From the NCBI RefSeq assembly GCF_015776785.2, contig NZ_LFMD02000007.1, forward strand, positions 1 through 64,000: 64,000 nt of DNA, read 5' to 3'. The position numbers and the translations under genes are program-made. Source of the stretch: Kitasatospora sp. SUK 42. Its GTDB lineage: Bacteria > Actinomycetota > Actinomycetes > Streptomycetales > Streptomycetaceae. Positions 1 to 64,000 of the stretch are shown piece by piece (within the stretch, counting starts at the first letter, position 1; each line of letters opens with the position of its first letter). The notes below the pieces were generated by a model. The model made no database searches. It was not told the origin of the DNA and saw only the letters and a program-made list of their open reading frames with translations.

Positions 1-1361
1 GTCAGCACCCCGGCCGCCCGGCCGCCCACCAGCACCACCACGGCCGGGTGCCCGCCGCCGCCCGCCAGCAGCGCCCGCGCCTCGGCCGCCGACTGCCCGA
101 CCCCCACCGTCGGCAGGGCCGCCCCGAGCAGCGGGGCCACCGGGCCGTCCGGCTTGGCCGCGCCGTCCGCGAGCGCCGCCGCCAGCACCTCCCGGGACAC
201 CGAGCCGACCACCTCCGTCGCGCTCACCCCGAACGGGCGGGCGGCCCGCGCCAGTACGGCCGGGGCGACGCCGCCGGGCACCGCCCGCAGTGCCTCCAGC
301 GCCTCACCCACGGTCGCGTCGGCCTCGACCACCACCAGCGGGTCGGCCTCGTCGAGCAGCGGGCGGAGGGTGTCGCCCTCCTCCAGGAAGCCCCACTCCC
401 GCATCCACACGTCGCTGTGCACCTTGGACAGGTAGGAGCGCCCCGAGTCCGGCAGCACCACCACGACGAGGTCCTCCGGCCCCAGGCGGCGCGCCAGCCG
501 CAGCGCCGCCGCGACCGCCGTACCGGAGGAGGGGCCGGCCAGGATGCCCTCCTCGCGGGCCAGGCGACGGGCCGTCAGCAGCGACTCGCGGTCCGGGATC
601 CGCTCGTAGGAGTCCACCACCTCCCCCCGCAGCGCCTGCGGCCAGCGGTCCTCGACGGTGTCGGGGTGGAGGTAGTGCCCGATGCTCTCGACGAACCACG
701 GGCTGCCGTCCCCGCCCCCGTAGGAGGAGGACTCCGGGTCCGCGCCGACCACGGTGACGGCGCCGCCGGACACCTGCTTCAGGTACTCGCCGGTGCCGGT
801 GACGGTGCCACCGGTGCCGACGCCCGCGACGAAGTGGGTCACCCGGCCGCCGGTCTGCTCCCAGATCTCGGGGCCGGTGGTCCGGATGTGGGCGTCGGGA
901 TTGGCCAGGTTGTCGTACTGGTTGGCCAGCCAGGCGCCGGGGATCTCCTCGGTGAGGCGCTGGACCAGGTTGAACAGGTGCCGCGGATCCTCCTGCGGCA
1001 CGGCGGTCGGCCCGAGCACCACCTCGGCCCCGTACGCCCGCAGGATGTCCGACTTCTCGGGCGCCGACTTGTCGGCCACCCCGACGATCACCCGGTACCC
1101 GCGCTGCCGCCCGACGATGGCCAGCCCGATGCCGGTGTTGCCGGAGGTCGCCTCGACGATCGTCCCGCCCGGCTTCAGCAGGCCCTCCCGCTCGGCGGCC
1201 AGCACCATGGACAGCGCGGCGCGGTCCTTGACGCTGCCGCCGATGTTGAGGAACTCGGCCTTGGCGTAGATCGGCGCGGCGAGACCGGCGCCGAGCCGGG
1301 CGAGGCGGAACAGGGGCGTCCCGCCGATCGCGTCGAGTACGGATTCATACACTGCGGCCAT
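1..1361 (-). CDS. cbs: Cystathionine beta-synthase (C-terminal end outside window)
   Basis: PLP-dependent enzyme that condenses serine and homocysteine to cystathionine (transsulfuration, cytoplasm). The N-terminal fold-type II domain is complete. It shows the GGSVKDR motif with the PLP lysine, the TSGNTG phosphate/substrate loop, and the glycine-rich GVGTGGT loop that binds the PLP phosphate. From about residue 330 the sequence enters a paired CBS-domain region, which is cut by the left window edge, so the stop is not seen. Two adjacent ATG codons begin the frame (1364 and 1361). I chose 1361 because the AAAGGGG ribosome site is then 6 bases away rather than 3. A cysteine synthase is the main alternative, but the C-terminal CBS-domain extension argues for cystathionine beta-synthase. 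Confidence 0.9.
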   Translation of the reverse strand, partial: MAAVYESVLDAIGGTPLFRLARLGAGLAAPIYAKAEFLNIGGSVKDRAALSMVLAAEREGLLKPGGTIVEATSGNTGIGLAIVGRQRGYRVIVGVADKSAPEKSDILRAYGAEVVLGPTAVPQEDPRHLFNLVQRLTEEIPGAWLANQYDNLANPDAHIRTTGPEIWEQTGGRVTHFVAGVGTGGTVTGTGEYLKQVSGGAVTVVGADPESSSYGGGDGSPWFVESIGHYLHPDTVEDRWPQALRGEVVDSYERIPDRESLLTARRLAREEGILAGPSSGTAVAAALRLARRLGPEDLVVVVLPDSGRSYLSKVHSDVWMREWGFLEEGDTLRPLLDEADPLVVVEADATVGEALEALRAVPGGVAPAVLARAARPFGVSATEVVGSVSREVLAAALADGAAKPDGPVAPLLGAALPTVGVGQSAAEARALLAGGGGHPAVVVLVGGRAAGVL

Positions 1362-1521
1362 CATGGGCCCCTTTCACTGGCTGTCCGCCCGAGCCTGCCC
1401 AGGCCGGCGGCCCGCTAGACGGCGACGGCACCTCCCGTCATCCGCGCGCAACGTTGCCCTACGGGTCCGGGCGCGCGCGGGCCGACGGGCCCGCGCCCGC
1501 CTCGGCATCGCGGCGCAAAGA

Positions 1522-1549
1522 GGGGCGCGGATTGATCATTGCGCGCCCC
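1522..1549. terminator. GC-rich hairpin upstream of cbs
   Basis: GGGGCGCG (1522-1529) pairs with CGCGCCCC (1542-1549) around a 12-base loop containing TGATCA. It lies in the 273-base gap between the hypothetical gene ending at 1635 and the cbs start. It probably terminates the upstream minus-strand operon, but no U-tract follows. The rest of the gap shows no coding potential. Confidence 0.4.
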
Positions 1550-1634
1550 GCAGACTCGACGCACTCCAAGTCGCGCAACGGTGCGGCGTGTGCCCGCCCC
1601 GCCGATCGGGGCGCACACGGAGAGTTACTGATCG

Positions 1635-2366
1635 TCAGATCAACGGCCCGAAGAGCCCGCGCTCCCAGTGCCCGAGCCAGGAGGCCGTGGCGGACGGCAG
1701 TTCCGCGTCCTCCGTGGACTCGTCGTACGGCAGCACGGCGGTCGGCGCGAACCAGCCCTCACCCGGCTCGATGCGGACCCGCAGGACGCTCAACCGCTTC
1801 CGCTCACCGACGTAGAACCGGACGTCGTCGGTGTGCGGGTGGTGGGTCTCGTAACGGTCGCGCACCGTCCGACAGATGGACTTGATGTCGCGGGCCGCGA
1901 GCAGGAGGAAACGGTCACCGGGGCCGAGGTTGACGCAGAGTCTGCGGCGCGCGGTGTCGCGGTCGGCGTACGACAGGTTCTGATGGTTGTCGATGTGCAG
2001 GCCGGGGCGCAGGCCGCTCTCCGGCAGTCGGTGGGTGACGGGTTCGCCGGGCGGGTCGTCCATCGCGGCGAGCGGGACGGGGTGGGGATCGCCCAACTCG
2101 TTGACCAGGACGGCGAGCGAGTGCCGGTCGGTGACGGTGGAGGGGAGCCGGAAGAACTCCACCAGGCCGCTGTCCTTGGTGAAGACGCACGGCGCGTACC
2201 GGGCGGGCAGGTCCTCGGACAGCGGGGCCCAGTCGCCGAGCGGGACCACGGCGCCCGACTCGTAGCCGGGTTCGCCGTGGAGGAGACGGACACCGCCGAT
2301 CTCGCAGCGGTCCAGGAGGGCGGCCGGGTCACGGAAGGCGATCGCGGCGGGGTGCAGGTCAGTCAT
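1635..2366 (-). CDS. Hypothetical protein with an HxD motif
   Basis: A 243-residue soluble protein that I do not recognise. Near residue 125 it carries GLHIDNHQN; the HID triplet resembles the HxD metal motif of cupin-fold Fe/2-oxoglutarate enzymes. I see no clear distal histidine, so a dioxygenase role is only a possibility. The start at 2366 (ATG) has GAGGT about 8 bases upstream; a longer TTG start at 2387 has no ribosome site. It is the third gene of a compact operon behind an anti-sigma-like ATPase and a small membrane protein, 17 bases after the latter's stop. This suggests a shared signalling role, although that is inference only. Confidence 0.75.
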   Translation of the reverse strand: MTDLHPAAIAFRDPAALLDRCEIGGVRLLHGEPGYESGAVVPLGDWAPLSEDLPARYAPCVFTKDSGLVEFFRLPSTVTDRHSLAVLVNELGDPHPVPLAAMDDPPGEPVTHRLPESGLRPGLHIDNHQNLSYADRDTARRRLCVNLGPGDRFLLLAARDIKSICRTVRDRYETHHPHTDDVRFYVGERKRLSVLRVRIEPGEGWFAPTAVLPYDESTEDAELPSATASWLGHWERGLFGPLI

Positions 2367-2383
2367 GGGGGGCGACCTCGGGA

Positions 2384-2578
2384 TCAATCATCGTCGTCGG
2401 TGGAGCCGTTGTGGCGGGTGAGGCCGGTCATCAGGGCGGCGGCCAGGGTGGCCCACCAGACGACATCGGCGGTGGCCGGCTCGCGCGGAGGGACGAGCTC
2501 CGAGGCGAAGCAGGCGAGGGCGAGGCTGGCGAACGCGGTCGCGGCCGCGGCCGCGGGGGCGAGCTTGATGGGGATCAG
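2384..2578 (-). CDS. Small hydrophobic protein, probable CTG start
   Basis: A 64-codon frame with strong third-position G/C sits exactly between the ATPase gene and the hypothetical gene. It encodes two hydrophobic stretches, about residues 6-25 (alanine/leucine rich) and 36-50, then an acidic tail ending in four aspartates, so a small membrane protein is likely. No ATG, GTG or TTG is available after the in-frame upstream stop. The best start is CTG at 2578, whose last two bases begin the ATPase stop codon (CTGA), an arrangement typical of translational coupling. Function unknown. The coding signal is convincing; the start codon is the uncertain part. Confidence 0.5.
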   Translation of the reverse strand: MIPIKLAPAAAAATAFASLALACFASELVPPREPATADVVWWATLAAALMTGLTRHNGSTDDDD

Positions 2579-3018
2579 CTCCCGGGCGGGGACGGGTCGT
2601 TGGCGGGGTGGAGCAGGATGCGCGCCCAGACCCGCTTGCCCGTGTCACGGCGGACGATGACGCCGAAGTCGCAGGCGAGCTGCCGGACGAGCTCGATTCC
2701 CCGGCCGCCTTCGGTCAGGCGGCGCGGTTTCGCCTGGTGGAGCCGGAGGTCGCCGCGCGGATCCCAGACTTCGAGGCGACAGTCGCCGCCGAACTCCTGG
2801 AGGAGGAGGCGGACTTCGTCCCGCCCCTGGCAGGCGTGGACCACGGCGTTGGTCACGAGCTCGGAGGCGATGAGGACGAGGTCGTCGACGGGATCACCGG
2901 TCCAGCCCCAGGAGGCGAGCTGGTCGCGGATCAGTCGGCGGGCGGTACGGACCGAGGTCGAGTGCTCGGTGAGGGTGGTCTCCCAGGTTCGGAGGACCGG
3001 GTTACGCAAGGTGGACAT
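2575..3018 (-). CDS. ATP-binding protein, HATPase_c anti-sigma/RsbW-like
   Basis: A 147-residue stand-alone GHKL ATPase domain of the serine-kinase anti-sigma type. The N-box reads ELVTNAVVHA near residue 53, and the G2 box reads EGGRGIELV near residue 103. The G1 box is DPRGD where DxGxG would be usual, a variation common in the streptomycete paralogues. There is no membrane segment or sensor domain, so it probably acts on a partner protein in the cytoplasm. It starts at ATG 3018 and is divergent from the XRE/DUF397 pair, a conserved Streptomyces arrangement. The small hydrophobic gene begins within its stop codon. Confidence 0.85.
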   Translation of the reverse strand: MSTLRNPVLRTWETTLTEHSTSVRTARRLIRDQLASWGWTGDPVDDLVLIASELVTNAVVHACQGRDEVRLLLQEFGGDCRLEVWDPRGDLRLHQAKPRRLTEGGRGIELVRQLACDFGVIVRRDTGKRVWARILLHPANDPSPPGS

Positions 3019-3191
3019 GAGTCACCCCACACCTTCAGTGGCGTGTTCAAGCGGTCACGTTGAGTGTGGAGCAATGAAAATCGAAATTGCAACCCGAACT
3101 CCTACAAGCAAAAAATAAATTAGTTGATCTTGTGGTTGAGTTGAGCCCCCGCAGCACAGCCAGCGAGACTGGGGCGGACCAAGGGAGGGAC
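3019..3191. promoter_or_regulatory. AT-rich divergent promoter region
   Basis: This 173-base region between the divergent ATPase and XRE genes has an A/T-rich core at about 3070-3125, unlike the rest of the window. TTGCAA occurs at 3087-3092, and A/T-rich hexamers follow. It should carry both promoters. I cannot assign exact -35/-10 pairs with confidence. Confidence 0.45.
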
Positions 3192-4055
3192 GTGTTGAGC
3201 GAGGACCCGTCAGCGATCAGGCAGATCCGCCTCGGAGACGAGCTTCGAACGTGGCGGACTGAGAACAACAAGACGCTCGCCGAGGTGACCGCCGGCCTGA
3301 GAGGCTGGAACCCGGCCCGGCTCAGCAAGATCGAACGAGCGCTGTTGCCAGTGACCGCCGCCGACTTGGCCGTATACCTGGATCATTGCGGGATCACGGG
3401 CCTTGAGAGGAACGAGATCGAGGCCCTCGCCACTGACCTCCCCTCCAGGCACTGGTGGCAGGACCACGAGTTCGCCGACACGATCACCTCGGCGTTCGCC
3501 GAGTTCCTCAGCCTCGAAGCCGACGCGACCCAGATGTTCGACTACTACCTGTCAGCCTTCCCTGGCCTGTTGCAGACCGAGGACTACGCCCGAGAGGTCA
3601 TCGCCGCTGGCCTTGACGGCCTCAGCGAGGACCAGAACGAGGCTGCTGCCGAGATCCGCATACTGCGCCAACGTCGCCTCACCGAAGCTCCCCTGCTCCA
3701 ACTCGACGCATACTTCGGAGAGGTGGCTCTCCTGGTCGGCGGTGACAAAGAAGTCCTTGTCGGCCAGATTCAGCACGTCATAAAGGTTGCGCAGTACCCC
3801 AACGTCACACTCCGGATGGTCCCGCTCAGTGCTGGCCGGCCCGGGATTCTGGCATCTGGGCTGACGCTTCTCCGCTTCCCAGGGAAGCCAGGAGAGGGCT
3901 TCGCCTTCGTCGAAGCTGTCGGAGGTATGCTCCCGCGTAAATCGGGACGCGAGGTCCGCCGGGCTGAGCGAGCCTTTGCCCGCCTGAAGCGCTGTGCGCT
4001 GTCACCGGACGCCACCGTTGCCGCCCTTGAACGCAAGTTGGAAGAGATCACGTGA
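3192..4055 (+). CDS. XRE-family regulator with DUF5753 (Scr1-like)
   Basis: A 287-residue regulator. Residues 10-65 form a helix-turn-helix of the XRE family, and the rest is the DUF5753 effector domain, recognisable by the DYYLSAFPGLLQTEDYAR segment and the late CxLSPD region. I chose the GTG at 3192, preceded by GGGAGGGAC, over a TTG 105 bases upstream that lacks a ribosome site. Its stop overlaps the DUF397 start by GTGA. Characterised relatives (the WhiJ-type and Scr1/Scr2 systems) affect development and antibiotic production together with DUF397 partners; that role here is by analogy. Confidence 0.9.
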   Translation: MLSEDPSAIRQIRLGDELRTWRTENNKTLAEVTAGLRGWNPARLSKIERALLPVTAADLAVYLDHCGITGLERNEIEALATDLPSRHWWQDHEFADTITSAFAEFLSLEADATQMFDYYLSAFPGLLQTEDYAREVIAAGLDGLSEDQNEAAAEIRILRQRRLTEAPLLQLDAYFGEVALLVGGDKEVLVGQIQHVIKVAQYPNVTLRMVPLSAGRPGILASGLTLLRFPGKPGEGFAFVEAVGGMLPRKSGREVRRAERAFARLKRCALSPDATVAALERKLEEIT

Positions 4056-4285
4056 GCGAGAAGCACGACCCCTACGACCACGCCCCCGCCTCCGCCGACT
4101 GGGTCAAGTCCCCTTTCTCCGGCGACTCCAACGGCAACTGCGTGATCATCGCGCGCTTCTCCAACGGCGACGTCTGGGTCGGCGACGACAAGAACCCCAA
4201 CCGCCCCCACCTCGCCTTCAACCAAGCAGAGTGGACCGCCTTCATCCAGGCCATCGAAGCCCGCGACCCCCGCTTCACCGCCTGA
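4052..4285 (+). CDS. DUF397 domain-containing protein
   Basis: A 77-residue single-domain DUF397 protein with the family hallmarks W-x-KSPFS near residue 16, NCV at 27-29, VGDDKNP near 46 and a final EWTAFI segment. It starts at GTG 4052, overlapping the XRE stop by four bases, so the two are translated together. DUF397 proteins are proposed small partners or inhibitors of the adjacent XRE regulator. A perfect hairpin terminator follows 15 bases after the stop. Confidence 0.92.
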   Translation: MSEKHDPYDHAPASADWVKSPFSGDSNGNCVIIARFSNGDVWVGDDKNPNRPHLAFNQAEWTAFIQAIEARDPRFTA

Positions 4286-4300
4286 CCACCCAGCGCCCCC

Positions 4301-4332
4301 AGGAGAGCCCGGCCGCACGGCCGGGCTCTCCT
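4301..4332. terminator. Bidirectional hairpin terminator
   Basis: A 15-base perfect inverted repeat, AGGAGAGCCCGGCCG (4301-4315) with its complement at 4318-4332, separated by CA. It lies between the DUF397 gene (plus) and the candidate minus-strand gene ending at 4334, so it can serve both directions. No U-tract is present, as usual in this group. Confidence 0.8.
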
Positions 4333-4333
4333 G

Positions 4334-4711
4334 TCAAAAGTGCCCATGCGGCCGACCCGCGGGTGCCCTGGCCATACGAGCGGTCAATCCAGGAGCATTG
4401 CCCGCCTGTTCCGCGCGACCGGGGTTCCAGGCAGCGGACATCCAGCTTGGAACGGCTGGCCGAGCAGCGGTCCCGGGGCCGCTCCGCGTCGTCCGCTCCG
4501 CCACGGCGGTGGAGCCCGTCTGCTCGAACACCCACGGCTCCTCCCTGCGGTGACCCACCGTCCGCTGCGAGCGGCGAAAGTGCTCGTAGCGGACGGTGCG
4601 AGGCAGTTTCAGCACGTGCTGCTCGGTGTCGGGGAACCGGAGCCGTTCGTGCTCCGGCAGGCCCGCGGCAAGGAGACCGGCGGCAACCGCGCCGATTGCC
4701 GGTGGGGTCAA
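4334..4711 (-). CDS. Hypothetical protein, TTG start coupled to upstream gene
   Basis: A 125-codon frame starting at TTG 4711, whose bases overlap the stop of the membrane protein gene (TTGA). It ends two bases short of the terminator at 4301-4332. The first 70 codons look coding: good third-position G/C and a plausible mix such as RFPDTEQHVLKLP and VRYEHFRRS. The last 50 codons are weaker and could be a degenerated tail. No family recognised. It may be a real coupled gene or a decayed one. Confidence 0.35.
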   Translation of the reverse strand: MTPPAIGAVAAGLLAAGLPEHERLRFPDTEQHVLKLPRTVRYEHFRRSQRTVGHRREEPWVFEQTGSTAVAERTTRSGPGTAARPAVPSWMSAAWNPGRAEQAGNAPGLTARMARAPAGRPHGHF

Positions 4712-5436
4712 GCAGGCAGACGGCCAGCCACGAAACCCTGCGGTTCCCCCGGAACCTTCCCTGTGTTCAGGCGCCGCACCGCCTCCGCCGCGATCAGCGC
4801 GGTCAGGACGGCCGCGATCGGCACCGTCCACCACGGCAGGCCGACCCAGTACGCGAGCGCCGCGGGCGCGAAGCAGGAGAACAGTGTCCGGAAGAAGAGC
4901 GACCGGGCGAGGGCGACCGTGATGGGGCGGCCGGTGAACAGGAGCGTGCCCAGGGCGGCGGCGAGCACCGCCAGCATGGCGAGGAAGGTGCCCAACCCGG
5001 CCATGATCTGGGCCTCGTCGCGGGGTTCGGCGGCGGTGGACTGCGCGACGCCGGCCCGCTCCATGCGCGTCACGTGGCCGCGCCACAGTGTGCCGTTCAC
5101 CTGGTCGCCGGGCTTCAGGTCCTCCAGCAGCGGCCCGTTGTTGATGAACTGCACCGTGCCGCTCCAGAACGGCGCGCCGTCCACGGTCGCGACGTGGTCC
5201 TTGGGCCGGACGACCGTGCTGTTGACGGTGAACGGCACGGTCCGCACGCACTCCTCGACCGCCGCGCCCGGGCTCCCGGCCGGGCAGGTCGCGGCGACCG
5301 CGTACTCGTGGGACCGTGCGGCGTCGTCCGGCATCCGGGTGTCGAACACGTACCAGGCGGCCGCTGCCGGGACGAGTGCCGACGCGGCGAGCAGCGCGCC
5401 GCCGGTGCGGGTCCATGGTGAGGGACGGTGGGTCAT
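4708..5436 (-). CDS. Hypothetical membrane protein
   Basis: A 242-residue protein with an N-terminal hydrophobic anchor at about residues 13-30, then an extracytoplasmic domain of roughly 115 residues holding two cysteines. Three or more membrane segments follow at about residues 148-222, ending in a short basic tail. The anchor-outside-domain-multipass layout is seen in several unassigned streptomycete proteins; I do not recognise the family. The start at ATG 5436 has GGGGGAGA about 9 bases upstream; the open frame continues upstream without coding character. A possible coupled gene overlaps its stop. Confidence 0.7.
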   Translation of the reverse strand: MTHRPSPWTRTGGALLAASALVPAAAAWYVFDTRMPDDAARSHEYAVAATCPAGSPGAAVEECVRTVPFTVNSTVVRPKDHVATVDGAPFWSGTVQFINNGPLLEDLKPGDQVNGTLWRGHVTRMERAGVAQSTAAEPRDEAQIMAGLGTFLAMLAVLAAALGTLLFTGRPITVALARSLFFRTLFSCFAPAALAYWVGLPWWTVPIAAVLTALIAAEAVRRLNTGKVPGEPQGFVAGRLPA

Positions 5437-5958
5437 GATGGTTCTCCCCCCAGTCCGGCGCGTGGCCGGAACGCCTGGGTTGCCGTCGCCGGGGCGTGCC
5501 GCCCCGCCCCCTTCCGGGGTCGGACGGCACCGGGCGGCCGGAACGCCGGACGGTGTTTCAGTTCTCGGAATCTGTCCGAAGTCCACTGAAGCCCTGTGGA
5601 CGGTGTGCAACGCCTGAGGGGGCCGGGGCCGGCGTGAGGGGCGGCAGGTCCGCAGCCGGGGCCGGGCCGACGACGTGCCGGCGGACCTCGCGTCGAGCGC
5701 CACGCACATCACCCCCGGATCGGCTCGCGGACACAGCTGTCCCTTGTTCGCCGACCAGGCTTCCCGGCACTCCTTCGTGCACGCTACCGGACTCCGCCCC
5801 GGCTTCGCACACGGGTTCGCCGGTCACCACCTCGGGAGAGTCGGCGGCACACATCCCGCAGCGTCGCCCGGGGAACGACCTCCGCGCGGCTGATGACCTC
5901 ACCCGTCCACGCCGGATCGAACCTGATCGACCGGACAAGTCCTGACAGAGCGGTCCGC
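5437..5958. other. Stretch with no supported gene
   Basis: About 520 bases upstream of the membrane protein. Several frames stay open on both strands, but none combines a ribosome site, codon bias and a plausible protein. The minus-strand frame near 5558-5938 has some cysteine-containing segments and could be a decayed gene. The region should hold the membrane protein promoter; I cannot place it. Confidence 0.5.
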
Positions 5959-6057
5959 GTGCGGTTCGGACCCGGCCGCTACAAGCTCGTCCCTCCCGCC
6001 ACGAGCATTCGAGCCGAACGGCTGACCACTCGCCGAACCGTCCCCAGACTGCCGCAC

Positions 6058-6241
6058 GTGAATCTCGGACTACTTTCGTTGCTAGTGCTCATCGGGGGCT
6101 CTGCCTTGCTCGCCCTCACGATCCGGCGGGCGGCCAAGCGACGCAAGCACCTCATGGCCGTTGAGGAAGCGAGGTTGGAGCGCATCGTGAGCGCGACCGA
6201 GCAGCCCCGCACCGTGCACCACTACGAAGCCGGCGTCGTAG
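6058..6241 (+). CDS. 5' part of a membrane-anchored small protein (frame breaks near 6240)
   Basis: From GTG 6058 (or GTG 5959) the frame encodes one membrane helix (LLSLLVLIGGSALLALTI), a basic cluster RRAAKRRK and a soluble segment ending HHYEAGVV. It then runs on without a stop to 6537, but its sequence after about 6240 is only the shadow of the next frame. The natural continuation, IGDHN, is read one base over, in the neighbouring frame. So this looks like the first half of one protein split by a one-base shift: a mutation, a sequencing error, or programmed frameshifting. No clear ribosome site precedes 6058. Confidence 0.4.
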
Positions 6242-6526
6242 ATGATTGGCGACCACAACAAGGCCCACGATGTCACCACTCACTTTGGTACCGACCAATC
6301 TGCGTCGCTGTTGCAGTTGGTCGCCGCTCTCGGTGCGGTGGCACAGAACGCCGAACTGCAACCGCAAGTGCGGGAAGCAGCCGGCCGGGCAGCCGAAGAG
6401 CTCGACGGGGCCGAACCGAGCCAGATCCCGATCATCATCGAGCGGATCCGGGGCATCGCGAGCGTCGCGGCGGCCGGTTTCGAGATCGTTCGCCCGATAC
6501 TGGATGCGCTCGGCTCCATCAACTGA
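6242..6526 (+). CDS. Small GDHN-motif protein with helical domain
   Basis: A 94-codon frame beginning MIGDHNKAHDVTTHFG and followed by an alpha-helical domain of about 70 residues (LLQLVAALGAVAQ through FEIVRPILDALG). Actinobacteria carry many small proteins of this build: a short H/G/N-rich GDHN segment before a helical domain, often linked to conflict or signalling systems; this is family resemblance only. A TAG stop directly precedes the ATG and no ribosome site is visible. Translation therefore probably depends on the upstream reading frame, with which it forms a natural fusion. Alone it is a credible protein by composition. Confidence 0.55.
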   Translation: MIGDHNKAHDVTTHFGTDQSASLLQLVAALGAVAQNAELQPQVREAAGRAAEELDGAEPSQIPIIIERIRGIASVAAAGFEIVRPILDALGSIN

Positions 6527-6544
6527 CGGCCTGCTGAGCTTCGG

Positions 6545-6766
6545 ATGCGCAACCCTGGTGCTGCTCCGCAGAGTTGGCTCCCCTCCCCCGACGCCCAGCC
6601 CTACGACGGCACGGCGGGCGAACTTCAGACAGCCCCGGAAGTCCGCGTGGAGTCCATCTGCGAGCAGCACCAGGCCGCCGCCGTCCTCAAGGCCGTCCGT
6701 GCCGTCCACCCGTACGAGGAGGCAGTGATCAACTTCCTCCCGATCTTCGAGCCCGTCCCCGGCTGA
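6545..6766 (+). pseudogene. NIF3/YqfO-type PII-like domain fragment
   Basis: A 73-codon frame whose second half carries the signature of the insertion domain of NIF3/YqfO proteins: a PY-x-G-x-x-GEL strand, EVRVE, then AVRAVHPYEEAV. The HPYEE motif is characteristic. Full stand-alone versions have a GTFRP-type segment and about 40 more residues in front; here only a degenerate trace remains (SWLPSPDAQPYDG). It is best read as a 5'-truncated remnant, though a minimal functional domain cannot be excluded. It follows the GDHN-type gene by 18 bases and has no good ribosome site. Confidence 0.5.
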
Positions 6767-7036
6767 GTGCTCGTCAGCGACACGGGGGCAAGGAAAGCTC
6801 CGGTCCGGGCTGACCGCCACTACGGCCAGTCCACCCGCCTCGAACGACGAGTTCCCTGCGATCGCCCGAGCGAGCCGGTCCAAGGGCGTGCACGGCAACT
6901 TCGCGAGAGCCGGAAGCCGTCATTGATCGCCCTTTCGGTCCATTCCGCAGGCCGAGCGCAGGCCACGGCCAACTCGATCCGGCAGGATCGGTCGGGCCTG
7001 AGCCGGCAGCGGGCCGGCCGCTACGGAAGGAAGACG

Positions 7037-7330
7037 ATGCTCCGCAGGACCGCAGCACTCACCTCGATCGCGCTCAGCCTGTTGATCGCCCTGTCGGCCC
7101 CGGCGTCGGCCGACGCCCCAGGACGGATCGGTGACGAGCAGCACCGGACATCGCCGTCACAGGACGCGTGCCTGGCGGCTGGGAAGGCCAGTATCCAGTC
7201 GGTGGTGCACTTGCTCAACGTCGGAGTCCAGGCCACGGAGGAAGAGCTGAAGCAGTGCGCCGCCGACGAGAGTGAGACCGCGATTCGCGACATCCTCGCC
7301 GATATTCCGGTGGTCGGCCCGGCCGCGTAG
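7037..7330 (+). CDS. Small secreted protein
   Basis: A 97-residue protein with a classical Sec signal peptide: basic start MLRR, hydrophobic core of about 16 residues, and an APASA cleavage site near residue 27. The mature part is about 70 residues with two cysteines (DACLAA and LKQCAA), which could form a disulfide, and a hydrophobic end IPVVGPAA. Start ATG 7037 follows GGAAGGAAG. Function unknown; the size and cysteine pair would fit an extracellular small protein or peptide. A strong hairpin follows 61 bases downstream. Confidence 0.7.
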   Translation: MLRRTAALTSIALSLLIALSAPASADAPGRIGDEQHRTSPSQDACLAAGKASIQSVVHLLNVGVQATEEELKQCAADESETAIRDILADIPVVGPAA

Positions 7331-7390
7331 TGGTGCGAAGCCCGACATGCGCCCCGGCATAGCCGTCTGCTCAGCCCGATTCCGCCCATC

Positions 7391-7433
7391 AGCCGTTCGG
7401 GTTTCCGTCGCCGCGACGGGAACCCGAACGGCT
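7391..7433 (+). terminator. Rho-independent-like terminator
   Basis: A long hairpin: AGCCGTTCGGGTTTCCGTCG (7391-7410) pairs with 7414-7433 with one mismatch and a 3-base loop. TTT follows in the plus direction. It probably ends the transcript of the small secreted protein. The rest of 7331-7651 shows nothing else I can support; a short frame at 7552 is weak. Confidence 0.75.
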
Positions 7434-7651
7434 TTCCGAGAAGGCGTCGATCCACGAGCCACTGACCGGGCACTACAGATTCAGACGCAGCCTCTCGGCG
7501 GCCGGGAACCGACAGACAGTGCCAACGGGCTCGAAGGCGGGGGGTTCCTCATGATCAACGCCAGGGACAAGTTCGGCTCCGACGCCGACCCGGCTCTCGC
7601 CACCCTGCACCTGGCCTCCCGGCCGACACACGCAGCGACCGTGACCGGCCG

Positions 7652-8212
7652 TCACCAGCCGCCCGGGTGGCGGGACAGCCAGTCGGCGTGGCGCTCCTTC
7701 AGGCGGTCGCGCTCCTCCGTCGTGGTCAGGTAGACGTCCGCGCCGCCGTCGTAGGGGTGGTAGAGCCGACGCAGGGCGGTGTCGGTGATGCTCACACCGG
7801 CCTCCTGTTCATCGGCGACGCGGCGCAGCAGCCAGTCCAGGCTGCCCGGCAGCCACCGTCGCCGCTCGACGAAGACGTGGCAGTGGGTGCGGAACTCCGG
7901 TTCGGGGTCGTCGGTCTGGAGCCAGCTCCGCCAGTGCTTCGCGTCCCGGCGCATGCGCGGGGCGCTCGCCCTGCCCGTCCACCTCGGCGTGAGGACGTAC
8001 ACCTCGGCACCGGCGAACAGTTCGTCCAGCACGGTGTTGTGGCGCTCCAGGACGATCGCGTACTCGCGCTCGTCGTCGGGGTAGCGCTTGGATTCCGGCA
8101 GGCTGTGGAAGCGCACCCACTGGTCCCGCCCCCGCTCGTCGAGCTCGTCGCCGATGGGCGGGCAGCCTGGCCAGCGCCGTTCCCAGAGCGCCGTCAGCGC
8201 CTCGCGATCCAT
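7652..8212 (-). CDS. DUF3885 domain-containing protein
   Basis: A 186-residue protein matching my memory of the DUF3885 family: a PPIGDELD segment near the N-terminus, the block WVRFHSLPESKRYPDDE, the ERHNTVLDELF helix, and a C-terminal RLYHPYDGGADVYL followed by HADWLSRHP. No catalytic motif is evident and the family function is unknown. The start at ATG 8212 follows GAGGAGAGGAACCGG; an upstream extension to 8581 is opposite the next gene and not credible. It is divergent from the serine hydrolase. Confidence 0.75.
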   Translation of the reverse strand: MDREALTALWERRWPGCPPIGDELDERGRDQWVRFHSLPESKRYPDDEREYAIVLERHNTVLDELFAGAEVYVLTPRWTGRASAPRMRRDAKHWRSWLQTDDPEPEFRTHCHVFVERRRWLPGSLDWLLRRVADEQEAGVSITDTALRRLYHPYDGGADVYLTTTEERDRLKERHADWLSRHPGGW

Positions 8213-8354
8213 CCGGTTCCTCTCCTCCTCGCCGGCAGGCGAGTCTGTCACACCCTCCCCACCAGTCCCGGCCTGGCGAAATTCCCTCGTCATGGCCACG
8301 TGGCTGCCGTAGCGTGGTTCGGTCGATCTTGAGGGCAGAACGGGGCACCACACC

Positions 8355-9500
8355 ATGCAGCAGTACCAGGGTTGGGCCGACGAACGCTTCGGCGCCGTGG
8401 CCGACGTCTTCGCCGCCAACTTCGCCGAGTTCCCCGAACTCGGCTCCGCCGTCACGGTGTTCGCCGGCGGCCGCAAGGTGGTCGAGCTGTGGGGCGGCAC
8501 CGCCGACGAGCGCACCGGGCGGGCCTGGACGCAGGACACCCTCGTCCCGGTGTTCTCCTGCGCCAAGGGCGCGGTGAGCATCAGCGCGCTGCTCCTCGCC
8601 CAGCGGGGGCGGCTCGACCTGGACGCCCCGGTCGCCCGCTACTGGCCCGAGTTCGCGCGCCACGGCAAGCAGTCCATCACCACCCGGATGATCCTCGGCC
8701 ACCGGGCCGGCATCCCGGCCCTGGACGCGGTTCTCTCCTTCGAGGAGGTCGCCGCCTGGGATCCGGTGATCCGCGCGATCGAGGCGCAGAAGCCGCTCTG
8801 GGAGCCGGGCACCACCTACGAGTACCACGGCCATGTGCTCGGCTTCGCGGTCGGCGAGGTGGTCCGCCGGATCACCGGTCTGACGCCGGGCGCGTTCCTG
8901 CGCAAGGAGATCGCCGAGCCGCTCGGCGGCCTGCCGCTGTGGATCGGCCTGCCGGAGAGCGAACTCCCGCGTCTGGCCCGGCTGGTGGAGGCCGACGGCC
9001 GCCGCCCGATGCCGGGCCCGGAGCACCTGCTGACCCGGATCGTGACCATGAACGGCGCCCTGGTCTTCCCCGGCCTGGACGCGCCGCACGGCTGGAACGA
9101 CCGGGCGCTGCACGCGATCGAGCTGCCCGGCGCGGGCGCCGTCGCCTCCGCCACCGGGCTGGCCGGCCTGTACGCGGCCGCGGTCACCGGCCTGGACGGC
9201 GGCGAGCGGCTGCTCTCGCACGACACCGTGACCGACGCGGTGCGTGAACTCTCCGCCGGCGCGGGCTTCCTGGGATTCGACCTGGGCGCCCGCTGGGGTT
9301 CGGGCCTGCTGCTCGACTCCCCCGCCTTCCGCCCGCTGCTCGGCGCCCGCAGCTTCGGCAACGACGGCGCCGGCGGCCAGTTCGCCTTCGGGGACGACGA
9401 GTTCGGCGTCGGCTTCGCCTATGTGGCGAACCGGATGATCGGCCACGGCGACGCCCGGGCGAACCGGCTGATCGAGGCGGTGCGCGGATGCCTGGGGTGA
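8355..9500 (+). CDS. Serine hydrolase, beta-lactamase/EstB family
   Basis: A 381-residue cytoplasmic protein of the class C beta-lactamase fold. The nucleophile motif SxxK is FSCAKG near residue 68. A GTTYEYHGH segment near residue 155 supplies the YxN-equivalent tyrosine, as in EstB-type esterases. GGQFAFGDDEFG near the end corresponds to the third active-site strand. No signal peptide, which favours an esterase/amidase over a penicillin-interacting enzyme. The next gene starts within its last codons, indicating an operon. Confidence 0.88.
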   Translation: MQQYQGWADERFGAVADVFAANFAEFPELGSAVTVFAGGRKVVELWGGTADERTGRAWTQDTLVPVFSCAKGAVSISALLLAQRGRLDLDAPVARYWPEFARHGKQSITTRMILGHRAGIPALDAVLSFEEVAAWDPVIRAIEAQKPLWEPGTTYEYHGHVLGFAVGEVVRRITGLTPGAFLRKEIAEPLGGLPLWIGLPESELPRLARLVEADGRRPMPGPEHLLTRIVTMNGALVFPGLDAPHGWNDRALHAIELPGAGAVASATGLAGLYAAAVTGLDGGERLLSHDTVTDAVRELSAGAGFLGFDLGARWGSGLLLDSPAFRPLLGARSFGNDGAGGQFAFGDDEFGVGFAYVANRMIGHGDARANRLIEAVRGCLG

Positions 9501-10054
9501 CGGACTTCCTGGCCCGGCTCACCGAACTCGCCGCCACCGCCGACCTCGGCGGGCTGGGCTACGACGCCTCGCTGCCGCTGCTCGCCACCCGCTTCGGCGA
9601 TCCGTACGACTGCGGGCGCGTCCACAGGAGCGACCGCTGGCCGCACGCCTTCGGCTGGGGCGACGCCTGGACGGTGTTCTGCCGCTGCCGCCGGCTCCGC
9701 TCCTTCTCCCTGCCGACCTGGCACGGGGAGCTCGAACTCCCGGTGGACGGCGGCGGGTTGCGCACGTACGACACGCGCGTCACCGAGTCCGCGCTGGTCG
9801 CCGCGCTGACCGCCGCCGGGTGTTCCTGGGAGACCGTGACGTACGAGAACATCCCCGGCCAGCGGACCCTGGAGGTCACGCCGGCCGAGGAGGTGCGGAT
9901 CGGGTTCGTCCTGGTCGACCGGCTCGACTACGGCGAACCGCCGCTGGAGGACTGGCTGTTGTCGAAGGTCGGCCTCTGGGGCTACGACCACCCCGACTGC
10001 CCCGAGCCGGACCGCACCCTGCCCGACGACGGCTGGGGCGCGGGCCAGCCCTGA
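9497..10054 (+). CDS. Hypothetical protein
   Basis: A soluble protein of about 185 residues with no family I recognise. It is rich in tryptophan and acidic residues, with a cysteine-rich patch FCRCRRL near residue 55 and LEVTPAEEVRIGFVLVDRLDYG in the C-terminal half. The start may be GTG 9497, overlapping the hydrolase stop as GTGA, or ATG 9488 three codons earlier. The overlap argues for co-translation with the serine hydrolase. A convergent hairpin terminator follows. Confidence 0.75.
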   Translation: MTDFLARLTELAATADLGGLGYDASLPLLATRFGDPYDCGRVHRSDRWPHAFGWGDAWTVFCRCRRLRSFSLPTWHGELELPVDGGGLRTYDTRVTESALVAALTAAGCSWETVTYENIPGQRTLEVTPAEEVRIGFVLVDRLDYGEPPLEDWLLSKVGLWGYDHPDCPEPDRTLPDDGWGAGQP

Positions 10055-10057
10055 GGC

Positions 10058-10100
10058 GGCGGCGGGCCGTTCCGTCCCCTGTGCGGAACGGCCCGCCGCC
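10058..10100. terminator. Bidirectional terminator between convergent genes
   Basis: A perfect 17-base stem (GGCGGCGGGCCGTTCCG at 10058-10074 with its complement at 10084-10100) around a 9-base loop. It sits in the 52-base gap between two convergent genes, so it should stop both transcripts. Confidence 0.85.
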
Positions 10101-10106
10101 GACCGG

Positions 10107-11516
10107 CTACTTCAGCAGGAAGTCGTAGACCGCCTGCCGCCCGATCGGGTTGGCCGCCCGGCTCTGCACCGAGTGCGCGGCCCCGGGGACGATCACGATC
10201 TCGGGGTCGTGGGCCAGCTCCGCCTCCTGGTAGAGCCACACGTTCGGTGTGGAGAGGTCGCGGTCGCCGCCGAGCAGCAGCACCGGCACGTTGGGCAGCT
10301 TGCGGTGCGCGGGCGGGGTCGGCGGGACCTGCTCCCGCGGCCAGTCCCGGCAGACCAGCAGGCTGCCCAGCCCGGTCGCGGTCGCCGGGTCGTACGGCCA
10401 GGTCTGTTCGGCGGTCAGCCGCTGTCGGGTGCGCTCCAGCGCGGCCGCCCGGCCCTGGACCGGGGTGTCGGTGGTGCCCCACGGGAAGTGCCCGTCGGCG
10501 CACAGGGCGGCGGCGTGCAGCCCCTGGCTGAGCGCCTCGGCCGGGGCGGCGTCGCCCTGGTGGACGGTCTCGATGAAGGACTGGAGCTTGGCCGGCTGTC
10601 CGGCGGCGGCCTCGTGCAGGGCCTCGGCGACGCCCCCGTAGTTCGGGTCGGTGAACTCGTAGCTGGTGAGCGCGTCCAGGATCTGCGCCCCGTCGCCGTA
10701 CCGCCCGACGACGGTGGCGAGGTCGGCGGCCGGGTCGGTGGTGCAGCCGGTGGCCTGGCAGGCGGCCCGCAGGACGCGGGCGCTGGCGGGCAGTGCGGCC
10801 AGGTCGAGGGGGTCGTAGCCCTCCTGCGGCACCACCGAGTCGAGCACCAGCCGGGCCACGTGCGCCGGGTGGGCGAGCGCGTACCGCTCGGCGACGAAGG
10901 TGCCGTACGAGACGCCGTCGATGGTCAGCCGGTGGTCGCCGAGGGCCCGGCGCAGCAGGTCCATGTCGGCGACGGTGTCGGCGGTGCTGTAGAAGCGGGC
11001 GTTCGGGCCGAGGGTGGCGGCGCAGTCGGCGACGGACTGCGGGCGGGGCACGGCGAGGTCGGAGGAGCCCATGTCCTCCTGCAGGCCGGCGCACTGCAGC
11101 GCGGTGCCGCCGGTGCCGCGCTGGTCGAACATGACCAGGCGGTAGTCCTTCAGGACGGCCTCCATCTTGCCCGCGATCCGCTTGACCAGCGGCACCCCGG
11201 GCTGGCCGGGGCCGCCGGTGAGGAAGAGGAGGTCGCCCTTGGGCGCGTCGGTGTTGCCGGCCACGGCCACGTTGAGCCGCAGGGTACCGGGGGTGGCTCC
11301 GCTGTGGTCGAGCGGCACGGTGAGGGTGCCGCAGGTGAAGCCGGGCACGTCCGGGCAGGGGGCCTGGCCGGTGAGTCCGCCGCCGGGCCGGGCCTCGGCC
11401 GAGGCCCCGGCGCCGTCGCCGGCGGGGGTGGCGCCTGCGGGGGTGGCCAGCGTGGTGCCGGCGACCACCGCGACGGCGCCCAGCAGGGCGGCGATGCGGC
11501 CGCGCGTGCTCGTCAT
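10107..11516 (-). CDS. Secreted alpha/beta hydrolase, tripeptidyl aminopeptidase (TAP) type
   Basis: A 469-residue exported serine hydrolase of the S33/TAP group. It has a signal peptide (MTSTRGR, a hydrophobic core, cleavage near ATPAGA). The oxyanion region is TGGPGQPG near residue 100. FDQRGTG follows, and the nucleophile elbow is GVSYGT near residue 198. The C-terminal TAP domain supplies the acid in LLGGDRDLSTP and the histidine in AAHSVQ. Such enzymes trim tripeptides or related N-terminal peptides outside the cell. Start ATG 11516. It appears monocistronic. Confidence 0.9.
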   Translation of the reverse strand: MTSTRGRIAALLGAVAVVAGTTLATPAGATPAGDGAGASAEARPGGGLTGQAPCPDVPGFTCGTLTVPLDHSGATPGTLRLNVAVAGNTDAPKGDLLFLTGGPGQPGVPLVKRIAGKMEAVLKDYRLVMFDQRGTGGTALQCAGLQEDMGSSDLAVPRPQSVADCAATLGPNARFYSTADTVADMDLLRRALGDHRLTIDGVSYGTFVAERYALAHPAHVARLVLDSVVPQEGYDPLDLAALPASARVLRAACQATGCTTDPAADLATVVGRYGDGAQILDALTSYEFTDPNYGGVAEALHEAAAGQPAKLQSFIETVHQGDAAPAEALSQGLHAAALCADGHFPWGTTDTPVQGRAAALERTRQRLTAEQTWPYDPATATGLGSLLVCRDWPREQVPPTPPAHRKLPNVPVLLLGGDRDLSTPNVWLYQEAELAHDPEIVIVPGAAHSVQSRAANPIGRQAVYDFLLK

Positions 11517-11654
11517 GTCGGTCCTTCCGCTCGCACCGCGTCCGGGCTGACGCGGTCACGGAAGTAGCTTGTGCCTGGCGCGACTTCGAGCGCGAGCGAA
11601 AATACGGGCATTCGGCCGGGTCCGAATGCCTCCGTTCGGGTTGACCGGGCGAAC

Positions 11655-11780
11655 GTTGACCCGGGCGGACGTCGGCTCAGGGGCTGGCGTCGACTCAGCC
11701 GAACGACGGCTCAGACTGGCGTCGACTCAGCCGAACGTCGGCTCAGCCGAACGTCGGCTCAGCCGAACGTTGACTCAGCC
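11655..11780. repeat. 16-bp tandem repeat array with hairpin units
   Basis: About seven and a half tandem units of a 16-base repeat, consensus GTCGGCTCAGCCGAAC. Units start at 11689, 11705, 11721, 11737, 11753 and 11769, with two more degenerate units from 11655 and 11671. The two units from 11737 are identical. Each unit holds the small palindrome CGGCTCAGCCG, so single-stranded RNA or DNA could form a row of short hairpins. The array overlaps the last codon and stop of the hydrolase gene ending at 11775 and may act in termination. Confidence 0.85.
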
Positions 11781-12584
11781 CAGCACCCGCGGCACGACCA
11801 CCCGGACCCACTCCTCCGGCTGCGACAGGTGCGGGGAGTGACCGGCGCCCTCGTACAGGTACCGCTCGGCCGTCGGCAGGGCGAGGTCGATCAGGTCCAG
11901 CACCTCGCCGAACACCTGCGCACTGTCGTGGCTCTGTGTGAGCAGCGCGGGGTCGGCGAAGCGGCCCAGCTCGGCGAGGTCGAGGTCGAGCGCGTCCGGG
12001 TCGCGCAGCTCGTCCAGGTAGGTCGGCGCGTTGCGGATGTACGTGTGCCGCACCGGCGCGGGCAGTTGCTCCCAGGCTCCCGGGCCGAAGGCGAGGCTGT
12101 CCACGTACAGCTCGGCCGCCGCCGCGGACTCGGCCTGTTCCAGCAGCTCGCGGACGGCGGTGATCCGCTCGGCGTAGTCGGTACCGATCGGGCGCAGGGA
12201 CGGGTCGGCGAGCAGGACGCCGGTACCCGGCGGCTCGTGCACGGCGATGCCGCGCAGCAGGTCCGGCCGGGCGGCGGCGAGCCGGAGCGTGACCAGCGCG
12301 CCGTAGGAGTCCCCGTAGACGAAGGCGGGCGCGAGGCCGAGCCCGTGGATCAGCCCGGCCAGGTCGGCCGCGTCCTCGTACACCGAGCCCGGGGTGAGCG
12401 GGTCCTCGCTGCGGCTGTGCCCGCGCCGGTCGTAGGTGACGGCGGTGGTGGACTCCGCCAGGCCCGGCAGTACCCGCGCCCAGGCGTCCGCGTCGCTCCA
12501 CGACCCGTGCACCAGCACCACCCCGGGGCCGGTGCCGTGCGCCTCGTAGTGCAGCGACACCCCGTTCACCCTGATCTCGGCCAT
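11775..12584 (-). CDS. Alpha/beta hydrolase
   Basis: A 269-residue cytoplasmic alpha/beta hydrolase. The oxyanion motif HGSWSD lies near residue 26. TYDRRGHSRS follows the next strand, the nucleophile elbow is GDSYGA near residue 97, and the histidine is in GAGHSPHL near residue 250. A cap region at about residues 125-200 probably sets substrate choice, which cannot be read from sequence. Start ATG 12584 has GGGAGG 7 bases upstream; the longer frame lacks this. Its end lies within the 16-bp repeat array. Confidence 0.88.
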   Translation of the reverse strand: MAEIRVNGVSLHYEAHGTGPGVVLVHGSWSDADAWARVLPGLAESTTAVTYDRRGHSRSEDPLTPGSVYEDAADLAGLIHGLGLAPAFVYGDSYGALVTLRLAAARPDLLRGIAVHEPPGTGVLLADPSLRPIGTDYAERITAVRELLEQAESAAAAELYVDSLAFGPGAWEQLPAPVRHTYIRNAPTYLDELRDPDALDLDLAELGRFADPALLTQSHDSAQVFGEVLDLIDLALPTAERYLYEGAGHSPHLSQPEEWVRVVVPRVLG

Positions 12585-12688
12585 CGCCAACCTCCCGGTC
12601 TCGGCGGTGCTCCTCCCCCAGCCTGACACAACCGCCCGAAAGGCTCAGCCCTCGACGATGGTCACACTCGGTGACGGAGAGGCCGCGC

Positions 12689-14242
12689 TCAGCTCATCCC
12701 CCGCACCGGCGGCTCGTCCCTGGTCCCGTCCTCGGCCACCACGGTGAACCGGCCCGTGCCCGTGGCCGAGAGGTCCACCGGGTACAGCGAGGCGGTGTCG
12801 TTGACGTCCAGCTCCCGGCTCCGACGGCCGGTGGCGCCGTCCACCCGGGTCAGCCGGTCGCGGGTCATCGCCCACACCGAGGTGCCGTCCACCAGCACGC
12901 CGGTGACCTGGTCGTCCAGACCGGCGGTCCACCGCTTCCCGCCGTCCACCAGCGAGTACGCGACCAGCCGACCGGTGGAGGTGCGGCTCGGGTGCCTGCC
13001 GCCGCTGATACTGACGTCGCCGGGCTTCTCGCCCGGCACGATGAACAGGTCCCCGACCACCACCCCGCCGAACAGCGGCCGGGCGGTGAACTCGTCGAAG
13101 GCGTGCACCCCGCCCAGCATCACGTCCAGGTCGTACTCGTCGCCGGAGACCGGTATCGAGGCGCGCTGCCGGCCCTCCCGGTCGTAGCTGAGCACCGCGT
13201 GGGTGCCGCGCTCGGCCTGGGCGTCGACCCACACCGCGAGCGGCTCGACCGACACCACCGCGAGGTTCTTCAGCCCGCCCGCGGCCGGGAGGGTGATCCG
13301 CGACCGCTCCTGCCCGTCCGCCGGTGCCAGCGAGCGCAGGACCGGCGCCGCCTGGCCGCACTGCGCGACCGTCACCACGTCCTGGTCACCGCCGGCGACC
13401 TCCAGCGGCGAGCACCCGGCGTCGGGGGCGCTGTGCCAGAGCTCCCGGCCGTCCGTCAGGCTCACGGCCCGCCAGCCGGCCTTGTCCTGCAGCACGGCCT
13501 GGGTGCCCGCCACCGCGACCAGGTCCGAATCGGCGGTGTCGCCGTCCCGGCCGGGCGCGTCCACGGCGGCGGTCCAGCCGCCCCGGCCGTCCGCGAGGTC
13601 CAGCGCCGTCACCGCCGCGCAGGGCTTGCCGTGCGGCGAGTGCCCGATCAGCCCGGTGCCGCCGGGGCCGATCCCCCGGCTCATCGTGCACACCGAGTCC
13701 TCGCCGGGCGGCGACCACCGCCAGGCGACGGCGCCGGTGGCGCTGCGGTACGCCACCACCTGGTCGGGCCGGACCCGCACCACCAGGTCGCCGCTGGTCC
13801 AGCTGCCCACCGCACGGACGGTGGACGGCCGGTCCTGCGCGGCCTTCCAGGAGTCGTTGAGGCCGTCCCCGGCGAAGCCGAGGAAGACGCCCAGCCCCAG
13901 CAGCGCCCCGACGGCCGCCGACGGGAGCCCGCGCCGGGGGTGGATCAGCGCCCAGACGAACCCGGCGCCGCAGGGCATCAGCCCGAGGATGCTGATGGCG
14001 CCCAGGTACGAGAGGCTGTCACCGCCGAACCCGTACCGGGGGCCGAGCAGCACCGCGAGCCCCATGCTCGCGAACATGGCGCCCAGCACCCCGCCGGAGA
14101 CCACCATCCAGGTCTCCTTGTCCAGGGCGAACCTGGTCCTCCTGGCGGGCCTGGTGCTCCCGGTGCTCCTGGTGTTCCTGGCGAACCTGGCACGCCATCT
14201 CGTCCGCGCCCGGACGACCCTGTCCTCGGGCCCCTCGGCCAT
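12689..14242 (-). CDS. Membrane protein with PQQ-like beta-propeller domain
   Basis: A 517-residue protein. An arginine-rich cytoplasmic head (about residues 1-45) precedes three hydrophobic segments between about residues 48 and 125. A large extracytoplasmic domain follows, with repeated blade motifs (VAYRSATGAVAWRW, AVSLTDGRELWHS, VAYSLVDGGKRWTAG) typical of PQQ-like propellers. Start ATG 14242 follows GGGGAGAG; an upstream extension is not convincing. The head is coded by a low-complexity tract using the rare AGG arginine codon repeatedly. Likely a membrane-anchored structural or binding protein; no enzymatic role can be assigned. Confidence 0.8.
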   Translation of the reverse strand: MAEGPEDRVVRARTRWRARFARNTRSTGSTRPARRTRFALDKETWMVVSGGVLGAMFASMGLAVLLGPRYGFGGDSLSYLGAISILGLMPCGAGFVWALIHPRRGLPSAAVGALLGLGVFLGFAGDGLNDSWKAAQDRPSTVRAVGSWTSGDLVVRVRPDQVVAYRSATGAVAWRWSPPGEDSVCTMSRGIGPGGTGLIGHSPHGKPCAAVTALDLADGRGGWTAAVDAPGRDGDTADSDLVAVAGTQAVLQDKAGWRAVSLTDGRELWHSAPDAGCSPLEVAGGDQDVVTVAQCGQAAPVLRSLAPADGQERSRITLPAAGGLKNLAVVSVEPLAVWVDAQAERGTHAVLSYDREGRQRASIPVSGDEYDLDVMLGGVHAFDEFTARPLFGGVVVGDLFIVPGEKPGDVSISGGRHPSRTSTGRLVAYSLVDGGKRWTAGLDDQVTGVLVDGTSVWAMTRDRLTRVDGATGRRSRELDVNDTASLYPVDLSATGTGRFTVVAEDGTRDEPPVRGMS

Positions 14243-14470
14243 GCCGGTCTCTCCCCTGCAACGCGCCGCCCACCGCATCAGGGCGACGATCATCGGATCG
14301 TCGCAGAGCCTGCCAAGATCCGAAACAAAGAGAAGGGAAAACCCCGCCCTTTCCTGCACATAGGAAGGCACAGAAAGGCCCCGACCTGCCCATTCGCCGA
14401 GAATCACGACCACGCCAGGCCTCATCGGGCCAACCTTCGCCCCCCATGCGCAGGAAGTCGGCCGAACCGG

Positions 14471-15844
14471 CTACGACGCCCCCTGCTCCCCACCCGGCAC
14501 CCAGTTGCCGTGCAGCCCCAGCGGCACCCGCACCGGCAGGTGGATCCTGGCGACCGGCTCCCCGGAGAAGTCCTGTGCGGCGAGGATCACCAGGTCCGTC
14601 GCGCCCCGCGCCGGGTCGAAGACGTACGCCATCAGGTACCCGTCGTCCTCCGCCGCCGGGGACTCGGCGGCGACGAACACCCCCTCGCCGACGGCCCCGA
14701 ACCGCCCGAACTCGTGCGCCTCGACCGTCCCCCGGACGAGGTCGTGCTTGAGCAGGGCGTTGCTGAAGCCCTCGTCCGGCCGGTCGCCCCCGGGGCCGGT
14801 GGGCGGGGCGTAGAGCTCGACGGCGGCCGCGTAGCCGTAGCGGTACGGGCGACCGGTGTGCGCCGGGTTGAGGCGCGGAAACTCCTGGATCCGGTCGTCC
14901 AGCCGCTCCTCCTTCGCCGTCCCCGCCGCCAGGTCGATGGTCCAGCGGTCGAGCGTGGGCCGGCTCGCGCCGATGTCGCGCAGGTCCATGCCCTCGGGGT
15001 GCCGCACGACGTCGACCACCAGCGAGTCCGCCGTCCGCTCGTACGCGTTGAGCGTGTGCCCGACCAGGTGCGGCGCGAGCTCGAACCACCGCACCTCGCC
15101 GCCCTCGCGCGGCATCACCCCGACCCGGGCGGCGCGGCGGCCGTCCCAGGTGAAGGGCACGCCGGTGGCCAGGTGGGCGGCGCTGAACACCACCGGCGTG
15201 TCGTACAGCACCACGTACCGCTCGGTGAGCGCGAAGTCGTGCATGTACGGGTTCCCGGGCACCGGGATCAGCGTGCTGCGCCGGACGGTGCCGGCGGCGT
15301 CCATCACGATGTGCTGCACGTGCTCCGAGCCGTACAGGAAGGCGAGCGAGTGCAGTTCGCGGGTGTGCGGGTCGAGGATCGAGTGCGCGTTGGCGCTGTA
15401 GCCCTCGGGCGTGGCCCCCAGCTCGCAGGGGCCCACCGTGTCCAGCTCGTAGGTGAGTTCGTACGGGCGGATGCCGCCCTCGATGAGCGCGTAGGTGCGC
15501 CCGGCCAGAGCCGCGACCTGCACGTTCGGGGAGATGTCCAGCCTCTCGTCGACGGGCGTGCCGCGCCGGGGCTCACCGAGTCGGTCGGCGACGGCCCCGG
15601 AGCGCACCCAGCGGTTGCGGTACCACTCGGCGCGCCCGTCGCGGATCCGGACGCCGTGGACCATGCCCGCGCCGAGGGTCCACAGGTGCGCGGCCGGGTC
15701 CTCGATGCCCAGCGGGTTGGGGCCGTTGCGCAGGTAGCGGCCGTCGAGGTGGGCCGGGATCCGCCCGGTGACGGGCAGGTCGTGGGCGGTGACCTCCTCC
15801 GTCACCGGGGCGAAGTTCCCGGACAGGTAGCGGTTTCGGCTCAT
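14471..15844 (-). CDS. Carotenoid oxygenase family protein
   Basis: A 457-residue Fe(II)-dependent cleavage dioxygenase of the RPE65/carotenoid oxygenase family. The four iron-ligand histidines are seen in ANAHSILDP, PYMHDFAL, LVGHTLNAYE and the final GLHGNWVP. The N-terminal RYLRNGPNP and C-terminal EFPRLNP blocks are also family hallmarks. Substrate could be an apocarotenoid, a stilbene or a related polyene. Start ATG 15844 overlaps the stop of the TetR gene (ATGA), so the two are co-translated. That overlap suggests the regulator controls its own operon including the oxygenase. Confidence 0.92.
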   Translation of the reverse strand: MSRNRYLSGNFAPVTEEVTAHDLPVTGRIPAHLDGRYLRNGPNPLGIEDPAAHLWTLGAGMVHGVRIRDGRAEWYRNRWVRSGAVADRLGEPRRGTPVDERLDISPNVQVAALAGRTYALIEGGIRPYELTYELDTVGPCELGATPEGYSANAHSILDPHTRELHSLAFLYGSEHVQHIVMDAAGTVRRSTLIPVPGNPYMHDFALTERYVVLYDTPVVFSAAHLATGVPFTWDGRRAARVGVMPREGGEVRWFELAPHLVGHTLNAYERTADSLVVDVVRHPEGMDLRDIGASRPTLDRWTIDLAAGTAKEERLDDRIQEFPRLNPAHTGRPYRYGYAAAVELYAPPTGPGGDRPDEGFSNALLKHDLVRGTVEAHEFGRFGAVGEGVFVAAESPAAEDDGYLMAYVFDPARGATDLVILAAQDFSGEPVARIHLPVRVPLGLHGNWVPGGEQGAS

Positions 15845-16476
15845 GGTGTCGGCCTCTCGTCGGAAGTCGGTGGACCGGCTGCGAAGGACCGCCCCAGTGC
15901 GGCCATCAGCGCCTCGTAGCGCGCCCCCGCCTCGTCCGGGGTGAAGTGCCCGGCGAGTTCCAGGCTCACCGCGCCGTGGGTGGCCGCCCAGAAGAGCTTG
16001 GACACCTCGTGGGCGTCCCCGGGCCGGAAGACCCCGGCCGCCATGCAGGCGGCCACGGCGGCCGCCGAGACGTCGAAGGCGGTCCTGGCGACCGCCAACG
16101 CCTCGGCGCCGGGCCGGAATTCGGGCACCGGCTGCTCGAACATCACGCGGTAGTAGGCGGGTTCGGCGAGCGCGCGCTCCCGGTAGGTCCGGCCGAGCGC
16201 GGTCAGGTACGCCAACGGGTCGCCCCCGTGCGGGACTTGGTCCTGCGCCCGGCGCAGCCGCGCGAAGCCCTCCCGGTACAGCGCGTCGAGCAGGCCCTCC
16301 TTCCCGCCGAACATGGTGTACAGCACCTTGGTCGAGGAGCCGACCTCGGCGGCGATCCGCCGCACGGTCAGCGCGGCGGACCCTTCGGCGACGAGGAGGG
16401 TGATGGCGCGGTCGAGGATCACGGCGCGAACGGCGTCCTGGCCGTGTCGCAGCGCGTCCTGGTAGGGCGTGCTCAT
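15841..16476 (-). CDS. TetR/AcrR family regulator
   Basis: A 211-residue repressor-type regulator. The N-terminal helix-turn-helix is clear: ALTVRRIAAEVGSSTKVLYTMFGGKEGL, residues about 38-65. The C-terminal part is a TetR ligand domain with the WAATHGAVSLELAGHF segment common in the WHG-type subgroup. Start ATG 16476 was preferred over TTG 16485. A 34-base palindrome lies immediately upstream of the start and is the likely autoregulatory operator. The carotenoid oxygenase gene overlaps its stop. Confidence 0.92.
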   Translation of the reverse strand: MSTPYQDALRHGQDAVRAVILDRAITLLVAEGSAALTVRRIAAEVGSSTKVLYTMFGGKEGLLDALYREGFARLRRAQDQVPHGGDPLAYLTALGRTYRERALAEPAYYRVMFEQPVPEFRPGAEALAVARTAFDVSAAAVAACMAAGVFRPGDAHEVSKLFWAATHGAVSLELAGHFTPDEAGARYEALMAALGRSFAAGPPTSDERPTP

Positions 16477-16477
16477 G

Positions 16478-16511
16478 GGTAACAACGTAACCCATGGGAA
16501 ACAGTGTTACC
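16478..16511. promoter_or_regulatory. Palindromic TetR operator candidate
   Basis: GGTAACA (16478-16484) and TGTTACC (16505-16511) are perfect inverted arms centred on CCCATGGG (16491-16498), which shares the same dyad axis. The palindrome begins one base upstream of the TetR start codon, so binding would block its transcription. Position and symmetry fit autoregulation of the TetR-oxygenase operon. Confidence 0.65.
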
Positions 16512-16545
16512 GCCCTTTTCCGGAACGGGCCGCCGGACGAGGCCG

Positions 16546-16917
16546 TCAGCCCGCGAAGACGGGCCGGTCCTTCGCGAACTCCACGTACTCGAACACCGCC
16601 CCGCCCGGGTGCCGGGCGGTCGCGTTGCGCCCGGTCGGCACCTCGTTGGGGCCGTCCAGCAGCTCGCCGCCGTGGTCGCGCAGCAGCTGCCCGAGGCCGT
16701 CCAGGTCGTCGACCAGCACCGTGGCCTGCACCCTGCGGAACGGCGCCAGCGCCTCGTCGTCGCCCGCCACGACCAGCAGGCCGCCGATCCGTGCGACCTC
16801 CACGCCGGCGTACGGGAAGCGCAACCCCACCTCCTCGCCGGTGAGTTCCCGCAGCGTGGGCAGCGCCGCGTCCAGGTCGTCCACGTACACCCGGGCGAGT
16901 GTCACCAGTGCCTTCAT
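16546..16917 (-). CDS. VOC family (glyoxalase-like) protein
   Basis: A 123-residue protein of the vicinal oxygen chelate fold, with two beta-alpha-beta-beta-beta units: VTLARVYVDDLDAAL at the start and QATVLVDDLDGLGQLL from about residue 64, closing with HPGGAVFEYVEF. Single-subunit VOC proteins usually work as dimers in glyoxalase, dioxygenase or resistance roles; the substrate here is unknown. It is transcribed divergently from an ArsR-type regulator 149 bases away, which probably controls it. Confidence 0.85.
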   Translation of the reverse strand: MKALVTLARVYVDDLDAALPTLRELTGEEVGLRFPYAGVEVARIGGLLVVAGDDEALAPFRRVQATVLVDDLDGLGQLLRDHGGELLDGPNEVPTGRNATARHPGGAVFEYVEFAKDRPVFAG

Positions 16918-16955
16918 CGTCCAACCTCCGAGATCCGGTCAACCGTCGTTATCAA

Positions 16956-16978
16956 TTCGACTTTCCCGAACTGTCGAA
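16956..16978. promoter_or_regulatory. Inverted repeat between VOC and ArsR genes
   Basis: TTCGAC (16956-16961) and GTCGAA (16973-16978) form an inverted repeat with an 11-base spacer, inside a locally A/T-richer segment of the divergent intergenic region. It is a reasonable ArsR operator candidate controlling both genes; not otherwise supported. Confidence 0.4.
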
Positions 16979-17066
16979 CCGAGATACTAGACAGCGCACC
17001 GCCCCGGCACCAGATCCAGCACCGCACCAGCACCAGCACCAGCAGCCGACCGACCCGAGGACCCCG

Positions 17067-17384
17067 ATGCGGACCCTGCCCCAGCCCCACCCCGAGGACT
17101 TCGACCTCGCCACCGTGCTGCACGCCCTCGGCGACCCGGTCCGGCTTCAACTCGTCCGGCGCATCGCCGAGGACGGCGAGACCACCTGTAGCCCCGAAGG
17201 GCTCGACGTACCGCGCTCGACCCTCTCCAACCACTGGCGGATACTCCGCGAGGCCGGCGTCGTCTCCGTCCGCACCAGCGGCAAGAACCGCCTGGTCACC
17301 CTGCGCCGGGAGGCCCTCGACACCCGCTTCCCGCAGCTGCTCGGCGCCGTGCTGGAGGCGCCGTCGCCCGGCCGCAGCGGGTGA
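17067..17384 (+). CDS. ArsR/SmtB-type HTH regulator
   Basis: A 105-residue winged-helix regulator: DLATVLHALGDPVRLQLVRRIAEDG at the N-terminus, recognition helix RSTLSNHWRILREAG near residue 55, and wing VSVRTSGKNRLVTLRREAL. Cysteine-type metal-site motifs (ELCVC) are absent, so it may sense an organic ligand or redox state. ATG 17067 is preceded by GAGG at suitable spacing; the longer upstream frame crosses the divergent VOC promoter. Likely regulator of the VOC gene. Confidence 0.88.
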   Translation: MRTLPQPHPEDFDLATVLHALGDPVRLQLVRRIAEDGETTCSPEGLDVPRSTLSNHWRILREAGVVSVRTSGKNRLVTLRREALDTRFPQLLGAVLEAPSPGRSG

Positions 17385-17442
17385 CGGACCGGCAGGTCGG
17401 CGCGGTAGGTTGAGGAGGGCCGGATCGCGGAAGGGGCGGGGG

Positions 17443-19002
17443 ATGCAGCCGGGCGAGGTACTCGACGGACGGTACGCACTGGTCGAGCAGATCGGCGAGG
17501 GCGCGTTCGGGGCGGTCTGGAAGGCCCGCGACGCGCGCATCCAGCGCCTCGTCGCCGTCAAGGTGATGCTCCCGGGCGGCGACTCCCCCAAGGACGCGGC
17601 CCGGTTCGCCCGCGAGGTGGCCACGGCGGGCGCGCTCAACCACCCGTCCATCGTCACCGTGCACGACTTCGGGCGGCACGGCACGGCCGAACGCCCGCTG
17701 TTCTTCCTGGTCATGGAGCTGCTCGACGGCGTCCCGCTCAGCCGCCACCTGGCCGACGGCCCGCTGCCGCTGCGCCAGGCCCTCGGCTGGGCGGTCCAGA
17801 TCGCCCAGGCGCTCGCCACCGCGCACCGCGCCGGGGTCGTCCACCGGGACGTCAAACCGGCCAACGTGATGATCCAGTCCTCCGGGGCGGTCAAGGTCGT
17901 CGACTTCGGCATCGCCCGCACCGGCACCGCCGACGACGGCGTCACCAGCACCAACGTCATCGTCGGCACGCCCGCCTACATGGCCCCCGAGCGCTTCGAC
18001 AGCCGCGGCCTGGACGCCCGCTCCGACCTCTACGCCTTCGGCTGCCTGCTGCACGAGCTGCTCACCGGCCGCACGCCGTTCCGCGGCACCCTGTACGAGC
18101 TGATCCGCCAGCACGGCGAGGTCCCGCCCACCGCCCCCGGCGCCCTGCGGCCCGGCCTGCCCGCCGAACTCGACGCCCTCGTCCTCGACCTGCTCGCCAA
18201 GGACCCGGCCCACCGCCCGGCCGACGCCGGCCTGGTCGCCGAACGGCTGCTCCGGCTCATCGAGTGGATCGAGTCGGCCGAACGGCAGCAGGCCGGACGC
18301 CACGCCACCGTGCGCGAGGTGCACGCCCCCGGGGAGGACCCGTACGTCCTCGCCCGCCGCCACGAGGCGGACGCGCTCCTCGCCGGCGCCCAGGAGGAGG
18401 TCACCCGGCTCAGGCAGCGCTTCGAGACCGACGTCGCCCACCACCGCCGCCAGGCCGAACAGGACCTGGCCGACATCCGGGCCCACACCGAGAGCGTGGC
18501 GCAGCAGATCATCGCCGACGCCCGGGCGCGCGGCGCGCAGATCGAACGCGAGGCCTCCGCCCGAGCCGCCGCCAGCCTCAGACAGCTCGGCGAGGCCGAG
18601 CGGCGCGACGACCCGGACGGGCCGTACAACAGTCCGGCCGGGCAGCGGTACGGCCTGGCCGAACAGCGCGGCGGCAGCCTGACGGAACAGCGCAACGACC
18701 TGCTGAGCCGGCAGGCCGACAAGCTGCGCAACGACGCGGAACAACTGCGGCGCAGCATGGACAACGCCCGTCGGCAGGCCTCCGACTTCCTGGCCGACGC
18801 GGTGGCCAAGGCCGGCCTCGGCCCGGCCCCCGAGGCCCGGCAGCAGCCGCGCGAACTGGCCGCCCCGCCCGCCTCGGCGGCGCCGCCCGCTCCGTCCACG
18901 CCACCCGCGCCGCAGCGGCGCAAGCTTCCGAGCATGCAGGAGCTGCTGTCCGGACGCGCCCGGTCCGCCGCCGAGGGCGAGGAGCAGCGGCGCCGACGCT
19001 GA
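17443..19002 (+). CDS. Serine/threonine protein kinase with coiled-coil C-terminus
   Basis: A 519-residue Hanks-type kinase. Glycine loop GEGAFGAVW near residue 18, ATP lysine in VAVKVM, catalytic loop HRDVKPANV near residue 140, DFGIAR magnesium loop, and a GTPAYMAPER activation/P+1 segment are all intact, so it should be active. From residue about 290 to 465 the sequence becomes charged and heptad-like (DPYVLARRHEADALLAGAQEE, DLADIRAHTESVAQQI), resembling DivIVA-like coiled coils. A proline/alanine-rich tail ends in LPSMQELLSGR. There is no membrane helix, so it is cytoplasmic. Start ATG 17443 has a strong GGAAGGGG site. Confidence 0.93.
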   Translation: MQPGEVLDGRYALVEQIGEGAFGAVWKARDARIQRLVAVKVMLPGGDSPKDAARFAREVATAGALNHPSIVTVHDFGRHGTAERPLFFLVMELLDGVPLSRHLADGPLPLRQALGWAVQIAQALATAHRAGVVHRDVKPANVMIQSSGAVKVVDFGIARTGTADDGVTSTNVIVGTPAYMAPERFDSRGLDARSDLYAFGCLLHELLTGRTPFRGTLYELIRQHGEVPPTAPGALRPGLPAELDALVLDLLAKDPAHRPADAGLVAERLLRLIEWIESAERQQAGRHATVREVHAPGEDPYVLARRHEADALLAGAQEEVTRLRQRFETDVAHHRRQAEQDLADIRAHTESVAQQIIADARARGAQIEREASARAAASLRQLGEAERRDDPDGPYNSPAGQRYGLAEQRGGSLTEQRNDLLSRQADKLRNDAEQLRRSMDNARRQASDFLADAVAKAGLGPAPEARQQPRELAAPPASAAPPAPSTPPAPQRRKLPSMQELLSGRARSAAEGEEQRRRR

Positions 19003-19247
19003 GTCACCTCCGCGCTGCCGGCCCGACAGTCGACCGCACGGCAGGCTTGCCCCGACACCCCTCCGACGCCCCGCCGGCGCCCCGCCTCCGACGCCCCGCC
19101 GCCGTGCTCGCCGCCGTGCTCGCCCGACCGGGTGAGCGTCGGCGGGCGGCCGTACACGCACGCGGGGCGACTCGTTCTGCTGTACATGATCCCCCCGCTC
19201 TCCCCGGCTCGGGCGCGGCCCGAGCCCAGCGACACCGCGAGACTTCC

Positions 19248-19577
19248 GTGGCCGTGATCGGCCGGGCGACGGCCTCGGTGGTCTCGCTGTCCATCCTGCT
19301 GGTCCCGGCGGCCGTCAGCCCGGGCGACGTACGGGCCTCCGAGGTCGGGGCCGGGTGGTGGGAGGTCTCCGCGAACGCCGCCAACGTCCGGATCGACCAC
19401 TTCGGCGGCGACGCCGTGATCGGGCTCGCGAGCTCGGGCGACCAGGTCGAGGTCGTGGACACCTGGACCTCGCCGCTGGGCGCCCGCTGGGCGAAGGTCA
19501 TGGTCGACCGCACCCGGGTCACCGGCTGGGTGCTGTGGTCCCTGCTGGAGCACCGCGACCCGGCCGCGGAACCGTAG
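19248..19577 (+). CDS. Secreted SH3-like domain protein
   Basis: A 109-residue protein with a probable signal peptide (about residues 1-30, hydrophobic core TASVVSLSILLVPAAVS). A bacterial SH3-type domain follows, with the hallmarks ANVRID, a central GDQVEVVDTW and a final GWVLWSLLE strand. Such domains bind cell-wall or other extracellular ligands. I chose GTG 19248; the second GTG at 19254 is also possible, and the ribosome site is weak. The preceding 245 bases after the kinase hold no supported gene. Confidence 0.7.
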   Translation: MAVIGRATASVVSLSILLVPAAVSPGDVRASEVGAGWWEVSANAANVRIDHFGGDAVIGLASSGDQVEVVDTWTSPLGARWAKVMVDRTRVTGWVLWSLLEHRDPAAEP

Positions 19578-19649
19578 AATCCGCCTGTCCCCCGGCACGA
19601 CCGTCCGCTTCGGCAGCGGTCCGGCGTGCTCCGAGCAGGAAGGACGGGA

Positions 19650-20360
19650 GTGTTCCGAGCGCAGCGTCCGCGCACCGCACGACTGACCCCGTGGGAGGGC
19701 GACGGCCCGGCCGCGGGCGTCGCCCTGCTGCTGCCCGGCGGGTTCCTCCGGAGCCGCCGGAGGCCGTTGCGGGCCGCCGAACTGGGCGTGCGGGAGCTCG
19801 CCACCGAGCTGGCCGACCGCGGCCGGCCGCACGGCCTCGCGGTGCACCTGCTGCGCTACCGCTACGGCGGCTGGAACGGCGCGGACGCCGACACCGCGGT
19901 GGACACCCGCTGGGCGCTGGACGAGCTCGCCCTCCGCCACCCGGGCGCGCCGGTGGTGCTGATCGGCAACTCGCTCGGCGGGCGGGCGGCCTTCTGGTGC
20001 GCCGGGCACCCGAGCGTGGTCGCGGTGGCCGGGATCGCGCCCTGGCTGCCCAGCGGCGACCGGGTCGAGCAGTTGGCCGGGCGGCGGGTGCTGATCGTGC
20101 ACGGCACGGCCGACCGCACCGAGGCCAGTGCCGCGCGGTCCCTGGAGTACGCGCTGCGCGCCCGGCGGGTCGTACCGGACCTGGCACGGTACGAGGTGCC
20201 CGGCGGCAACCACTACCTGATCCGGCAGGCCGCCGACATCAACGCGCTGACCACGGACTTCACGCTCGCCGCAGTGGGCGGGGAGGCCGCACCGCCGGCG
20301 GCGGGGACGGTCTGCTCCCGGCTGCCGGTGCGGGCGGGGCGGGGTTCCACGGGGGTGTGA
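19650..20360 (+). CDS. Alpha/beta hydrolase (dienelactone-hydrolase-like)
   Basis: A 236-residue hydrolase. LLLPGGFLRSRRRP near residue 28 corresponds to the oxyanion strand, GNSLGGRAAF near residue 110 is the nucleophile elbow, VHGTADRTE supplies the acid, and GGNHYLIR near the C-terminus supplies the histidine. Start GTG 19650 is preceded by GGAAGGACGG; a GTG 24 bases upstream is less well placed. Substrate unknown. A perfect 24-base palindrome follows the gene. Confidence 0.82.
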   Translation: MFRAQRPRTARLTPWEGDGPAAGVALLLPGGFLRSRRRPLRAAELGVRELATELADRGRPHGLAVHLLRYRYGGWNGADADTAVDTRWALDELALRHPGAPVVLIGNSLGGRAAFWCAGHPSVVAVAGIAPWLPSGDRVEQLAGRRVLIVHGTADRTEASAARSLEYALRARRVVPDLARYEVPGGNHYLIRQAADINALTTDFTLAAVGGEAAPPAAGTVCSRLPVRAGRGSTGV

Positions 20361-20380
20361 GCCCCGGTTCCGGCCCCGCC

Positions 20381-20404
20381 GGCCCCTGCCGATCGGCAGG
20401 GGCC
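20381..20404 (+). terminator. Perfect 24-bp palindrome, likely terminator
   Basis: GGCCCCTGCCGA and its exact complement form an uninterrupted palindrome 20 bases after the hydrolase stop. A second GC-rich stretch (CCGCTCCGCGG) follows. No U-tract. The next 290 bases up to the serine hydrolase start show no convincing gene. Confidence 0.6.
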
Positions 20405-20696
20405 GCTCCGCGGAGTCCCCGCGTGAGATCTACCGATCGGCACATGTGCTGAGGGGGTGTCGGCGATCAGTCTTGGAGGCACCGAGACGGCGGCCGACCG
20501 GGCCGCCGCGGAAGGGAGTCTCCACCGTGTTCCGCACGCACCACCTGTCCTCCGCGTCCCACGCGTTCCGCAGCGAACGGGTCCCGCAACTCCTCGGAAG
20601 GAAAGTGCAACTGATCGATTCTCAGATTCGTGTTCTCCATGGCGGGCCGCTCCGCACCCCGTTCTTCCCGCCCGCCCCGACGACCTCGGAGACCAC

Positions 20697-21887
20697 ATGG
20701 CCATCGCCAAGCGCACCGCCCTCGCCCTCGCCGGACTGCTCCTCGCCGCCACGCCCGCGCCCGCCCTGGCGGTCGGCCCGAACCCGGCGAACGGCCCTGA
20801 TCCGGCCGCCCTGAGCGCCGCGATAGCCGCCCACCCAGGGGATCCGGCGGCGGGCGTGGTCGCCCGGGTGACGGTCGACGGCCGGGTCTGGCGCGGGACG
20901 GCCGAGGACCCGGTGAGCGGGCGGCCGGTCGCGCCCAACGCCGCCTTCCGGATCGGCAGCATCAACAAGCCCTTCGTCGCCGCCGTGCTGCTCCAGCTCT
21001 CCGCCGAGCACCGGATCGACCTGGACGGCGCCGTCCAGCAGTACCTGCCCGACATCTCACTGACCGACGCCTTCCAGCAGGTCACCGTCCGCCAACTCCT
21101 CAACCACACCAGCGGACTGCCGCAGGCCGTGGAGGGCCCGGACGTCACCGACGACGACGGCCTGATCGCCCAGCGCTTCGGGCTCGAAACGCTGGAGGAG
21201 GTCGCCCAGCGGACGCTGCATCCGGAGGACAACTCCAAGCCGAAACCCACCCCGGCTTTCACTCCCGGCACCCGGCAGCAGTACAACAGCTTCAACTACC
21301 GACTGGCGGGCCTGGTCATCGAGCGCGTGACCGGGCACTCGATCAAGGAGGAGGTGACCGCCCGCATCCTGAAGCCGCTCGGCCTGCGGCACACCGAGGT
21401 TCCCGAGGGCCGGCCCGAGATGCCCGAGCCACACCTCACCGGCTGGTACCTCAACACCGCCGGCACCCCGACGGACGTCTCCGAGCAGGGCGGCAACCCC
21501 GAGTCCATGGTGTCCACCCCCTCCGACGTGGACCGCTTCCTGCGGGCCCTGCTGGACGGTGAACTCCTCGCGCCGCAGCAGCTGCACGACCTGCTCGCCC
21601 TGCCACGCGACGCCTCGGGTCAGCTGGTGCCCTACTACGAGGGCGGGGACTGCCTGTTCGGCCCGGACAAGGGCAAGGCCTGCTACAGCGCCGGGCTGAT
21701 GGCCATCCCGCTCCAGGACGGCACGGTGGTGTGGGGCAAGACCGGGCACGACCTCGGCTACTCGGACGGCGTGTTCGCCACCTCCGACCTGAGCAAGCGC
21801 CTGGTCTACTCCGTCGGCACCGGCCCCGGCACCCCCGCCCCGGCGCTCCGCCTCGCCGCCACCGTCTTCGGTCCCTTCGCCCGCTGA
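20697..21887 (+). CDS. Secreted serine hydrolase (D-Ala-D-Ala carboxypeptidase/beta-lactamase family)
   Basis: A 396-residue exported protein with a signal peptide (MAIAKRTALALAGLLLAATP, cleavage near APALA). It has the class C/DD-peptidase motifs: SxxK in GSINKPF near residue 86, a YNSFNY segment near 199 for the YxN motif, and KTG in VWGKTGHDLGY near 349. It likely acts on peptidoglycan stem peptides or related amides, as in Streptomyces R61-type enzymes. Start ATG 20697 follows CTCGGAG. Appears monocistronic. Confidence 0.9.
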   Translation: MAIAKRTALALAGLLLAATPAPALAVGPNPANGPDPAALSAAIAAHPGDPAAGVVARVTVDGRVWRGTAEDPVSGRPVAPNAAFRIGSINKPFVAAVLLQLSAEHRIDLDGAVQQYLPDISLTDAFQQVTVRQLLNHTSGLPQAVEGPDVTDDDGLIAQRFGLETLEEVAQRTLHPEDNSKPKPTPAFTPGTRQQYNSFNYRLAGLVIERVTGHSIKEEVTARILKPLGLRHTEVPEGRPEMPEPHLTGWYLNTAGTPTDVSEQGGNPESMVSTPSDVDRFLRALLDGELLAPQQLHDLLALPRDASGQLVPYYEGGDCLFGPDKGKACYSAGLMAIPLQDGTVVWGKTGHDLGYSDGVFATSDLSKRLVYSVGTGPGTPAPALRLAATVFGPFAR

Positions 21888-21937
21888 CCGTGCGCTGCCG
21901 GGCCCGCCCCACCGGGCCCGGCAGCACGGAAATCGCA

Positions 21938-21968
21938 TTGGCGGTCCGCCACCTCTCTTGCCTATCGT
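21938..21968 (+). promoter_or_regulatory. Promoter candidate for a leaderless mRNA
   Basis: TTGGCG (21938-21943) and TATCGT (21963-21968) are spaced 19 bases. The -10 end is only 7 bases from the ATG at 21976, so transcription would begin at or next to the start codon. The gene has no properly spaced ribosome site, which fits leaderless translation. Confidence 0.4.
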
Positions 21969-21975
21969 CTGGAGC

Positions 21976-22332
21976 ATGACCACCCGAACCTTCCGCATCA
22001 TGGTGCGCGGCGTCTTCGACGGCCTCACCGACGCCCAGCGCGCCGAGCTCCTCGCCGCCGCACCTCAGCACGACGTCCTGCACGCCGCCTTCACCCACGA
22101 GGGCCACCTCAGCTACGACCTCAACGCGCGGGCCGCCTTCACCTTCCGCTTCCTCGACCAGGGCGAAGCCGAGGAGGACATCCTGGAGGCCACCGAACGG
22201 GCCGAGCAGGCGGCGCAGGCCTGGCTGACCGAACGCGGCTACGGCCACAAGAACTTCCGCTCCCAAGCCGAGGACCTCTCCCAGGCCCCCCTCGGCAAGC
22301 GCCAGCGCCGCGCCGCCAACACCACTCACTGA
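21976..22332 (+). CDS. DUF6204 family protein
   Basis: A 118-residue protein that matches my recollection of the streptomycete DUF6204 family: TFRIMVRGVFDGLTDAQRAEL at the start, HDVLHAAFTHEGHLSYDL in the middle, and a C-terminal RSQAEDLSQAPLGKRQRRAA tail. The function of the family is unknown. The alternating strand/helix pattern suggests a small ferredoxin-like fold. GGAG stands only 2 bases from the ATG, so translation may be leaderless. Confidence 0.8.
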   Translation: MTTRTFRIMVRGVFDGLTDAQRAELLAAAPQHDVLHAAFTHEGHLSYDLNARAAFTFRFLDQGEAEEDILEATERAEQAAQAWLTERGYGHKNFRSQAEDLSQAPLGKRQRRAANTTH

Positions 22333-22378
22333 CCCACCCCCCTCCGCCACCTCCTTGACGGCTCCGCATCGACATATA

Positions 22379-22392
22379 CTTGAGTAGTCAAG
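22379..22392. promoter_or_regulatory. MarR operator candidate
   Basis: CTTGA (22379-22383) and TCAAG (22388-22392) are inverted around GTAG, ending 9 bases before the MarR start. The motif resembles MarR-type operators (TTGA-n4-TCAA). TTGACG (22355) and TATACT (22375) just upstream are promoter-like, although only 14 bases apart. Binding here would repress the gene's own promoter. Confidence 0.6.
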
Positions 22393-22401
22393 GAGGTGGC
22401 A

Positions 22402-22941
22402 ATGACAGACCCCACGACCGACCCGACCACACCGCCCGCCGCAGGACCCGCCCCGCTGGGCACCGACCCGCTGGACACCGACCCGCTGGACACCGCACTG
22501 CGCCTGGTCCGCGCCCAGGCCGCCGTCGTCAAGCGCTTCGACGCGAGCCTCAGCGGCCTGCACGGCGTGAGCCTGTCCGACTTCACCCTGCTGCTGCACC
22601 TCTCCCAGGCCCCCGGCGGCCGGATGCGCCGGGTCGACCTGGCCGAGGCGCTCGGCCTCACCGCCTCCGGCGTCACCCGCGGCCTCGCCCCGCTGGAGCG
22701 GATCGGCCTGGTGAGCCGCGAGGCCGCCGCCCGCGACGCCCGGGTCGCGTACGCCGCCCTCACCCCGACCGGCCGCGAACGCCTCGCCGAGATGCTGTAC
22801 ACCGCCCGCCAGGTCGCCGCCGACCTCTTCGCACCCGACCAGTGGAGCAGCGAGGACGGCACCCGCCTGTCCACCCTCCTCACCCGCCTCGGCGGCACCG
22901 CCCCCTCCGTACCGCCCGCCCCACCCCACGTCCTAGGCTGA
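22402..22941 (+). CDS. MarR family regulator
   Basis: A 179-residue winged-helix regulator: LSDFTLLLHLSQAPGGRMRR, recognition helix LGLTASGVTRGLAPLERIGL, and wing EAAARDARVAYAALT, matching the MarR DxR wing signature. An N-terminal extension of about 30 residues contains a duplicated LDTDPLDT segment. ATG 22402 has an ideal AGGAGG site 5 bases upstream. An operator-like palindrome overlaps its promoter. It precedes the methyltransferase/TusA pair, which it may control. Confidence 0.9.
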   Translation: MTDPTTDPTTPPAAGPAPLGTDPLDTDPLDTALRLVRAQAAVVKRFDASLSGLHGVSLSDFTLLLHLSQAPGGRMRRVDLAEALGLTASGVTRGLAPLERIGLVSREAAARDARVAYAALTPTGRERLAEMLYTARQVAADLFAPDQWSSEDGTRLSTLLTRLGGTAPSVPPAPPHVLG

Positions 22942-23004
22942 GTCCGCACCACCCACACCACCAGCACCACCCGCACCACCGGACACCCCGCGAAGGGCAG
23001 CCCC

Positions 23005-23691
23005 ATGACCGACACCCCCGGCACGCCGGCCGACCGGGAGCCCGCCCTCGCCGACGACCAACGGGCGCACTGGCAGCGGACCTACCAGGCCCACCCCGGG
23101 ATGTACGGCGAGCAGCCCTCCACCCCCGCGCGGTACGCCGCCGAGGCCTTCGCCGCCGCCGGCGCCCGCGAGGTGCTCGAACTCGGAGCGGGCCACGGCC
23201 GCGACGCCCTGCACCTCGCCCGCGCGGGCTTCACCGTGCTGGCCGCCGACTTCAGCCCGACCGGCCTGGAACAGTTGCGGGCCACCGCCGTCGAGCAGGG
23301 CCTGGCCGACCGGATCCGCACCATCGTCCACGACGTCCGCGAACCACTGCCCCTCCCGGACGCCTCCGTCGACGCGGTCTTCGCCCACATGCTGCTCTGC
23401 ATGGCGCTCTCCACCGGGGAGATCGAGGCACTGGTCGCCGAGGTCCGAAGGGTCCTGCGCCCGGGCGGCACCTTCGTCTACACCGTCCGTCACACCGAAG
23501 ACGCCCACTACGGCGCGGGCACCGGCCACGGTGACGACATCTGGGAGCACGGCGGCTTCGCCGTCCACTTCTTCCCCCGCGAACTGGTGGACCGGCTCAC
23601 CGAGGGCTGGCACCTCGTCGACGTCCACCCCTTCGAGGAGGGCGAACTGCCCCGCCGCCTCTGGCGCATCACCCAGGAGACCCCGCGATGA
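23005..23691 (+). CDS. Class I SAM-dependent methyltransferase
   Basis: A 228-residue Rossmann methyltransferase. Motif I is VLELGAGHGRDALHLARAG near residue 58, motif II is VLAADFS, motif IV is DAVFAHMLLCMAL, and the motif VI region is RRVLRPGGTFVYTVRH. The N-terminus (HWQRTYQAHPGMYGEQPS) resembles tellurite-resistance/thiopurine-type methyltransferases. Its stop overlaps the TusA-like gene start (ATGA), so the two form a unit, possibly in sulfur or metalloid detoxification; this last point is inference. Confidence 0.9.
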   Translation: MTDTPGTPADREPALADDQRAHWQRTYQAHPGMYGEQPSTPARYAAEAFAAAGAREVLELGAGHGRDALHLARAGFTVLAADFSPTGLEQLRATAVEQGLADRIRTIVHDVREPLPLPDASVDAVFAHMLLCMALSTGEIEALVAEVRRVLRPGGTFVYTVRHTEDAHYGAGTGHGDDIWEHGGFAVHFFPRELVDRLTEGWHLVDVHPFEEGELPRRLWRITQETPR

Positions 23692-24047
23692 CCGAGCGCA
23701 CCACTCCCGACGCCACTTCCGACGCCACCCCCGACCACACGGCCGCCGACCTCACCGTCGACGGCACCGGCCTGCTCTGCGTCCAGTTGCTGCTCCGTCT
23801 GCGCGCCCGGATCGCCCACCTCCCGGCCGGCGCCGTGGTCCACATCCGGACCACCGACCCCGCCGCCCCGCTCGACCTGCCCGCCTGGTGCCACCTGACC
23901 GGCCACGCCTACCTCGGCCCGGTGCCGACCCAGGCCGCCGACCACGCGGTGTACGCGCTGCGCCTCACCTCCACCCCGGTCCAGACCCGCGCCGACCGCC
24001 CCTGGCACCCGGCCCCCGACAACACCGACAGCACCACCACCGGCTGA
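23688..24047 (+). CDS. TusA-like sulfurtransferase-family protein
   Basis: A 119-residue protein with a TusA/SirA-type core: VDGTGLLCVQLLLRLRARI, then LPAGAVVHIRTTDPAAPLDLPAWCHLTGH and YLGP. The cysteine in LLC takes the position of the CPxP cysteine, but the motif prolines are missing. It therefore belongs to the divergent actinobacterial subgroup rather than the classical tRNA-thiolation protein. The second cysteine (AWCHLTGH) may also matter. It is co-translated with the methyltransferase. Confidence 0.75.
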   Translation: MTERTTPDATSDATPDHTAADLTVDGTGLLCVQLLLRLRARIAHLPAGAVVHIRTTDPAAPLDLPAWCHLTGHAYLGPVPTQAADHAVYALRLTSTPVQTRADRPWHPAPDNTDSTTTG

Positions 24048-24313
24048 CCCCACCCGGCTCATCCCTCCCGACCGGTTCGGCGTCCGCCTCGCCCTGGTCC
24101 GCGAGGGCGACCACGAGTTCCTCGTCTCCCCCGAGGCCCGCCGCCTGCCCGCCGCCTGCCCGCCGAGCACGACACCACCGCGCTCGACCACCGCCCGCTG
24201 CGACGAGCCCGGCGATCCGCTGGACGACCGGCCGCGCCCGAGCCCCACCGGCAGCCCGGTGTGCCACGATGATGGGAACCGAACGGCCGGGCGCCACAGG
24301 GAGGTTGACCACC
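24048..24313 (+). other. Intergenic stretch with a possible gene remnant
   Basis: From 24057 a plus-strand frame reads LIPPDRFGVRLALVREGDHEFLV and SPEARRLP with good codon bias, then decays. No start codon or ribosome site precedes it. It looks like a short leftover of a lost gene; family unknown. Confidence 0.3.
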
Positions 24314-24766
24314 ATGGACCCGATCCTCAGCTGCCGTTGGCACGACCAGGACGGCGAGTGGGCACTGACCGTCAGTCACAACAGCGGCAACTGGGAGCTG
24401 CTCGCCACCGCACCGCTGTGGTCCGAGTCGCTCCCGTTCGCCGGTCCGGACGAGGTCCGCCGGCTCGCCCAGGCCCTCCTCGACCTGCCCGCCGAGCCCG
24501 AACCGTACGAGTTCGAGTGGCAGCTCTCCCGCACCGAGTTCGCGCGCACCGAGAACGAACGGGTCCACTTCGCGACCTTCGCCGTCGGGCTCGACCCCAC
24601 CGACGGACACCGGCCGTACCTCGCCTACCAGTCCTACTACCACCGGGGCCAGGCCACCGGCCTCGGTCTGGAGGTGATCTGCGAGGACCCTCCGGTCGAC
24701 CACCTGCGGGCCCAGGCCCACGCCTTCCTCACCAGCTACTCCGGCCCCACCCGCAGTCAGCGCTAG
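24314..24766 (+). CDS. Hypothetical protein
   Basis: A 150-residue soluble protein of unknown family, rich in tryptophan, acidic residues and tyrosine (DPILSCRWHDQDGEWALTV, PYEFEWQLSRTEF, YLAYQSYYHRGQ). Start ATG 24314 has GGGAGG 9 bases upstream, and codon bias is strong throughout. Its TAG stop and the TAG stop of the convergent MerR gene share the four bases CTAG (24763-24766). Confidence 0.8.
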   Translation: MDPILSCRWHDQDGEWALTVSHNSGNWELLATAPLWSESLPFAGPDEVRRLAQALLDLPAEPEPYEFEWQLSRTEFARTENERVHFATFAVGLDPTDGHRPYLAYQSYYHRGQATGLGLEVICEDPPVDHLRAQAHAFLTSYSGPTRSQR

Positions 24767-25743
24767 CCCGCCCATGCGAGGGCGCGCACCGCCCAGTCCA
24801 GCACCTCCGCCGAACTCCTCGGCGGCGCCCACCCGTTGACCACCGCCAGCAGCTCCAGGTACCGCTCCCGTCGTGGGTCCGCCATCGCCCTCAGCCGTTC
24901 CACCAGCCGAGCCCGCAACGAACCATCGACACCATCAACACCGCCGACACCGCCGACACCACCGGCACCCGCGAGCCCCGCGTACCGCTCCAGCAGCACG
25001 GCGACCACCCCGGCCGCCTCCGCCGACCCCGGAGCCACCCCCGCCGCGACCGCCGGCCCCGCCAACTCCCCCACCAGCACGGCCAGTCCGGGCCGGGGCA
25101 CCGAGCCCGGAACACCTTCCGCGACCTCCCCCTCGGTCAGCCCGCGCAGCAGCTCCCGGAACCCCGCGTCACCGGCCAGCCGCGCCAGCTCCACCCACGC
25201 CTCGACCTGTCCGGCCGAGGGCTCCTCCGGCAGCTCCGGCGTCAACGACCGGGCCACACCCGCGAATTCACCCCCGACCCGCACCCCGCCGAACACCTCG
25301 TCGGGCACCCCGCCGAACACCTCGGTCAGGAACTCCCCGATCAGGCGCTCCCGTTCGCTCTCCGTCAACCGGGCCAGTCGGTGCATTCCCGTCAGCTCCT
25401 CTGCGGTCGCCCCGCGCCGGGCCACCGCCCGCAGCACCGACTGCCGCAGCCGCAGCACCCGGATCCGGACCTCGATCGCCTCGGCGTGCGCCGCCGCGAC
25501 CTCGGGCAGCGTGAGCTCGCGCTCCAGCACCTGCCGGATCGCCGGCAGGCCGAGCCCGAGCTCACGCAGGGTGCGCACCAGATCCAGGCGGACCACGGCG
25601 TCCGCGCCGTACCGCCGGTGGCCGGCCGGGTTGCGGTCGGCCGGCGACACGATCCCCTGGTCCGAGTAGAACCGGACGGTCTTCACCGTCAGCCCGGTCC
25701 GCCGGGCCAGCTCACCGATCGAGTGGAGCGTGTCGCCGTTCAT
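24763..25743 (-). CDS. MerR family regulator
   Basis: A 326-residue regulator. The N-terminal 75 residues are a MerR DNA-binding domain: SIGELARRTGLTVKTVRFYSDQGIV, then RNPAGHRRYGADAVVRLDLVRTLRELGL. A long helical effector region follows (residues 110-326). It contains a glycine/valine/aspartate-rich tract near residue 270 coded by short repeats. No metal-binding cysteine pattern is present, so a small-molecule or stress ligand is more likely. The ATG at 25743 sits 7 bases from a MerR-type -10 element, suggesting a leaderless, self-regulated transcript. The stop overlaps the convergent hypothetical gene. Confidence 0.88.
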   Translation of the reverse strand: MNGDTLHSIGELARRTGLTVKTVRFYSDQGIVSPADRNPAGHRRYGADAVVRLDLVRTLRELGLGLPAIRQVLERELTLPEVAAAHAEAIEVRIRVLRLRQSVLRAVARRGATAEELTGMHRLARLTESERERLIGEFLTEVFGGVPDEVFGGVRVGGEFAGVARSLTPELPEEPSAGQVEAWVELARLAGDAGFRELLRGLTEGEVAEGVPGSVPRPGLAVLVGELAGPAVAAGVAPGSAEAAGVVAVLLERYAGLAGAGGVGGVGGVDGVDGSLRARLVERLRAMADPRRERYLELLAVVNGWAPPRSSAEVLDWAVRALAWAG

Positions 25744-25750
25744 GGCCACC

Positions 25751-25781
25751 ACCCTGCCGCCTCCCCCTACGGGAGGTGCAA
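25751..25781 (-). promoter_or_regulatory. MerR-type promoter with 19-bp spacer and dyad
   Basis: Read on the minus strand: -35 TTGCAC (25781-25776), a 19-base spacer, then -10 CAGGGT (25756-25751). The spacer contains the dyad CCTCCC/GGGAGG (25760-25765, 25771-25776 on the plus strand). The overlong spacer and centred dyad are hallmarks of MerR-activated promoters, resembling tipA-type sites. It drives the merR gene itself. Confidence 0.7.
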
Positions 25782-25805
25782 GCTACCGGAGGTCCAAGGG
25801 GAGCC

Positions 25806-27239
25806 TCAGGCCGTCCGCCGCAGCAGCGCCAGGTACATCGCGTCCGTCCCGTGCAGGTGCGGCCACAGCTGCACGTCGGGCCCGTCCCCGAGCGCCGGAA
25901 CGCCCGGCAGCAGCGGCCGCGCGTCGATCCACTCGACCCGGCCGCCCTCCCCGCGCAGCACGTCGTCGACCACGGCGCGGGTCTCCGCGAGGTGCGGCGA
26001 GCAGGTCGCGTAGCCGACGACCCCGCCGACCCGGGTGGCCTCGATGGCCGAGCGCAGCAGGTCCCGCTGCAACGGTCCGAAGGCCGCGACATCGGCGGGC
26101 CGGCGACGCCAGCGCGCCTCCGGGCGGCGCCGCAGCGCGCCCAGGCCGGAGCAGGGCACGTCGACCAGCACCCGGTCGAAGCCGCCGGAGCGCCAGGCCG
26201 GGCGGGTCCCGTCCGCCGCGATCACCGTGTACGGGCCGGGGTTGCCCTCCAGCGCCCGCGCGACCAGCCGGGCCCGGTGCGGCTGCTTCTCACTCGCGAC
26301 CAGCGCCGCGCCCCGCTCGGCGGCCAGCGCCCCGAGCAGCGCGGCCTTGCCGCCCGGCCCGGCGCAGCCGTCCAGCCAGAGCCGGTCCGGGCCCTCCACC
26401 GGCGCCGCGGCCAGCGCCAGTGCGACCAGCTGGCTGCCCTCGTCCTGCACACCCGCCCGGTTCTCCCGGACGGCGTCCAGCGCGCCCGGGTCGCCGCCCT
26501 CGGCGAGCCGCAGCGCGAACGGGGACCAGCGGCCCGGCTGGGCCTCGGGCAGCGCGTCGGACAGCTCACCGACGGTGACCCGGCCCGGGCGGGCGACCAG
26601 GGTGACCTCGGGCCGCTCGTTGTCGGCCCGCAGCAGCTCCTCCACCGCGCTGCGCCCGGAGGCGTCCGGCTGCCAGCGGCCGAGCGAGTCCCACAGCGCG
26701 GAAACGACCCAGCGCGGGTGCGAGTGCACGACTGCCAGGTGGTCCTCGGCGTCCTGCTCGTACGGCGGGGCGACCTGCTCGATCCAGGTGTCCAGGTCGT
26801 GGGCGCTGATCCGGCGCAGCACGGCGTTGACGAACTTGGCCTTGCCGTCGCCGAGCACCACCCGGGCCAGCTCGACGGTCGCCGAGACGGCCGCGTGGCT
26901 GGGGATGCGGGTGGTGAGCAGCTGGTGGGCGCCGAGCGAGAGCACGTCCAGCACCGGCGGGTCGACCTTGCTCAGCGGCCGGTCGATGCAGGCCGCGATG
27001 ATCGCGTCGTAGGTGCCCTGCAGCCGCAGGGTGCCGTAGACGAGTTCGGTGGCGAGGGCCGCGTCGCGGCGGTCCATGCCCTTCTGCTCGGCCTCGCGGA
27101 GCAGCGAGGGCAGGATCAGGTTGGCGTACGCGTCGCGCTCGTCGACGGCGCGCAGCGCGCGGAACGCGACGATGCGGGCCGGGTCCTTCTTCGGCCGGCG
27201 GTGCGGACGGGGGGCGCGCTTGGCGCTGGGGGTGCTCAC
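25806..27239 (-). CDS. rsmB: 16S rRNA (cytosine-967-C5)-methyltransferase
   Basis: A 477-residue RNA m5C methyltransferase. An N-terminal NusB-like RNA-binding domain (about residues 20-150, RALRAVDERDAYANLILP, LSLGAHQLLTTRIPSHAAV) precedes the SAM-binding catalytic domain. That domain has WLDGCAGPGGKAALL, the first cysteine motif DVPCSGLGALRRRPE, and the catalytic cysteine in GYATCSPH. GTG 27239 has GAGG upstream. In actinobacteria it stands next to fmt, as here. It modifies C967 of 16S rRNA in the ribosome P-site region. Confidence 0.95.
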   Translation of the reverse strand: MSTPSAKRAPRPHRRPKKDPARIVAFRALRAVDERDAYANLILPSLLREAEQKGMDRRDAALATELVYGTLRLQGTYDAIIAACIDRPLSKVDPPVLDVLSLGAHQLLTTRIPSHAAVSATVELARVVLGDGKAKFVNAVLRRISAHDLDTWIEQVAPPYEQDAEDHLAVVHSHPRWVVSALWDSLGRWQPDASGRSAVEELLRADNERPEVTLVARPGRVTVGELSDALPEAQPGRWSPFALRLAEGGDPGALDAVRENRAGVQDEGSQLVALALAAAPVEGPDRLWLDGCAGPGGKAALLGALAAERGAALVASEKQPHRARLVARALEGNPGPYTVIAADGTRPAWRSGGFDRVLVDVPCSGLGALRRRPEARWRRRPADVAAFGPLQRDLLRSAIEATRVGGVVGYATCSPHLAETRAVVDDVLRGEGGRVEWIDARPLLPGVPALGDGPDVQLWPHLHGTDAMYLALLRRTA

Positions 27240-27276
27240 AGGTGCCTCAAGGTGCTGCGGTGGTTATCGGTGGATC

Positions 27277-27336
27277 TCGAACGAACAACAGTCGAATGGA
27301 ACGGCGATCGAACAACGAAGCGATCGAATAATCGAA
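27277..27336. repeat. TCGAA-rich intergenic segment
   Basis: Five copies of TCGAA (27277, 27292, 27308, 27324 and 27332) within 60 bases of relatively A/T-rich DNA between fmt and rsmB. It probably includes the rsmB promoter and may bind a regulator. Nothing coding is seen here. Confidence 0.5.
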
Positions 27337-27357
27337 CAGTAGCGCCTGTCCGGGGCC

Positions 27358-28317
27358 TCAGCCCTCGGAGCCGCCCGCCTGGGCCCCGAAGCGCTCCCCG
27401 GCCTCCAGTCGCGCCCCGCGCGCCCAGTCGGCGGCCCGCATCTCCTTCTTCCCCTGCGGACGCACCTCCCCCAGCTCGATGTCGTGGCTCCCGGTCCCGA
27501 CCCGCACGCTGTTCTTGCCGGCCATCGCGACCTCGCCCGGCGCCAGCTCGGCGGACTCCGGGAGCAGCCGGACCGGACCGGTGACCTTCAGCCGCTCGCC
27601 CCGGAACTCGGTCCAGGCGCCCGGCGCCGGTGCGCAGCCGCGCACCACCCGGTCGATCCGCAGCGCGGGGTGGTTCCAGTCGATGCGCGCGTCCTCGACG
27701 GTGATCTTCGGCGCGAGCGTCACGCCCTCGGCCGGCTGCGGCACGGGGTGCAGCGAGCCGTCCTCGATGCCGTCCATGGTGGCGGCGAGCAGCCGCGCGC
27801 CCGAGAGCGACAGCCGGGTGAGCAGTTCGCCGCTGGTGTCGGTCGGGCGGATCTCCTCGGTGATCACGCCGTAGACCGGGCCGGAGTCCAGGCCCTGCTC
27901 GATCAGGAAGGTGGACGCGCCGGTGACCTCGTCGCCGGACAGCACCGAGTGCTGGACCGGGGCCGCGCCGCGCCAGGAAGGCAGCAGCGAGAAGTGCAGG
28001 TTGACCCAGCCGTGCTTGGGGATCTCCAGGGTGCCGGGCCGCAGCAGCGCGCCGTACGCCACCACCGGGCAGCAGTCCGGGGCGAGTTCGGTGAGCCGGG
28101 CGACGAACTCCGGGTCGCTGGGCTTCACCGGCTTGAGGACCTCGATCCCGGCCTCCTCGGCGCGCTGGGCGACGGGGCTGGCGACCAGCTTGCGCCCGCG
28201 CCCGGCGGGCGCGTCGGGGCGGGTGACCACCGCGACGACCTCGTGCCGGTCGGAGGCGAGCAGCGCGTCCAGGGCGGGAACGGCGACCTCGGGGGTGCCG
28301 GCGAAGACGAGACGCAT
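27358..28317 (-). CDS. fmt: Methionyl-tRNA formyltransferase
   Basis: A 319-residue enzyme that formylates initiator Met-tRNA using 10-formyl-THF. The N-terminal formyl-transfer domain has [16 protein letters not shown], the loop RGRKL, and the catalytic asparagine/histidine segment [18 protein letters not shown] with the aspartate in GDEVTG. A C-terminal OB-fold (residues about 210-319) binds tRNA. ATG 28317 follows AAAGGCACT. It is just downstream of def, so formylation and deformylation genes are neighbours. Confidence 0.97.
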
Positions 28318-28368
28318 CAAGTGCCTTTCTGCAAACGGAAGTTCAGATATCCGGAGGACCGGGGAGAA

Positions 28369-28914
28369 TCAGCGCGCCGCGCCGAAGGTGCTGTGGGGCG
28401 AAACCTTGACCACCGGCGCCGGGCCGTCGCCCCATTCCGCCTCCCGGATCGCCTTCAGCGCGGCCTTGCGCTGCTCGCGGTCGAGCCGGTCGATGAAGAT
28501 GATGCCGTCCAGGTGGTCGGTCTCGTGCTGGATGCACCGGGCGAGCAGCTGGGTGCCCTCCAGCGTGACCGGGTCGCCGTACATGTTGAAGCCCCTGGCG
28601 ACCACGCCGTACGCCCGCCGGGTGTCGTAGCGCAGGCCAGGCAGCGAGAGGCAGCCCTCCGGGCCCTCCTGCTCCTCCTCGGTCAGCGACAGGTCGGGGT
28701 TGATCAGGTGCCCGGTCACACCGTCCACGTGGTACGTGAACACCCGCAGCGAGACGCCCAGTTGGGGCGCGGCAAGACCGGCGCCGGGCGCGGCGAGCAT
28801 GGTTTCGGTGAGGTCGCCGACCAGGTTGCGCAGTTCCTTGTCGAAGGTGGTCACCGGCTGGGCGGTGGCCCGCAGGACTGGGTCTCCGAAGAGACGGATC
28901 GGCTGGATCGCCAC
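28369..28914 (-). CDS. def: Peptide deformylase
   Basis: A 181-residue metalloenzyme that removes the N-formyl group from new proteins. All three motifs are intact: GAGLAAPQ near residue 45, EGCLSLPG with the metal cysteine, and QHETDHLDG with the two metal histidines and catalytic glutamate. I chose GTG 28914 (MAIQPIRLFGDP), matching the usual family start, with AGGAG about 10 bases upstream. A GTG seven codons earlier (28935) is possible. It lies directly upstream of fmt. Confidence 0.95.
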   Translation of the reverse strand: MAIQPIRLFGDPVLRATAQPVTTFDKELRNLVGDLTETMLAAPGAGLAAPQLGVSLRVFTYHVDGVTGHLINPDLSLTEEEQEGPEGCLSLPGLRYDTRRAYGVVARGFNMYGDPVTLEGTQLLARCIQHETDHLDGIIFIDRLDREQRKAALKAIREAEWGDGPAPVVKVSPHSTFGAAR

Positions 28915-29157
28915 GAGGTACGGGCTCCTGTCCACAAGGGCATCGGGCTACGGGCAACGACGGGTGCACCGCCAGTCTATGCAACCCTCCCGGGCGCCCA
29001 CGGGCCCCGTCCGAGACCACCGGCGTACCCCGACTGTGCCGAGCGGCGTTACCCCGGCCCCCGCTTCGGCGTTGGTCAAGAGAGATTGACCGGGGCCGGG
29101 CGCACGGGACACCGCGCCCCGGCCGAGCTGAACCGTACGGAAGGTGGCACGTAGGCC

Positions 29158-29802
29158 ATGGCCGAGCAGATCAATCACGACGCCCGAGCGCGGGCGAGCC
29201 TCCACCTGCTGGTGCGGGACATCGAGCGGGTGCGGCGCCAGGTCGACGCGCTGCGGACGCTCACCGCCCAGCTGGGCAACGTCTACCGGCCGCGCCGCCC
29301 CAGCACCTCGGCCGGCTTCGTCGTGTACGGGCGGGCGCCCGCGCCGACCGTGCGGCTGGCGCAGGAGCTGCGGGAGAGCGTGGAGACCCTGGTGGCGGCG
29401 GCGGTCGAGTTCGACCGGGCGCTGGGCTTCTCCTGGGACTCGGTCGGCTCCGCCCTCGGGGTCACCAAGCAGGCGGTGCACCGCCGCTACGGCATGCGCC
29501 GCCCGACCAGCGAGCTCCTCGCCGCCGGCGGCGCCGTCCCGGGCCAGAGCCGCCCGGACCGCTCCGAGGAACTGCCCGCCGCCACCGAGCGCGGCGGCCT
29601 GGCCACCACCGTCCCGGCGGCCCGCCAGGGCGGCCTGGACCGCAGCAGCCTCGACCGCGCGCCGATGGACCGCAGCCCGATCGACCGCACCGCCCTCGAC
29701 CGCGCCCCGATGGACCGCAGCCCGATCGACCGAGCCCCCCTCGACCGCACCCCTCTCGACCGTCCCCAGACCGACCGCACCGGCATCCCGCTGCGCGGCT
29801 GA
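29158..29802 (+). CDS. HTH-containing protein with a disordered DRxP repeat tail
   Basis: A 214-residue protein. Residues 1-60 are helical and charged ([20 protein letters not shown]). Residues about 78-120 look like a helix-turn-helix: [24 protein letters not shown]. The C-terminal 60 residues are a tandem five-residue repeat of the form hydrophobic-D-R-x-P ([15 protein letters not shown] and variants), likely unstructured. ATG 29158 follows GGAAGGTGGCACG. It is divergent from def. Probably DNA-binding, but no target is evident. Confidence 0.8.
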
Positions 29803-29836
29803 CCGAACCGAACCGACCGAACCGACCGAACCGACC
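29801..29836. repeat. GACCGAACC short tandem repeats
   Basis: Directly after the DRxP-repeat gene, the sequence GACCGAACC and its 5-base variant recur about four times. The tract continues the GACCG theme of the coding repeats, suggesting slippage-driven expansion across the stop codon. Confidence 0.7.
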
Positions 29837-29841
29837 TGACC

Positions 29842-29865
29842 GGGCCACCCGGGGCGGGGTGGCCC
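29842..29865. terminator. Hairpin terminator between convergent genes
   Basis: GGGCCACCC (29842-29850) pairs with GGGTGGCCC (29857-29865) around a 6-base loop, between the plus-strand HTH gene and the minus-strand priA gene. Confidence 0.75.
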
Positions 29866-29900
29866 ACTCACCCCGCCCCCCAGTCAGCCGATGTCCCCCG

Positions 29901-31985
29901 TCAGCCGATGTCCATCGGATCCACCCGTACCCGCACCGGCTCCGCCGTCCGCAGCGCGATCCGCGCGATCTGCGCCGCCTTGAGCGCCGCCGCCAGCGCG
30001 GCCCCCTGCCCAGGCGGCACCCGCAGCAGGGCGCGCTCCTGCTCCTCCCCCCGCAGGACGGGCACCGGCACCGGCCCGAGCACGTCCGCCCCCTCCGGCA
30101 GCCGGATCAGGTTCAGCAGGTCGGCGACCGCCGCCGGGCTCCCGCTCACCGAGGCCATCCGCGACACCGGCGGGAAGTGCAGCTGCGCCCGTTCGTCCCG
30201 CTCCAGCCCGGCGTGCCCCAGCGGGTCCCACCGCACCAGCGCCTGCACCGGGCGGGCCGAGGGCTCGGCGACCACGACCACCGTGCCGCCCTCCGTCGAG
30301 GGCCGGACCAGCGCGGCGGCCGCCAGCCAGAGCCGCAGCGCCTCCTCCCCGGCCCGCAGGTCCGGTCGGCTGAGCAGCGCCCAGCCGTCCAGCAGCAGCG
30401 CGGCCCCGTACCCGGATCCGTCCTCGACCACCGGCTCCGCGCCCGGGGTGGAGATCACCAGCGAGGGCTCGTCCGGCACGGTGGCCAGCACCGCGTCCCG
30501 CCCCGAGGTCCGCACCGGGATCCGGGGGAACGCCTTGCCCAGCTCCTCGGCCGTCCGCCGGGCCCCGACCACCTGGGCCCGCAGCCGGAACGAACCGCAC
30601 TCCGGGCAGTGCCAGTCGTTCTCCGCCTCCCCGCACCAGCCGCAGTGCAGCGCGGCGTCCGCCGAGGGCGCCTCCAGCGGCCCCTCGCAGCGCCGGCACC
30701 GCGCCGGGGTGCGGCAGCGCCCGCAGGCCAGCCTGGGCACGTAGCCCCGCCGGGGCACCTGGATGAGCACCGGGTGCCCCGCCGCCAGCGACTCCCGGGC
30801 GGCCTCCCAGGCCACCGAGGGCAGCCGGGCGGCCTGTGCGGCGGCGTCCCGGTGCTGGTCCTGGTCGGTGACGGTCCGCACCCTCGGCGCGACCTGCCGC
30901 ACCGTCTCCCGGTCCGCGACCAGCGGCCGCGCCCAGCCGGTGCTGACCAGCTGCGCGCCCTCCACCGTCACCGCGTGCCCTCCGAGCAGTACGGCCGCGC
31001 CCTCCTCGGCGGCGCGCAGCAGGGCGACCTCGCGCACGTGCGGGTGCGGGGCGCGCGGATCGCTGTGGCTGCCGTCGCCGTCCGACCAGACCACGACCAG
31101 CCCGAGGTCGCGCACCGGCGCGAACATGGTGGCCCTGGTGCCGATCGCGGCGTGCACCGAGCCGCGGCTGACCGCCAGCCACCGCCGGTAGCGCTCGCGC
31201 GGGCCCAGCTCGGCCTCCAGCGCCATGTGCATCCCCGGCCCGAGTAGTTCGGTGAGCGCCTGGTCCACCCGGGCCACCGACCGCCGGTCCGGCAGCACGA
31301 CCAGGGCGCCGCGCCCGCCGGCGAGCGTGGCCGCCACCGCCCGGGCGATCTCGTACGGCCAGCCGGGCCCGGGCAGGGCCGTCCACACCGCGCGCGGCGA
31401 GCCGCCCGCGGTCAGCGAGGCGAGGAAGTCGGGCCCGGCCGGGTAGCGCTGCCAGCCGCCGGGTGCGGGGGGCTGCGGGCGCGGCAGCGGCGGCGGCGAG
31501 GGCTCGGCCTCGGCCTTGGCGTGCCGGGGCGGGACGGCCAGCTGCAGCACGTCGGCCAGCGTCCCGGCGTACCGGTCGGCGACGGTGCGGCAGAGCCGCA
31601 GCAGCTGCGGGGAGAGCACCGGCTCGGGCGAGAGCACCTGGGCGAGCGGGGCGAGCGGGCCGGGGAAGTCGCTCTTCTCCAGCCGGGCGACGATGAACCC
31701 GTCGTGCAGTTCCCCGCCCTCGCGCTGGCCCTTCACCACCCGCGCCCCGAAGCGCACCCGCACGCGGGCGCCCGGACGGGCCTCCTCGGCCATGGCGGCC
31801 GGCACCTCGTAGTCGAAGAACTTGTCGATGGTGAGCACGCCCTTGTCCACCACGACCCTGGCCACCGGCAGGTGCTCGGCCCGCTTGGCCCCGCGCCACG
31901 TCCGCGGCTTGGCGCGCTTGACCGTCTCCCGGATGAACGCCAGCTGCTCCGGCTCGACGGCCCCGTTCTCCCCTGTGCTGCTCAT
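29901..31985 (-). CDS. priA: Primosomal protein N' (PriA), actinobacterial helicase-inactive type
   Basis: A 694-residue replication-restart protein. The N-terminal DNA-binding domain (VARVVVDKGVLTIDKFFDYEVP) and two zinc-binding cysteine clusters (CGRCRTPARCRRC, CGWCG and HCPEC) are intact. The Walker A motif GxxGxGKT expected near residue 215 is missing (ALPGPGWPYEIAR). This is a known feature of actinobacterial PriA, which keeps assembly but not helicase activity. ATG 31985 follows GGGAG. A 17-base direct repeat duplicates the end of the gene (29883-29896 and 29900-29913). Confidence 0.93.
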   Translation of the reverse strand: MSSTGENGAVEPEQLAFIRETVKRAKPRTWRGAKRAEHLPVARVVVDKGVLTIDKFFDYEVPAAMAEEARPGARVRVRFGARVVKGQREGGELHDGFIVARLEKSDFPGPLAPLAQVLSPEPVLSPQLLRLCRTVADRYAGTLADVLQLAVPPRHAKAEAEPSPPPLPRPQPPAPGGWQRYPAGPDFLASLTAGGSPRAVWTALPGPGWPYEIARAVAATLAGGRGALVVLPDRRSVARVDQALTELLGPGMHMALEAELGPRERYRRWLAVSRGSVHAAIGTRATMFAPVRDLGLVVVWSDGDGSHSDPRAPHPHVREVALLRAAEEGAAVLLGGHAVTVEGAQLVSTGWARPLVADRETVRQVAPRVRTVTDQDQHRDAAAQAARLPSVAWEAARESLAAGHPVLIQVPRRGYVPRLACGRCRTPARCRRCEGPLEAPSADAALHCGWCGEAENDWHCPECGSFRLRAQVVGARRTAEELGKAFPRIPVRTSGRDAVLATVPDEPSLVISTPGAEPVVEDGSGYGAALLLDGWALLSRPDLRAGEEALRLWLAAAALVRPSTEGGTVVVVAEPSARPVQALVRWDPLGHAGLERDERAQLHFPPVSRMASVSGSPAAVADLLNLIRLPEGADVLGPVPVPVLRGEEQERALLRVPPGQGAALAAALKAAQIARIALRTAEPVRVRVDPMDIG

Positions 31986-32070
31986 CGCTCCCAACTACTA
32001 CCAGGTCACACCGACAATCCGGGCACGCGGCGGTGCCCGCCCCCGGAACGGAACCGGAACCGGGCACGCA

Positions 32071-32106
32071 GCGGCGCCCGTCCCCGGAACCGGGGACGGG
32101 CGCCGC
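32071..32106 (-). terminator. metK terminator
   Basis: A 17-base perfect stem (GCGGCGCCCGTCCCCGG at 32071-32087 with its complement at 32090-32106), 18 bases after the metK stop, in the gap before priA. Very GC-rich, no U-tract. Confidence 0.8.
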
Positions 32107-32123
32107 AACGAGGAGCCGGGACG

Positions 32124-33332
32124 TCAGTCCTGAACGGCGGCCTTCAGCTGCTCCACCCGGTCGGTGCGCTCCCAGGTGAAGTCCGGCAGCTCCCGGCCGA
32201 AGTGGCCGTACGCCGCCGTCTGCGAGTAGATCGGGCGCAGCAGGTCGAGGTCGCGGATGATCGCGGCCGGACGCAGGTCGAAGACCTCGGAGACGGCCTT
32301 CTGGATGGTCAGCACCGGCACGGTCTCGGTGCCGAAGGTCTCCACGAACAGGCCGACCGGCTCGGCCTTGCCGATCGCGTACGCGACCTGCACCTCGGCG
32401 CGGCGGGCGAGCCCGGCGGCGACGATGTTCTTGGCGACCCAGCGCATCGCGTACGCGGCCGAGCGGTCCACCTTGGACGGGTCCTTGCCCGAGAAGGCGC
32501 CGCCACCGTGGCGGGCCATGCCGCCGTAGGTGTCGATGATGATCTTGCGGCCGGTGAGGCCGGCGTCGCCCATCGGGCCGCCGATCTCGAAGCGGCCGGT
32601 CGGGTTGACCAGCAGGCGGTAGCCGTCGGTGACCAGCTTGATGCCCTGGTCGGCCAGCGCCTTCAGCTCCGGCTCGACCACGAACTCGCGGATGTCCGGG
32701 GTGAGCAGCGACTCCAGGTCGATGTCACTGGCGTGCTGGGTGGAGACGACCACGGTGTCGAGGCGGACGGCCTTGTCGCCGTCGTACTCGATGGTGACCT
32801 GGGTCTTGCCGTCGGGGCGCAGGTACGGGATGGTCCCGTTCTTGCGGACCTCGGTCAGCCGGCGGGAGAGGCGGTGCGCCAGGGTGATCGGCAGCGGCAT
32901 GAGCTCGGGCGTCTCGTCGGACGCGTAGCCGAACATCAGGCCCTGGTCACCGGCGCCCTGCTTGTCGAGATCGTCCTCGTCGCCCTCGACCCGGGCCTCG
33001 TACGCGGTGTCGACACCCTGCGCGATGTCGGGCGACTGGCTGCCGATGGACACCGAGACGCCGCAGGAGGCGCCGTCGAAGCCCTTCTTGGAGCTGTCGT
33101 AGCCGATCTCCAGGATCTTGTCCCGGACGAGCTGGGCGATCGGCGCGTACGCCTTGGTGGTCACCTCGCCGGCCACGTGCACCTGGCCGGTGGTGATGAG
33201 CGTCTCCACGGCGACCCGGGACGTCGGGTCCTCACGCAGGAGAGCGTCAAGGATGGTGTCGCTGATCTGGTCAGCGATCTTGTCGGGGTGTCCCTCGGTC
33301 ACGGACTCCGAGGTGAACAGGCGGCGAGACAC
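32124..33332 (-). CDS. metK: S-adenosylmethionine synthase
   Basis: A 402-residue enzyme that forms SAM from methionine and ATP. It begins [20 protein letters not shown] (signature region with ATP contacts). [12 protein letters not shown] and the P-loop-like [19 protein letters not shown] motif are intact, and the C-terminal AAYGHFGRE block is present. Start GTG 33332 follows GGGAGCGCT and gives the usual family length. It supplies methyl donors and is part of the conserved rpoZ-coaBC-metK block. Confidence 0.97.
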
Positions 33333-33368
33333 AGCGCTCCCTGGGGTTGCAGCGGCTGCTGACTGAAG

Positions 33369-33388
33369 GCCCCCGGCGAACCGGGGGC
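33369..33388. terminator. Hairpin in the coaBC-metK gap
   Basis: GCCCCCGG (33369-33376) pairs with CCGGGGGC around the tetraloop CGAA. It could terminate coaBC transcripts or sit in the metK leader. I see no SAM-riboswitch core in the 151-base gap. Confidence 0.5.
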
Positions 33389-33483
33389 GCTCCGGAAAGA
33401 CTTGATTCCTGGAGTGTAACGGTCTGGTTCCGTCGAACGTCACCCGCTTCCGGAAATCAAGACCGCTGTCGACCAGGCCGGGA

Positions 33484-34713
33484 TCAGTTCCCGGCCGTTC
33501 CCAGTCGCTCCACGACCAGGTCCCAGACGACGTCGGCCAGGGCCTCCTTCGGCCCCACCGGGACGGGCGTCTCACTGCCGTCCGAGCCCAGTACCACGGC
33601 CTCGTTGACGTCCGAGCCGAAGGCCTTGCCGTTGCCCACCTCGTTGACGACCAGCAGGTCACAACCCTTGCGGGCGAGCTTGGCGCGGCCGTTGGCGAGC
33701 ACGTCGTCGGTCTCCGCCGCGAAACCCACGACGAGTTGACCCGAACGGGGGCGGTGCGCCGACAGCTCGGCCAGCACGTCGGGGTTGCGGACCAGCGCGA
33801 CCGGCGCCGGCTCGACCCCCTCGACCTTCTTGATCTTGCCGGTGGCGTACTCGGCGGGCCGGAAGTCCGCCACCGCCGCGGCCATCACCACGGCGTCCGC
33901 GTCCCCGGCCGCCTTGAGCGCCGCCTCGCGCAGCTCCAGCGCGGTCGAGACGTGCACCACATCCACCCCGGCCGGGTCCGGCAGCTCGGCGTTGGCCGAG
34001 ACCAATGTCACTCGCGCCCCACGCGCCGCGGCCGTCACGGCGAGCGCGTAGCCCTGCTTGCCGGAGGAGCGGTTGCCGAGGAAGCGCACCGGGTCCAGCG
34101 GCTCCCGGGTGCCGCCGGCCGAGACCACCACGTGCCGGCCGGCCAGGTCGGTGGGCACCGCCCCGCCGCGGCGCAGCACGGCCCGGCAGGCGTCGAAGAT
34201 CACCGAGGGCTCGGGCAGCCGCCCCTTGCCGGTGTCCTTGCCGGTCAGCCGGCCGACGGCGGGCTCCAGCACGATCACGCCCCGGCGGCGCAGCGTGGCG
34301 ACGTTGTCCCGGGTGGCCGGGTGCTCCCACATCTCGGTGTGCATGGCGGGCGCCAGCACGACCGGGCAGCGGGCGGTGAGCAGGGTGTTGGTCAGCAGGT
34401 CGTCGGCCAGCCCGTGGGCGGCCTTGGCGATCAGGTCCGCGGTGGCCGGGGCGACCACCACCAGGTCGGCCTGCTGCCCGATCCGCACGTGCGGCACCTC
34501 GTGCACGCGCTCCCAGGTCTCGGTGGCGGCCGGGCGGCCGGACAGCGCGGCCCAGGTGGCCTCGCCGACGAAGTGCAGCGCCGCCGCGGTGGGCACCACG
34601 GTGACCTGGTGGCCGGACTCGGTGAACCGGCGCAGCAGCTCGCACGCCTTGTAGGCGGCGATCCCGCCGCTGACACCGAGAGCGACGCGAGGAGCTTCCG
34701 CAGTCGAGCTCAT
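33484..34713 (-). CDS. coaBC: Bifunctional phosphopantothenoylcysteine decarboxylase/synthase
   Basis: A 409-residue coenzyme A biosynthesis enzyme. The N-terminal CoaC flavin domain shows [13 protein letters not shown], the VVVAPATAD region and the PAMHTEMW segment with its active-site residues. The C-terminal CoaB domain shows [22 protein letters not shown] and the [10 protein letters not shown] and [11 protein letters not shown] motifs. ATG 34713 follows AGGAAAGGTCGG. It is separated from rpoZ by a strong hairpin terminator. Confidence 0.97.
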
Positions 34714-34799
34714 GTACCGACCTTTCCTCCGGGTCTCGAACCCGCCCACCCTACGGCTCGGCGGCGATCACCCGCACCGTGGTGCCGCCCACAATGCCG

Positions 34800-34833
34800 A
34801 AGGGCCCGGCGGAAACGATTCCGCCGGGCCCTT
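34800..34833. terminator. rpoZ terminator
   Basis: A 15-base perfect stem (AAGGGCCCGGCGGAA at 34800-34814 with its complement at 34819-34833) and tetraloop ACGA, 28 bases after the rpoZ stop. Confidence 0.85.
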
Positions 34834-34861
34834 CCGGAAAGCGCGGGTGCGCGCAGCCGCC

Positions 34862-35128
34862 TCAGGCGGCCTCGATCGCCTCGGCGGTCAGCATGCCCGC
34901 GTTGATCTCGCGCAGCGCGATCGACAGCGGCTTCTCGTGCACGTGGGTGTCGACCAGCGGGCCGACGTACTCCAGCAGGCCCTCGCCGAGCTGGGAGTAG
35001 TACGCGTTGATCTGGCGCGCGCGCTTGGCGGCGTAGATCACGAGGCTGTACTTCGAGTCGGTGGCCTCAAGCAGCTCGTCGATCGGCGGGTTGATGATGC
35101 CCTCGGGCGCGGTCATGGAAGAGGACAC
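34862..35128 (-). CDS. rpoZ: RNA polymerase omega subunit
   Basis: An 88-residue omega subunit, with [20 protein letters not shown] and AAKRARQIN, the conserved contact region to beta-prime, and [16 protein letters not shown] 35128 ([10 protein letters not shown]) with GGAAGG upstream gives the common streptomycete form. In Streptomyces omega supports development and antibiotic production through full RNA polymerase assembly. Confidence 0.97.
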
Positions 35129-35165
35129 GCGAAAACCTTCCGAAAGGGTGGGAAAGACTGACAGG

Positions 35166-35723
35166 TCAGACTACACCGAGCAAGGCTAGCAGTTCGGCCG
35201 CTACCTGCTCGACGGAGGTGTTGACAAGGGTCTCGTCGAACTCGGGCTCGGCCGCGAGTTCGACCTTGGCCGCCTCCAGCCGCTTCTCGATGACGTCCTG
35301 GGGCTCGGTGCCCCGGCCGGTCAGCCGCCGGACCAGCTCGTCCCAGCTCGGCGGGGCCAGGAAGACCAGCTGGGCCTCCGGCATCGACTCGCGCACCTGA
35401 CGGGCGCCCTGCAGGTCGATCTCCAGCAGGACGGGCTCGCCGCGCTCCAGCTTCTCCAGCACCGCCGCACGCGGGGTGCCGTACCGGTTGCCGGCGAACT
35501 CGGCCCACTCCAGCAGTTCGCCGTTGGCGATCAGCTTGTCGAACTCGTCGTTGTCGACGAAGTGGTACTGCACCCCGTTCTTCTCGCCCGGCCTCGGGTG
35601 GCGGGTCGTCGCCGACACCGAGAGCCAGACTTCGGGGTACATCTTCCTCATATGAGCGACGACCGTGCTCTTGCCGACCCCCGAGGGGCCGGAGAGCACG
35701 GTCAGCCGCGGACGCTCACTCAT
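35166..35723 (-). CDS. gmk: Guanylate kinase
   Basis: A 185-residue nucleotide kinase that phosphorylates GMP to GDP. The P-loop is [10 protein letters not shown] near residue 11. The GMP-binding region has [22 protein letters not shown], and [13 protein letters not shown] holds the lid region. ATG 35723 gives the standard length. It lies between rpoZ and sIHF, the canonical actinobacterial order. Confidence 0.97.
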
Positions 35724-35772
35724 GCACCGATTATCCCGGATCGCGGACGCTCCCGGGACCACGGGGGCACGG

Positions 35773-36099
35773 TCAGGCGGCGCCACCGCCGAACTCCCGC
35801 TCCAGGGAAGCGATCTGGTTCGTTCCGAGACCGCGGACACGCCGGCTCTCGCTGATGCCGAGGCGCTCCATGATCTGCTTGGCACGGACCTTGCCGACGC
35901 CCGGAAGGGACTCCAGCAGGGCCGAAACCTTCATCTTGCCGATGACGTCATTGTCGTTCTTGCCGGCCTTGATCACCTCGTGCAGGGAGGCGCCGGAGTG
36001 CTTGAGCCGGTTCTTGACCTCGGCGCGCTCCCGGCGAGCCTCGGCGGCCTTGGCGAGCGCGGCGGTGCGCTGTTCAGGGGTAAGGGGCGGAAGAGCCAC
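35773..36099 (-). CDS. Integration host factor (actinobacterial sIHF/mIHF)
   Basis: A 108-residue nucleoid protein unrelated in sequence to proteobacterial IHF. It has the [20 protein letters not shown] helix, the [10 protein letters not shown] loop, and a helix-two-turn-helix segment [20 protein letters not shown] followed by SRRVRGLG. It binds and bends DNA and affects sporulation and secondary metabolism in Streptomyces. I chose GTG 36099 with GAGGTGA upstream over GTG 36108. A plausible promoter lies about 140 bases upstream. Confidence 0.95.
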
Positions 36100-36237
36100 G
36101 CCGTTCACCTCAGGGTGTGGAAGGAAGGGATAGAGCTATGACTGGTTCGGTACCGAGGACACCGTCCGCAAGGGGAACCACAGGGCCCTGACCTGCGGGA
36201 GCTACGGGTTCGCGGCTCGCCGATGACCTATCGCCGG

Positions 36238-36266
36238 ACACTACCCGCATTGCGGCGCCACGTCAG
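36238..36266 (-). promoter_or_regulatory. Promoter candidate for sIHF
   Basis: Minus strand: -35 CTGACG (36266-36261), 17-base spacer, -10 TAGTGT (36243-36238). It lies just after the pyrF-side terminator and before sIHF, giving the gene a transcript separate from the pyr operon. Confidence 0.45.
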
Positions 36267-36279
36267 GAAAAGAACACGA

Positions 36280-36313
36280 AAAGTCCTGGTCAGCCAAGGC
36301 CGACCAGGACTTT
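36280..36313 (-). terminator. Intrinsic terminator after pyrF
   Basis: AAAGTCCTGGTC (36280-36291) pairs with GACCAGGACTTT (36302-36313). On the minus strand the stem is followed by TTTTCGTGTTCTTTT, a genuine U-rich tract that is rare in this window. It ends the pyr operon. Confidence 0.9.
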
Positions 36314-36492
36314 CCAGGGCAAAATGACCGCGATTGCGAAACTTTGACGGGGTCGATGTGACGGCGCTCACGTCAACTCCGCTGCCGCGCCGCCGTCCTG
36401 CGGACACTGCGCACGGTCACCGCGCGGCTACCGGTCGGCGGGCTTCCGCTTACCGGCCGCGCCCGCCGCCGCACCGGCCCGCGCCCGCGGCC

Positions 36493-37326
36493 CTACTTGA
36501 CGGCGTCCGCGAACTCCCCGACGAAGCGCTCCGCCGCCTCGCGCAGCGCCGCCGCCGACGGCCCGTGCTTGAGCACGTCCCGGCTGACGCTGGGCACCAC
36601 GTTGATCACCGAGGCGCCGAACACCCGCGGCAGGTCCGCCATGGTCGCGCCCTGGGCCCCGATCCCGGGGGCCAGCAGCGGGCCGTTGATGGCCAGTTCG
36701 ACGCCCGCGTCGGCCAGCGTCGCACCGACCACCGCACCGAAGGAGCCCAGCGGCTCCGCGCCCGCGTTCTCGGCCGCCAGCTGCCGCAGCACCGCCGCCG
36801 CGACCGGCTCGCCGTCCGCGCCGACCGCGCGCTGCACCTCGGCGCCCTCCGGGTTGGAGGTGAGCGCCAGCGCGAACACGCCGCAGCCCTGCTCCCGGGC
36901 CAGGTCCAGGGCCGGACGCAGCGAGCCGAAGCCCAGGTACGGGCTGACCGTGACGGCGTCCGAGAACAGCGGGCTGGCGGGCGACAGGAAGGCCTCCGCG
37001 TAGGCGGCCATGGTGGAGCCGATGTCGCCGCGCTTGGCGTCCATCAGGACCAGCGCACCGGCCGCCCGGGCCTCCTCGACGGTCTTCTCCAGCACCGCGA
37101 CGCCCTTGCTGCCGAAGCGCTCGAAGAAGGCGGCCTGCGGCTTGAGCACGGCCACCCGGTCGGCCAGCGCCTCGACCACGGTCCGGCTGAAGGTCTCCAG
37201 CCCGGCGAGGTCGTCGCCGAGCCCCCAGGCGGCGAGCAGGGAGGCGTGCGGGTCGATGCCGACGCAGAGCTGGCCGCGGGTGTCGAGGGCCTGGCGCAGC
37301 CGGGCTCCGAACGGGGCGAGGGTCAT
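36493..37326 (-). CDS. pyrF: Orotidine 5'-phosphate decarboxylase
   Basis: A 277-residue enzyme that makes UMP from OMP, last step of de novo pyrimidine synthesis. It is the longer actinobacterial/archaeal-type-2 form: CVGIDPH near residue 22, VLKPQAAFFERFG, the catalytic LMDAKRGDIGST near residue 95, and the phosphate loop APGIGAQG. ATG 37326 follows GGAAAGGACG. It closes the operon and is followed by a U-rich terminator. About 180 bases between its stop and that terminator hold nothing recognisable. Confidence 0.97.
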   Translation of the reverse strand: MTLAPFGARLRQALDTRGQLCVGIDPHASLLAAWGLGDDLAGLETFSRTVVEALADRVAVLKPQAAFFERFGSKGVAVLEKTVEEARAAGALVLMDAKRGDIGSTMAAYAEAFLSPASPLFSDAVTVSPYLGFGSLRPALDLAREQGCGVFALALTSNPEGAEVQRAVGADGEPVAAAVLRQLAAENAGAEPLGSFGAVVGATLADAGVELAINGPLLAPGIGAQGATMADLPRVFGASVINVVPSVSRDVLKHGPSAAALREAAERFVGEFADAVK

Positions 37327-37379
37327 GTCGTCCTTTCCGGGGTTTCCGGTACCGGTCGGGCCGGAACCGGTGGAGGGGG

Positions 37380-38507
37380 TCACGAGCTGCGGACGGCGCT
37401 GCCGACGGCCGCCGCCAGGTTGCGGAAGCCCGCCGCGCGGACCCGGGCGGACAGGCCCTTGTGGATCCGGCGGCACCAGAACGGGCCCTCGTAGATGAAG
37501 GCGCTGTAGCCCTGGACCAGGTCCGCGCCGTGGATGATCCGCTGCCAGGCGTCCTCGGCGGTCTCCACGCCGCCCACCGAGACCAGCGTCAGCCGGCCCT
37601 CGGTGCGGGCGCGCAGCCGCTGCAGCACCTCCAGGGCGCGGGCCTTGAGCGGGGCGCCGGACAGGCCGCCCATGCCGATCTCCTCGACCCGCGCGGCGTC
37701 GCTGCGCAGGCCCTCGCGGCCGATCGTGGTGTTGGTGGCGATGATGCCGTCCAGGCCGAGCTCCAGGGCCAGGTCGGCGACCGCGTCGACGTCCTCGTCG
37801 GCCAGGTCGGGGGCGATCTTCACCAGCAGCGGCACGTGGTGCGCGGTGGTGCGGTCGGCGGCCTCGCGCACGGCCGACAGCAGCGGGCGCAGGTGGTCGA
37901 CGGCCTGGAGGTTGCGCAGCCCCGGGGTGTTCGGCGAGCTGACGTTGACCACCAGGTAGTCGGCGTACTGGGCGAGGCGCTCGGTGGACTTGACGTAGTC
38001 GGCGACGGCCTCGGCCTCCGGAACGACCTTGGTCTTGCCGATGTTGACGCCGATCACCGGGGTGGAGCTGGTGTGCGGGCGGGCGGCCAGCCGGGCGGCG
38101 ACCCGGGCCGAGCCCTGGTTGTTGAAGCCCATCCGGTTGATCAGCGCGCGGTCCTCGACCAGGCGGAACAGCCGGGGCGTCGGGTTTCCGGGCTGGGGCT
38201 CACCGGTGATGGTGCCGATCTCGACGTAGTCGAAGCCGAGCATCGCCAGGCCGTCGATGCCGACGCCGTTCTTGTCGAAGCCGGCCGCGAGCCCGAACGG
38301 GCCCGGCAGGTCGAGGCCGAGGGCCCGGGTGTGCAGCGCACGGTCGCGCGGGGCGAGGACCAGCCGCACCAGGGTGCGCAGGCCGGGCACCGAGGAGGCG
38401 AGCCGGATCCAGAAGAAGGCGAGGTGGTGCGCCTTCTCGGGGTCCATCTTCTTGAAGACGAGGTCGAACAGCAGCTTGTACAAGGGGGGGGTCAACTCCC
38501 GGATCAT
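37380..38507 (-). CDS. pyrD: Quinone-dependent dihydroorotate dehydrogenase
   Basis: A 375-residue class 2 enzyme that oxidises dihydroorotate to orotate with FMN, passing electrons to quinone. The N-terminal amphipathic membrane-contact segment ([20 protein letters not shown]) marks class 2. Then come [22 protein letters not shown]-type, [12 protein letters not shown] with the catalytic serine, and the FMN-phosphate region [17 protein letters not shown] 38507 has only a weak ribosome site. A strong hairpin sits between carB and this gene. Confidence 0.96.
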
Positions 38508-38530
38508 GAACCGGACTTGGGCATACGAGT

Positions 38531-38560
38531 GGGGGGCACCAACTGGTTCCGGTGCCCCCC
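38531..38560. promoter_or_regulatory. Intra-operon hairpin between carB and pyrD
   Basis: GGGGGGCACC (38531-38540) pairs perfectly with GGTGCCCCCC (38551-38560); the loop holds AACTGGTT, itself self-complementary. It lies 24 bases upstream of the pyrD start. It could reduce read-through into pyrD/pyrF, act as an RNA processing site, or stabilise the carB mRNA end. Confidence 0.55.
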
Positions 38561-38572
38561 ACTGCGGTGGCG

Positions 38573-41873
<3,301 letters not shown>

Positions 41874-41881
<8 letters not shown>

Positions 41882-43046
41882 GCTGGCCCTCCATGAGCTT
41901 CACGAAGCGGTCGAACAGGTAGGCGGCGTCGTGCGGGCCGGCGGCCGCTTCGGGGTGGTACTGCACGCTGAAGGCGGGCACGTCGAGCGCCTGGAGGCCC
42001 TCGACCACGTCGTCGTTGAGGCAGACGTGGGAGACCTCGACCCGCCCGTAGGGGGTGTCGCTCACCTTGTCCAGCGGCGCGTTCACGGCGAAGCCGTGGT
42101 TGTGGGCGGTCACCTCGACCTTGCCGGTGGTGCGGTCCTGCACCGGCTGGTTGATGCCGCGGTGGCCGTACTTGAGCTTGTAGGTGCCGAAGCCCAGGGC
42201 GCGGCCGAGGATCTGGTTGCCGAAGCAGATCCCGAAGAACGGGGTCCTGCGCTCCAGCACGCCCTGCGCCACGGCGACCTGGTGGTCGGCGGTGGCCGGG
42301 TCGCCCGGGCCGTTGGAGAAGAAGACGCCGTCGGGGTTGACCGCGTAGACGTCCTCCAGGGTGGAGTTGGCCGGCAGCACGTGCACCTCGATGCCGCGCT
42401 CGGCCATCCGCTGCGGGGTCATCGCCTTGATGCCGAGGTCCAGCGCGGCGACGGTGAACTTCTTCTCACCGATCGCGGGCACCACGTAGGACTCGGTGGT
42501 GGCGACCTCGGCGCACAGGTCGGCGCCCTTCATCTCGGGCGACTGCTGCACCCGGTCGAGCAGGGTGGCCGGGTCGGCCAGCGCCTCGCCCGAGAAGATG
42601 CCGCAGCGCATCGCGCCGCGCTCGCGCAGGTGGCGGGTGAGCGCGCGGGTGTCGATGCCGCTGATGCCGACGACGCCCTGGCGGACCAGCTCCTCGTCCA
42701 GCGAGCGGCGGGAGCGCCAGTTGGACGCCACCCGGGAGGGGTCGCGCACGATGTAGCCGGCGACCCAGATCTGCTGGGACTCGTCGTCCTCGTCGTTCCA
42801 GCCGGTGTTGCCGATCTGCGGGGCGGTCATCGCGACCACCTGGCGGTGGTACGACGGGTCGGTCAGGGTCTCCTGGTAGCCGGACATGCCGGTGTTGAAG
42901 ACCGCCTCGCCGAAGGTCTCGCCGATGGCGCCGTAGGCCTGGCCGCGGAAGACCTTGCCGTCTTCCAGGACGAGCACGGCGCTGCGACGATCCAAAGACG
43001 TACGCTCCCGCCGTTGGCGCTGGGTGGTGGGGGCAGGTGCGGTCAT
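41874..43046 (-). CDS. carA: Carbamoyl-phosphate synthase small subunit
   Basis: A 390-residue glutaminase subunit that feeds ammonia to CarB. The N-terminal CPSase_sm domain has [16 protein letters not shown] and [14 protein letters not shown]. The class I amidotransferase triad is intact: cysteine in FFGICFGNQ near residue 280, with HNHGFAV and [11 protein letters not shown] for the histidine/glutamate. ATG 43046 overlaps the stop of the upstream PH-like gene (ATGA). Confidence 0.97.
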
Positions 43047-43606
43047 TGAGCGGCCTCTTCCGTCTTCGTCTTCGTACGTGTTGCGAGTTGAGCGACCGCC
43101 TCGACCCAGGCGGTGTGCTCATCGGGGTGGTCGGCCCGGAAACCGGAGTCCAGCTCGGTTCCCTCGTGCGCCCAGGTGACGACGAGGAGACCGGAGGGGA
43201 CGACCTTGCCGGCGATCCCGGAGTCCGTACGGGCACCCAGCAGGTGCTCGGCCGGGATCCAGAAGTCGACGTCGCCGGGGCGCCGCACCAGCAGGCCGTC
43301 CTCGCCGAGGGTGAGGTCGGCGCGGCTGCGGGTGCCGAGGCCGTGCGCGACGACCCGGTCGAGCCAGTTCCCGGCGGTGGTGGTGCCGTGGTACCGGCCG
43401 CTGGTCTCCAGGATGGTCCGCCCCGCGCGGGCCGGCACGGCGGGCAGCGGCGGGATGCCGGACTGGAGGGTGCGCCGCCAGTTCCAGCCCTGGCGCATCA
43501 GCCAGTAGATCAGGGCGATGATGATCAGCAGCCCGACCGACCAGCCGATGTAGCCCGGCCAGTTGGTGACCTTCGCCTGCTCCTGGGCGAGCGTGGCGTA
43601 GTCCAT
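43043..43606 (-). CDS. PH-like membrane protein of the pyrimidine operon
   Basis: A 187-residue protein with one N-terminal membrane helix ([18 protein letters not shown], residues about 18-36), a short linker, then a predicted PH-like beta-barrel domain ([46 protein letters not shown]). It lies between pyrC and carA with both junctions overlapping (TGATG and ATGA). The same position is occupied by an uncharacterised membrane protein in mycobacterial pyr operons. Function unknown; its fixed place suggests a link to pyrimidine synthesis or its membrane location. Confidence 0.88.
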
Positions 43607-44910
43607 CACACCAGGCCGTCCCGCTCGGCGAGTTCGCCGGCCAGCACGGTGGCGCGCCCGCGCAGGAAGGTGGCGTGCACCCGTCCGGGCAGGTCCATCC
43701 CCCGGTAGGGGGTGTTGCGGCTGCGGGTGGCGAAGCTGTCCGGGTTCACGGCTCCACGGTACGCGGGGTCGAACAGCACCAGGTTCGCGGGCTCACCCAC
43801 CGAGACCGGCCGGCCGTGCCCGGTGAGACGGCCGATGCGGGCCGGGCGGTGCGACATCCGGTCCGCGACGCCCTCCCAGTTCAGCAGGCCGGTGTCGACC
43901 ATGGTCTGCTGCACGACCGACAGCGCGGTCTCCAGGCCGACCATGCCCATCGCGGCCACGGCCCACTCGCAGTCCTTGTCCTCGGCCGGGTGCGGCGCGT
44001 GGTCGGTGGCGACGGCGTCGATGGTGCCGTCGGCGAGCGCCTTGCGCAGCGCCTGGACGTCCTCGGCGGTGCGCAGCGGCGGGTTCACCTTGTACACCGG
44101 GTCGTAGGAGCGGACCAGCTCGTCGGTGAGCAGCAGGTGGTGCGGGGTGACCTCGGCGGTGACGTCCCAGCCCTTGCCCTTGGCCCAGCGGATGATCTCG
44201 ACCGAGCCGGCCGTGGAGACGTGGCAGACGTGCAGCCGGGAGCCGACGTGCGCGGAGAGCAGCACGTCGCGGGCGATGATCGACTCCTCGGCGACGGCCG
44301 GCCAGCCGCCGAGCCCGAGCTCGCCGGAGACCTGGCCCTCGTTCATCTGGGCGCCCTCGGTCAGCCGCGGCTCCTGGGCGTGCTGGGCGACGACGCCGTC
44401 GAAGGCCTTGACGTACTCCAGGGCGCGGCGCATCAGCACCGCGTCGTCCACGCACTTGCCGTCGTCGGAGAAGACCCGCACGCCGGCGGCGGACTCGTGC
44501 ATCGCGCCGAGCTCGGCGAGCTTCTTGCCCCCCAGGCCGACGGTCACGGCGCCGACCGGCTGCACGTCGCAGTAGCCGGCCTCCTGGCCGAGCCGCCAGA
44601 CCTGCTCGACCACACCGGCGGTGTCGGCCACCGGGGTGGTGTTGGCCATCGCGTGCACGGCGGTGAAGCCGCCCATCGCGGCGGCCTGGGTGCCGGTCAG
44701 CACGGTCTCGGCGTCCTCGCGGCCGGGCTCGCGCAGGTGGGTGTGCAGGTCGACCAGGCCGGGCAGGACGATCATGCCGGTGGCGTCGATCTCGATGTCC
44801 GCCTCGACCGCGAGGCCGGTGCCGATCTCCTTGATCACGCCGTCGGCGAGGTGGAGGTCCTGCGGGGCTCCGCCGAGGATCTTGGCGTTGCGGATCAGGT
44901 AGCTGGTCAC
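43606..44910 (-). CDS. pyrC: Dihydroorotase
   Basis: A 434-residue metal-dependent amidohydrolase that cyclises carbamoyl aspartate to dihydroorotate. Metal motifs: [12 protein letters not shown] near residue 60, [14 protein letters not shown] after LHVCHV, and the catalytic aspartate in [24 protein letters not shown] is also typical. Start GTG 44910 overlaps the pyrB stop (GTGA); its TGA overlaps the next ATG. This is the type I form found in operons with a class of pyrB as here. Confidence 0.97.
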
Positions 44911-45896
44911 TGAGCGGTCTCCACGGAGTCGGTGCGGGCGGGTTCGGTGGGGCCGTCGGCAAAGACGGCCCCGCCGAGCAGCAGGTAGAGGACGGCCATC
45001 CGGACGGAGACGCCGTTGGCGACCTGCTCGACCACGGTGCAGCGCGGCGAGTCGGCGACCTCGGCGGTGATCTCCATGCCGCGGACCATCGGGCCGGGGT
45101 GCATCACGATGGCGTGCTCGGGCAGCTGCGCCATCCGCACGCCGTCCAGGCCGTAGCGGCGGCTGTACTCGCGCTCGGTGGGGAAGAACGCGGCGTTCAT
45201 CCGCTCGCGCTGCACCCGGAGCATCATCAGCGCGTCGGTCTTGGGCAGCACGCTGTCCAGGTCGTAGCTGATCTCGCACGGCCACTGCTCGATGCCGATC
45301 GGCAGCAGGGTCGGCGGGGCGACGAAGGTGACCTGGGCGCCGAGGGTGGTGAGCAGGTGGACGTTGGAGCGGGCGACCCGGCTGTGCAGGATGTCGCCGA
45401 CGATCGTCACCCGGCGGCCCGCGAGGTCCTTGCCGGAGCCCGGGTTGAGGTGGCGGCGCATGGTGAAGGCGTCGAGCAGCGCCTGGGTGGGGTGCTCGTG
45501 GGTGCCGTCACCGGCGTTGATCACACTGCCGTGCAGCCAGTCGGACTGGGCCAGCCGGGCCGGCGCGCCCGAGGCGTGGTGGCGGATGACCACCGCGTCG
45601 GCTCCCATCGCCTGCAGGGTCAGCGCGGTGTCCTTGAGGCTCTCGCCCTTGGAGACCGAGGAGCCCTTGGCGGAGAAGTTGATGACGTCGGCGGACAGCC
45701 GCTTCTCGGCGACCTCGAAGGAGGTCTTGGTGCGGGTGGAGTCCTCGAAGAAGAGGTTGACGACGGTGCGACCGCGCAGCGTGGGCAGCTTCTTGACGGC
45801 CCGGCCGGAGAGCTGGGCCAGCTCCTCGGCGGTGTCCAGGACCAGCAGCGCGTCGTCGCGGCTGAGATCGGCGGCGGAGACGAGATGGCGCTTCAC
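44907..45896 (-). CDS. pyrB: Aspartate carbamoyltransferase catalytic subunit
   Basis: A 329-residue enzyme that joins carbamoyl phosphate and aspartate. Carbamoyl-phosphate loop [13 protein letters not shown] near residue 50, the 80s-loop [22 protein letters not shown] near residue 134, and [12 protein letters not shown] near residue 265. No regulatory subunit gene (pyrI) is nearby, so control is through PyrR rather than CTP allostery. GTG 45896 begins 5 bases after the pyrR stop. Confidence 0.97.
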
Positions 45897-45901
45897 GCGG
45901 T

Positions 45902-46525
45902 TTACTCCGGGAGGTGCGGTTCGGTGGGCTGGGAGGCCAGGGCCTGCGAGCTGCGGGCGGCGTAGTCGCGGTCGCCGACCAGGACGGCGTCCACACCGTC
46001 GGCGTCGGACAGGCGCACCTGCACGGCCTCGCGCAGCGAGGTGGGGAGGTTCTTGCCCACGTAGTCGGCCCGGATCGGCAGCTCACGGTGGCCGCGGTCG
46101 ACCAGGACGGCGAGCTGGACGGCGCGCGGGCGCCCGATGTCGTTCAGCGCGTCCAGCGCGGCGCGGATGGTGCGCCCGGAGAAGAGCACGTCGTCGACCA
46201 GGACGACCAGCTTGCCGTCGATGCCGCCGGGCGGGATCTCGGTGTGCTCCAGGGCCCGGGCCGGCTTCAGCCGCAGGTCGTCCCGGTACATGGTGATGTC
46301 CAGGGTGCCCAGCGGGATCTCGCGCCCGGTGATCTGGGCCAGCCTGCCGTGCAGGCGGCGGGCGAGGTGGACGCCCCTGGTGTGGATGCCGAGCAGCACG
46401 ACGTCCTCCGCGCCCTTGGCGCGCTCGACGATCTCGTGCGCTATCCGGGTGATGACCCGGGCGATGTCCGTGCCGTCCAGCACCTGGTGCGGCGGCCGCG
46501 GCGTCGGTTCTTGGTGTGTGGTCAT
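45902..46525 (-). CDS. pyrR: PyrR, pyrimidine operon regulator/uracil phosphoribosyltransferase
   Basis: A 207-residue PRPP-binding RNA-binding protein that represses the operon when UMP is high. The PRPP loop is [21 protein letters not shown] near residue 106, and [10 protein letters not shown]-type basic segments face the RNA. First gene of the operon pyrR-pyrB-pyrC-PH-like-carA-carB-pyrD-pyrF. ATG 46525 is preceded by GGGGAAGGAGG. A PyrR-binding-loop sequence overlaps the region just upstream of this ribosome site. Confidence 0.96.
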
Positions 46526-46543
46526 GCCGAAGCGGACCTCCTT

Positions 46544-46564
46544 CCCCGCCTCACGGGACGGGCC
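46544..46564 (-). promoter_or_regulatory. PyrR-binding-loop sequence next to the pyrR ribosome site
   Basis: On the minus strand, bases 46560-46547 read CGTCCCGTGAGGCG. They match the Bacillus PyrR loop consensus (ARUCCNGNGAGGYU) at all but the outermost positions. CCCG and CGGG flank the loop as a short stem. GGGGAAGGAGG follows at once and the ATG is 21 bases away. PyrR bound here would hide the ribosome site, i.e. translational control, as reported for mycobacterial pyrR. Confidence 0.75.
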
Positions 46565-46727
46565 TTAAAGGATGTCTGGGGTTCTGCCCCCGCCGACCGG
46601 GCGTGGGCTTCGGGTCATCCTATCAGCGTGCCGAGAGGCAAAATGGAACTCCATCATTCCGCTTCACCGGGTTTACGTCCCGGATGCGCCAACGATGCGG
46701 TCCATTCGCACGACTGCCCCATTCGGC

Positions 46728-46757
46728 TTGACGCAACTATCTTACTCTACGTAACCT
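46728..46757 (+). promoter_or_regulatory. bldD promoter candidate
   Basis: TTGACG (46728-46733) and TAACCT (46752-46757) with an 18-base spacer, about 100 bases upstream of bldD in a locally A/T-rich segment. The BldD box overlaps the -10 end. The other part of the 46566-46858 gap should hold the divergent pyrR promoter. Confidence 0.6.
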
Positions 46758-46769
46758 TACAGTGAGTTA
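46757..46769. promoter_or_regulatory. BldD box
   Basis: TTACAGTGAGTTA matches the published BldD consensus TNACNCWGNGTNA at eight of nine fixed positions. It overlaps the -10 and expected start of the bldD promoter, as needed for autorepression. A second GTGA-n4-TCAC dyad occurs at 46815-46826. Confidence 0.7.
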
Positions 46770-46858
46770 CGAGATGGGCGTCGAACCTACCGGTAGCGAC
46801 GTCGGCAATCGTCCGTGACCCATCACTGAACGCGAAGCAATCTCGTCCGGGGAGATCA

Positions 46859-47362
46859 ATGTCCAGCGACTACGCGAAGCAGCTCGGAGGCAAGCTCCGA
46901 GCGATCCGCACTCAGCAGGGTCTGTCCCTGCATGGTGTCGAGGAGAAGTCCCAGGGGCGCTGGAAGGCAGTCGTCGTCGGCTCGTACGAGCGCGGCGACC
47001 GTGCGGTCACCGTGCAGCGGCTGGCCGAGCTCGCCGAGTTCTACGGCGTTCCGGTGCAGGAGCTCCTGCCCGGTGGCACTCCCGGCGGCGCGGCCGAGCC
47101 GCCGCCGCGCCTGGTCCTCGACCTGGAGAGACTGACTCAGGTCCCCTCCGAGAAGGCCGGCCCGCTGCAGCGCTACGCGGCGACCATCCAGAGCCAGCGC
47201 GGCGACTACAACGGCAAGGTGCTCTCGATCCGCCAGGACGACCTGCGCACCCTGGCCGTGATCTACGACCAGTCGCCGTCGATCCTCACCGAGCAGCTGA
47301 TCTCCTGGGGCGTGCTGAACCCCGACGCCCGCCGCGCGGTGCGCGAGGAGGACGCGAGCTGA
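46859..47362 (+). CDS. bldD: BldD, developmental master repressor
   Basis: A 167-residue DNA-binding protein that holds back sporulation genes when c-di-GMP is high. N-terminal XRE helix-turn-helix (residues 5-65, KLRAIRTQQGLSLHGVEEKS). The C-terminal domain carries the c-di-GMP signature RXD-X8-RXXD at R114-D116 and R125-D128, the same positions as in S. coelicolor BldD. ATG 46859 follows GGGGAGATCA. It is divergent from pyrR. A hairpin terminator follows. Confidence 0.98.
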   Translation: MSSDYAKQLGGKLRAIRTQQGLSLHGVEEKSQGRWKAVVVGSYERGDRAVTVQRLAELAEFYGVPVQELLPGGTPGGAAEPPPRLVLDLERLTQVPSEKAGPLQRYAATIQSQRGDYNGKVLSIRQDDLRTLAVIYDQSPSILTEQLISWGVLNPDARRAVREEDAS

Positions 47363-47429
47363 GGCTTGCCGCACCGGCTCCCGCCAGCGGAAACCAGCAG
47401 CGCCCAGCAGTAGCCAGCAGAAACGTCAC

Positions 47430-47459
47430 GGCGCGGTCCCGGAGATCCGGGGCCGCGCC
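47430..47459 (+). terminator. bldD terminator
   Basis: GGCGCGG (47430-47436) pairs with CCGCGCC (47453-47459), with inner CCCGG/CCGGG pairing around AGAT. It lies 68 bases after the bldD stop. Confidence 0.65.
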
Positions 47460-47540
47460 GCGGTGTTGCGGCGATCGCGGCCGGCCCAGGGCCTGTTCGG
47501 CGACTCCTGTCGGATCAGGCGAGGATCCGCCGGACAAGCC

Positions 47541-48461
47541 CTAACAGACCGTCCCCAGGCTGTAGCCCGGCTGCGCCGCCACCCCGTCCAGCCGCACCGG
47601 GCCGGCGGCCGGCGCCCAGTCCGGCCCGCCGCTCGACCAGGCCCAGGCGGCCGGCAGGTACTCCCCGCAGGAGGCCGCCGAGCCCTGCGAGCCGTGCAGC
47701 ACCGCGACGCCCGGCAGCTCCAGCGCCAGCCCGGCGCACAGCACCGCGCAGACCAGCTCCAGGTCCTCGTCGTTGACCCGCACCACCCCGTCCTCCCACT
47801 GGAGCACCCGGGCCGCCGCGGTGAGCCGGCCGCCCGGTGCGTCCACCTGGAGGCGCAGCTCGTAGACCCCGGCGCCCGCGCCGATCAGCATCCGGCGGAA
47901 CACCTCGCCCCCGCGCTGGTAGGCGGCGCGCACCCAGCGGATGTGCTCCTCGTCGGCGCCGCCCGCGCCCCCGTACAGGCCGCCGTCCAGCAGCAGGTCG
48001 GCGTGCGCGAGCGTCAGCCCGTTCTCCCGGGCCCGGACCAGCCGCGGCACGAAGTCGCCGGCCAGCTCCTCGCCCTGGTAGGCCAGCAGCTGGGTCTGGA
48101 GCGGCGGGTTGACCAGGTAGCGGTCGCGGGCGGCGGGCTCGGCCGGGTCCAGCCCGTGCAGCAGGCAGAACTCCTCGAAGTCCTGCGGGTGGAACATCCG
48201 GGCCCGGACGCTGTCGAAGCGCTCCAGCGCGTCGGCCAGCAGCTCGGCGGTCTCGCTCAGGTAGCGCTCGTGGTCGGCGGCGTCGGAGATCCCCCAGGCG
48301 CGGGCCCGGGCGAAGTCCGCGGCGCTGGTGAGCACGCCGATGACGAACGCCTGCTCGGCCCCCTCGCCCCGCCGCGAGCGGTGCGGAGCCCGCAGCGCGG
48401 GCCGCAGGCCGCCGGCGGTGCAGTCGGAGTTACGGCGGGCGCGTCCCTTGCGGCTGGTCAT
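47541..48461 (-). CDS. Hypothetical protein
   Basis: A 306-residue soluble protein of no family I recognise. A basic N-terminal segment (MTSRKGRARRNSD) is followed by a helical region (SETAELLADALERFDSVRARMFHPQDF). The C-terminal half is strand-rich and includes cysteines (LELVCAVLCAGLALELP). Codon bias is strong. Start ATG 48461 has AGGAG 8 bases upstream. It is convergent with bldD, and the upstream neighbour is a thioesterase-like gene on the same strand. Confidence 0.75.
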   Translation of the reverse strand: MTSRKGRARRNSDCTAGGLRPALRAPHRSRRGEGAEQAFVIGVLTSAADFARARAWGISDAADHERYLSETAELLADALERFDSVRARMFHPQDFEEFCLLHGLDPAEPAARDRYLVNPPLQTQLLAYQGEELAGDFVPRLVRARENGLTLAHADLLLDGGLYGGAGGADEEHIRWVRAAYQRGGEVFRRMLIGAGAGVYELRLQVDAPGGRLTAAARVLQWEDGVVRVNDEDLELVCAVLCAGLALELPGVAVLHGSQGSAASCGEYLPAAWAWSSGGPDWAPAAGPVRLDGVAAQPGYSLGTVC

Positions 48462-48603
48462 CGGAGGCTCCTGGCTTCGGCGGGCGACCGTCGGCGGTGA
48501 CGGTCAGCGGCGAGCTGGCCGCTGGCCGTCTTCCTCCCCAATCCCGCGCGCCGCACACGTACGGCGTGTCACAGGAATGTAACCACCGGTAATAGCGACG
48601 GTC

Positions 48604-49431
48604 TCAGGCGGACCGCGGCACCCGGGCCAGCTGGCGGGACTGGGCGACCAGGCGGCCGGTCTCGTCCCAGATCTCGGCGTCCTCCTCGAAGTAGCCGCCG
48701 GCCAGGTTGCGGGTGGCGTGGGTGACCCTCAGCCAGCCGGGCGCGGGCTTGGCGCGCAGGTGGACGGTCAGTTCGACGGTCGGGGCCCAGCCGGGCATGC
48801 CGAGGTCGAAGGTGACCGGCGGCAGCGCGTCGGCGACCAGCAGGAGCAGCAGCGGGTCGGGCTCGCGGCCGTCGGCGAGCCGGAACCAGCCCTGGATCCG
48901 GCCGTTGCCGGAGGGCTGCCCGAGCGCCCAGCCGACGGTCGCCGGGTCGAGCCGCAGGTCGAAGCGCTCCAGCAGGGCGGCCTGCTCGACCAGCTGCCGG
49001 GGCGCGTGCTCGATGCCGATGCACTGGTCCGGCGGCGGCAGCTGCGGCGGGGTGGCGGTGGTGCGCACCTCGCCCTCGGCGGTGGCGAGGTCGCCGTGGC
49101 TGGCCACCACCCGCAGCCGCTCGACGCCGTCCTGGCTGAGCGAGGCGGTGCCGGTGGAGAGGCCGCGGCCGGTGCGCAGCACCTCGGTGTGGACGGTGGC
49201 CGGGCCGGGGGTGGAGGCGGACAGGTAGTAACCGCTGATCGACACCGGGTCCGGGTGCTGCCCGTGCTCCAGCGACAGCGCGTGTCCGGCCACGGCGAGC
49301 AGCAGGCCGCCGTTGACCCCGCCGCCGATCTGCCAGCCGGTGCCGAGCTCGGCCTCGTAGCGGCCGGGCTCCTCGGGGTGTCTGGTCAGGGCGATGCCCT
49401 GGTCGAACTCGCTGCGGATCGCGGTGGTCAT
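48604..49431 (-). CDS. Acyl-CoA thioesterase family protein (double hotdog)
   Basis: A 275-residue protein of the TesB-like double hotdog class: GTGWQIGGGVNGGLLLAVAGHAL near residue 31 resembles the first hotdog helix, and DPVSISGYYLSASTPGPATVHTEVLRTGRG the following strands. The second half has WAPTVELTVHLRAKPAPGWLRVTH and ends RLVAQSRQLA, the usual family close. It probably hydrolyses acyl-CoA or acts in fatty-acid metabolism. Start ATG 49431; the ribosome site is weak. Confidence 0.85.
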   Translation of the reverse strand: MTTAIRSEFDQGIALTRHPEEPGRYEAELGTGWQIGGGVNGGLLLAVAGHALSLEHGQHPDPVSISGYYLSASTPGPATVHTEVLRTGRGLSTGTASLSQDGVERLRVVASHGDLATAEGEVRTTATPPQLPPPDQCIGIEHAPRQLVEQAALLERFDLRLDPATVGWALGQPSGNGRIQGWFRLADGREPDPLLLLLVADALPPVTFDLGMPGWAPTVELTVHLRAKPAPGWLRVTHATRNLAGGYFEEDAEIWDETGRLVAQSRQLARVPRSA

Positions 49432-49533
49432 GGGGGTGGCCTGCCCTTCACACGGGGTCCCGGACGCCAAGTTACTGGCGAGTAGGGCACCACCTTACGC
49501 CGCCCGGGTGAAACGCGCGATGACCTCGAACAC

Positions 49534-49578
49534 GTGAACGGCCGCCGGACCCGTTGTTCGGGTCCGGCGGCCGTTCAC
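49534..49578. terminator. nusB operon terminator
   Basis: A 20-base perfect stem (49534-49553 with 49559-49578) around TTGTT, 12 bases after the nusB stop. Strongest hairpin in the window. Confidence 0.9.
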
Positions 49579-49590
49579 GAGGATGACCTG

Positions 49591-50028
49591 CTACCGGCGG
49601 ATGCTCGGCTTCAGCTCCAGGAAGCGGGCGAGCAGACCGTTGACGAAGGCCGGGGAGTCGTCCGTGGAGAACTCCTTGGCGATCTCGACGGCCTCGTCCA
49701 GGACGACCGCGTCCGGGACGCCGTCCTCCCAGATCAGCTCGTAGGCACCGAGCCGCAGGACGTTGCGGTCCACGATCGGCATCCGGTCGAGGGTCCAGCC
49801 CACGGCGTACTGCTCGATCAGGTCGTCGATGCGACGCGCGTGCTGGACGTACCCCTCGATCAGCTCCATCGTGTACTCGGCGACCTGCGGGGTACCCTCG
49901 TCGGGCTTGGGCTCGCGGGCGCGGGCCACCCAGTCGGCGAGGACCTGCTGCGGGTCGACCCCGCGGTGGTCGGCCTCGAAGAGGATCTGGAAGGCCCGGG
50001 TGCGGGCCTTACTGCGTGCGGCCGACAC
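49591..50028 (-). CDS. nusB: Transcription antitermination factor NusB
   Basis: A 145-residue all-helical RNA-binding factor for rRNA transcription antitermination. SKARTRAFQILFEADHRG at the start, RMPIVDRNVLRLGAYELIW in the middle, and VLDEAVEIAKEFSTDDSPAFVNGLLARF at the end are family hallmarks. GTG 50028 begins 4 bases after the efp stop, so the two are co-transcribed. Confidence 0.97.
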   Translation of the reverse strand: MSAARSKARTRAFQILFEADHRGVDPQQVLADWVARAREPKPDEGTPQVAEYTMELIEGYVQHARRIDDLIEQYAVGWTLDRMPIVDRNVLRLGAYELIWEDGVPDAVVLDEAVEIAKEFSTDDSPAFVNGLLARFLELKPSIRR

Positions 50029-50032
50029 GGAC

Positions 50033-50596
50033 TTACTTCACCCGGCCGAGGTAGCTGCCGTCGCGGGTGTCGACCTTGACCTTCTCGCCGGTGACGACGA
50101 AGAGCGGGACGGCGATCTCGGCGCCGGTCTCCAGGGTGGCCGGCTTGGAGCCACCGGTGGAGCGGTCGCCCTGGACGCCCGGCTCGGTGTGGGCGATGGT
50201 CAGCTCGACCGCGGCCGGGAGCTCGATGTACAGGACGGCACCCTCGTTGGTGGCGACCAGGGCCTCGAAGCCCTCCAGCAGGTACTTGGCGGCGTCGCCG
50301 ACGACGGCCGGCTCGACGGTCAGCTGGTCGTAGGTGTCCATGTCCATGAACACGAAGTTCTCGCCGTCCTTGTACGAGAACTGCATGCCGCGCTTGTCGA
50401 CATTGGCGGTCTCGACCTTGGTGCCCGCGTTGAAGGTCTTGTCGACGACCTTGCCGGTCAGGACCTCCTTGAGCTTGGTCCGCACGAAGGCCGGGCCCTT
50501 ACCGGGCTTGACGTGCTGGAACTCGACGACGGACCAGAGCTTGCCGCCCTCCAGCTTGAGGACCATGCCGTTCTTGAGATCGTTCGTGGAAGCCAC
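50033..50596 (-). CDS. efp: Elongation factor P
   Basis: A 187-residue translation factor that rescues ribosomes stalled at polyproline. Three beta-barrel domains. The domain I loop reads [12 protein letters not shown], with the lysine in the palindromic PGKGP context of actinobacterial EF-P, which is thought to work without lysine modification. The C-terminal [19 protein letters not shown] and [20 protein letters not shown] segments are typical. GTG 50596 with GGAG upstream. Confidence 0.97.
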
Positions 50597-50653
50597 GGGC
50601 GCACTTACTCCTGGATATAGCTGTCAAGGAACCAAGGGTCGCGTCCTGCCGCC

Positions 50654-50676
50654 GACGGCCTTCGGGGGCCGCCGTC
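50654..50676 (-). terminator. Short hairpin after the M24-family gene
   Basis: GACGGC (50654-50659) pairs with GCCGTC (50671-50676), overlapping the stop of the M24-family gene, in the 78-base gap before efp. Weak; efp may also be read from the upstream promoter. Confidence 0.35.
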
Positions 50677-51781
50677 ACAGGGCGAGGAGCTCCTTGGTGG
50701 TGATGGTGAGCAGCTCGGGCCCGCCCTCTTCGAGGGGGCGCACGACGAGCGTGTCCTCGATCCGGACCCCGCCCTTGCCCGGGAGGTGCACCCCTGGGCC
50801 GACGGTGACCGGTACGCGGCTGTCCAGTTTACCCATGTCCGAAGGACCGAGGCGCGGCGCCTCCCGGATCTCCAGGCCGATGCCGTGGCCCACCGGGTGA
50901 GGGGAGAGCTCGGTGTGGCCCGCCGCCTCCAGGACCTGCCGGGCGGCCCGGTCGGGTACGCACTGCTCGACGCCCGGTCCGAGGGCCTCCCGGCCGGCCC
51001 GCTGGGCGCGGAAGACCAGCCGGTGCAGCTCGACCTGCCAGGGCGCGGGGGCGGCGCCGATCACGAAGGTCCGGGCGGTCGAGACGCCGTAGCCGCGGTA
51101 GCGGGCGCCCATCACCACGGTGAGGAAGTCGCCCTCCTCCACCCGGCGGTCGGTCGGCTGGTGGGCGGGCTGGCCGGAGTGGCTGCCGGTGCCGACCGAG
51201 ACCGGGAAGGCTGCCCGGTCCGCGCCGTGGTCGATCATCCGGCGCTCCAGCTCCATCGCCAGGTGCCGCTCGGTGCGGCCGACCAGGATCGACTCCAGCA
51301 GTTCGCCGAGCGCCTGGTCCGCGATCTCGGCGGCGATCCGCAGGTCGGCGATCTCGTGCTCGTCCTTGACCACCCGCAGCCGCTCGACCATCTGGCCGAG
51401 GTCCGCCAGCCGGGCCCCCTCCAGCAGCCCCGCCACCGCCCGGTGCCGGGTCACGGTCAGGTCGTGCTCCTCCACCGCGAGCTTCCGCAGGCCCATCCGC
51501 CCGGCGTCGGCCGCGGCGGCCAGCGCGGTGTCCGCCCCGGACGGCACCGGGACCTGGATGACGTCGGCGGCGATCAGGTGCTCCCCCGAGTCGTCCGGTG
51601 GCAGGTCGTCCGGCAGCGACAGCAGCGCCCGCTCCCTGGTCAGCAGCAACGTCGCGCCGCAGGGCGCGCAGCCCGTCAGGTACCGCACGTTCGCCGCCCG
51701 GGTCACCAGTGCCGCGTCGACCCCGGCCGCACCGCAGTGCTCCCGCACCCGCTCCCGCCGACCCGCGTACGCATCCGCCAT
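50675..51781 (-). CDS. M24 (Xaa-Pro peptidase) homologue with degenerate metal site
   Basis: A 368-residue two-domain protein of the aminopeptidase P/prolidase fold: N-terminal creatinase-like domain, then a pita-bread domain. By alignment to E. coli AMPP, three of five metal ligands are replaced. The first aspartate is V223 (TVVMGARYRGYG), the second is S234 (VSTARTF), and the first glutamate is G328 (VGPG). The histidine (HPVGHGIGL, H299) and last glutamate (RIEDT, E342) remain. It is probably not a classical peptidase. It sits upstream of efp and nusB, a conserved neighbourhood, so a peptide- or Pro-binding role is possible. Confidence 0.85.
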   Translation of the reverse strand: MADAYAGRRERVREHCGAAGVDAALVTRAANVRYLTGCAPCGATLLLTRERALLSLPDDLPPDDSGEHLIAADVIQVPVPSGADTALAAAADAGRMGLRKLAVEEHDLTVTRHRAVAGLLEGARLADLGQMVERLRVVKDEHEIADLRIAAEIADQALGELLESILVGRTERHLAMELERRMIDHGADRAAFPVSVGTGSHSGQPAHQPTDRRVEEGDFLTVVMGARYRGYGVSTARTFVIGAAPAPWQVELHRLVFRAQRAGREALGPGVEQCVPDRAARQVLEAAGHTELSPHPVGHGIGLEIREAPRLGPSDMGKLDSRVPVTVGPGVHLPGKGGVRIEDTLVVRPLEEGGPELLTITTKELLAL

Positions 51782-51864
51782 GCGTCGAGCCTACGAACCC
51801 CCACCCCAAACCGCCCGCCGAGCACCCCCCACCGGGGCGCTCACCGCCCCCCTTCGTCACGGCC

Positions 51865-52038
51865 CTACGCCTCCTTTTCCTCGATCAGCCCCCGGCGGTA
51901 GGCCGGGACCAGGTTCCGCGGGACGAGCACCTCCCGGCCGTTCAGGGTGATCGGGACCAGTTCCGGGGCCGTCGCCTTCCACTGGGCGCGGCGGTGCCTG
52001 GTGTTGCTGCGGGAGGTCCTGCGCTTGGGGACTGCCAT
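51865..52038 (-). CDS. rpmF: Ribosomal protein L32, cysteine-free paralogue
   Basis: A 57-residue L32: it opens [20 protein letters not shown], the universal L32 start. The C-terminal half ([15 protein letters not shown]) lacks the paired cysteines that bind zinc in the standard protein, so it is the zinc-independent form used when zinc is scarce. The start ATG 52038 lies 9 bases after the rpsR-like stop. Last gene of the minus-strand arm of the zinc-independent ribosomal cluster. Confidence 0.9.
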
Positions 52039-52047
52039 CGAGGGCTC

Positions 52048-52257
52048 CTATCGGGTGGTGCCGGAGGTGTACGGGAGGGGGGCCGTCTCCCGGGCGTTCC
52101 TGACGGCCCGGGCGATCGCCCGCTGCTGCTGGACGGTGAGGCGGGTGACCCTGCGATGGGGGCACCTTCCGGCCGAAGGCTGGGGGAGGGTCTTGCCCCG
52201 GTCGGAGACGAAGCGGCGCAGCAGGTCGTTCTTGGCGATCTTGCTCTGCTTGGCCAT
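52048..52257 (-). CDS. rpsR: Ribosomal protein S18 variant fused to an S14 start
   Basis: A 69-residue protein. Residues 1-11 ([11 protein letters not shown]) match the S14 N-terminus almost exactly. Residues 12-22 ([11 protein letters not shown]) and 35-69 ([19 protein letters not shown] onward) are S18. Residues 23-34 ([12 protein letters not shown]) match neither and are coded by a 36-base palindromic insertion. The first about 30 residues of normal S18 are absent. The usual streptomycete order L28-S14-S18 suggests that a deletion joined rpsN to rpsR in frame. The start overlaps the L28 stop (TGATG). Whether it still enters ribosomes is open. Confidence 0.85.
52156..52191. repeat. 36-bp palindromic insertion inside rpsR
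   Basis: Read on the minus strand it holds CTCCCCCAGCCTTCGGCCGG followed by AAGGTGCCCCCAT. The core CCTTCCGGCCGAAGG is nearly palindromic. It resembles short GC-rich palindromic repeats that I recall being common between genes in Streptomyces. It replaces about three residues of the S18 sequence with twelve, without shifting the frame. Confidence 0.65.
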
Positions 52258-52493
52258 CAGACCTTCTCCCCCCGGGCGCGGATGCGGGCCACGGCGGCCT
52301 CGATGCCGATCGTGTCGACGGTGCGGATGCCCTTGGCGCTCAGCACGAGCCGGACGTACCGGCCCTCGCCGGGCAGCCAGTAGCGCTTGCGCTGGATGTT
52401 GGGGTCGAAGCGGCGCGGTGTCCGGCGGTGCGAGTGCGAGATCGCGTTGCCGAAGCCGGGCCGGCGGCCGGTGAGCTGGCAGTGGGCGGACAT
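52257..52493 (-). CDS. rpmB: Ribosomal protein L28, zinc-independent paralogue
   Basis: A 78-residue L28: [20 protein letters not shown], then [20 protein letters not shown] and [17 protein letters not shown]. The usual CxxC pair is reduced to one cysteine, fitting the zinc-free class. ATG 52493. First gene of the minus-strand arm, directly downstream of the Zur-box-like palindrome; its stop overlaps the S14/S18 hybrid start. Confidence 0.92.
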
Positions 52494-52546
52494 GGGTGCT
52501 CCCTGGCGTTCGGGAATGGGCAGGACGGAGCTCACGTTACACCAGA

Positions 52547-52561
52547 TGAAAATGACTTCCA
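52547..52561. promoter_or_regulatory. Zur box
   Basis: TGAAAATGACTTCCA matches the Streptomyces Zur consensus TGAAAATGATTTTCA at 13 of 15 positions. It lies between the divergent L28 and L33 genes, so zinc-loaded Zur would repress both arms. The setting (zinc-free ribosomal paralogues) independently supports it. Confidence 0.8.
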
Positions 52562-52625
52562 TTTCGGTGTACGGTCTCGATCCAACCCTTCGAACCGAAC
52601 GCCCCGAGGCCCCAGGAGGACCCCG

Positions 52626-52790
52626 ATGGCCCGCAGTGAACTGCGCCCCGTGATCAAGCTCCGCTCCACGGCCGGGACCGGCTACACGTACGTGACCCGC
52701 AAGAACCGCCGGAACGACCCGGACCGGATGATCCTGCGCAAGTACGACCCGGCCGCCGGCCGGCACGTCGACTTCCGCGAGGAGCGCTAG
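52626..52790 (+). CDS. rpmG: Ribosomal protein L33, zinc-independent paralogue
   Basis: A 54-residue L33: [29 protein letters not shown] and [19 protein letters not shown]. The CxxC pairs of the zinc form are absent. ATG 52626 has AGGAGG 9 bases upstream. First gene of the plus arm, followed by L31 after 46 bases. Confidence 0.93.
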
Positions 52791-52836
52791 GAACAACAAC
52801 ACCTGCGCCAGGAACAACACCCGGAGGAGCCCAGTC

Positions 52837-53085
52837 ATGAAGTCCGGAATCCACCCCGAATACCGCCCGGTCGTCTTCCGCGACAAGGTCGGCGGCCTCG
52901 CCTTCCTCACGCGGTCGACCATCACCAGCGACAGCACGGTCGAGTGGGAGGACGGCAACACCTACCCGGTGATCGACGTCGAGATCTCCTCGGCGAGCCA
53001 CCCCTTCTACACCGGCCAGTCCCGGGTGCTCGACACCGCCGGCCGGGTCGAGCAGTTCCGTCGGCGCTACGGCGACCGGCACTGA
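52837..53085 (+). CDS. rpmE2: Ribosomal protein L31 type B
   Basis: An 82-residue type B L31 (no CxxC motif): [54 protein letters not shown], then a basic end. Type B replaces the zinc-binding type A under zinc limitation, releasing stored zinc. ATG 52837 has GGAGGAG upstream. Followed by a strong terminator. Confidence 0.96.
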
Positions 53086-53091
53086 GAACAC

Positions 53092-53128
53092 GAAGCGGCG
53101 CCCCCCCACCCAGGGGAGGCGCCGCTTC
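53092..53128. terminator. Terminator between convergent L31 and cupin-regulator genes
   Basis: GAAGCGGCGCC (53092-53102) pairs with GGCGCCGCTTC (53118-53128) around a C-rich loop. Serves both strands. Confidence 0.85.
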
Positions 53129-53144
53129 CCGCGTCCGAACGGCC

Positions 53145-53717
53145 TCAGCGCGGCGGCGGCACCGAGACCACCATGGTCAGCCGCAGCACCTGCTCCCCCG
53201 CGTTGCGGTAGGCGTGCGCGTACGAGGCGTCGAAGGAGACCGTGCTGCCGGCCGGCACCGGGTGCGGGTGACCGTCGTGCACCAGGGTCAGCTCACCCTC
53301 CTCCACGCGGACGATCTCGACCGTCCCGGCCGGGTGCGGCTCGGAGGAGTACTCCTCGCCCGGCGCCATCCGCCAGTCCCACAGCTCCAGCGGCCCGGGG
53401 GCCTCGATCCCGTGCAGCAGGGTGCCGGTGCCGCCACCCGGGCCGGTCCAGAGCGGGACGGCCTGGTCGCCGGGGATGATCCGGACGTCCGGGCCCTCCT
53501 CGTAGTCGAGCAGCGTGGCGATCGAGACACCGAGCGCGTCACCGAGCCGGACGACGGTGGCCACGCTCGGGTTGGTGCGGCCCTGCTCGATCTGGACGAT
53601 CATGCCGCGGCTCACTCCGGAGCGGGCGGCGAGGGCGTCCAGGGTGTGGCCGCGCTCGGTGCGCAGCCGCTTGACGTTCCGGGCGAGGGCCCGGGAGACG
53701 AGGTCGGGATCCGGCAC
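53145..53717 (-). CDS. XRE-family regulator with cupin domain
   Basis: A 190-residue regulator. Residues 8-65 are an XRE helix-turn-helix (NVKRLRTERGHTLDALAARSGVSRGMIVQIEQG). Residues about 95-185 are a small cupin (PHPAGTVEIVRVEEGELTLVHDG, YAHAYRNAGEQ). Such proteins sense small molecules and often control a neighbouring transporter; here an EamA transporter is divergent, 152 bases away. GTG 53717 has GGAGGG upstream. Confidence 0.9.
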   Translation of the reverse strand: MPDPDLVSRALARNVKRLRTERGHTLDALAARSGVSRGMIVQIEQGRTNPSVATVVRLGDALGVSIATLLDYEEGPDVRIIPGDQAVPLWTGPGGGTGTLLHGIEAPGPLELWDWRMAPGEEYSSEPHPAGTVEIVRVEEGELTLVHDGHPHPVPAGSTVSFDASYAHAYRNAGEQVLRLTMVVSVPPPR

Positions 53718-53869
53718 GCGGGCAGCCCTCCGGTGTCCACAGTTCGAGACTGTACAAAATAATGTTCTGCCGAGTTCAGTTCATTGCACTACGCTGCGAT
53801 TCCGGCAACGAGTCCATCCGACTGTACTGCGGAGTGCATTGTGCTGTCCTCAATCCCCGGGTCCCTCCG
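53718..53869. promoter_or_regulatory. Divergent control region with repeated half-sites
   Basis: GACTGTAC occurs as a direct repeat at 53748-53755 and 53820-53827. CATTGCACT (53782-53790) and its near-inverse AGTGCATTG (53833-53841) also recur. The segment is A/T-richer than its surroundings. These are likely sites for the cupin regulator controlling both genes. Confidence 0.45.
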
Positions 53870-54721
53870 GTGACCGCCCTGCTCGCCCTCTCCGCCAGCC
53901 TGCTCACCGGCCTGGCCGACTTCGGCGGCGGCGTGCTCACCCGCCGGCTGCCCGCGCTCGCCGTGGTGGTCGTCTCCCAGGCGCTGGCAGCCACCGCGCT
54001 GCTCGCCGCCGTCCTGGCCACCGGCGGCTGGGCCGACGCCTCCCCCGCGCTCTGGTACGCCGTCGCCGCCGGGGTGATCGGCCCGTTCGCGATGCTCGCC
54101 TTCTACCGCGCGCTCGCGCTCGGCCCGATGGGCGTGGTGTCCCCGCTGGCCACCATCGGCGTCGTGGTGCCGGTCGGGGTCGGGCTCGCGCTCGGCGAGC
54201 GGCCCGGCCCCGGCCAGGCGGCCGGCATCGCGGTGGCCGTGGCCGGGGTGGTGCTGGCCGGCGGCCCCGAGCGCGGCGGGCCGTCCGCCGCCCGCACGGC
54301 CCTGCTGCTCACCCTGGCCGCCGCGTTCGGCTTCGGCGCCAACATGGCCCTGATCGCGCACGCCTCGACCGGCGGCGGACTGCTGCTCGTGCTGTGCGTA
54401 CAGCGGCTGGTCAACATCGCCGTCGGCGGCACCGCGCTGCTGATCGGCCTGCGCGGCACCGACACCTCCGGGCTGCTGCCGGAGCTGCGCTCCCGGCTGC
54501 CGCTGCTCACCGCCGTCGGGCTGGCCGACGTCGCGGGCAACGCCACGTACGCGATGGCCTCGCACGGCGGCTCGGCGGCGGTGGCCGCCGTGCTCGCCTC
54601 GCTCTACCCGGTGGTCACCGCGCTGATGGCGCGCGGAGTGCTGAAGGAGCGGCTGCGCCCGGTCCAGGTGGTCGGCGCCGGGCTCGCCGTCGCGGGCACC
54701 CTGCTGCTCGCGGCCGCGTGA
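53870..54721 (+). CDS. EamA/DMT-family transporter
   Basis: A 283-residue integral membrane protein with ten predicted helices in two EamA repeats (LLALSASLLTGLADFGGG onward, and LLTLAAAFGFGANMALIA onward), each ending in motifs like PLATIGVVVPVGVGLALGE and SLYPVVTALMARGVLKE. Drug/metabolite exporter type; substrate unknown. I chose GTG 53870 because the membrane domain starts there; it lacks a clear ribosome site, so a longer form from 53762 is possible. Convergent with the cobalt/nickel permease, 7 bases apart. Confidence 0.85.
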   Translation: MTALLALSASLLTGLADFGGGVLTRRLPALAVVVVSQALAATALLAAVLATGGWADASPALWYAVAAGVIGPFAMLAFYRALALGPMGVVSPLATIGVVVPVGVGLALGERPGPGQAAGIAVAVAGVVLAGGPERGGPSAARTALLLTLAAAFGFGANMALIAHASTGGGLLLVLCVQRLVNIAVGGTALLIGLRGTDTSGLLPELRSRLPLLTAVGLADVAGNATYAMASHGGSAAVAAVLASLYPVVTALMARGVLKERLRPVQVVGAGLAVAGTLLLAAA

Positions 54722-54728
54722 ACCGGGC

Positions 54729-55844
54729 TCAGGACCCCTGGGGCTTCCAGCGCTTCTCGACCCCGCCGAGCTTCCAGTAGGCGATCGCGATGGCCCAGAC
54801 CACCACGAAGAGCCCGGCTATCGCGTAGCCGACGTTGTCCAGCGAGATGTCCGCGATGAAGCCGGTGACCGGGTCGGTCAGGTCGAGCTTCTCGTGCAGC
54901 ACGCCGACCAGCTCGATGGTGCCGATGATGAAGGCCACCGCGATCGACAGCCCAGTGATGGTCAGGTTGTAGTACACCTTGCGCACCGGGTTGGCGAAGG
55001 CCCACTGGTACGCGACGTTCATGAAGGTCCCGTCCAGGGTGTCGAACAGGCTCATCCCGGCCGCGAACAACAGCGGCAGGCAGACGATCGCGTACCAGGG
55101 CAGCCCGGCGGCCGCGCCCGAACCCGCCATCACCATCAGGGTGACCTCGGTCGCGGTGTCGAAGCCCAGGCCCAGCACCATGCCCACCGGGAACATCTGC
55201 CCGGGCCGGGTGATCGAGCGGGTCGCCCGGTTCAGCACCCGGGCCATGAGGCCGCGCGAGTTGAGGTGCTCCTCCAGCTCCGCCTCGTCGTACTGCCCGG
55301 CCCGCATCGAGCGGAACACCTTGAGGATGCCCAGCAGCGCCGCCAGGTTGAGCGCGCCGATCAGGTAGAGGAAGGCCCCGGAGGCGGTCGTGCCGACCAC
55401 GCCGAGCCACTTGTGGGTGGCCGACTCGTCGTCCATCAGCGTGTTCGCCAGCTGCGCGCCGCCCGCGACCAGGGCCGCCATCAGCACGACCATCGAGGAG
55501 TGCCCGAGGGCGAACCAGAAGCCCACCGAGACCGGCCGCTTGCCGTCCGCCATCAGCTTGCGGGTGGTGTTGTCGATCACCGCGATGTGGTCGGCGTCGA
55601 AGGCGTGCCGCATGCCCAGGGTGTACGCCGTGATGCCCAGCCCGACCCCGAACACCTGGGCGCCGACGGCGTACCGCTCGGGCGCGACCAGGAAGATCAG
55701 GGTCCCGAAGGCCACCACGTGCATGGCCACGATCACCCCCATCAATCCGGCCGTACGGACGGTGTCCTCGCGCTTCCACTGGAACGTGGGCAGCCCGGAC
55801 GGCGTCGCCGTCGCCTCGGCCGCAGTGGTTTCGGGCAGGGTCAT
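54729..55844 (-). CDS. Nickel/cobalt permease (NiCoT family)
   Basis: A 371-residue membrane permease for Co2+ or Ni2+. The family signature RHAFDADHIAVIDN lies in the second helix, with LGHSSMV and GFDTATEVTLMV further on, and eight helices overall. A cobalamin riboswitch lies upstream on the same strand, which points to cobalt for B12 synthesis rather than nickel. ATG 55844 was chosen because it opens the protein at MTLPETTAAEA; the longer frame reads through the riboswitch. Confidence 0.92.
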   Translation of the reverse strand: MTLPETTAAEATATPSGLPTFQWKREDTVRTAGLMGVIVAMHVVAFGTLIFLVAPERYAVGAQVFGVGLGITAYTLGMRHAFDADHIAVIDNTTRKLMADGKRPVSVGFWFALGHSSMVVLMAALVAGGAQLANTLMDDESATHKWLGVVGTTASGAFLYLIGALNLAALLGILKVFRSMRAGQYDEAELEEHLNSRGLMARVLNRATRSITRPGQMFPVGMVLGLGFDTATEVTLMVMAGSGAAAGLPWYAIVCLPLLFAAGMSLFDTLDGTFMNVAYQWAFANPVRKVYYNLTITGLSIAVAFIIGTIELVGVLHEKLDLTDPVTGFIADISLDNVGYAIAGLFVVVWAIAIAYWKLGGVEKRWKPQGS

Positions 55845-55879
55845 CGTGGGATCACGCTCCAGCACCTCGTGGAATGACG

Positions 55880-56075
55880 TCGTGAGATGCCGTGGCCGGT
55901 CTCCTGGCTTACGGGAAATCCGCACCCGCCTTCCCAGGCGCGCGAGGCGCCCAGTGGCTTCATGGGTACGGACGTCACTCCCCCGACAAGGAGGGAGTGG
56001 CCCGATCACAGTGGCGAGGGCCGCTCCGGGCTGGGACCCACTGAGGGTCCGTCACCGGTCTTCCCGAGCACCACG
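55880..56075 (-). promoter_or_regulatory. Cobalamin (B12) riboswitch
   Basis: On the minus strand, about 196 bases: GGGAAGACCGGTGAC near the 5' side, then GCCACTGTGA, a variable arm with CCACTCCCTCC, and the B12 box AAGCCAGGAGACC at about 55898-55911. These are the core conserved segments of the cobalamin riboswitch in the expected order. It ends about 35 bases before the permease start and should shut off the permease when B12 is plentiful. Confidence 0.93.
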
Positions 56076-56171
56076 GCGGGGAACACCGTAGGGGCCCGGC
56101 TCCACCCCCGCAAGCCTGCGCACCTGTGCAGGTGTCCAGGATCACAGCGACCGGCCTGCGAGAATGTGCGC

Positions 56172-56555
56172 ATGCATCTCGTACCGGCCGACCGCGCGGG
56201 CCACCGCACCATCGACGGCCACCGGGTCTGCGAGGCCATCGCCGCGATCGGCGACACCGGGCACGTCCGCACCTGGGCCGAGCGGTTCTCGCTGCTCGCC
56301 GACCCCGGACGGCTCGCCCTGCTGCTCGCCCTGCACCGGGCCGGGCCGCTCGCCGTCACCGACCTGGCGGTCGCCACCGGCATGCGCGACCCCGCCGTCT
56401 CCCAGGCCCTGCGGCTGCTCCGTACGGCGGGCGTGGTCGAGGGCGACAAGGACGGACGTGTGGTGCGCTACCGGCTCGTGGACGACAGCGTGCGCCCCCT
56501 CCTCGACGAGTGTGCCGCCGGCGAGCACCAGGAGCCGATCACAGCGACCGGCTGA
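56172..56555 (+). CDS. ArsR/SmtB family metalloregulator candidate
   Basis: A 127-residue winged-helix protein: RFSLLADPGRLALLLALHRAGPLAVTDLA, recognition helix MRDPAVSQALRLLRTAGVV, wing DKDGRVVRYRLVDDSV. The final helix holds D, E, C and H residues (LLDECAAGEHQE), and the N-terminus is histidine-rich. It resembles nickel/cobalt sensors of the NmtR type, although the exact ligand set is not conserved. ATG 56172 lacks a ribosome site, so it may be leaderless. Its location beside the Co/Ni permease supports metal sensing. Confidence 0.8.
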   Translation: MHLVPADRAGHRTIDGHRVCEAIAAIGDTGHVRTWAERFSLLADPGRLALLLALHRAGPLAVTDLAVATGMRDPAVSQALRLLRTAGVVEGDKDGRVVRYRLVDDSVRPLLDECAAGEHQEPITATG

Positions 56556-56637
56556 CCGACCGGGGGCCGATCGATCGCGGACTGACCGACACTCGGGAAA
56601 CGACCCCACGGCGGGGCCGGATGAGTACGATCATGGT

Positions 56638-58311
56638 GTGCCGTCCCACCCCCACGCCTGGCCCGCCGACCGCTGGAACACCCGACCGGTCAGGGCCCGC
56701 GTGCTGGCGGTCGCCCGCACCCTCACCTCGGCCACCCGGGTCCTGGACGTCCTCACCCTGCTGAACCAGGACGGCATCGAGCGGTACTTCACCGTCAACC
56801 CCGGCTCCGCCTTCGCCGACAGCGCCCTCGACGAGTACCTGCACGGCCTTCCCGGCTACACCGTGCTGGACTGGGAGGACGCCGTCCGCCACCGCTTCGA
56901 CCTGGCCGTCTCCTGCGCCGTCCACGCCTCCATGCACCGCCTGGACGCCCACCTGGTCGTCCTCCCGCACGGCGCCGGGTACAACCGGCTGGTCACCGAG
57001 TCCACCGGCGACACCGTCAGCGCCGCCGGCCTCTCCCGCAACGAACTCACCCACCGGGGCCGGGTGTTCGTGGACGTCCTCGGCCTCTCCCACCCCGAAC
57101 AGCTGGACCGGCTGCGGCTCTCCTGCCCCGAGGCGCTGGACGTCGCCCGGGTGGTCGGCGACCCGTGCTTCGACCGGATCCTCCGCAGCGAGCGCTCCCG
57201 GGACGGCTACCGCGCCGCGCTCGGCGCCGTCGACGGCCGCCGCCTCATCGTCGTCAACTCCACCTGGAGCGAGCACTCGTTATTCGGCCGCCGACCCGAC
57301 CTGCCCCGACGCCTGGTCCGCCAACTGCCCGCCGACGAGTACACGGTGGCCGTCGTGCTGCACCCCAACATCTGGAGCCGGCACGACCCCGAGAGGCTCC
57401 TCGACGACGCCCGCCGGATGGGCCTGCGGCTCATCCCGCCCCACCAGGGCTGGCAGGCCGCCCTCGTCGCCGCCGACTGCCTGATCGGCGACCACGGCTC
57501 GGTCTCCGTCTACGGCGCCGCCCTGGAACGCCGCACCCTGCTCGTCGCCACCGGAGCCGCCGAACTCGACCCGCACTCCCCCAGCTACGCCTTCGGCCAG
57601 GCCGCGCCCCTCCTCGACCCCGACGGCGACCTCGCCGCCCAGCTCGAACGGGCCCTGCACCAGGACCCGGCCGGGCTGCGCGAGCTCACCGACCGCTCGC
57701 TCGCCCACCGCGGCACCTCCGCCCGGGTGCTGCGCCCGCTGCTCTACTCCTTCCTGACCGCGCTCGACGAACCCGCCGACGAACCGGTCCTGCCGCCCTA
57801 CCCCAAGCCCGTCCCCCGCCCCGGGACCACCGACGGGCCCACCGCGTACGACGTCGAGGGCAAGAGCGAAGGGGCGGAGGTGAGCCTGCGGCGCTACCCC
57901 GTCGCCCCGGACAACCACACCCCGCGCGGCATCCACGCGCTCGCCGACGACCACCCGGGCGAGGACCTGCGCCACACCGCGGAGGTGCTGGCCCGCACCG
58001 AGCCCCGCGCCGAGCTGCCCGCCACCCGCTGGCTCGCCGACACCTTCGCCGAACTCCCCGGCCTCGCCGTCGCGGTGGCCGCCCTCGGCCCGGCGCTCCA
58101 CCTGCTGCGGCTGCACACCGGCCTGGTGCTGGAGGCCCGCGCCGAACGGGACTGGGCCAACCCGGAGCCCCGCCTCGACCCGCTGCTGCTCGGCTCTGCC
58201 GTCGCCTGCTGGCTCGCCGACGGCGGCGACCCGACCCGCCTCCCCGAGCACGGGCTCACCGTCCGCACCGGCGAGCACCGCACCCGGGTCTCCTTCACCA
58301 CCGGGCCCTGA
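56638..58311 (+). CDS. Glycosyltransferase-fold protein (CDP-glycerol transferase-like), TTA codon
   Basis: A 557-residue protein. The middle has a GT-B-like layout: LVVLPHGAGYNRLV near residue 103, VVGDPCFDRIL near 174, VVNSTWSEHSLFG near 206, VLHPNIWSRHDPERLL near 242 and CLIGDHGSVSVYGAAL near 281. Several streptomycete relatives are named loosely as translation initiation factor 2 or glycerophosphotransferase. No signal peptide. The gene contains an in-frame TTA leucine codon at 57280-57282, so it may need bldA tRNA. GTG 56638 is the likely start. Confidence 0.75.
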   Translation: MPSHPHAWPADRWNTRPVRARVLAVARTLTSATRVLDVLTLLNQDGIERYFTVNPGSAFADSALDEYLHGLPGYTVLDWEDAVRHRFDLAVSCAVHASMHRLDAHLVVLPHGAGYNRLVTESTGDTVSAAGLSRNELTHRGRVFVDVLGLSHPEQLDRLRLSCPEALDVARVVGDPCFDRILRSERSRDGYRAALGAVDGRRLIVVNSTWSEHSLFGRRPDLPRRLVRQLPADEYTVAVVLHPNIWSRHDPERLLDDARRMGLRLIPPHQGWQAALVAADCLIGDHGSVSVYGAALERRTLLVATGAAELDPHSPSYAFGQAAPLLDPDGDLAAQLERALHQDPAGLRELTDRSLAHRGTSARVLRPLLYSFLTALDEPADEPVLPPYPKPVPRPGTTDGPTAYDVEGKSEGAEVSLRRYPVAPDNHTPRGIHALADDHPGEDLRHTAEVLARTEPRAELPATRWLADTFAELPGLAVAVAALGPALHLLRLHTGLVLEARAERDWANPEPRLDPLLLGSAVACWLADGGDPTRLPEHGLTVRTGEHRTRVSFTTGP

Positions 58312-58323
58312 AGACGGGCCCTA

Positions 58324-58486
58324 GGCCCTGTCCGGCCGATCTTGCCGGGCGCGCGACGCCGGATCATCCCGCCTGGACGCACGGCCGAACCGCCCAAGTA
58401 CGCCCAGTACGAGGACGGTCCGGCCACACGCCCAGCCGGGCGCCCGACGCCGCGCGCTGATCCGGCAAGATCGGACGGACAGGGCC
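58324..58486. mobile_element. MITE-like element with 25-bp terminal inverted repeats
   Basis: A 163-base element with no coding capacity. Left end GGCCCTGTCCGGCCGATCTT plus GCCGG (58324-58348). The right end (58462-58486) is its inverse with one mismatch. Flanking TA dinucleotides (58322-58323, 58487-58488) look like a TA target duplication, as in IS630/Tc1-type elements. It sits between convergent genes, and the last C of the element and the TA form the stop of the NB-ARC gene (TAG on the minus strand). Confidence 0.85.
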
Positions 58487-60420
58487 TAAGGCTGGATCTC
58501 CCGCAGCCTCGCGCGGCTGCGCTCCGCCAGCTCCGGGTCGTCCCGCTCCTCCGCGAGGGCGACCAGCAGGGTGTGCGCCTGGGCCTCCTTCGGGTACTGC
58601 TTCCGGGCCCTGGCCCGGTCGGCGCAGTCTCCCGCGTGCAGGATCGCCAGGTCGAGCTGGCCGAGCGCACGGTGCGCCCGGGCGCGGACCAGCGGCAGCT
58701 TGGTCAGCATGTCGTGGTCCCCGGTGGCCTCGGCCAGTTCGGTGGCCCCGTCCAGGACGGCCAGCGCCTCCTCCGGGCGGTCGTCCCCGATCAGCGCCTG
58801 CGCCACGTTGTAGCTCTGGACGATCTCGCCGTGGGGATCGCCCCGGTTCTCCGCCAGGGCCAGTGTGAACCGCTCCACCGCCAGGTCGGGACGGCCGTCG
58901 GCCAGGCACAGCAGGCCGTCCGTCTCGTGGAGCACGCCCACCACCTGGCGGTTGGCCACCAGCGGCAGCTGCTCCGCGGCGAGCGCCAACTGCTCGGCCG
59001 CCAGCACGAACTCCCTGCGCTCGTAGTGGGCGCGGGCGAGCTGGTTGCGCATCCGGACCACCGCGTCCGGCTGGTTGTCCCACTGCGCCGACTCCACCCC
59101 GCACTCGTGGGTGGCGATCCAGTCCAGGTAGAGCTTGCGGCCGTGGTAGAGCGGCCAGAGCGACTCGCAGAGCCGCCACACCTCGCCGTGCCACCCCTGC
59201 CGGGCGGCCTCCTCCACCACCGCGCGCAGGTTGGCCCGTTCCGCGTACAGCCACTCCAGCGCCGCCTCACCGGAGGCGAAGCCGGGCAGCTCCTCGCCGC
59301 TCGGCTCCTGAAGGCGCAGCCGCGGCCCCATCAGCGCCCGGTCCGCCAGCGAGGCCCGGCCGCGGTGGTACGCCACGACGCGGGCGAGCAGTTCGGCCCG
59401 GCCGGGCAGTTCACGGGTCCGGCCGAAGGCGTGCAGCCGGACCACGTCATGGGCGCGGAAGCGCGTCTCGGAGTCCGCGTCGAGCACCTCGTCCACCAGG
59501 TGCACGGCGCGCAGTTCGTCCAGCGCCCTCGCGGGCTGCTCGACGCCGGCCGCGCGCGCCAGTTCGGCCGACACGAAGGGGCCGGGGTGCACGCCGATCA
59601 GGCGGTAGAGCGCCCGGCCGCGCTCCGACAGCCGCTCGTAGACCAGGTCGTAGGTCGGGCCGAGGTCGCTCCCCTCGTCGTCCAGCATGGCCAACCGGCC
59701 CTCCCTGTCGTGCAGTTCGGCCACGACCCGGGCGATCGGCAGGCTCTCGCGGTCCAGCAGCTGGCCCCCGACCGCGTTGAGCGCGAGCGGCAGCCCGCCG
59801 CACAGCTCGACCAGTGCCGCCAGCTCCTCCTCGGTGCCCCGCTCCGAGCCCAGCCACCTGCGCACCAGCTCGGCGCCGGCACTCGCGCTCAGCGGCCCGA
59901 GCTGCCGCACCTCGGCGCCGTCCATCCGCAGCGCGGGCAGCCGCCGACGGCTCGCGACCACCACCAGCCCGCTGGACGGGAGCAGCGCGCGGACCTCGGC
60001 GGCGTGCTCGACGTTGTCCAGGAAGAACAGGCACCGGCGCTCGGCGGTGACCGTCCGGAACATGGTGAACCGCTCCGCCTCCACCGTCGGCGGCTTCGCG
60101 CCGAGGTCACGCAGGAAGCCGGCCAGCAGCCCGGGCAGGTCCACCCCGCCCTGGTGCCGGTAGGCCCGCAGGTCCGCGTAGAGGTCCCCGTCCGGGAAGC
60201 GCCACCGGTACCTCTCGGTGAACTCGGCGATCAGCTCGGTCTTCCCGACCCCGCCGAGGCCGGTGAACACCACGATCGCCGGCCCGCCCGACTCGGCCCG
60301 GCCCAGGGCCGCCGTCAGCGCGGCGAGTTCCGGCTGCCGGTTGACGAAGGGGCCGTGCGGCGGCCGGATCTGACGCGGCCTCACCGCAGCCGTCCCGTAC
60401 GCGGGGTGCCGCTCCCGCAC
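58486..60420 (-). CDS. NB-ARC/TPR regulatory ATPase
   Basis: A 644-residue STAND-type signalling protein. Residues about 45-330: NB-ARC with Walker A FTGLGGVGKTELI, Walker B CLFFLDNVEH, sensor region VVVASRRRLPALR, and GLPLALNAVGG (the GxP motif). A winged-helix-like segment follows with the MHD-equivalent RFRAHDVVRLHAF. Residues 430-644 are TPR-like helical repeats. No effector domain is attached, unlike AfsR/SARP proteins. GTG 60420 lacks a good ribosome site. Its stop abuts the MITE. Confidence 0.85.
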   Translation of the reverse strand: MRERHPAYGTAAVRPRQIRPPHGPFVNRQPELAALTAALGRAESGGPAIVVFTGLGGVGKTELIAEFTERYRWRFPDGDLYADLRAYRHQGGVDLPGLLAGFLRDLGAKPPTVEAERFTMFRTVTAERRCLFFLDNVEHAAEVRALLPSSGLVVVASRRRLPALRMDGAEVRQLGPLSASAGAELVRRWLGSERGTEEELAALVELCGGLPLALNAVGGQLLDRESLPIARVVAELHDREGRLAMLDDEGSDLGPTYDLVYERLSERGRALYRLIGVHPGPFVSAELARAAGVEQPARALDELRAVHLVDEVLDADSETRFRAHDVVRLHAFGRTRELPGRAELLARVVAYHRGRASLADRALMGPRLRLQEPSGEELPGFASGEAALEWLYAERANLRAVVEEAARQGWHGEVWRLCESLWPLYHGRKLYLDWIATHECGVESAQWDNQPDAVVRMRNQLARAHYERREFVLAAEQLALAAEQLPLVANRQVVGVLHETDGLLCLADGRPDLAVERFTLALAENRGDPHGEIVQSYNVAQALIGDDRPEEALAVLDGATELAEATGDHDMLTKLPLVRARAHRALGQLDLAILHAGDCADRARARKQYPKEAQAHTLLVALAEERDDPELAERSRARLREIQP

Positions 60421-60525
60421 GCCGCGGCCGTCGACCGCGCCTGATGCTCCATCCGCCTGCTCCCTCCGACCGGCCCGGGCCCCAGCCTACGGGCTGCGCG
60501 CCGGACCGGAGGGCCGATCACCCCC

Positions 60526-61335
60526 TCAGGCGGCCTGGCAGCCCGGGCACCAGAAGAGGTTGCGCGCGGCGTGCTCCTCGGTGCGGACGTCGGTGCCGCA
60601 GACCAGGCAGGGCATCGCGGCGCGGCGGTAGACGTAGACCTCGCCGCCGTGGTCGTCCACCCGGGGCGGGCGGCCCATCGCCTCGGGGGTGTGCTCGGGG
60701 CGGACGGTGTCGATCCGGCCCGCGGCGACGCCCTCGTGCATCAGGGCGACCAGGTCGGCCCAGATCGCGTCCCACTCGGCGCGGGTGAGGTCGCGGCCGG
60801 CCCGGTGCGGGTTGACGTGGTGGCGGAACAGCACCTCCGCGCGGTAGACGTTGCCGACCCCGGCCAGCACCTTCTGGTCCATCAGCAGCGCCGCGACGGT
60901 CGTGCGGCTGCCCGATATCCGGCGCCAGGCGGCCTCCGGGTCGGCGTCGGCGCGCAGCGGGTCGGGGCCGAGGCGGGCGGCGACGGCGGCCTTCTCGGCG
61001 TCGGTGACCAGCGCGCAGGTGTTGGGGCCGCGCAGGTCGGCGTAGCCGTCGTCGTTGGCCAGCCGCAGCCGGACCATACCGACGGGCTCCGGCGCGGGGC
61101 CGGTGCCGAAGGTGAAACCGCCGTAGAGCCCGAGGTGGACGTGCACCCAGGCGCCCTCCTCGAAGCCGAGGAAGAGGTGCTTGCCGGTGGCCTCCGCACT
61201 CGTCAGCAGCTGCCCGTCGATCGCCTTGGCCTCGTCGGCGAAGCGGCCCTGCGGGCTGGAGACCTGCACCGGGCGGCCGGCGAAGGCCTTGCGGTTCTCC
61301 GCGGCGAGGCGGTGGATGATGTGGCCTTCCGGCAC
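60526..61335 (-). CDS. Fpg/Nei-family DNA glycosylase (Nei2-like)
   Basis: A 269-residue base-excision repair enzyme. It opens MPEGHIIHRLAAENR, with the catalytic proline and glutamate. GKHLFLGFEEG provides the lysine region. LMDQKVLAGVGNVYRAEVLF is the helix-two-turn-helix, and the C-terminal zinc finger reads CLVCGTDVRTEEHAARNLFWCPGC. Actinobacterial Nei2-type enzymes remove oxidised pyrimidines and cut abasic sites. GTG 61335. Confidence 0.92.
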   Translation of the reverse strand: MPEGHIIHRLAAENRKAFAGRPVQVSSPQGRFADEAKAIDGQLLTSAEATGKHLFLGFEEGAWVHVHLGLYGGFTFGTGPAPEPVGMVRLRLANDDGYADLRGPNTCALVTDAEKAAVAARLGPDPLRADADPEAAWRRISGSRTTVAALLMDQKVLAGVGNVYRAEVLFRHHVNPHRAGRDLTRAEWDAIWADLVALMHEGVAAGRIDTVRPEHTPEAMGRPPRVDDHGGEVYVYRRAAMPCLVCGTDVRTEEHAARNLFWCPGCQAA

Positions 61336-61413
61336 GGGCGTCAGCTCCTCCGGGTGCTGCGACGGGACGGTTCCATCATCGCAGCCCGCACCGACAGGCC
61401 CTCGGCTCTCCGG

Positions 61414-62250
61414 TCAGCGGACCGGCATGCCCATCAGCCGGGCCAGGATGACGCGGTCCAGCTCGGCGGCCGTACCGGCGACGTCCAGGTGGGAGTTGTC
61501 GATGATCGGCAGCCCGGAGTTGTACCAGCCGGCCATCCGCCCGTGGATGCGCGCCACCTCCTCGTCGCCGAGCCGCCGGTTGCCGCTGCGGCGGGCGTTG
61601 CGGCGCAGCACCGAGTCCAGGCTGGGCAGCAGGACGACCGGGAGCATGCCGGGCCCGATGTGCCGCTTCCAGCCGCCGAGTCCGATCGCCGGGCGGTCGG
61701 GGAAGACGGCGTCGTCGATGATGCAGGATATGCCGTTGGCCAGGTAGTTGCGGCAGGCGAAGCCGCAGGTGCGGCGGGCCAGCCGGTACTGCGCCTCGGA
61801 GGCGTTGTTCCAGCCGGACTGCGGGTTGGCGAAGCCGGACTGCACCCACTCGCGGACGTCGTCCAGGCTGATGTGGGCGGTCGGGGTGGTCCGGCGCTCG
61901 GCCCAGTACCGGGCGACGGTGGTCTTGCCCGCCCCGGCCGGTCCGATCAGCAGGACGGCGATCGGCCCGGCGGGCGCGTGCCGCTGCGACGGGTGGGCGG
62001 GGAGCTGGACGGGCGTGCCGGCGGGCAGCACGAAGTGCCCGGTGCCGCCCGCCGGTACGGGCGCGGACGGCGGCGGTGCCGCCACCGGAACAGGGGCCGG
62101 AACAGGAGCCGGAACGGGACCGGGAACAGAACCGGGAGCAGGCGCCGAAGCGGGAGCCCGCACGGGCGGGGCCGCCGGACGGACCGGCGGCGGAACCGGC
62201 GGAACAGCGGGACGCGGCGGGACCTGCCCGCCCCCGGTGTACTGCGTCAC
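61414..62250 (-). CDS. P-loop kinase-like protein with proline-rich N-terminus
   Basis: A 278-residue protein. Residues 1-90 are Pro/Ala/Val-rich and probably disordered (repeated PVP/PAP units). Then comes a kinase-type P-loop domain: LLIGPAGAGKTTVARYWAER near residue 105, HISLDDVREWV near 130, GISCIIDDAVFPDRP and a lid-like RLGDEEVARIHGRM. The pattern fits an AAA/zeta-toxin-like or shikimate-kinase-like ATPase; the substrate is unknown. GTG 62250 has GGGAGG 5 bases upstream. It lies after the aro operon terminator. Confidence 0.82.
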   Translation of the reverse strand: MTQYTGGGQVPPRPAVPPVPPPVRPAAPPVRAPASAPAPGSVPGPVPAPVPAPVPVAAPPPSAPVPAGGTGHFVLPAGTPVQLPAHPSQRHAPAGPIAVLLIGPAGAGKTTVARYWAERRTTPTAHISLDDVREWVQSGFANPQSGWNNASEAQYRLARRTCGFACRNYLANGISCIIDDAVFPDRPAIGLGGWKRHIGPGMLPVVLLPSLDSVLRRNARRSGNRRLGDEEVARIHGRMAGWYNSGLPIIDNSHLDVAGTAAELDRVILARLMGMPVR

Positions 62251-62286
62251 GGCACCTCCCGACACCTCTCAGCGGGGACACTACAC

Positions 62287-62325
62287 GGCGGCCCGGCGGC
62301 GGGCACAGTCCGCCGCCGGGCCGCC
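62287..62325 (-). terminator. aro operon terminator
   Basis: A 16-base perfect stem (GGCGGCCCGGCGGCGG at 62287-62302 with its complement at 62310-62325) around a 7-base loop, 9 bases after the aroQ stop. Confidence 0.88.
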
Positions 62326-62334
62326 CGGTGAGGG

Positions 62335-64000
<1,666 letters not shown>

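Follow-up and report, generated by a model that had tools for sequence, protein, structure and literature searches.

An M24 peptidase homologue is encoded immediately upstream of efp and nusB in the 64,000-nucleotide stretch of DNA analysed here (the window), which comes from Kitasatospora sp. SUK 42. The locus raises two questions, namely whether the protein can still act as a peptidase and, if it cannot, why it has been kept beside the gene for the polyproline factor EF-P. An earlier note on the same DNA had proposed that three of the five metal ligands are missing and that the neighbourhood of efp suggests a binding or ribosome-linked role. We addressed both parts of this proposal by comparing the protein with its orthologues across the class.

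The locus and the active-site residues

The genes discussed below lie on the minus strand of the window at the following positions.

50675..51781, minus strand: gene of the putative PepQ-derived pseudo-peptidase (pseudo-PepQ), ATG start, 368 aa, Creatinase_N plus Peptidase_M24
50033..50596, minus strand: efp, encoding EF-P with a PGKGPA loop, about 80 bp downstream of the M24 gene
49591..50028, minus strand: nusB, following efp

Both Pfam domains were recognised well above their cut-offs, with Creatinase_N spanning residues 8-138 (PF01321, 62.2 bits against a cut-off of 22) and Peptidase_M24 spanning residues 147-348 (PF00557, 161.7 bits against 23, 2.7e-47). The NCBIfam equivalogs for PepQ and related proteins scored below cut-off (NF040821, 176 against 630; NF007310, 154.7 against 393), as did TIGR00495, the Ebp1/PA2G4 family (11.3 against 430.05). 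Tree position and the gene order pepQ-efp-nusB both place the protein in the efp-linked PepQ orthologue group. The top Foldseek matches of the AlphaFold2 model were all M24 proteins of the prolidase, AMPP or creatinase kind, which confirms the fold only. The AlphaFold2 models of A2 and A3 were poor (mean pLDDT 63.6 and 65.6, with approximately the last 70 residues below 50), and were therefore too weak to be overlaid or to show where on the surface the frozen residues described below would lie. Seven other M24 loci are present in the same genome, and the one that was aligned (L001) has an intact D/D/H/E/E set.

Directly upstream of the M24 gene, at 51857-52860, is a group of small ribosomal protein genes, named by eye as L32-, S18- and L28-like on the minus strand and L33- and L31-like on the plus strand. 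They resemble the alternative, zinc-independent set, and L32/L28/L33 matches were found upstream of the M24 gene in just 6 of 80 named relatives.

The ligand columns were placed by alignment to the solved prolidases 1wy2, 3q6d and 1pv9 and to about 170 orthologues; AMPP numbers were assigned by family equivalence, i.e. by sequence alignment and not by structure overlay. The positions, all identified by alignment, are as follows.

51113..51115, minus strand: V223, lost metal ligand Asp (AMPP D260)
51080..51082, minus strand: S234, lost bridging metal ligand Asp (AMPP D271)
50798..50800, minus strand: G328, lost metal ligand Glu (AMPP E383)
50885..50887, minus strand: H299, retained metal ligand His (AMPP H354)
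50756..50758, minus strand: E342, retained metal ligand Glu (AMPP E406)
51164..51166, minus strand: A206, lost catalytic His (AMPP H243)
50864..50866, minus strand: R306, lost catalytic His (AMPP H361)

The five ligand columns thus read V, S, H, G and E in place of the D, D, H, E and E of active members, and the three losses and two retained ligands named in the earlier note were reproduced exactly. The losses at A206 and R306, which that note had missed, come in addition to these. H207, the neighbour of A206, is conserved, and H295 (AMPP His350) is present in the Kitasatospora protein but gone in most of its relatives. With these ligands, and with A206, H295 and R306 at the catalytic histidine positions, the protein lacks the residue set of an active Xaa-Pro metallopeptidase. 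Mutation of D260, D271 or H243 in AMPP abolishes activity, as cited in PMC10377022.

Distribution and origin of the catalytic loss

The M24 gene was looked for in 200 genomes from the family, 80 from the order and 296 from the class, and the ligand columns were read in those loci that have efp alongside. Both Asp ligands were gone in 97 of 97 aligned orthologues from core Streptomycetaceae and the catalytic histidines in nearly all of them, whereas all 72 efp-linked orthologues outside this clade, including six genomes from two basal genera of the family, had D/D/H/E/E and kept the catalytic histidines almost everywhere. The same D/D/H/E/E set was read in all of 32 additional sequences, which came from two other families. 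VSHGE together with R306 was common to the 30 sampled Kitasatospora sequences; Streptomyces and related genera mostly had CEHED (with variants RQHED, REHED, SEHED, GEHED and CRHED), and other core genera had ASHGE, SAYGE, AAAGE, ASAGE, SCHGE or ASGGE. The N-domain motif residues that are invariant in intact members (columns 41, 42, 57, 59 and 60) have also been lost in the core clade. The check on streptomycete orthologues that the earlier note had called for therefore gave a consistent picture, i.e. the losses are shared across the clade and intact ligands occur outside it only. As the flanking columns align without gaps, the intact ligands outside the clade indicate a real loss and not an alignment error, so that on these alignments the loss of the catalytic site is neither an alignment error nor strain-specific.

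In 45 sequences of the Streptomyces type (loci L039-L081) the ligand columns read C/E/H/E/D and the catalytic histidines are mostly gone. Four of the five positions in this type could, to judge by residue identity, still bind one metal.

In a maximum-likelihood tree the core sequences formed one clade (support 100/100) on a long stem of 0.46, sister to intact basal Streptomycetaceae and next to intact sequences of the same order, while the M24 paralogues from the same genomes fell outside the PepQ clade. When the ligand, pocket, helix and C-terminal columns were removed, there was still one core clade (98/88). The single clade, also without the trait columns, indicates that the loss arose once; on the sequences sampled it is placed in the ancestor of core Streptomycetaceae, with no reversal in the sample.

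The gene has been maintained since, under purifying selection. Median pairwise dN/dS was 0.19 for the Kitasatospora sequences and 0.23 for those with CEHED, and all 200 genomes of the family had a match. Two of these (G189 and G034) had paralogue-level matches only and were considered as natural knockouts; this was rejected, because efp is absent from both as well and the missing locus is best read as a gap in each assembly. Frameshifts in the M24 gene of two further assemblies (G084 and G074) are probably assembly errors. In the first of these the gene (L099) is split across three frames in a 3-contig assembly, which may reflect an assembly error or a truly broken gene. Another core-clade member (L101, genome G015) has an in-frame insertion before its GHG motif and more ligand changes, with the helix motif and C-terminus kept. 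Taken at the level of its codons, the pseudo-PepQ protein is not decaying. Almost all core Streptomycetaceae, including the main antibiotic producers, have pseudo-PepQ beside efp, and family-based annotation will call it an Xaa-Pro peptidase, which is very probably wrong.

Constraint on the protein and on the 3' end of its gene

We compared conservation in the core clade with that in intact families at matched divergence (71-73% mean identity against 70% and 77%). The pattern was inverted: the eight catalytic columns had 1.83 times the protein-mean entropy in the core clade and 0.00 in the intact families, whereas for residues 155-185 the core clade gave 0.16 and the intact families 1.07 times that mean. 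This block, which corresponds to the first two helices of the pita-bread domain, was picked post hoc from the profile, and the weight of the result therefore rests on the contrast with the intact control families.

51227..51319, minus strand: frozen helix pair, codons 155-185, near-invariant protein with free synonymous sites

The ratio pN/pS in the helix pair was 0.013 in the Streptomyces set (0.316 for the gene) and 0.025 in Kitasatospora (0.234 for the gene), against 0.490 in intact basal relatives (0.492 for the gene). Synonymous variation in the helices equalled the gene mean in Streptomyces (0.94 bits) and fell moderately below it in Kitasatospora (0.43 against 0.68 bits). As the synonymous sites are free, the constraint on these codons acts on the protein. 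Residues that are variable in both intact families and invariant in the core clade include E152, E160, L162, E163, V167, R172, H173, D184, H185, D211, E215, R261 and E265, and even the divergent members L098 and L101 retain the helix sequence almost unchanged. The helix motif, GRTERH.A.ELERRM, is already partly there in the intact sister lineages, which suggests that a second role predates the catalytic loss. A DNA pattern for the frozen helix matched only 2 of 198 genomes across the phylum; it was too strict and missed even known carriers.

The 3' end of the gene is conserved in a different manner, with features at the following positions.

50678..50725, minus strand: frozen C-terminus, codons 353-368, synonymous variation low too
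50826..50831, minus strand: TAAACT -10-like box, codons 317-319, probable efp promoter
50751..50755, minus strand: GACAC (WhiA consensus), codons 343-344, candidate site

Over codons 318-368 synonymous variation is low (pS 0.164 against 0.39), and the freezing of the C-terminus is thus partly a nucleotide-level constraint. All 75 members of the two main core groups have GGTAAACTG at the start of this region, and this sequence includes the rare codon AAA. The hexamer TAAACT occurs at one fixed codon register in 75 of 75 sequences of the Streptomyces CEHED and Kitasatospora sets, and of 62 other genomes from the class, all intact, 54 have TANNNT at the same register, compared with a background of 0.0035. 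No clear -35 element was found for the box in the 3' end of pepQ. The box is probably a class-wide efp promoter embedded in pepQ, which would give the transcript a leader of approximately 220 nt. ChIP-seq of WhiA in S. venezuelae placed a peak 191 bp upstream of efp, whose expression is lowered in the whiA mutant (PMC3781837); at the spacings observed between the two genes this distance falls within the M24 gene. The GACAC site may nevertheless be coincidental, because it overlaps a conserved Asp-Thr codon pair that occurs with the intact enzyme too.

These results also bear on the neighbourhood of efp. Whether intact or dead, the M24 gene is separated from the downstream efp by some 0-130 bp in almost every genome, and the order pepQ-efp-nusB is ancestral, occurring with fully intact PepQ throughout the class. 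As this order is found with the active enzyme, the adjacency is no evidence for a role at the ribosome. The embedded box can by itself explain why the two genes stay together, and with the probable efp promoter lying within the M24 gene, little about function can be read from the adjacency to efp here. A comparison of EF-P and NusB for co-change gave no sites clearly specific to the catalytic loss.

Possible functions and known systems

The best explanation, to which we give a probability of about 0.7, is that this orthologue of the class-wide, efp-linked PepQ lost its catalytic centre once and now serves as a binding or scaffold protein without catalysis. On this reading the Xaa-Pro peptidase PepQ would have lost its centre in a single episode, in the ancestor of core Streptomycetaceae, leaving a protein predicted to cleave no peptides and to form no dinuclear metal centre. 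Its selected function would be the docking of a conserved partner via the face that carries helices 155-185, perhaps together with the C-terminal tail. The active enzyme probably already had binding as a secondary function, which later became the sole one. Of the earlier proposal, the pseudo-peptidase stands, clade-wide and with a single origin, and the binding role gains indirect support from a non-catalytic region that is frozen in all core Streptomycetaceae; the ribosome link drawn from efp adjacency does not hold, given the ancestral order.

It is quite improbable that the gene is kept for its DNA, with a 3' end that holds efp promoter or regulatory sequence and a protein of little use. 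The -10-like box at its fixed register, the low pS of codons 318-368 and the WhiA peak would all fit such an arrangement, but it leaves unexplained why the frame is open over its full length in almost all genomes and why codons 155-185 are frozen at the protein level while their synonymous sites are, in Streptomyces, as free as those of the rest of the gene. About equally improbable is a protein that is still an enzyme, its centre rebuilt as a one-metal site (the Streptomyces type, C/E/H/E/D) or for metal-free chemistry like that of creatinase. Creatinase, which was among the matches in the search against solved structures, has the M24 fold and needs no metal for catalysis, and CEHED is common to 45 sequences; however, the former ligand and catalytic-histidine columns vary faster than the protein mean within the clade, the N-domain motif residues have been lost too, and Kitasatospora retains just H and E, with some members lacking even the equivalent of H299 (AAAGE, ASGGE). 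A decaying pseudogene, or an artefact of sequencing or alignment, has next to no probability: the frameshifted copies in two assemblies would be expected of it, but dN/dS of about 0.2, a full-length frame nearly everywhere and one shared origin refute it.

The ribosome-linked role put forward in the earlier note would make the protein a factor bound to the ribosome or to EF-P, and thus a bacterial counterpart of Ebp1/Arx1, which is in our estimate unlikely. Ebp1 is an inactive M24-fold protein that binds the ribosome, with helix alpha1 and the loop after alpha2 contacting rRNA ES27L (PMC7005732), and by fold order these contact elements should match the frozen helices. The frozen residues are however mixed acidic and basic and not notably basic, the Ebp1-type insert domain is absent, ES27L is eukaryotic, EF-P shows no change that clearly goes with the loss, and its gene was already adjacent to that of the active enzyme. 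The more specific form, by analogy a lineage-specific Ebp1 counterpart that would dock on the ribosome (or on EF-P there) via the frozen helix pair and tune translation, is slightly less likely again; if true, the tuning would perhaps concern the translation of polyproline proteins in streptomycete development. It is doubtful, too, that the protein pairs with and regulates an active M24 paralogue or another enzyme, an arrangement put forward for PID-5 and APP-1 of C. elegans (PMC10377022). The other M24 loci of the genome, with an intact member among them, would provide possible partners, but these paralogues are only distantly related, at about 32% identity, and occur as well in genomes whose PepQ is intact. 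Moreover, prolidase dimers involve the N-terminal domain, and in pseudo-PepQ this domain is the fastest-evolving region.

A non-catalytic binding protein therefore remains our preferred reading, and with a single loss, intact sisters and frozen helices it would be a clean case of an enzyme turned binding protein. A literature search, without most subscription journals or supplements, found no paper on the Streptomyces protein. Among known systems, the efp-linked PepQ of Actinomycetes, of which the mycobacterial PepQ, Rv2535c, is an example, is orthologous to pseudo-PepQ, with the same locus, domains and tree clade. It differs in that PepQ outside core Streptomycetaceae keeps all five ligands, whereas the core clade has lost both Asp ligands and catalytic His residues. 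Another example is the pepQ-efp-nusB operon of Saccharopolyspora erythraea (PMC3359211). The archaeal and Bacillus prolidases 1wy2, 1pv9 and 3q6d are the best solved relatives over the full length (E of about 1e-46 with a single sequence and 1e-58 with a profile) and, unlike pseudo-PepQ, are active dinuclear metallopeptidases. Ebp1/PA2G4 and Arx1 are non-peptidases that have kept the M24 fold and act by binding, as proposed for pseudo-PepQ, but they are of the MetAP type, with an insert domain and a Lys-rich tail. PID-5 has an AMPP-like domain with its ligands lost and His243 changed to Ala, and a binding role has been proposed for it as well, although it is eukaryotic, fused to an eTudor domain and of separate origin. 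Creatinase shares the M24 fold and is metal-free, but has kept catalytic residues of its own, whereas the pocket columns of pseudo-PepQ are unconstrained in the clade.
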